From assembly GCF_000485595.1 (NCBI RefSeq), contig NW_014577068.1:904216-936053 (forward strand): DNA of 31,838 nt, read 5' to 3'. Made by a program: the position numbers and the translations under genes. Positions 1 through 31,838 of the stretch are shown here, one piece after another. Each line of letters starts with the position of its first letter. Position 1 is the first letter of the stretch. This DNA is from Priapulus caudatus (Eukaryota; Priapulida; Priapulimorpha; Priapulimorphida; Priapulidae). Under the pieces are notes generated by a model. That model saw only the letters and a program-made list of their open reading frames with translations, was not told the origin of the DNA and did not search any database.

Positions 1-340
1 CTGTACAGGTGAGGAGAGTGAGACCCGAGCTTTGGGTGGGTGAGGAGGGTAGAAACAATTGAGATATGTGTGCGTGAGGGATGTGAAACACGGAGGTCTG
101 TGGTGGTGAGGAGTAGAACCAGCTGAGCAGTTGGAGTGAGGCGAGTGGAAACACTGAGCTGGTGAGATAGTGAAAACCCCTGAGCAGTGGGTGAGAGAGT
201 GAAACATGAGCAGTGGGCGAGGGAGTGAAAACCACTGAGCCGTGCGTGAGGTAAAGGTTTGAAATAATTTAGCGAGGGGTGAAAACCAGTCTGAGCACTG
301 AGGGGGTGAGGGGGTGATAGGGTAAAACCTAGCTTTCAGA
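1..340. repeat. 28-bp minisatellite, copy 1 (GTGAAACCACTGAGCAGTGG type)
   Basis: Degenerate tandem repeat of about 28 bp whose core is CACTGAGCAGTG, a short imperfect palindrome, followed by GGTGAG and GTGAAAC. The first ~150 bp match the sequence just after the scaffold gap (19300-19440) in direct orientation, and the part from about 147 onward matches 15600-15787 in inverse orientation. The many one-base gains and losses between units look partly like read error. No function is evident; it marks the outer edge of inverted-repeat arm A. Confidence 0.85.
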
Positions 341-1586
341 CTAAATACGCTTCTACGGTCGTACATGCACAGCGGCCGTTCTAGGGGCTAGGCGGCACCA
401 TTAATAACGAGCCACGTAGCCCTGTCGGCTGTAGTACCGTACTTACGTACGACTCGCCGAGTTTACACGTGCAGTGCGAGCTAGGTCAAGACACGCCGCA
501 GACAATTTCGTTACGAAATGTTTTTGTCACGTGCCGATAAAAATATTTTCACGGGCTGTGATTGGTTGTTGATGACGATGTCGCTGGAAATAAAAGATTC
601 TAAATATTTTGGTCGTTACGGCTGTCGCCCAACGTATCACGGTGCGTGTGCAACAGCTCACTGGAAACAATAGCTTCTAATTTTTCTAAAAATGTCGTTA
701 TGACATTACGGTTGGTCGTTGTGCTGCAGGTGTCTTACCTTTAAGAACATGCAACCAACGACTCTGAGTCTAAAGGCATCACACATACTGTCAAAGACGA
801 TATAAACATACAGCATGCGGTCGCCGCTGCTTCAGCCGCATATAGAGGCAGCGTCACATTACAGCCATAGTTACTAAGCGGTCATCGTTCAACACTTCGA
901 CGCTCTCTCTCGTACCGTGGATGATCGGGATTGATCAACAACCGGCCTCCTTCCCCATACATGTATCATAACAACCCAGCTAGAAGACAGATCGCGGGCC
1001 TAGCTAGCACACAGCGCTCAGCGGTGTCAACGGGAAATCGCATGTGCAATGCGTATAACCCGTGTTGTGTAACCAACTTCCACTTGGCAGCATGTGCAGC
1101 CTTTACGCTTGCTCTACGATCAGCCTTGTCTCTTATTGAGATATCTGCTTATAATGAAAGTTATAGGGCGTACCAGTTACACCCTTTTATCTCAATGCAT
1201 TACATGGGCATCCACATGAGAGACCGCATTGCGTCGTAAACACCGCGTTTTACGAAGCCTACTATGTTCCCGTAACATTGATGGTCATACGAATTCGCAA
1301 TACTACGCATTGTGCCACGCAAATATGCGGCCATATTTCCATTCATACAGCCAAACGAGATTTTAAAAACAACAAGTAAATTATTTAAACGAAAAACTTG
1401 GAAACAAGCGAAACGCAGTCATAACATCAACCTCATACACAGACAGAGCTCTATCAATTAGCACTCACACAGTGACATAAATATCAGGGAATGTTAGCAG
1501 CAACGGCTTTGCATCAGTAAAAATCACAAAATGGGAAAAATAAAGTTGCTAGTTTTAGGAAGCAGTGTCCGTGTTTTAGCAATTAT
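147..1586 (+). repeat. Long inverted repeat arm A (left copy)
   Basis: This stretch is found again, reverse-complemented, at 14317-15787. Long runs agree by eye, for example ATCGCATGTGCAATGCGTAT near 1038 and AAAATCACAAAATGGG near 1520, with scattered one-base differences and small indels. The match ends at 1586, just before a (TA)n tract, and on the other side just after a 20-bp satellite. A 102-codon open frame inside (931-1239) does not keep its frame in the second copy, so I do not call it a gene. The arm may be the terminal inverted repeat of a large non-autonomous element or one half of a segmental inverted duplication. Confidence 0.88.
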
Positions 1587-1611
1587 TACTGTTTAGATCA
1601 ATTTAATCCAT

Positions 1612-1643
<32 letters not shown>

Positions 1644-1661
1644 GTAGTAGTAGTAGCAGTA
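1612..1661. repeat. (TA)n then (TAG)n microsatellite
   Basis: About 28 bp of alternating TA are followed by AATTAGTAGTAGTAGTAG. It begins a few bases beyond the inner end of inverted-repeat arm A. Confidence 0.95.
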
Positions 1662-2200
1662 GAGTAACGTTTATAACGGTGATGTTGGCATACCGTAGCC
1701 ACTCAAACTCATTGCTAATTCAATTCGCAGACAAACATGAATTTGTACTGAACGAGAACGTACAGAAGCAAAACGTCGTATATGATATATAATGATGATC
1801 CCCCATCTCTCTGTTATTACATTCCTCTCCGCGATAGACACTGACCCTTCCCTTAAGCTCTATCCGATTCGTATGACTGCACTTAATGCTGCTACAATAA
1901 TATGTTCCGTGTCACAATTCACTTCGTCTGCCCCTAACTTGAACATATTCTTCTGCGCCACTCCTTCTTTATCTATCCGGCTTCACTTCCCTTCTCTTCA
2001 CCTCCTCTTCCATCACTGCTTCTTTCTTCTCTCTCCGATGAATGTCAATCTTTGCTCTTGCAGGAGCTTAGATAACAAAAGATCCTTCTACATCCGTCGT
2101 CACATGTATAATTCTCTCTGAGTTTAATTTTTGCCGCTTTTTCGAGTTAACTGGATTATGGAGTTAATTAGAGACTGAGTATTGGCGGAATTAAATATTT
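1662..2200. other. No gene seen
   Basis: Unremarkable sequence between a microsatellite and a pyrimidine-rich tract. A 109-codon open frame (1792-2121) has the Ser/Leu/Pro/Phe-rich composition expected of CT-rich DNA and no recognisable domain. Confidence 0.5.
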
Positions 2201-3540
2201 GTGTGATATAGGCCATCACTCGATTTTCTACACACCTTGACCATCCTTCTCTCACATTATCATCACTATAGCTCTCTTTACTCCACTTCTATCTTTTACT
2301 ACACATCTGCACACGCACTCATATTCTCCTTATCTCCTACTCATCTGCTCTCTATCTATACTCGCCTCTTCTCTGCATTCTAGCGCGAGTCAATTTAGCT
2401 AATCGAGTACTATTCTTACATCCGCGCGGCTCTTCTCTCTCTCTCTCCAGTCACTACTCTCACCTGCCACATCCTCTCTTTTCACCGCTTCCATTTCTCT
2501 CTTCTCCTCCATCTATAATTCGGTCCTGTTATCTTCGCGCGCTCCATCTCACGTTCAGCCTCCACCTCCACACACTCTCTTCTCTACTATTTTCCGCATC
2601 TTCAATCACTCATATTCTTCACTTATCCTATCTATCCCTCCCTCCAGCATCTCTCCTGCTCTCATATCCAAATCATCCATTACTATTCTATATACCCTCT
2701 AAGAAGGTACCACCCACACACTGCCACATCAATAAACATATATTCTAATCATCTAAGTACCACCTATACACATCATGCACACAGCTAATAGTAATATATT
2801 ATAATATCTTACTTATCTATAAGTACTCCCACGACATTTCCCACAATCAATAACAATATATTCTACGATCAGGTGTGAATAATAAACCACCCACACACCC
2901 TTTCTCATCATCCCCATACTTAACATTAATTGTATCGATTCTACGTGCCTGCAGTGCCCTTAATTCTATGCCATACGCACAGTCCTACCACTACCGTGCC
3001 CACATGGCAAGATGCTAAATCATAATACTTCTATGATACTATATAATGTATACCTACTCAATCACATGGCACATCGGAATTAGTCTTTTCTTTCCTCACC
3101 TACTTCAGTCCTCACTCTCCACCATCATCTTCGCATCTCATCAATCACATAACTACTTCTCTATTATCCTCGATCCTCCACTTCCTCCTCGCTCTCTTCC
3201 CTAATCTCTCCACAGCTCACCTGCACAGCAATAGCATATATTCTACATCAGTACCACCCACCACTGCCAACATCAAAGTCTCTCCTTCTCTTTATTTCTC
3301 CTAATCTTCCCTCTCTCATCGCTAACGCACCTCCACACACTCTGTCTCACCACTTCTCATCATCTAGTCTCCATTATCCTTCCTCGTATCATCAGTACCA
3401 CCATCCCATTCTTACTTTCTCGCCACTATCTCTCCCTCTCATCCTCCATTAGCTATTAGTCTTCTTCTACCCTGAGTGATTCTCCACTTGTCAGCACCCT
3501 ACTTTGCTCATCAGCCATTATTACCGCATGATTATTTCAA
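2201..3540. repeat. Pyrimidine-rich low-complexity tract
   Basis: Mostly CT-rich on the + strand (runs such as CTCTTCTCTCTCTCTCTCC), with interspersed degenerate pieces of the GTACCACCCACACACTGC repeat at about 2700-2910 and 3240-3265. No coding frame can be supported. The noisy unit structure suggests an ancient or poorly polished repeat. Confidence 0.75.
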
Positions 3541-4145
3541 TCATTCTAAAGTACGCATGCACCACACACTGCGCACATCAATAGCATATTTCTACATCAG
3601 TACCACCCACACCATGCACAGCAATATATTCATACATCGAGACCACCCAAGCACTGCACGATAATAACATATTTCTACAATCAGTAACCACCCCACACCA
3701 CTAGCACAGCATATATTCTACATCACTACCACCACACACTGCCAACAGCAAGTAACATATATTCTACATCAGTACCCCCACACACTGCACAGCAATAACA
3801 TATATTCTACATCAGTACCACCCACACACTGCACAGCATAATTATATTCACCATCCAGTACACCCACACTGCACATCAATAACATATATTCTACATCAGT
3901 ACCACCCACACACTGCACATCAATAACATATATTCTACATCAGTACCACCCACACACTGCACATCAATAACATATATTCTACATCAGTACCACCCACCAC
4001 ATGCACAATCAATAACAAGATTTATCTACATCAGTATGCCACCCACACACTGCACATCAGATAACACATATATTCTACCAGTCCCCTCAAAAAACTACCA
4101 CCCCACACACTGCCAATCAATAGCATAGAATCGTACATCAGTACC
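3540..4145. repeat. 44-bp tandem repeat array
   Basis: The unit runs through ACATATATTCTACATCAG, TACCACCCACACACTGC and ACATCAATA. Spacing is exactly 44 bp in the best-preserved stretch (unit starts at 3881, 3925 and 3969), with degraded copies on either side and scattered copies back to 2700. About a dozen copies are present. Single-base indels between otherwise identical units are frequent. Confidence 0.9.
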
Positions 4146-4149
4146 GCCC

Positions 4150-4232
4150 ACTCAGGAGTGTCATAATATATTCAGGAGTGTCATAATATAGTCAGGAGTG
4201 TCATAATATATTCAGGAGTGTCATAATATATC
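4150..4232. repeat. 20-bp satellite (CAGGAGTGTCATAATATA), left block
   Basis: Four to five head-to-tail copies of a 20-bp unit containing GGAGTGTCATAATATA. The same unit in the same orientation forms a larger block at 14011-14312, so the two blocks bracket a 9.8-kb segment. Confidence 0.95.
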
Positions 4233-4406
4233 CATAGCGAGAGGAGTGAGTCTACTTTCCACTCTGCTTGCGCCCCGAAGCGGCCATGTGCTGCCAGGCC
4301 GTATAGACGTTATGTAGGGAAGGTTTTTGGTGTCACACGTTACACGTCGGTCAATGATCGTAGACAGTGATGGTCGAAGACGTCGTGTACAATATAGACG
4401 GCTTTA

Positions 4407-4411
<5 letters not shown>

Positions 4412-4441
<30 letters not shown>
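4412..4441. repeat. (TA)n microsatellite
   Basis: About 30 bp of uninterrupted TA dinucleotide; the short open frames running through it are artefacts of the repeat. Confidence 0.95.
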
Positions 4442-4445
<4 letters not shown>

Positions 4446-4856
4446 CAACATACATAAGCACAACAGTACGCAAGTGCCTCTTGTCCCTCTCCGCTATTTC
4501 TCCTTCTCTCCCTTTTCCACATCCCTGCTGTTTATATAGCTCGGGCGCGTTATGTAGGCGTTTAGTTATGTTTTAGTCCCGCACAGCCGCGTCAGACCAC
4601 ATGATTTACTCCGTAGGCGCTACAATAATAAAAACAAGCACCAAATCAGCATGACTGTGTAGGCAGTAAATGGCCCCGACGGAAACGCCAAACTATCTGT
4701 CATGGAATGAGCAGGAATTGGCTCTGGGAAACAGCTGAGATTTTTATTGTGATTTTAGTGTCAGTACTATAGTAGTATTAACGTAGAAATACGGAAAGCC
4801 ATTAGTAGGGGCTAATACTTTCCACAACTACAGCGCTCTCCCAGCTCTACCACGTG

Positions 4857-4975
4857 AAGCCGCGCTAAGAGAACTTCACAAAAAATGGCGTAAAAAAGTT
4901 TGTGTGGGTTAGTTTTTAACTGTGTCAGTTAGCAGCTTGCATTTTTGGCCCCAATGGCAGAGCCTGATCATGAGA
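4857..4975 (+). repeat. Dispersed repeat, copy 1 of a direct pair
   Basis: Shares with 5476-5592 the elements GCGCTAA, GTAAAAAAGT, TAGTTTTTAACTGTGTC, GGCAGCTTGCATTTTTGG (AGCAGCTTGC in this copy) and a closing ATGAGAC. The copies are clearly diverged, so the duplication is old. Confidence 0.8.
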
Positions 4976-5475
4976 CGTCCACACAAACACAGCCCACCAC
5001 AAACCATCTGTGAACCATGAACAACTAGGCGTAATTTCACTGGTCACATTTCTAGTGTTCATGTAATAGAGGGAAACAGTACTTAGAAGTATAGTTGACT
5101 AATATTTTTAAGGAAATTTTGGTCATTTCATTTACCTGCGGAAGCAACTTAATTCCCATTTATGACGGAGTTTTTAAAGTATGTTCTGCACCTCACCTCT
5201 GAACACTACTGGAATTCAATATCTGCCAATCATGGCATCCCCTTCTACGGAAGGCAGCGTTACTAGGGGTTCTTCTCTTTCCCCTCCCCCTTTTTTTCTG
5301 TGTAAAAATGGCCAAGAGCCTAGTTAGCCAGTAGGTAGCATTACATTCCAGGTTGTAGGTGTGCCAACGGGGATACCCTCACTTAGGTGTACGTTAATGT
5401 CCCATGTTGCTGAAACTCGGGTAAAGAATACGCATTTTATAAATTATGGCCACTTAACTGGGGATTACGAAACCT

Positions 5476-5592
5476 AAAGTCGCGCTAATAGATCTTTACA
5501 AAAATTGTGTAAAAAAGTGTTTGGGTGGGCTAGTTTTTAACTGTGTCGGTTGGCAGCTTGCATTTTTGGTCCCTGCATAGCAGAGCATGAGA
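5476..5592 (+). repeat. Dispersed repeat, copy 2 of a direct pair
   Basis: Diverged direct copy of 4857-4975, about 620 bp downstream in the same orientation. No terminal repeats or coding content were recognised. Confidence 0.8.
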
Positions 5593-8150
5593 CACCTTAC
5601 TATAATGTGAAACACGTACCTTGTTGATGTACTTTACATGACGAGATATGTCCTACGATGCAGTTTACTGCCAATTTGAAACCGGTATCGTATTACCCAT
5701 GCAGTGTTGGTTTTCTTTTCAATGTGAAGACTTGGTAATGTTATATCTGTCATCGTGAAGCTCGATAGCTGGATAGTCCGTCAGGTTTGTACTTGAAGTA
5801 AATATAGTGCGACATTAATTGCCATATAATTATTCACTAGCATTTTTAGTATTTTTTTTATTTGTTGTCATATACGTTTGCTCTAGTTTAGCTCAAGAGC
5901 AAGCTTCGGTCGGGTAGGCGTATAACGTATAATTTAATACGTACTTTTACGTGTTAAAGTATTCACTTATTAATTAAAGTTAAACTTTTTGCACACTCGG
6001 TAGAAGACCACAATGCAATTAAGTTCAGCAAGCTCGGCTATGAACATCTTCGTCAGCTGTGCTCACTCAAAATTTAAATTTGGTTGTAATTTGTGCCTAG
6101 AATTGACCAGGCTCTGAGGCAATTGAGACTGCATTTAGTATTGCTGTTTACAGTTGCTCATGCATTGAAAGGAAGCCAGTTTCTCGTTCATATGTTTTAC
6201 AGGAGAATTCTTTTTTATAAAGACGCCAGCCAGTGTTCCTGTTATCAAATTGTAATCGATAGGTGCTGGACTTTTTCCCTTTCATGCTATTCATTCTACC
6301 TTATACAAATTCCTTTCCTAGAGTGAATTGTGCTCATTCATGCTAAAGCCCGTTGTTTTTTAATGAGTGTATTTTAGTGAGAACTGTATGCTGAGTTTGT
6401 CAAATCGACTCTGTGTTTTGTCACGCGTCACACTGAGAAGTGACATGCTTATAGTACAACGGTTTGTCAATTCCAGAAGGTACAGTACGTAGTAAGTACC
6501 AAACAGTGAAACTGAGCAAAACATTAATCATTATAAGAATTGTATTTGTGTAGTCTTGTGTTTGTACAGTTCCCATGTAACTGCTGAATTATGGAAACGT
6601 TTTCTAGTTAATAAATAGTCGTCTATATATGAAAATTTAGACTTCATTTAAAAACAATCTACATGAAACTAGGCAATTAATGTTTTTACTTGAGTGAAAG
6701 TTTTTCGTGGAATTGCCCATATGCCTTACATACTCCAGGGGCAATGTACACAATCCGCAGTACGTGATTAAAAGCGCATGCTGTGATTTGATAGAAAATG
6801 TTCTGTAGAGAGCGGATCACTGTTGTAATTCAGTAGATTTGAACTCGTGAGCCTACAAGTTGGCCGTGGCGAGTGTAACGAAGCTAATTAACTGGACGTG
6901 ATGCGGCCATGATGCCGAGGCGCGCCGAGGATTGATACTTTGTGTCTTCCAATCACAGCTTACGCCGCACCAGAGTTTTATATTTTTATAGGTGGGGACC
7001 CATTGGACCACCAAATCACCTATCTCAGGAACTAGGGCATTCTGCTAGGCTATATAGAACGGTTTCCTACGATAGAGTTTGGCACAAATACGAAAATAAC
7101 ACGCTGTTTAGCGCACTGTGCTACGTCCTTCTGTTGCATTTTCGCATTTCCGTAATCAGAATAAGCCCCGCCTTCTTCGTTGATGGGCATGAATGTAGCG
7201 TCAACGACGTGACCGATTAGCTGCTGCATGCGTGTAGGTGTTTGGCGAGACTGTTTGCTTTTCGTAAATAATGAAAGGCCCGGCTGATGCATTTCGCACC
7301 GAAGTGGGAAAATTAGGCATTTTTACCCGCTTTCGGAAGTGAACGAGTGCGTCATTCATTGTACATTAAAGTTTTTCTTAAAATGAAATAATTCAGAAAA
7401 TCCCTAACCACGCTACTCTATTGTTTTAGCCAATGAACGTAGCTGTGTGTGTGACGTCTTGCTCGCGCGCTTTATGCTTGGCTTATAGCGGGGCTCGAAA
7501 TGGATACCGGAGGCACGCACCTCGCAACACGCGTGTTTGTTTACATATAGCTTTATGACATCAGGATGGGCGGTGTCGGGAATTCAGCGATGATAACCTC
7601 GTAATTTCTCAGCATTTCTTAAGGTGCATGGAACATTTTACCAATTTAGTGGTGTCAGTTAGTCACGGATATGTCACAGTAAGTACTATACGTATATGTT
7701 TCACATACGTTCACTTATTTTGCACACAGGCGGTCGATCATTGTGAAAAATTGTGTGAATATTTATTTTTATTGAGACGTTCCAAGTACCTGTGCTTTCA
7801 TCAGTCTTGTAGGCCTACGTCAATGCACGTGCGCCAAGAGCCATAAACTCAACACAATTTCATCTCTGTTATTGTTTACGCCTGAATGCGTGATTGCATG
7901 ATCAGGGAGGGTGTGCATGTAAGAGGGAGACATTTTCTTTGGGGTTCCGAAAAACACAATTCCACTTGACAATTTCATGGGCCATTTCAATTGGACGCTC
8001 GGCATAATGGACCCCCAACAAGCCCTTTAACTGACTAGTCAAGAAATTCAAAGGTCTATATATTGCTCTTATTTAGCCGCCGATAGTTCTTATTTATAAC
8101 AAAGTCTTCATTGTTATCATCTAAAACTACAGACCATCCGCTGACCGTTG

Positions 8151-8191
8151 TGGAGACGTGCGCCGGGCCTCGAATTTGGCGCACGTCTCCA
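8151..8191. repeat. Perfect 14-bp hairpin at the outer end of arm B
   Basis: TGGAGACGTGCGCC at 8151-8164 pairs perfectly with GGCGCACGTCTCCA at 8178-8191 around a 13-nt loop. It sits where similarity to the inverted B' arm ends, and the B' arm stops in a scaffold gap at the corresponding place. It may be the structural end of the element; the CTRR motif expected beside a Helitron 3' hairpin is not seen. Confidence 0.85.
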
Positions 8192-9817
8192 CTGCGGACA
8201 GCGCGTCATACTTGAACATCCTCGCGGTCGCGTGCGCATATCCCGCGGAACTGCGCGTCTCATCCGCGCGCAGCGCTCAGGATCAACAGCAAAGCTGTGC
8301 CACGCAATCTTGTATCATGTCTCTCTGGCTTACACTGGCCATTTAATATCGTAGATCGTATTTCAGCATAATTGAATCAACGGTAGATACATGTTTTTAC
8401 CTCAACCCATTTGTTGGGGTGTATTAGTTATATTATCTTTTATTAATGCGTGCGTGGAGAGACTAACGGAACTTGCGTAGGCAATAAAATGTTTCATCAC
8501 TTCAACACCTTGCCTTTATTTCAACTACCCACCTGTTAATCGTTTAACTTCCGCTCACTTGCACAGTTTTCAATAATTTTTTTTTTAATCTGCCATCATA
8601 TGAGTTGTAAATTCTCTGATTCAATATATATACCAGGTTTTACTGGCGTGTGCATGTCTCGTGAATTCTTTGGCTAACTGGTTAATTAACAGCTTGTTGT
8701 TTTATTTAAGAATTTAGAAAGAAGAAAATTCGTGAGCTGCATGTGTCATTCTGAGACTTCTTTTTTACCCTTTTCTTTTTATTAGGTTTCATTCGTGGCG
8801 GGTTTTTAGGCATGAGAATTTTCCGTGGATTCGCGGATTTCCGGGTGGTTTTCATTTGAGTCATTCTTGAGATTGATGCAAAAGAACTAATAAAAATCTT
8901 GGGGGGGGGGGGGGTAATGCCTACTTTTTTGTCAAAATGTCCTTTCCAAAAACATCTCAACCTGTTCTCGAGCATGCCTTAACCAATGCATTTTGTCATA
9001 CTGAAATGAATTCACGGGGAAAATTTAATAACTGAAGCCTCCTAAACGTGTTAAGCTCAATATTCTAGACTTTCTAAACTCGATTTATTCGGTTGGGTAC
9101 TGGCGTAATCTATGGCTAACCGGTGAATTAATTTTTAGCTGAATGCGTCTGGATTTTATTTAAATCTGGTCCATATATATTCCCTTGCGGCATGGCCCAT
9201 CGGTGAAGTGGAATAATTCTGTATGTCTGCTAGACCCCTACTGTACTGTATGCACGTAGACGCATGCTTGTAAGTGCTCTATGGCATCTATCATTATGAA
9301 ACTGTATAAATATCTGTATAACGGTTATACTGCGAGACTTAAAGTAGCGTTACTAACGCGTTAACTAGCATTAATTAACTAAGTCTATGTTGAACAGTTT
9401 CGTGTTCTCTCTTCTTGCCAGTCTCGATAAATCAACCGGGTCATCATTTTTTATTATGTGTTATATTAATTATTCGTCGTCGTCACGTACTACAGAAATA
9501 CTTTGCGGTCCACAGACAGCCAGAGGCCAAACTAACAAGTTAGTTTTTAAAGTTTTAACAAGTTAGTTTTTAAAGTTTTAACAAGTTTTTCGTTTTTAAC
9601 AAGAAGTAGGTTAGTATTTGAAATACGTATAAACTTAAAATGTTTAATTGCAGCTAATGAAGAAACAATTGTTCATACTTACCTGACATGGGATTATAGG
9701 ACTACAGTAACTATATTACACAATATTCCTGTTTCTAGAAATCGGTAGTATTCATAAGTTTATATTTCGTTTAGCAGTGTAACAAAACCTTAAACTATTA
9801 ATGCGTTGCAATAGTGG

Positions 9818-9889
9818 ATGGCAGGATATCAATACATTGATAGTGAATTTAGATGGCAGGATATCAATACATTGATAGTGAATTTAGAT
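9818..9889 (+). repeat. 35-bp tandem repeat, two copies
   Basis: ATGGCAGGATATCAATACAT begins each unit at 9818 and 9853, a spacing of 35 bp. The inverted counterpart at 16133-16266 has about four units, so the copy number differs between the two arms. Confidence 0.92.
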
Positions 9890-10075
9890 GATTCACTCTC
9901 TCACCCACTGCTCAGTGGTTTCACTATCTCACCCACTGCTCAGTGGTTTCACTCCCTCACCCACTGCTCAGTGGTTTCACTCCCTCACCCACACATACCT
10001 CAATTGTTTCACCCCCTCACCCACCCAAAGCTCGGTGGTCTCACTCCCTCACCTACAGAGATCAATGGTTCAAGT
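9890..10075. repeat. 28-bp minisatellite, copy 2
   Basis: CTCAGTGGTTTCACTCCCTC units at 28-bp spacing (CTGCTCAG at 9908 and 9936). This is the reverse complement of the repeats at 1-340 and 19300-19440, including the variant unit with CCTCAATTGTTTCACC. It adjoins arm B. Confidence 0.92.
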
Positions 10076-10639
10076 CTCTAATCCGACGAGAGTACGGTGG
10101 TTACGTGAGGGCCACTGTTGCACAAACCGCACAGTCTCTATCGTGGCGAGTATATAGGGCGATTGTTTAGTACCATCAGGGTACCATAAGGGTCGTCAGA
10201 ACTCAGAAGGCAGTATAACGAAGGTGACCGTGCAGTAATTAATCGCTCATCTGATACTGCTCAGACTGACAGCTGAGCCTACGAAGATTGCACGAAGTCG
10301 CAAATTGCAGTGCAGAGACGAGGACGCGTGCGTGTGCAGCTCAGACGATCGAAGACGGCTGCCTGCCGCAGGATTGCATAAGAGCCGTCTAGTTTGAGCC
10401 GCTCCGCCCTCTGAAACTATCCGCTGTATCTCGCATTAAACCTAAACAGGCCTGTAAAGCCTGATACGCGAGAATGTGAAATTTTGTTAAACTCGGAATG
10501 CAAATGGATTCACACAGTAACTGATTAGTTTCATGTGCATGACTGCTCTTTGAGGGGGAAATGTCGCAAGACATTTTTTGGCGACATATTTCTGGCCGCT
10601 TGCTTTGTCATGTTTCTGAAAACACGATGTCGTAGTCTC

Positions 10640-10668
10640 TGACGTCAAGAATCGATTGCATGACGTCA
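10640..10668. promoter_or_regulatory. Pair of perfect TGACGTCA (CRE-like) sites
   Basis: TGACGTCA occurs at 10640-10647 and again at 10661-10668, 21 bp apart, close to two helical turns. TGACGTCA is the palindromic binding site of CREB/ATF bZIP factors. No adjacent gene start was recognised, so function is unproven. Confidence 0.4.
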
Positions 10669-11535
10669 TATCCAGAGATACTGAGCGGGGAAGAACTTGT
10701 TCATATCAGTCTATAAAGAAATTGAGGGGAACTGCACATTGTGGCATATATGCTTATTATTATATCACCAAATAATTAAAATAAGTATAAGAGTAAATAG
10801 TAACAATAAATAGAGTTCATGTATCCTGAGAAATAGCACATTTCATCCCATACCCATCGAAATCTGGAACCCTAAACTACCTGACATAGCACTTACGTGA
10901 CTCACTGCCAAGTTCCTGTTCAATTTATTAGCACGATTATGTGTAAAAACATGTGTTTCCTAGACTCCTACTATCGTATAACGTCTTCACGCTTGCTTTC
11001 CTCCGGACGACTCACACCCATACATTAATTGCCATGAATGGCAGGAGCAAATTTATTGTTACCAGCGCAGCGTAATGATGTGCTGCAACTTCTTTATCAC
11101 TGCGCTCAGACATTTTGCTATGTATTTCAATGCCGACAACTTCATTAAAACGCCGACCGCGTGCCGTGCCGTGCGTGCGTGCCGTGCGTGCGTGCGTTGG
11201 CTCAGCAGATAGTTCGCCGTGTGCGGCGGGCTTTACGCTTTATCGATAGAAGCAAAATATCGTGTATCCTAGCTCTAGCTATCCTAGCTGCAAGCACTTC
11301 GTTTGCTCTATTCATCTCGTCTGTAGTTTGGAGCATTGTTTAATATTGAGTTAGTCGGAGATATGTGCGGTATAGCGCGATGATGTTGTTGTTCCGCCGT
11401 TCGACGACGAGGGGGAGCGAATCAATGCGTTATGTACAGAATGCCGATGATTTTAAAACTATTTAAACGATATATCAAAGTGAAATATACTAGACACTAC
11501 TATACCACTAAATAGTGACCAGTGACTAGAAGTAG

Positions 11536-11609
11536 ATGTGTGCGTGTGCGTGTGCGTGTGCGTGTGCGTGTGCGTGTGTTTGCTCGCGTGCGTGCGCGTG
11601 TGCGTGTGT

Positions 11610-11642
<33 letters not shown>

Positions 11643-11645
11643 GGC
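11536..11645. repeat. (TGTGCG)n / (TGCG)n microsatellite
   Basis: Over 100 bp of alternating purine-pyrimidine sequence, first TGTGCG then TGCG units; a shorter GTGCGTGC tract lies at 11160-11200. Such DNA can adopt the Z form. The open frames of alternating Val/Arg or Thr/Arg on the two strands are artefacts of it. Confidence 0.95.
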
Positions 11646-14010
11646 TTGAGGTTGTCATAACGATTTGCTTGAGTCGCTCTGCCAATGCACGTAGTATCGT
11701 CACATGACTAAATTAACTCTTCGTTTACGGACATTGCCAATGCTAAAAAGCGATATTTAGGTGCACGATATATTGATCGGCTACTTTTAATCCTTAGTAT
11801 TTATGTAGATTTTTTTCGTTATTTTGCGGCTTTTGCTAACATATTACATGGTGGATTTTTTACTCGCCTCTCTCGAAGGAAAAACAGACGCATTTTACGT
11901 GATTTAGTGAAGAGAAAAAAGTACAACTAAATATTTTGTGTCGTACACGACGGCATATTAGTGATGCTAAATTCGCACGTAATGACATCAGAAGTCCCCG
12001 CGTCAAATGACACAACCCACCACGACAGCTCAGTTAGGATGATCAGCGACTGAACTCGGTGATTAACTTCTTCGTGAACTTGTTCTCCATTTGCTGGCGA
12101 TTCTTGCGCGGATTAAATCTGCGCACTGCCGCATGTTTTTTCGGCGTGTAGGTATGCTACTGTACTGCTTGCAGTACGACCAGCTTTCCCCCATCATTAC
12201 TGTCACGACGGAACACGTAACGCGGAAGTCTAAACCGCACACTTCCGGTTTTGTTTCTTGTCGCGTGTCTTGACAGTTCTCGTGCGTCAGAGATCAGTTG
12301 CGCGAGATATGGATAGTGGTTTTGTTTGATTTGTAAACGAGTTTTGTCAATCAGCGCGCTGATATGTGTCAGATGAAATTGTGGTCTTGTGATATTAGTA
12401 TTCAACATTTGACTATAGAGTACATTTGATATGAGGTGGGATTCTATTGCTGGTGATAAATGCATATACGATGTAGTCAATAGAACTGAGCAAATACCCC
12501 CTGGCCTGCTGGTCTGTCTATGTTTGCGTCTCACTGTATGGCCACTGGGCGTCCGCATGTACGCAAATCAAGTAGCAACAGCTCTGAATGCTAGCTACTG
12601 TTTTCCCGTCTGCATATGTTTAAAGGTTATAATGCTGCTAACTGCCTGCTAGTGTTTCATCACATGTGTGACCATCAGTGAGTCCACTGCATGCAGCCCT
12701 CCCCCGTCTTATCCTATATCCGCGTGTTACAGCTGTTTTCGCTGTGGGGTTGATACACACGGTCTTCGCCGGCCACATTTTGGAATGCACGTAAGCTCAT
12801 ATATATATATTTTACGGCCACTATTTACATGATTGCTGGGCTGTAAACGGCGCACCGCAGACGAGTGATGACCGGCCAGCGCTCATGGGTGGTAGACAGT
12901 GGTTTACACCACTACTGCTGGCCGTATAGCCCCGATCACATTGTCGGCAAGTTAAGTCTACTCACGTTCATTTCGCTTCAGCTAAAAAGGAAGGGAGTGG
13001 CTAGCACAGGTTGCCGGCTAGTACATGTATTGCGTGCGCGTCTGCGCGTGATACGTTCGTTTTCGCCGCATTTCTGATCGACTCGTTGTGTGTGGGCCTG
13101 TCTGAATAGATCGACAGTACAGTACAGGGGGGGGGGGAGTGATAACAAATGATTCACGCGTCTGCTATATTGGACTGTGACGTGCTACGGCGTTTTGTTC
13201 CAAACGTGTACTCCATATATGTATGATTACTTTTCACGTTTTTGCGAAGCTGCGCAACTGCCGCTATATTGCAAACGTTTATTCAGTACTTCGTTCTCGA
13301 ACGGATTTCGTCGCGCATGCAGTTATCAAAGATGCATGTTCTCCCCCGCTCGCTTAATTTGCGCACGCGTAAAACTTTGAGCGCTGTAGCCGCTGCTGTG
13401 GTCGGTGTTGAGTGAGGAAATCCTGTGCCTAATGAAACGAGGGTGTTGAAGTAGCGAGTCTGGGCAGTGCTTAGATTCGATCACGTTCATTCTCACTCTG
13501 TCGGGCGCCGGCGGGTCCGGTCTTGTTCCGCTTCGAAAACAGAAACCGAGATGGATGCAGAAAGGTTCAGTCGTGAAGCTCGCAGATGAAGAGTAGATAT
13601 AATATCCTCCTCCCCAGCCTCAGCATCTCTTCCCTGATCAGCGCGCCGACTGTAGGAGACGGAACCATAAGAGCCGTAGCCTCGCGGTATCGGCGCACTA
13701 AATCTAGGGCACATGTCTCGTGGCAGTGTACATATATACATGTGTGATGCTGACCCGACGTCAAACGATGGCGACACCTCATCAGTGTTTCAGATATTTC
13801 TTTACAGCTGATGAGGTTACGCGGTTTCGTTGTAACCGGAGAAGCGTGAATGGCGGCTGCGTTTCATTGTGCGATCTATTGACGCGCTATCGTCAACGAC
13901 TGTATCATATATGATCTTGTATGATTGTGTTGTCATCATTGATATCATGACAACGTACTGCCCCTATGTACAGCATTACAAAATTCACAGAATACGCCTG
14001 TATTGCATAT

Positions 14011-14312
14011 AGTCAGGAGTGTCATGGTATAGTTAGGAGTGTCATGATATATAGTCAAGAGTGCCATGATATAGTCAGGAGTATCATGATATAGTCAGGA
14101 GTGTCATAATATAGTTAGGAGTGTCATAATATAGTCAGGAGTGTCATAATATAGTCAGGAGTGTCATGGTATAGTTAGGAGTGTCATAATATAGTCAGGA
14201 GTGTCATAATATAGTTAGGAGTGTCATGATATAGTCAGGAGTGTCATGATATAGTTAGGAGTGTCATGGTATAGTTAGGAGTGTCATGGTATATTCAGGA
14301 TTGCCATAATAT
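14011..14312. repeat. 20-bp satellite, right block
   Basis: About 15 head-to-tail copies of (A)GTCAGGAGTGTCATAATAT with small substitutions (C/T at position 4, ATAAT or ATGAT or ATGGT inside) and one 22-bp unit. Same orientation as the small block at 4150-4232. It ends four bases before inverted-repeat arm A'. Confidence 0.97.
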
Positions 14313-14316
14313 AAAA

Positions 14317-15787
14317 TTAATTGCTAAAACACGGACACTGCTTCGTAAAACTAGCAACTTTATTTTTCCCATTTTGTGATTTTTACTGATGCAAAGCCGT
14401 ACGTTGCTGCTAACATTCCCTGATATTTATGTCCCTGTGTGAGTGCTAATTGATAGAGCTCTGTCTGTGTATGAGGCTTTGATGTATGACTGCGTCTCGC
14501 TTGTTTCCAAGTTTTTGTTTAAATAATTTACTTGTTGTTTTGAAAATCTCGTGTGGCTGTATGAATGGAAATATTGGCCGCATATTTGCGTGCACAATGC
14601 GTAGTATTGCGAAATCGTATTGACCATCAATGTTACGGTAACATAGTAGGCTTGTAAAACGCGGTGTTTACGACGCAATGCGGTCTCTCATGTGGATGCC
14701 CATGTAATCATTGAGATAAAAGGGTGGTAACTGGTACGCCCTATAACTTTCATTATAAGCAGATATCTCAATAAGAGACAAGGCTGATCGTAGAGCAAGC
14801 GTAAAGGCTGCACATGCTGCCAAGTGGAAGTTGGTTACACAACACTGGGTTATACGCATTGCACATGCGATTTCCCGTTGACACCGCTGAGCGCTGTGTG
14901 CTAGCTAGGCCGCGATCTGTCTTCTAGCTGGGTTGTTATGATACATGTATGGGGAAGGAGGCCGGTTGTTGATCCCGAATCATCCACGGTTACGAGAGTA
15001 CGCGGTCGAAGTGTTGAACGATGACCGCTTAGTAAATAATGGCTGTAAGTGTGACGCTGCCTCTATATGCGGCTGAAGCAGCGGACCGCATGGCTGTATG
15101 TTTATATCGTCTTTGACAAGTATGTGTGATGCCTTTAGACTCAGAGTCGTTGGTTGCAGTTCTTAAAGGTAAGACACCTGCAGCCACAACGACCAACCGT
15201 AATGTCTAACGACATTTTTAGAAAATTAGAAGCTATTGTTTCCAGTGAGCTGTTGCACACGCACGTGATAACGTTGGGCGACAGCCGTAACGACCAAAAT
15301 ATTTAGAATCGTTTTCTTATTCTTTTCTTCCATTCTTATTTCCATTCTTATCAACAACCAATCACAGCCCGTGAAAATATTTTTATCGGCACGTGACAAA
15401 AACATTTCGTAACGAAATTGTCTGCGGCGTGTCTTGACCTAGCTCGCACTGCACTCGCGTGGTAAACTCGGCGAGTCGTACGTAAGTACGGTACTACAGC
15501 CGACAGGGCTACGTGGCTCGTTATTAATGGTGCCGCCTAGCCCCTAGAAACGGCCGTGCATTGTACGACCGTAGAAGCGTATTTAGTCTGAAAGCTAGGT
15601 TTTACCCCTTCACCCCCCTCACCCCCTCAGTGCTCAGACTGGTTTTCACCCCTCGCTAAATTATTTCAAACCTTTACTCACCCACTGCTCAGTGGTTTCA
15701 CTCCCTCGCCCACTGCTCAGTGGTTTCACTCTCTCACCCACTGCTCAGGGGTTTCACTATCTCACCCACTGCTCAGTGGTTTCCACG
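14317..15787 (-). repeat. Long inverted repeat arm A' (right copy)
   Basis: Reverse complement of 147-1586, separated from it by about 12.7 kb. A small local expansion at about 15311-15350 (TTCTTATTCTTTTCTTCCAT and similar) replaces a different short sequence at the matching place in arm A. The outer ~190 bp is the 28-bp minisatellite. No transposase-like frame is present. Confidence 0.88.
15600..15785. repeat. 28-bp minisatellite, copy 3
   Basis: CACCCACTGCTCAGTGGTTT units, inverse of those at 180-340 in register with arm A'. It forms the junction between arm A' and the sequences leading to arm B'. Confidence 0.92.
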
Positions 15788-15850
15788 ACGGCCGGACCGC
15801 ACGCTCATGCGATTCTACAAGCTGCATCTGACTATGTCAGATGAGCTAAA
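15788..15850 (+). mobile_element. Terminal fragment of element C
   Basis: Resembles the end of the element at 17910-18008: CACGACG, then GGACCG, GCGATT, ACA, AGCTG, CATC and the common closing block TGACTATGTCAGATGAG followed by an A-rich tail. Only the end is present, as in 5'-truncated retroelement copies, but the element class is not recognised. Confidence 0.55.
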
Positions 15851-16132
15851 AACAAAGGTAGAAAAACATAGTGAGCAAAAAAGCACAAAAGCAACATAAG
15901 GTAGGAATCTCACCAGATGGCACAAATCCGAACCAATTGTTACTTTGATAAAAAAAAAACACATGAGAGAATAATAGAGACCAACCATTTCATAGAAAAA
16001 ACTCCACAAAGACACAAAAAATAACTCTACCATCCCAAATTCTTTCACTCTGTGACATTATCATGGCTCTATATTATCTTATATCGCTATTTACTACATC
16101 TACTATATATCTACTATCGTTATTTCATTAAA
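15851..16132. other. A-rich unique filler, no gene seen
   Basis: A-rich on the + strand, following the terminal fragment of element C and preceding arm B'. The 77-codon minus-strand frame here is Phe/Leu/Ser-rich, as expected for T-rich DNA, and is not called as a gene. Confidence 0.5.
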
Positions 16133-16600
16133 TCACTATCAATGTATTGATATCCTGCCATCTAAATTCACTATCAATGTATTGAATCCTGCATCTAAAT
16201 TCACTATAAGTATTGATATCCTGCATCTAAATTCACTATCAATGTATTGATATCCTGCCATCCACTATTGCAAGCATTAATAGTTTTAAGTTTGTTACAC
16301 TGCTAAACGAAATATAAACTTATGAATACTACCGATTTCTAGAAACAGGAATATTGTGTAATATAACTGTAGTCCTATAATCCCATGTCAGGTAAGTATG
16401 AACAATTGTTTCTTCATTAGCTGCAATTAAACATTTTAAGTTTACACGTATTTCAAATACTAACCTACTTCTTGTAAAAGAACTAAAAACTTGTTAAAAA
16501 CTTTAAAAACTAAACTTGTTAGTTTGGCCTCTGTGTCTGTGGACCGCAAACTATTTCTGTAGTAACGTGACGACGACGAATAATTAATTTAACACATAAA
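16133..16600 (-). repeat. Inverted repeat arm B', inner block
   Basis: Reverse complement of 9455-9900. It starts with about four copies of the 35-bp unit ending CTATCAATGTATTGATATCC and continues through CTAGAAACAGGAATATTGTG to the GACGACGACGAATAATTAAT edge, where the 1.4-kb insertion begins. Confidence 0.88.
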
Positions 16601-16601
16601 T

Positions 16602-18004
16602 AAACAAGTGGCCGCATAGCGACAGCGCTCATACTAACGTCTACTGCGGTGACTCTGTGGTGGAGTGGTGGATTCAGTACCCTGTTATTCCCAAATGTGT
16701 TTCACATACACGCCGAAATAGTGGAATGCACAGAGAATGGTAATCAGACCCAGCTTCTCAAAAGAATGTTTCGTTGGGACTTCTGTATGAAAGTTGCACG
16801 GAGATGGCGCGTACGTTTAAGTGTTTCAGTTAAAGATGAAGGCTCACCATCATTCGTAGTAGCAACAAACTATTTGCAAGACAGATAGGAGGCACTCATT
16901 CACCTTTACCTAAGGCAAGCCTACAGGCTGCAATAGAGAAGCTGCCACCTGCAACCATTACAGGCAGGCAAAAACTGGCCCGCAACACATGCATCTCATT
17001 GCACTGCAGCAGCCACTGGCAAGTGGCTATACGTTACATGTAACAATACTGACGACTAACAGAATGCCATATAAATTATACGATTTAAGGAGGCATGAGA
17101 ACCTTCTTTAACAGGCAAATTTAGCTTTTGGAAATTCTCACTGTTGACATTGTAGCCTGCCATCTCCAAGCATGTATAGATCTACTAGCAAACCTCGCGC
17201 AGTACCAAATTCTTTCTAACAGACAGTCCAACAAATCCATGTTTAACCCTCCTCTTTGTAGGTCAGGTGGGAGGGGAGGGTAGGGGAGGGTGGCGAGGGT
17301 GGAGAGGGGGTGGGGAGCGGGAAGGAGAAGAGGTGGGGAGGGATTGCTACTAGCAAAAGCAGTTCAGTCCTTTTTGTTGAAGTGAACAAATCCATCGTTA
17401 TACCCTCCTCTTGAGGTCCAAAAGGTTATCCGACACTTACTCCTTCTGCATGTCAGCAGAAGGGACATTCATGGTCCTTGTCAATAAAGCCATCAAAAAT
17501 GCACGGTCACGCCGCTGAACAACAAAAGTTTTTCAAGTCGGCTTCGCAGATCATGTCCTGCAGCAAATGTCTAAAATCTGCCCTGTGCCCATTGACCTTT
17601 GGACCTGTGACTCCAATTTCGGCAGCAGTGATGCTTTTTCCTACGCATGATGCTATACCGAGGGACGATATCAGAGCCTAGGTCGAGGTCCATTTAGAGT
17701 TTGTGCCGCGAAATGTTTTCTGCACTTTCCTCCCTATGACCTTAAGTTAAGGAAGTGAATGTTCCTGCCTTCTTTTACACCTGCTTGACCTTTGACTATT
17801 GATCCCCCAGCTTTCCATCTCCAACTCGTTTTGACGATCCCAGCGCGCAAGAACCCGGAAATATCGTGACCGTCGTCGAGCGGTCATAGATTTTGTGCCC
17901 AACTGTTTGACGGCGACCACGACGACCGACCGCGGACGGACGGAGCGGACGGGACGGACGATCAAGCGATTTACAGAGCTGGCATCGTGACTATGTCAGA
18001 TGAG
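16602..18004. mobile_element. 1.4-kb insertion in arm B'
   Basis: Present here but absent from arm B, where the flanking sequences (near 9445-9455) are contiguous. It contains a 79-codon open frame (16649-16888) of unknown meaning, a G-rich tract (17262-17345) and a copy of element C (17351-18004). A clear target-site duplication is not visible. It could be one insertion or several nested ones. Confidence 0.7.
17262..17345 (+). repeat. G-rich tract with G-quadruplex potential
   Basis: Contains many GGG and GGGG runs separated by one to four bases (for example GGGAGGGGAGGGTAGGGGAG), which fits the G-quadruplex pattern. It is flanked by a short direct repeat, AACAAATCCAT followed by ACCCTCCTCTT, at about 17229-17253 and 17385-17412. 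Confidence 0.8.
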
Positions 18005-18008
18005 GCAA
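17351..18008 (+). mobile_element. Interspersed element C, full copy
   Basis: Matches 19967-19440 in reverse complement from TAGCAAAAGCAGTTCAGTC to GTGCCCAACTGTTTGACGG. It then runs on through a (GGAC)n stretch to the end block GCGATTTACAGAGCTGGCAT and TGACTATGTCAGATGAG, also seen at 15829-15849. No long open frame is present, so it appears non-autonomous. Family not recognised. Confidence 0.72.
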
Positions 18009-19274
18009 AATGATGACACCGTTTGATTTATCGAGACTGACAAAAAGAAGAGAAACACGAACTGTTCAACATAATTAGTTAATGTCTAGTTACGCGTTAG
18101 TAACGCTACTTTAAGTCTCGCAGTATAACCGTTATACAGATTATGTATATACAGTTTCATAATATAGATGCCATATAGAGCACTTACAAGCATATCTCTA
18201 CGTGCATACAGTAGGGTCTAGCAGCATACAGATTATTTCACTTCACCATGTGGCCATGCCTCAAGGAATAATATCGGACCAGATTTAAATAAAATCCAGA
18301 CGCACTTCAGCTAAAAATTAATTCACCGGTTAGCCATAGATTACGCCAGTACCCAACCGAATAAATCGAGTTTAGAAAGTCTAATATTGAGCTTAACACG
18401 TTTAGGAGGCTTTCAGTTATTATATTTTCCCGTGAATTCATTTCAGTTATACAAAATGCATTGGTAAGGCATGCTCGAGAACAGGTTGAGATGTTTTTTT
18501 GAAAGGAAACATTTGACAAAAAGTAGGCATTACCCCCCCCCCCCAAGATTTATTATTAGTTTTTTTGCGATCGAATCTCAGAAGACTCAAATGAAAACCA
18601 CCCGAAACGTCCGCGAATACCAACAAATTCTCATGCCTAAAAACCCGCCACGAATGAAACCTAATAAAAAGAAAAGGGTAAAAAAGAGTCTCAGAATGAC
18701 ACATGCAGCTCACGGAATTTTCTTCTTTCTAATTCTTAAATAAAACAACAAGCTGTAATTAACCAGTTAGCCAAGAATTCACGAGACATGCACACGCCAG
18801 TAAAACCCGGGTATATATATTCGAAATCAGAGAATTTAGCAACTCATATGATGCAGATTTAAAAAAAAATTATTGAAAACTGTGGGCAAGTGAGCGGAAG
18901 TTAAACGATTACAGGTGGGTATGTGAATAAAAGCAAGGGTGTTAGAGTGATGAAACATTTTATTGCCTACGCAAGTTCCGTTAGTTCTCTCCACGCACGC
19001 TTAATAAAAGATATAAACTAATACACCCCAACAAATGTTGAGGTAAAACATGTATCTACGTTGATTCAATTATGCTGAAATACGATCTACGATATTAAAT
19101 GGGCCAGTGTAAGCCAGAGAGACATGATACAAGATTGCGTGGCACAGCTGTTGCTGTTGATCGCTGACGCTGCGGCGGATGAGACGCGCAGTTCCGCGCG
19201 GATATGCGCCACACGACAGCGCGAGGATGTTCAGGTCGGTATGAAGCGCTTCCGCAAGTGGAGATCGTGCGCAA
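18005..19274 (-). repeat. Inverted repeat arm B', outer block
   Basis: Reverse complement of 8151-9445. Agreement is clear through ACGCGTTAGTAACGCTACTT, the C-run near 18536, and GTGGCACAGCTGTTGCTGTT. It runs into the scaffold gap at the point where arm B has its 14-bp hairpin. Confidence 0.88.
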
Positions 19275-19299
19275 NNNNNNNNNNNNNNNNNNNNNNNNN
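19275..19299. other. Scaffold gap (25 N)
   Basis: Exactly 25 N, so probably a placeholder of unknown real size. The left edge lies inside the hairpin end of arm B'. The right edge starts with CTGTAC followed by GGTGAGGAGAGTGAG, nearly the same bases with which this window begins. Confidence 0.99.
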
Positions 19300-19440
19300 C
19301 TGTACGGTGAGGAGAGTGAGACACACGAGCTTTTGGGTGGGTGAAGGAGGGTGAAACAATTGAGATATGTGTGAGTGAGGGAGTGAAACACTGAGGTCTG
19401 TTGGAGTGAGCGAGTAACCACTGAGCAAGTGGGTGGGGAG
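19300..19440. repeat. 28-bp minisatellite, copy 4
   Basis: Direct-orientation match to 1-150, including the variant unit with AAACAATTGAGATATGTGTG. It continues without a break into the inverted copy of element C. Confidence 0.9.
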
Positions 19441-19967
19441 TGAGGCGAGTCCGTCCGTCAACAGTTGGGCACAAATCTTAACTGCTCGACGTACGGTCAC
19501 GATATTTGGGACGTGGGGGGGGGGGGGAATCCGAAAACGAGTTGGGATGTCGAAGCTGGGGGTCAAAGGTCAAAGGTCAAGAGGTGTAAAAGAAGGGGGA
19601 ACATTCACTCCTTAACTTAAGGTATAGGGAGGAAATGCAGAATTGCGGCACAGGCTCGTGATAGTCGGTGTATAGCATCATGGTAAGAAAAGCCATCACT
19701 GTGCCGAAATTGGAGGTGACAGGTCAAAGATCAATGGGGGCACAGGGCAGATTTTAGTAATTTTCTGAGACATGGTCTGACGGAGCGATTGGAAAACTTT
19801 TTTGTTTCAGTGGTGACCTACCATTTTTATGGCTTTATTGAAAGGACCATGAAATGTACTTTCCGCTGACATGCGAAGAGTAAGTGTCGGATAATCTTTT
19901 GACCTTCAAGAGGAGGGTTAAACATTGATTTGTTGACTGTTAACAAAAGACTGAACTGCTTTTGCTA
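19440..19967 (-). mobile_element. Interspersed element C, inverted and truncated copy
   Basis: Reverse complement of 17351 to about 17920 and lacking the terminal (GGAC)n/TGACTATGTCAGATGAG block, which is replaced by the minisatellite. It carries a 13-G run at about 19517-19529 and the three GGTCA half-sites described separately. Confidence 0.75.
19560..19579 (+). promoter_or_regulatory. Triple AGGTCA half-site (DR1 spacing) inside element C
   Basis: GGGTCA-A-AGGTCA-A-AGGTCA runs from 19560 to 19579, giving two overlapping direct repeats with 1-bp spacing. DR1 of AGGTCA is the known binding arrangement for RXR, HNF4 and PPAR-type nuclear receptors. The other copy of C keeps only part of it near 17787 (TGACCTTTGAC). 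Use in vivo is unproven. Confidence 0.4.
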
Positions 19968-20826
19968 TTATTAGAGCCCATACCTGTGTGAATGTGAGGC
20001 TACAGTTGCACAGTTTAATTGCAAAGGCAAATGTTTGTTGAACAAGGTTTACGCTCCTTAAATCATATTATTTTTTAAAGCAGTCTGTCTATAGCACCCT
20101 GAAGGCTAAATCAGTGAATGCTCGTGTGGGTAGGCAAAAACACAGGGCAGCCCATGGCTGGCACGCTTCTAATCATAATTGTTGCCTGCCAACCTGCAAT
20201 GCACATGTGTCTGCAATGCATAGAGATTAGGTGGGTGCGAAAGTGTAGCTGATATATTTGTTCCAATTGGCTACGAAAGTCAAACAAGAATAAAGAAGAC
20301 TTATATATAAGACGTCTTGCTATGCACAAATGAATTTATCAGCAGAACACCAGACACCAGATGAGCCCTGTCGCACTGCGGCACTTGTTATTATGAATTT
20401 TAGTGTATGTTGTATTATTGTAGTAGTCACGAATTAAATATATGGCTGTCTTGCACTGTCATTGTATGCAATAATTTACTCTTTGTTTTGTATCATTAAG
20501 AAATATAGATAATTTTAGCATATACATCGCAGTGACTCCTATGTAAAATAATGCTTTTACCTAATTTGCTGTCAGCTAGATAGCCCACACACGAGGAAGT
20601 GTTACAAATATAGTATAATAGTCACTGTGCTAAGCATTATATCGCACATACATGTGTAAGTTTATATTTTTAATACGATTCAATTACACGGCTTTTTACA
20701 AAAAAACGAAAGATCTCTGGTACAATTTGTTCAACACCAACAAACCCATACCAATGATTATTTTATCGCAGGATGTGCGTGGGTGTCTACCGACCTTCAC
20801 TCGATCACACGCAATCTATTGGCCAG
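19968..20826. other. No gene seen
   Basis: AT-rich sequence between element C and the MITE. Short open frames (at 20111 on the minus strand and 20652 on the plus strand) show no domain, and the second runs into the MITE. Confidence 0.5.
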
Positions 20827-21041
20827 GGGCCCGTTGTCAGAAACAAAATTAGTCTTAACATTAGTCTTAACATTAATTTTTTTTCTTAGACCGTCGACAG
20901 AAACGCTGCGAAGTTGCCTGAATGGAAAATCGTAGCAGATTTCCTCATAACAATAGGAAACAAAGCGCTGTCGACGGTCTACGAGAAAATGTTAGTGTTA
21001 AGACTAATGTTAAGACTAATTTTGTTTCTGACAACGGGCCC
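20827..21041. mobile_element. MITE, Harbinger-like by target site
   Basis: A 215-bp element with terminal inverted repeats of about 73 bp. The first 46 bases, beginning GGGCCCGTTGTCAGAAAC, are identical at both ends, and the repeats extend imperfectly to TAGACCGTCGACA. Each end holds two copies of ATTAGTCTTAAC. It is flanked by CAG at 20824-20826 and 21042-21044, a likely 3-bp target-site duplication, which is the size made by PIF/Harbinger transposases. No coding sequence, so it is non-autonomous. Class assignment rests on target-site size alone. Confidence 0.85.
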
Positions 21042-23013
21042 CAGGCAATTTTTTAACAAATGTTGTAACATAACTAAGAGCTGACAGTGTATACTTATTG
21101 CCATGTCATTGCAATCGTTTCTCGTATATATGTTATCTGCAGGAGGATGTAAGAGATATATTATGCCCTTCTAATATAATAAAGGTTATGGATTTATATT
21201 GAGACCTATTAGGCCTCACGTCAAGGCAGCAGGGGAAATATATTTTGTGGAAAGGTACTTGCTTTTGAGGTTGTATAGTATACCTCATAGTGTTTTCCCT
21301 GCACCATAATGTAGAAACCGATGGGCATTTCTGTACCACAGTATCAGGAGTAAATATAATCAATAAAAATTTGTGATTATTTACTCCTGGCAGTATGCAT
21401 CTTACTGTATATAGAATCTAGCGTGTTAATATGGATCTGTATATCTTCATATAAATATATTTTTGATATAATTATTTATTAATAAGTTAATAGAAATATA
21501 ACGGACAAATAGCGCTTTCAATAAACGTATTTCCTTACATATAGTAAGTTAATTGTGAAACCTTTATGTAATATATGTGTGTAGCAGTGCACTCTAATGC
21601 AATTGTGAACATTCATTTAAGCAAATGCTTGTATCAAAATGAATTATTTCTTAAAATTATACAAAACAGCTAGTGATTCTCATTGATAATAATAACATCA
21701 ATCGTGCGTTTCTATTAGCGACCGCATGCAGTGTTAAAACTCGAGCTTTTTATGTTTCGTTCCTGCTTCCCCCGAGATCCACACATGGTGGGACTGATAT
21801 TGCTAGCAATTGCACCAGAGACGCCGCTAACCGATAGATTATGCAAGTAATACTCGATGCAAGTGATATATGCTAATAGATCAACTTTCCCTAAGGTTTT
21901 GCTAAACGGACAAATTGCTCCACTGTAATAGAACTATATTAAATTTGGTTATGTTAAATAGTGCTAGTTCAACAAGGGAGCAAGTAGAAAAAAATAATAT
22001 CAATCCAGGTTTATTATATCTGACATTGTAAAAATAACTTTATTCCCAATGTGTGAACATGGACATTACAGAAATAACAGAAAGCATAGGCTAGGCTATA
22101 TATCAATAATCTATGCTAGTATTTTGTATATTATAGAAGTGCGAAATATAGACATGATGAATACATGTTGGGATTCTCTTTCGTAGCAGAGTGCTATGGA
22201 TATGCTGGCTGCGTATATTGTAAAAAACCGCACCTGATAAATACTACCACAGTTTGTAAGAAATTTTCTACCGTAAAATTGGAGAAGCTAACTAAAAATT
22301 CGAAGTCTAAGTATATCAATTAGGTTACGAATCCTGTAAGTTACAGCGGTTCTCTGGGCTTCGTGATAAGATGTGTAATATATACTCACTGGTCACTATT
22401 GTGAATGAGTGTAATTGACACAGCGTCGTGCTGTGCTACTCTGGCGTTGCGGAAGGTTATTGTTACAGAGGTCATTCGCAATTTAATGACCTCGCGTACT
22501 AATTAGCAACGAGATGATGTAGCATTCTGAGGAAGGACAAATATTGACTGCGTGTTAGCACTGTTACTAGGCGTGTGATGCCAGCCGATGGATCAACTAT
22601 AGCTGGGGGTAGGTGACCGCTGGGTGGGTAAGTTGATACGATATGTAGCAAAAACACAATAATTCACGCGGAAATTGTGTGATCATCATTGCATTATAAA
22701 GAATGCTACATACAGGCACCAAGTTAACTGATCGTATTTAGGATGTGAGTACGTACTGAAATAAATGCTGGACTAGAGTTCTGAGTCTTAAAGCTGGTTA
22801 GATTTTTTTTGATTTATTTTTTTTTGATTTATTTATTTCGATAATTACTAAAGCATACATTACATCGATAACAGCATAAATAAACAAAATGCAGCTAGAA
22901 AATTATCGAGGATCAAAAACACAAAAAAAGCGTGGCTAACACACTTATTTCCGTTGTGGTCCAACATAACATTGTACATACTATTACTATAAACTATAGC
23001 AAATATATACCCA
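21042..23013. other. AT-rich DNA, no gene seen
   Basis: About 2 kb without a supportable exon. It contains one notable hairpin, 21345-21389, and T-rich runs near 22806-22838. Confidence 0.5.
21345..21389. repeat. Imperfect hairpin
   Basis: CAGGAGTAAATATAATCA pairs with TGATTATTTACTCCTG across a short AT-rich loop, leaving a 2-nt bulge. No neighbouring gene or terminator context is apparent. Confidence 0.7.
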
Positions 23014-23690
23014 CGATCCCCAAAATTTCTGAGTGATACAGTGATACAGTACAAAACATTGAAATACAGCATAAAGAAAAAATATATACAAAAAAAAACT
23101 TCAGCATATTATGTACAAGTAAAGTGATTAAGGTAAGTGTTGAGCAGTTAAAAAGAAAAAAAAAGAAAAAAAAGAAAAAATAGAAGCTTTCTGAGTGATA
23201 CAATACAAAACAGAAACAGATACATGAAGAAAAAATATAAACGAGAAAAAAACTTCAGCATATTCTGTACAGGTAAACTGATTACGGTATAAATGTTTAG
23301 CCGGTAGAAATGATGTTTCCTGAGTGAATACAGTACAAAGCAGTGCAGAACAACACGAAGAAAAACTAAATACACAAAAAAACTTCATCAAATTTTGTAC
23401 AAGTAGTACCCTTTTAGCACATCATTTCGACACTCGGTTCGTACACCATTATATCCACATTACAAACATAACATATTTCGCACACACTCACATTTGTATA
23501 GATATAAACGTATTGAAAAGTGCAATAGTGTTGGGCAGTTAAAATGGTAATTTTGAGTGATACAGTACAAAGCAGTGCATATACAACATGAAGAAAAAAT
23601 AGATACAAGAAAAAAACTTCAGTATAGCCTGTGCAGGCAAAGTGATTAAGGTACACTTTACCATCATTTCGACACTCATGTATGCCCATC
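23014..23690. repeat. Diverged tandem repeat, four copies of a ~100-bp core
   Basis: Copies start at about 23028, 23188, 23319 and 23552. Each contains GAGTGATACAGTACAAA or a close variant, then GAAGAAAAA, an ACAAGAAAAAAACTTCA-type block and GTACAAGTAAAGTGATTA or a variant. The last two copies also share ATCATTTCGACACTC. Spacing is irregular (130-230 bp). The Phe-rich minus-strand frames across this region come from the A-rich units. Confidence 0.85.
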
Positions 23691-25232
23691 AGACATGTTT
23701 CTCATCTACGAACACGAATTTTGGAGCCATATTCCATTAAATGAAGAGAGCAATTGATTTTGGTATTATATTTGGCTTCGTTGCTTGAGATGCATAGTTT
23801 TTAGGTTATGATAAAAAAAACAAGTTTAAACATAGTTAAGATTTCCAGTAATTTTTATAGCATGGTTCACTAGTGAAACTCCTTATTTTAATCAGTCAGA
23901 CGATTTTAAGATATTATATCTACATTAAAAAGAGCAATGCACGTATGTTATATATTTTTACTTACTGTACTTTATAATGTACAATATATACTTATTAAAA
24001 TGTACTTGCTTTCACTTACCAGTTAGCTGTATTTTAGTGAATAATTCCAAATTGACCAGCTTCTGTTTTAAATAAGAGTTCGTTATCATTGCTACTGTCT
24101 GGGATGTGAATTCCAATATATAGGCGTTGACTTTACTTTGCTCTGTGACGTAGGTCTTCTACATTAATTATATCCCATCCTTACACCCCATTGAATTATC
24201 GTTCATATTCGAATCAGTGTGCATGCGTGCGGACGTGCGTGCATGTGTGTGTTTGTGAGAGCGCGCGCGCGTGTGTGTGTGTGTGAATGCTAAAGGCCTT
24301 GCATTGTATGAAAGCTTGGGAATTGTTGCTGCATTTCAAAGCAACTACAATAAAACAACAACAATAAAACATCAAAGACGCTAACTAGGCTCAAACAAAT
24401 TTACCATTCAACACGAATGCGATTGGTAAATACATGTATCCCTAAGGATGTTGTGTTAAACTCAGTTCGTATTTAATCAAGTAAATTGTGAATAGGAACA
24501 TTCATGGATTGACATAGAACTTGAATGAATTGGCGTCACATACGTTCACTGTATCTCCATGTTATCTTCTAAAGTATCTAAAAATCCATTGCTATGCAGC
24601 TAACCCCTTTCGTTTAAGACGTTCTATCGAACACGCCACAGACACGATCACTGAATAGTTTGCACATGCAGGACCGATTAGGAGAAGTTGGCAAGGCTTT
24701 TTACGAGCCTTTTCCCCTCAAATGCATTGCAGCAAGCTTGTACAATATTGGAAATTCATCTAGTGCTGAATAATCAATAATGTGGCCGCTAGTTCTCGCA
24801 AACATCGTTGAACATGTTTGCTGTTTTCTACAGAAATAGGCATTTCCAATATATCGACAAATCGGCAGATATTAATACAAAGGGTTGCAGTTGGAGGTTT
24901 GGCCATGCGAAGCACAATAGAAATACTAAGTGATCACCAAAAACCAGAAGCGGCGTTGAGTGAATCTCATTTTTTATTAAAAAGCAAACGTGCACAAATA
25001 AATCAATCTATATAGAGGTTGTTATGTGATGATACTACGCGAATGGGGAAAACGTGGTAAATACCATGCATGCGATGGAGTGGAAGATGGTGCAGTTATC
25101 TATGTGGAAGTGAGCTTGATTTCCAGCCATTATCATACATCTGTATTTTCATTCCTCATTAGTTCAATTTCCTCAGCGTAGCATATGCATTTATTATCCT
25201 TGTGTTTATAATAGTACGTTTGTCGTTTACAG
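23691..25232. other. Non-coding DNA upstream of the first recognised PACS exon
   Basis: Contains a GCGT/GCGC/GT microsatellite (24215-24286) and an A-rich ACAATAAAACAACAACAATA stretch at 24347-24366 that could be a retroelement tail. I searched by eye for the preceding PACS exon (encoding the start of the FBR) and did not find it, so the intron before 25233 probably extends further left. A 65-codon frame (24818-25015) has no domain. Confidence 0.5.
24215..24286. repeat. Alternating purine-pyrimidine microsatellite
   Basis: GCATGCGTGCGGACGTGCGT followed by (GC)n and (GT)n runs, interrupted by TTTGTGAGA. Confidence 0.9.
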
Positions 25233-25322
25233 AGTTCAAAGCGAGTGTTGCGGTCCAATGAGATTACCCTACCACCAGGTGGCATCATTGACACAGAACT
25301 TGACCTGTCTTTCTCGTTGCAG
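25233..25322 (+). CDS. PACS: PACS exon A (furin-binding region, N-terminal part)
   Basis: Thirty complete codons between TTTACAG and GTAAGA splice sites. The peptide [15 protein letters not shown]...DLSFSLQ matches the first part of the PACS furin-binding region, where vertebrate PACS1/PACS2 have SKR(I/V)LRS-E and end in TFSLQ. PACS proteins are cytosolic sorting adaptors that bind acidic-cluster motifs phosphorylated by CK2, as in furin, and link them to AP-1 for trans-Golgi retrieval. The donor is phase 0 and joins directly to exon B. The acceptor could also lie 2 bases further on (25235), but only 25233 gives the conserved reading frame. Preceding exons are not in view. Confidence 0.92.
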
Positions 25323-26417
25323 GTAAGATTACGAATAATACGTGCTGTTATTTCATGAGAACCAGACCAGTACAGCTACTGTAGTCAGCTTAACCTCGTT
25401 CATATGCCTTATTAAAATATCAAGATTACATGCTATTTTTGTTGTAACTAACATTTAACTAGTCTGTCATTCTCGCGAGGCTGCTTGCATTATCTCACAC
25501 TACAGACAGTGCACACTAGCTAACACATCATGGTTTATCACGGGTTGACCTGTACGTTTAGTTTTCTGTCCTATATGCCAGCCATGCTTTGGTTCATTAC
25601 AAGCAGGACGACGGCTGTAATGTAATAGCTATGCTATGAGCAGTGCATCACCAGACAACTTTGAATAAATTATTTGTAATTTACATGCTTTTGTATCGGT
25701 AGTGGTGTGGGGGGGCGGGGTGGCTGTTTTAGAACCTGAGGCCTCTTCCCTATTTAAAATGGTAACAAAATAGGGGGGTAATCACTTGTAGGGGAATCTA
25801 TGAAAAATATTTGCACTTGCTCTTCATTTGTAGTGCTACACTAGTTGCAGTAACCTATAGAAAACAATCAGCATGGTGAAGGTTTGATTTATCTGTGCAC
25901 ACCATACATTACCATATATAAATAGTTATTGATAAAGCGTTAATTTCTTCTAAAAATGCTTAAGAGAATGCGAGAGCATTAAAATTTGAAATTAATTTTA
26001 GCCGAATAGGCGCAGCATTCACTACCTGTTGATTTGTTGTCATGTAAGTTTAACAACAGAGTAGGTAACCTGGTTAATGTTATCAGACTCTTAGGTCAGC
26101 TCATAGACTGGCAGATAGCAGAACATGGTGTGACTACAAATTAGAGGTGCATAATTTCAATAATGAGACATCAATGTTTAGACTTTGCAACCGCAGCATC
26201 TCTGGACAAGGAAGGGTGATTTCATGGCCTGGATGTGCGTGCCTGGATGCGTGCCTGATTTGTGTGGCAATGACAACTACATCCCAAGAATATGTGCTTA
26301 TTGACAACACATTGTCGCAGCCAGCTGCCTGTACGGAATGCGGGGTGCCTAGTTGGCGGCAGCAAGCCAGCAGGCTCGTATTGATTCCGGCGCTTTTATG
26401 CGATTGTCGTTTTGCAG

Positions 26418-26543
26418 TATCCACACTTTCTGAAGCGGGAGGGCAACGTGTTGCAAATAATGCTGCAGCGGCGGAAGCGATACAAAAACCGAACGATCCT
26501 CGGCTTCAAAACGCTCGCCATCGGTATCGTCAACATGGCCCAG
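26418..26543 (+). CDS. PACS: PACS exon B (core of the furin-binding region)
   Basis: Forty-two codons, phase 0 at both ends, between TTTTGCAG and GTACAA. It encodes [10 protein letters not shown], then [18 protein letters not shown], then [12 protein letters not shown], nearly identical to vertebrate PACS1 and PACS2. This is the most conserved part of the FBR and identifies the gene on its own. The Arg/Lys-rich segment is typical of the family. Because invertebrates usually keep one PACS gene, it is best read as the single ortholog of PACS1 and PACS2. Opposite-strand and other-frame open frames over this exon are shadows. Confidence 0.97.
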
Positions 26544-26639
26544 GTACAACTCACTAATTTATCGTCTACCTCATCATTCAGGGTGCATGTTAAGTGGTTC
26601 AAGCAACATGCATAGCATCTATGCAACTTGTACGTTTTC

Positions 26640-27060
26640 AATATGTGAACTGCACAATGTCCAGGTAACATGTATGCAAGTGAGGTAGTAACGTGCACAG
26701 TAACCAGGTAGCGTATACAGTGCCCAGATAGCATATACAGCCATATAACATATACAGGGTCCAGGTAGCATATGCAGTGTCCAGATAGCATATACATTGC
26801 CCAAGTAATGTATACAGTCTTTAGTAGCGTATACAGTGCCCAGATAGCATATACAGTGGCCCAGTAATATGTAAAATCCTTATGTAATGTGTTGAGTTTA
26901 TATGTAATGTGCGCAGTCCACCCACGTGTGGTGCTCAGTTCTACAGGCAATGTGTGCAGCACCCGGGTAATGTACTCGGTCCACAAGTAATACATACAGC
27001 ACCCAGGCAATGCGCTCGGCCCATAGGGAACGTGTACAGCACCCAGATAATGTGAACATA
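26640..27060 (+). repeat. ~20-bp minisatellite in intron B-C
   Basis: Diverged tandem units of about 20 bp, consensus CAGTGCCCAGGTAGCATATA, roughly 20 copies. Several units keep CCAG|GTA, close to the exon B donor TGGCCCAG|GTACAA, which lies about 100 bp upstream; one unit reads TGGCCCAGTAATATG. A long minus-strand open frame (26396-27157) with a repeating Tyr/Leu/His-rich peptide is an artefact of this array and also crosses exon B. Confidence 0.85.
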
Positions 27061-27421
27061 CATCAATCAGGTTATCTATACGGACAGACTTAGTAATTTG
27101 TACACTGCTAAGGTAACTGCATACACAAACAGCCTGCTTATACTTTAATGGGGGCATCGTTACAAGGAATCATTATGACAGCACTTGATAAGATATTGCA
27201 TGCGTTTTAGTTCCCATGTGATTTCATTGGCTATCGTACAGTACTACCTTAATAACTACTTGGCCCTAACTGCTACAATTACTGTAAAACAATCAACATA
27301 GCAGATTATAGATATCATCGAGAATAGACCTTATAGATTCTCTGTCTTACAGTTACATCCCCATGCGTAGTTTGAAGTGATTAGTAGCTAGGATAGATGG
27401 TGCATGTTTTGCTGTTGGTAG

Positions 27422-27584
27422 GTTCTGCAGCGTCACATGGACAGGGAACTGGACCTTTTCAGTGCTGGAAACTCAAAAGAGAAGGACGAACTCGTTGCCA
27501 AGGTGATGATGCTGTCGCTAAGCAGTCAGCCGGTGGAGCAGGAGGACACACTTCCGCTGCGCAAGAAGCAAGTGTCAGAGACAG
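27422..27584 (+). CDS. PACS: PACS exon C (end of furin-binding region)
   Basis: The exon has 163 nt, phase 0 at the start and phase 1 at the end. It encodes VLQRHMDRELDLFS, then KDELVAKVMMLSLSSQPVEQ and ends in VSET. After exon B this gives NMAQ-VLQ, matching NMAEVMQ in vertebrates, and SLSSQP is the family hallmark closing the FBR. This fixes the acceptor at GTTGGTAG (27421) rather than the second AG at 27430. The donor is GAGACAG|GTAAGA. The frame stays open past the donor to a TAG at 27875-27877 through the tandem repeat, so a read-through or downstream-donor product is possible. Confidence 0.93.
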
Positions 27585-28305
27585 GTAAGAGTGATCCCTC
27601 GATGACACACCTTGAGACAGGTGAGAGTGGTCCCTCGATCACACACCTTGAGACAGGTGAGAGTGGTCCCTCGATCACACACCTTGAGACAGGTGAGAGT
27701 GGTCCCTCGATCACACACCTTGAGACAGGAGAGAATGGTCCCTCGATCACACACCTTGAGACAGGTGAAAATGGTACCCCGATGACACACCTTGAGACAG
27801 GTGAGAGTGGTCCCTCGATCACACACCCTGAGACAGGTGAGAGTGATCCCTCGATGACACACTTTGAGACAGGTTAGAATGGTCCCTCGATTACACACCA
27901 TGAGACAGGTGAGAATGGTCCCTCGATGACACACCTTAAGACAGGTTAGAATGGTCCCTCGATGACACACCTTGAGACAGGTGAGAGTGGTCCCTCGATG
28001 ACACACCTTGAGACAGGTGAGAGTGATCCCTCGATGACACACCTTGAGACAGGCTAGAATGGTCTCTCGATGACACACCTTGAGACAGGTGAGAGTGATC
28101 CCTCGATGACACACCTTGAGACAGGTTAGAATGGTCCCTCGATGACACACCTTGTGACAGGTGAGAATAGTCGTTCAATGACACACCTTGAGACAGGTGA
28201 GAATGGTCCCTCGATGACACACCTTGAGACAGGTTAGAATGGTTTCTCGATGACTCACCTTGAGACATGTGAAAATAGTCCCTCGATTACACACCTTATG
28301 TTTCA
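27578..28305 (+). repeat. 36-bp minisatellite repeating the exon C splice donor
   Basis: Twenty units with exact 36-bp spacing and no indel. The donor-position dinucleotides fall at 27585 + 36n up to 28269. Unit type: GAGACAG|GTGAGAGTGGTCC, then CTCGATGACACACCTT. Twelve units keep GTAAGA or GTGAGA after CAG (one GTAAGA, eleven GTGAGA), two have GTGAAA (one of these after CAT), four GTTAGA, one GCTAGA and one lacks GT. The first unit is the genuine exon C junction. Read in the exon frame each unit adds 12 residues of the type TGESGPSITHLE until a TAG in the ninth unit. Confidence 0.97.
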
Positions 28306-28669
28306 CTTGTACGCAAACATCATCAACCTTCAAATGAGAATTCTGTTAACATGCGCTGATCGTAGTAAGCTGATGAGAGGGTGATGGTTTATGGTGGCTT
28401 TACTAATAACTGCTGATCGCTACAGGTGCAGGGTTTGAATTTTATCATAGCACCAGCAGCACGTGTAGTGGTTGATCTTCTCACTTGCTACGCTGCCTCG
28501 AATATTGGTTGATTTTCAAAGCAGTAAAACCCTGCGGCTACGCTAGGGAGCTTTGTAGCTCCTATACATCCCACTACACGTGCGTATTTTATCCTCCGTT
28601 TCTCGCACAAAAACGCAGTTGAAGTTATACAATCTCTGCTTAAACCCAACGCAACACTTGCGTTGACTT
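28306..28669. other. Intron C-D middle part, no feature seen
   Basis: Unique intronic sequence between the donor minisatellite and the pyrimidine-rich array. No cryptic exon recognised. Confidence 0.5.
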
Positions 28670-29400
28670 GTTTCTTGCTTTGCACTTCTTACTTTTTTGC
28701 TTTGCTTACATCTTGCTTACATCTTGCTTATTTTTTGCTTTGCCTACATCTTGCTACTTTCTTGCTTACTTTTTGCTTTGCTTACTTCTTGCTTACTTTT
28801 GCTTAACTTTTTTGCTTGCTTACTTCTGGCTTAGCTTCTTGCTTTATTTTTCTGCTTTGCTTAGCTTCTGGTTTACTTTTTGTTGCTTAAATCTGCTTAC
28901 TTTCCTATTTTGGCTTTGCTTACATTTGCTTCGCCTTACTTTTTTGGCTTTGCCTAATCGTTGCTTACTTCTTGCTTACTTTTTGCTTTTGCGCTAGCAG
29001 TTTGCTTACTTCTTGCTTTTACTTTTTTTGGCTTGCTTACTTCTTGCTTACTTCTTGCTTACTTTTTGCTTTGCTTACATCTTGCTTACTTCTTGCTTAC
29101 TTTTTGCTTTGCTTACATCTTGCTTACTTCTTGCTTACTTTTTGCTTTTCTTACTTCTTGCTTACTTCTTGCTTACTTCTTACTTTGCTATATCTCGACT
29201 TCTTGTACTTTGCTTGTTACTTCTTGCTTTGTTACTTTTTGCTTATTTTACTGCTTGTGCTATACTTCTTCTTTAGCTTCTTCTTCGGGCTGACTTCTTA
29301 GCTTACTTCATATTCTTGCATTTACTCTGCTATTTCCTTACTTCTTACTTCTTGCATAGTTCTTGCTTACTTCTTGCTTTCCCACTTGCACTTACTTCCA
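28670..29400 (+). repeat. Pyrimidine-rich tandem array before the exon D acceptor
   Basis: About 0.7 kb of CTTGCTTACTT and TTTTTGCTTTG units, partly organised in a ~38-bp higher-order unit (GCTTTGCTTACATC at 29068 and again about 38 bp on). The transcribed strand is almost purine-free, rich in UCUU-like and CUUGCUU motifs, and lies just upstream of the duplicated 3' splice site. The Leu/Phe/Cys-rich open frames over it are artefacts. Confidence 0.93.
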
Positions 29401-29410
29401 TTACAAGAAG

Positions 29411-29526
29411 TTTGACATGTTTGACCCCTCCTCCCTCTCACCCCTCAGATGGCCAACCCAATGCAACACTTGCCTTCTCCTACAAACAATTTGACATGTT
29501 TGACCCCCCTCTCTCCCTCCCTTCAG
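29411..29526 (+). promoter_or_regulatory. Duplicated 3' splice site (78-bp tandem duplication)
   Basis: TTTGACATGTTTGACCCC, a pyrimidine tract and CCTCAG|ATGGC occur at 29411-29453. The same arrangement recurs 78 bp later (29490-29531) with CTTCAG|ATGGC. Both AGs are preceded by strong pyrimidine tracts. Because 78 is divisible by 3 and the interval is open, use of the upstream AG (29448) would add 26 residues, beginning DGQPNATLAFSYK, in frame before DGYSDLEE. Confidence 0.85.
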
Positions 29527-29661
29527 ATGGCTACTCAGACCTGGAGGAGGGATGGACTCGTCGCCGGCGAGGGCCGCAGTGAAGTGAGCCGATGATGGAT
29601 GTTGAGGCGACGGCGCCCGAGGAAGAGGTACCAGCGACGTGACAGGGCCTTGTGCCGGAGG
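29527..29661 (+). CDS. PACS: PACS exon D (acidic then basic linker), frame disturbed
   Basis: Joined to exon C in phase 1 it reads ET-DGYSDLEEG, comparable with the DNYSEEE-type acidic stretch that follows the FBR in PACS proteins, the region where CK2 phosphorylation regulates cargo binding. In that frame a TGA follows at 29579. Acidic coding (DVEATAPEEEVPA) resumes in the same frame at 29598, and a basic stretch (RRRRPRKRYQRRDRALCRR) is open in the next frame and leads to AGG|GTACGT. At least one frame change is needed. The next exon is recognisable, so sequence error seems more likely than a dead gene, but this is inference. Confidence 0.65.
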
Positions 29662-30200
29662 GTACGTGACGCGCGGGGCGGTGACGCGATACGTTGATGC
29701 GCAGGCCGCGGTGACACGACAGCAGAGGGTAGGTGAGCGGTTGGCGCGGATGCATGACGTGGTAGGTGACGGGTTGGCGCAGTGATGCGGGGTAGGTGAC
29801 CGTTGGCGCGGAACGAGTGATGCGTGGTAGGTGACCGTTGGCGCGGTGATGCGTGGTAGAGTGACCCGTTGGCGCGGTGATGCGTGCGTAGGTGAACCGT
29901 TGGCGCGGTGATGCGTAAGGTACGGTGACCTGTTGCGCGCAGTGATGGCTGGTGTAAGTTGACGCTTTTGGCGGCGTGATGGCGTGGTAGGTGACCGTAT
30001 GGCTGCAGTGATGCGATGGTAGGTGACCGTTGGCATGCAGGTGATATGGTGCGTAGGTGACCGTATGCTGGCGGTGATGCGTGGTCGAGGTGACGGTTGC
30101 CGGGCAGTGATGCGGGGTAGGTGGACGTGGCGCAGTGACGCTGGGGTAGGTGACCCGTTGGCGCGGTGAGGCGGGTTAATGTGACCGGTTGACACACCGT
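29662..30200 (+). repeat. ~29-bp GC-rich minisatellite at the exon D donor
   Basis: Begins at the AGG|GTACGTGACGCG junction and settles into units of the type GTGATGCGTGGTAGGTGACC followed by GTTGGCGCG, about 18 copies. Each unit contains GTAGGTGAC, a donor-like sequence. One-base indels among neighbouring units are frequent. The long minus-strand frames with repeated His/Arg/Pro/Thr peptides (29401-30237) are artefacts of the array. Confidence 0.92.
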
Positions 30201-31318
30201 AATGCCGCGTTAGAGCTAGAGTGTGCCGGCGGCACATCAGTGCTGCAACGATGAGTCGCAGTACGTCCTCGACGATCTCACTACACGATAATCACACCGC
30301 GCTGGTGCAGGTCTTCTCGATACACGGATTACATCCACGCGCTTAATATTAAAACGCAGAGTTGTAAAGGTTAAATTTGCAGCTTATAAAGCTTCACAGA
30401 CCAGTCACATGTCTACTTTTCTATCACACAATCCGTGTAGAATGTAAAATGAGTACTTATTTCCAACTTACTGACAGGTGTATATTGTGATAAAATGAAA
30501 TATTATGAATAATTAAAGCTGTTCAGGTTAAATATGGTCATGCATAGCTAATCATGTAATGGAAAAAAATAATAGCACATGTATTTCGCATGTTGCATGT
30601 ATTATGTATTAGCATCACCATTGGCAATACACAGCCTACAGTGCTGGCAAGTAGAAAATCGTGTAGAAATCATGGGTAATCTAATAGGATAGGAAGTAAC
30701 AGGTGATGGCTACCTCTAGCTCACTCTGTCACTGTTTCGTGATATTAATTTGCTGTAGTCGGTGAGGTAATATTTTAAGCTGCGCAGAAAGTCGTTATAT
30801 CTCTAACCTGTTTCGGCAGTGAGTGCCGCCTGTGTTTTCAGCAGGTGCCTATGTGAATTTTTTAAACCACGGAAAAAATATGTGTTACGCTTGGGGTGCG
30901 TAAAAGATGCTTTGATGTTATTGGCTGCAACGCTTGATTTGTTATTCGTGGGCAGGGTAATTTTAATAAGGGATTTCGATTGGCATCCGCTGAACATTAT
31001 AGGTGTGTGGGTTGAAATCCGTCTCTGTCGGCAGACGTACGAACAAATCCTTTCAGCAGCTGTCAGCTGCATCCTTTTCTAGAGAGAGTTTACACAGGTG
31101 GTACAAGCTTTATCTCACGCCTGCGACTGTATGTTTAGGCCCAAGGCGTTCTAAAAATCTGGGAGATAGAGCACCAGGTGCTGCAGAGGCCTTTATCACC
31201 TGCTATTGGTAATTTTTAGGCCCAACCGGCGTCTAAAAACCTGGAGTTTCGCGCGTGGCTGGCACGTCATGCGTCGTCACACTGCGACTTGTTTTTTTTT
31301 TTCGCGCCCGCGGTCTAG
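30201..31318. other. Intron D-E remainder
   Basis: Mostly unique intronic DNA with no recognised exon. A ~30-bp motif, TTTAGGCCCAA..GGCGT..CTAAAAA..CTGG, occurs twice at about 31134-31163 and 31214-31245. It ends in a T-rich tract and CGGTCTAG, the exon E acceptor. Confidence 0.6.
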
Positions 31319-31550
31319 CCGGCAGGCCGTCGGAACCTGCAGGCAGAAGCTGGAGTGGCGTTGCTGAAGCGCTTCAAGGTGTCGCCGAGAGGCTGCAGGA
31401 GGCACGACCAGGATGCGTTGAGGCGTGCACCAGCAGGAGATCGAGGACCCTGCCTGTTTGCACGAAGGCTGCGAGGACCTGAGCGACTACCGGACCGCGA
31501 GATGGACACCATGAGGCCGCATTTCTTCGCCACCTAAACCTAGTGCTCCG
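31319..31550 (+). CDS. PACS: PACS exon E (VALLKRFKVS region), several frame shifts
   Basis: After GGTCTAG the frame opens through PAGRRNLQAEAG into VALLKRFKVS (31355-31384), the conserved PACS segment downstream of the FBR. Further family matches are spread over different frames: QQEIED near 31434 and EDLSDY near 31473 in one, EMDTM near 31499 in the first, and ISSPPKPS at 31521 followed by (G)CTC CG in the second, corresponding to the STPKPSLR motif of PACS. The donor is CTCCG|GTAATT, splitting the Arg codon. Three or more indels in ~200 bp suggest unpolished sequence. A decayed copy is possible but less likely given the intact exons upstream. Confidence 0.85.
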
Positions 31551-31838
31551 GTAATTGCAACGCACCTAAACTATGTCTTCACTTATGTCACGGCACCTTA
31601 AACACTAGTCTCGGCCACTATGTCACACACCTAAAGCCTATCTCGCGGTATGTCACGCACGTCGCTAAACCTAGTCTCCACTATGTCTCCGCAGCACTGG
31701 ACTAAACTAGTCTCTCGGTATGTCGACGCGACCAAGATAAAACCTATAGTCTCTCACTATGTCACACACCTAAAACCTAGTCTCCACTATGTCACCGCAC
31801 TAACACGTCTACTATGACACCTAACGTCTCCACATATG
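31531..31838 (+). repeat. ~28-bp minisatellite starting inside the end of exon E
   Basis: Units such as CACCTAAACCTAGTCTCCAC then TATGTCAC. The first half of the unit is the last ~20 nt of exon E (ccACCTAAACCTAGT.CTC) and the second half is intron start. Some units keep a donor-like CGGTATGT (31646-31653 and 31716-31723); others have CACTATGT with the GT lost. At least nine degenerate copies, continuing to or past the window end. Confidence 0.9.

What the first reader, a model, noticed from the sequence alone, without database searches (positions are those of the whole stretch)
26544..31838. Consecutive PACS introns each begin with a minisatellite carrying the 5' splice site
Introns after exons C, D and E all open with a tandem array whose unit includes a donor-like GT sequence located at or overlapping the exon-intron junction. 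Intron B-C has a weaker version ~100 bp in. The units differ in sequence and length (20, 36, 29, 28 bp), so this is not one transposon spreading. It looks like a process that repeatedly seeds tandem duplication at splice donors. I recall, without being able to verify, a description of intron minisatellites overlapping donors in amphioxus; if that is the same phenomenon, four in a row in one gene is an extreme case.
Basis: partly seen in the sequence, partly recalled or inferred. Interest (0 to 1): 0.87.

Follow-up and report, generated by a model that had tools for sequence, protein, structure and literature searches.

The report
Repeated splice sites in priapulid introns
In the penis worm Priapulus caudatus some introns begin with a short stretch, made of the last few letters of the exon plus the splice-start signal, copied head to tail many times, a kind of repeat described before in amphioxus.

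Summary
The window is Priapulus caudatus (Priapulida), not amphioxus. One claimed array is exactly as described: 27578-28297 is 20 indel-free copies of a 36-bp unit holding the last 7 exon bases plus the donor (18 of 20 keep GT). The other three are weaker: one starts 117-160 bp into its intron, two lie beside exon ends blurred by sequence errors. Intron 1 has none, and none of seven downstream PACS donors lies in an array.

The phenomenon still reaches beyond this gene. Three consecutive CAGGTRAG at 15-45 bp spacing occur 949 times genome-wide; read backwards 9 times; with GT changed to CT 94 times. In 5 of 21 other listed loci, protein homology runs up to the first donor. In three of these, splicing from copy 1 gives a continuous domain or alignment.

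Best reading: "mirage" minisatellites, tandem duplications across exon-intron junctions, previously described in amphioxus. The exon-proximal donor is used; the rest is passive intron. Whether donors are mutation hotspots or merely tolerant places is unresolved: the genome-wide count of single donor words never came back.

The parts
25233..25322 (+). PACS exon (C2 domain), donor CAG|GTAAGA; its intron 25323-26417 has no array
   Evidence: C2_PACS_N E 5.2e-7; exon bounds; no array
26418..26543 (+). PACS exon, donor CAG|GTACAA (weak)
   Evidence: C2_PACS_N E 5.7e-23
26661..27060 (+). Degenerate array of about 20 bp, some units CCAGGTA-like, 117-160 bp into the intron; junction not part of it
   Evidence: TRF 26704-26870; repeats 26654-27059; profile
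27422..27584 (+). PACS exon ending ...QVSET, last 7 bases GAGACAG belong to the array
   Evidence: Homologs; P0202
27578..28297 (+). 36-bp x 20 donor array; each unit is 7 exon bases + donor + 27 more intron bases
28688..29379 (+). Pyrimidine-rich arrays (11/27/38 bp) before the acceptor of the same intron
29395..29531 (+). Doubled acceptor: two copies about 78 bp apart, both ending CAG|ATGGC (CAG ends at 29448 and 29526)
   Evidence: families D12 and D13, 82% alike
29527..29627 (+). PACS exon DGYSDLEE...; start secure, end uncertain because of frameshift errors
   Evidence: P0202 residues 192-209 at 29523-29576
29728..30187 (+). Array of about 29-31 bp, unit GGTAGGTGACC...; a degenerate unit possibly at 29663
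31320..31513 (+). PACS exon ...ALLKRFKVS...EMDTM, frame broken by errors, end uncertain
   Evidence: tblastn with relatives
31534..31838 (+). Units of about 27-29 bp (CACCTAAACCTAGTCTCCACTATGTCA), no convincing donor in the unit
   Evidence: profile hits; repeats D6, D8; scores

Best explanation
These are splice-junction minisatellites of the 'mirage' kind. A short duplication spanning the end of an exon and the start of its intron (here 7 exon bases plus 29 intron bases) was expanded by slippage or unequal exchange into a tandem array. Shown: the array starts inside the exon and each copy carries exon tail plus donor; unit sequences differ between loci; tandem donor words are far commoner in the Priapulus caudatus genome than two control patterns; in several genes only the exon-proximal copy gives a continuous protein. 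Inferred: the spliceosome uses that copy, so all further copies are intron, the protein is unchanged, and the array can grow and mutate freely. The extra donors look passive: in the 36-bp array they are no better conserved than the rest of the unit.
For: Array edge 7 bases inside the exon, 20 copies. RefSeq-type model P0202 joins QVSET to DGYSDLEEG, that is copy 1, as frog PACS2 does at the same place. Genome-wide 949 triples against 9 for the pattern read backwards and 94 for GT changed to CT. Exon homology up to the first donor in 5 of 21 other loci. Copy 1 gives continuous peroxidase (68.2 bits before, 105.2 after joining), whole homeodomain (57 of 57 profile positions) and gap-free SNF2 alignment; other copies of the peroxidase, homeodomain and PDZ genes shift frame or bring stops. 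Donor letters vary like the rest of the unit: mean 1.22 against 1.33 deviating copies, rank 20 of 36. Acceptor of the same intron also doubled.
Against: No RNA data were available. In 16 of the 21 other loci no exon end could be shown, and in one of them (L036) TRF finds no donor array at all. Only one of the four claimed PACS arrays is secure. Arrays with no relation to a donor are common in this genome (98 arrays of period 10 or more in 231.8 kb, 80.9 kb of it N), so some overlap with donors is expected by chance. Origin by slippage or exchange is not tested.
Confidence: 0.75

Rival explanations
1. A donor-specific mutational process: something about 5' splice sites in the germ line (for example transcription- or R-loop-linked breaks, or the donor word acting as microhomology) seeds tandem duplication there more often than elsewhere. 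This adds a cause to the best explanation rather than replacing it.
For: 949 triples of CAGGTRAG against 94 of CAGCTRAG. With 14 against 9 single sites in 145.8 kb of held sequence and 11,325 CAGCTRAG genome-wide the excess per site is about 6-fold by matches. Neighbouring introns of PACS affected.
Against: By arrays on contigs C1-C112 (22 against 7, counted by hand) the excess per site is only about 2-fold; 40 of the 100 listed matches come from two duplicated arrays; the normalising single count was never returned; placement in PACS alone is weak.
Confidence: 0.3
2. Neutral overlap: this genome is rich in minisatellites, and an array that happens to cover a donor survives only if the exon stays whole, so its edge ends up at the exon. 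Donors are neither targets nor users of the arrays.
For: 39 clusters of tandem triples in 145.7 kb of background, 550 of 145,727 positions. Intron arrays away from donors exist in PACS. No sign of selection on the extra donors.
Against: The excess over the CT-changed pattern, as far as it can be normalised.
Confidence: 0.45
3. The extra donors are functional: many U1-binding sites at the intron start strengthen exon definition or protect a long intron from premature polyadenylation.
For: Twelve near-equal strong donor words in one array.
Against: Donor letters are no better conserved than the rest of the unit; seven downstream donors of the same gene do without.
Confidence: 0.08
4. The 36-bp array is coding: 36 is a multiple of 3 and alternative donors add 12-residue repeats to PACS.
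For: The frame stays open from the exon to 27874, through the first eight units.
Against: Five in-frame stops inside the array; 6 synonymous to 18 nonsynonymous distinct changes against 25 to 83 possible; P0202 and relatives lack the repeats; other units are 23 or 32 bp.
Confidence: 0.05

Closest known systems
Amphioxus 'mirage' minisatellites (Adh3, globins BflGb6 and BflGb9, TnC, PGBD5); passages of PMC3087553 and PMC3902484 seen; the 2002 Adh paper is not held
   Different: Found in a priapulid (Ecdysozoa); whole-genome counts; unit here 36 bp with 20 copies; no data on polymorphism or somatic change
Intron gain by tandem genomic duplication (PMC4974935, PMC2395259: only listings with abstract openings seen)
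   Same: Tandem duplication that carries splice signals
   Different: Here the intron is an existing PACS intron whose start is repeated; no new intron is shown
Introner elements (recalled, no call)
   Same: Many introns of one genome affected
   Different: Introners share sequence between loci; here units differ from locus to locus

Membership tests
Mirage minisatellites | Tandem repeat whose unit spans an exon-intron boundary | tested here: met
   PACS 36-bp array; five other loci
Mirage minisatellites | Either the 5' or the 3' boundary can be repeated | tested here: met
   Donor array, and acceptor doubled in the same intron; one intron only
Mirage minisatellites | Normal splicing is kept | tested here: inconclusive
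   Copy 1 gives continuous proteins and is used in P0202; no RNA seen
Mirage minisatellites | Copy-number polymorphism and somatic instability | not testable with these tools
   One assembly only
Introner or other mobile element | Same sequence at many loci | tested here: not met
   No further copy of the PACS arrays elsewhere in the window; units in the list differ, apart from two duplicated pairs
Coding repeat expansion | Open frame and synonymous bias along the array | tested here: not met
   Five stops in the array; 6 synonymous, 18 nonsynonymous distinct changes

The most novel reading that the evidence does not exclude
In Priapulus caudatus the 5' splice site is itself a hotspot of tandem duplication: a process tied to transcription or to the donor word repeatedly seeds junction-spanning minisatellites, in neighbouring introns of one gene and in unrelated genes. 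Splice-junction minisatellites would then be a recurrent feature of animal genomes rather than an amphioxus oddity, and a standing supply of exon-end-plus-donor units from which new exon ends or introns could arise.
Probability: 0.3. Interest if true: 0.84.

Novelty: new member of a known kind. Interest (0 to 1): 0.62.

Why it matters
In the papers found here, junction-spanning minisatellites were described from single amphioxus genes. Finding them in a priapulid, with genome-wide counts and recognisable genes, makes them something that can be compared between phyla. They also provide natural introns with a dozen near-equal donors in a row, a ready test of how the spliceosome chooses among identical 5' splice sites and of whether intron starts are mutation hotspots.

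Tried and rejected
Mobile element: rejected, units differ between loci. Coding repeat: rejected. Amphioxus origin: rejected, Branchiostoma belcheri PACS1 is no closer than frog or sea spider, then settled by P0202. Rfam and tRNA scans of the window: nothing. Scans of bacterial/archaeal and viral contigs for two other window repeats, to find the organism: nothing. Exon 26418-26543 junction as a member of the 20-bp array: not detected. Degenerate unit at 29663: E=0.2 only. First PACS exon, intron 1 and seven downstream donors: no array over the donor; the exon for P0202 residues 39-63 was not found in held sequence, so its donor is unexamined. L040: its ORF gave no Pfam family and no convincing solved-structure match. 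Of the 21 other loci, ORFs of ten were given to Pfam; the other ten of the first fetch had only short ORFs or N upstream and were not scanned, nor was L046. Myosin locus L034: the stretch beyond is mostly N, no next exon found. PDZ splice: next exon read by eye, not confirmed by a profile, and the exon itself shifts frame. Genome-wide Pfam search for unselected exon ends: not completed. Single count of CAGGTRAG: not completed. Third control CAGGARAG: not answered.
Full report
What the window is. The + strand from 25233 encodes PACS (C2_PACS_N). A search with joined exons found P0202, an 809-residue predicted PACS2-like protein of Priapulus caudatus on a contig of 1,604,166 bases, the length of contig C8 on which the window lies. 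It is identical to the window's exons at 25233-25322, 26418-26543 and 27422-27584, apart from residues at alignment edges. The animal is a priapulid, not an amphioxus.

The observation. The array after exon 27422-27584 is exact: 20 copies of 36 bp without an indel, starting 7 bases inside the exon. Copies 5 and 14 have lost GT and copy 20 the G before it; only copy 1 has GTAAGA; 12 of 20 copies are strong by a recalled donor matrix. The other arrays are real, but their relation to the donor is weaker. The array of about 20 bp starts 117-160 bp into its intron and the junction is not one of its units. From about 28.7 kb on, arrays show 16-18% indels (other arrays of the window reach 14%), exons break frame, and 4,002 N follow right after the window (assembly gap or withheld, I cannot tell). 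The exon ends near 29.6 and 31.5 kb are therefore not fixed, and P0202 continues from this part with a 12-residue piece at 30614 that looks like a patch (my reading). Seven downstream donors do not lie in arrays; one has a 3-copy 27-bp array 34 bp in, without a donor in its unit. A placement test in this gene alone is weak.

Both ends of one intron. The intron with the 36-bp array also has its acceptor doubled: two copies about 78 bp apart, 82% alike, both ending CAG|ATGGC, at 29448 and 29526, behind about 700 bp of pyrimidine-rich arrays. Published mirages affect either boundary too.

Genome-wide. CAGGTRAG three times at 15-45 bp spacing matches 597+352 times; the tool's control, the pattern read backwards, 3+6 times. 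With GT changed to CT it matches 61+33 times, backwards 1+6, against 5738+5587 single CAGCTRAG sites. The listing shows 100 of the 949 matches and stops on contig C112. By hand these are 22 places, PACS included, and 40 of the 100 matches belong to one duplicated pair on C8. The changed pattern has 25 places in all, 7 of them on C1-C112 (by hand); at least two of those also hold CAGGTRAG copies. Scaling 22 places by matches gives about 200 in the genome, by contig share (my estimate, a quarter) about 90; both are extrapolations. The genome-wide single count of CAGGTRAG was asked for 14 times and never answered. In 145.8 kb of held sequence outside the PACS arrays there are 14 CAGGTRAG and 9 CAGCTRAG. 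Per site the excess over CAGCTRAG is then about 6-fold by matches and about 2-fold by places, both rough. For comparison, 550 of 145,727 background positions start such a triple with any 8-mer that is not low-complexity.

Other genes. I fetched 20 of the 21 other listed places, later the 21st. In 5 of 21 a coding homology runs up to the first donor: homeodomain (L025; weak before splicing), haem peroxidase (L029), SNF2 helicase like ATRX (L030), myosin (L034, weak: Pfam E 1.7e-4 under its cut-off score, solved-structure E 0.004) and a PDZ domain like InaD-like protein (L041). In the other 16 no exon end was shown: two have N upstream, four are two duplicated pairs, one (L036) has no donor array by TRF, and the rest gave no homolog or were not scanned. 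Unit lengths in the five, in the order named, are 42, 23, 23, 32 and 27 bp by TRF, so the frame is not kept as a rule.

Which copy is used. Peroxidase: joining copy 1 to the next acceptor raises the profile score from 68.2 to 105.2 bits; copies 2, 3 and 5 shift frame and copy 4 brings stops. Homeodomain: copy 1 gives the whole 57-position domain; copies 2 and 3 insert a stop. SNF2: copy 1 continues the ATRX alignment without a gap (I read the acceptor by eye; copies 2 and 3 are out of frame by arithmetic). PDZ: copy 1 reads on into DPLNPRN, the other copies tested bring stops, not checked by a profile. PACS: P0202 and frog PACS2 agree on copy 1, although the frame stays open through eight units.

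How it probably works. A duplication across the exon-intron junction leaves a complete exon and donor in front, so the protein is unchanged and all further copies are intron; the array then turns over like any minisatellite. In the 36-bp array the donor letters vary as much as the rest (mean 1.22 against 1.33 deviating copies, rank 20 of 36 circular windows), and changes show no coding constraint. The junction-spanning unit is shown; use of copy 1 is strongly suggested in four genes (PACS, peroxidase, homeodomain, SNF2); origin by slippage or exchange is inferred. Whether donors are favoured targets or merely tolerant places is open.

What is known. Amphioxus mirages are the same kind of thing (passages of PMC3087553, and of PMC3902484). 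Ten literature searches listed no paper whose title or abstract opening reports such arrays in Priapulus; I did not read the listed papers beyond passages of three (the third PMC3152781), and most subscription papers, the founding Adh paper among them, are not in that library. I file it as a new member of a known kind, in a distant phylum and with genome-wide counts.

Noticed in passing
window 123-251, 9892-10053, 15677-15783: A 28-bp minisatellite (ACCACTGAGCAGTGGGTGAGGGAGTGAA) at three places and in both orientations; beside two of them (9817-9890, 16129-16258) a 34-35-bp array (GATGGCAGGATATCAATACATTGATAGTGAATTTA), as if a dispersed element carries both.
   Followed up: partly
window 4152-4231 and 14007-14313: The same 20-bp minisatellite unit (TCAGGAGTGTCATRATATA) 10 kb apart, so this one does occur at more than one place.
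   Followed up: partly
window 28688-31838: Stretch before a run of N with many indels in arrays and broken reading frames in exons; looks like unpolished sequence.
   Followed up: partly
window 28643-28664 and 29455-29476: A 22-bp piece (AACCCAAYGCAACACTTGCSTT), 91% alike, on both sides of the pyrimidine-rich arrays, perhaps a remnant of a third acceptor copy.
   Followed up: no
L022 and L023 (contig C3), L027 and L028 (contig C8): Two pairs of near-identical donor-word arrays 5-6 kb apart on the same contig, flanks alike too: local duplications or unmerged haplotypes.
   Followed up: no
L025 1101-1206 and L045: A 42-bp donor array splits a homeodomain after EFH; the gene resembles Drosophila rough (name recalled, no call).
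   Followed up: partly
L002 10000-base stretch, window coordinates 40985-41099: A 3-copy 27-bp array (TTCGTCTTCGTTTTCTGCTGCGCTTCA) starts 34 bp after another PACS donor, without a donor in its unit.
   Followed up: no
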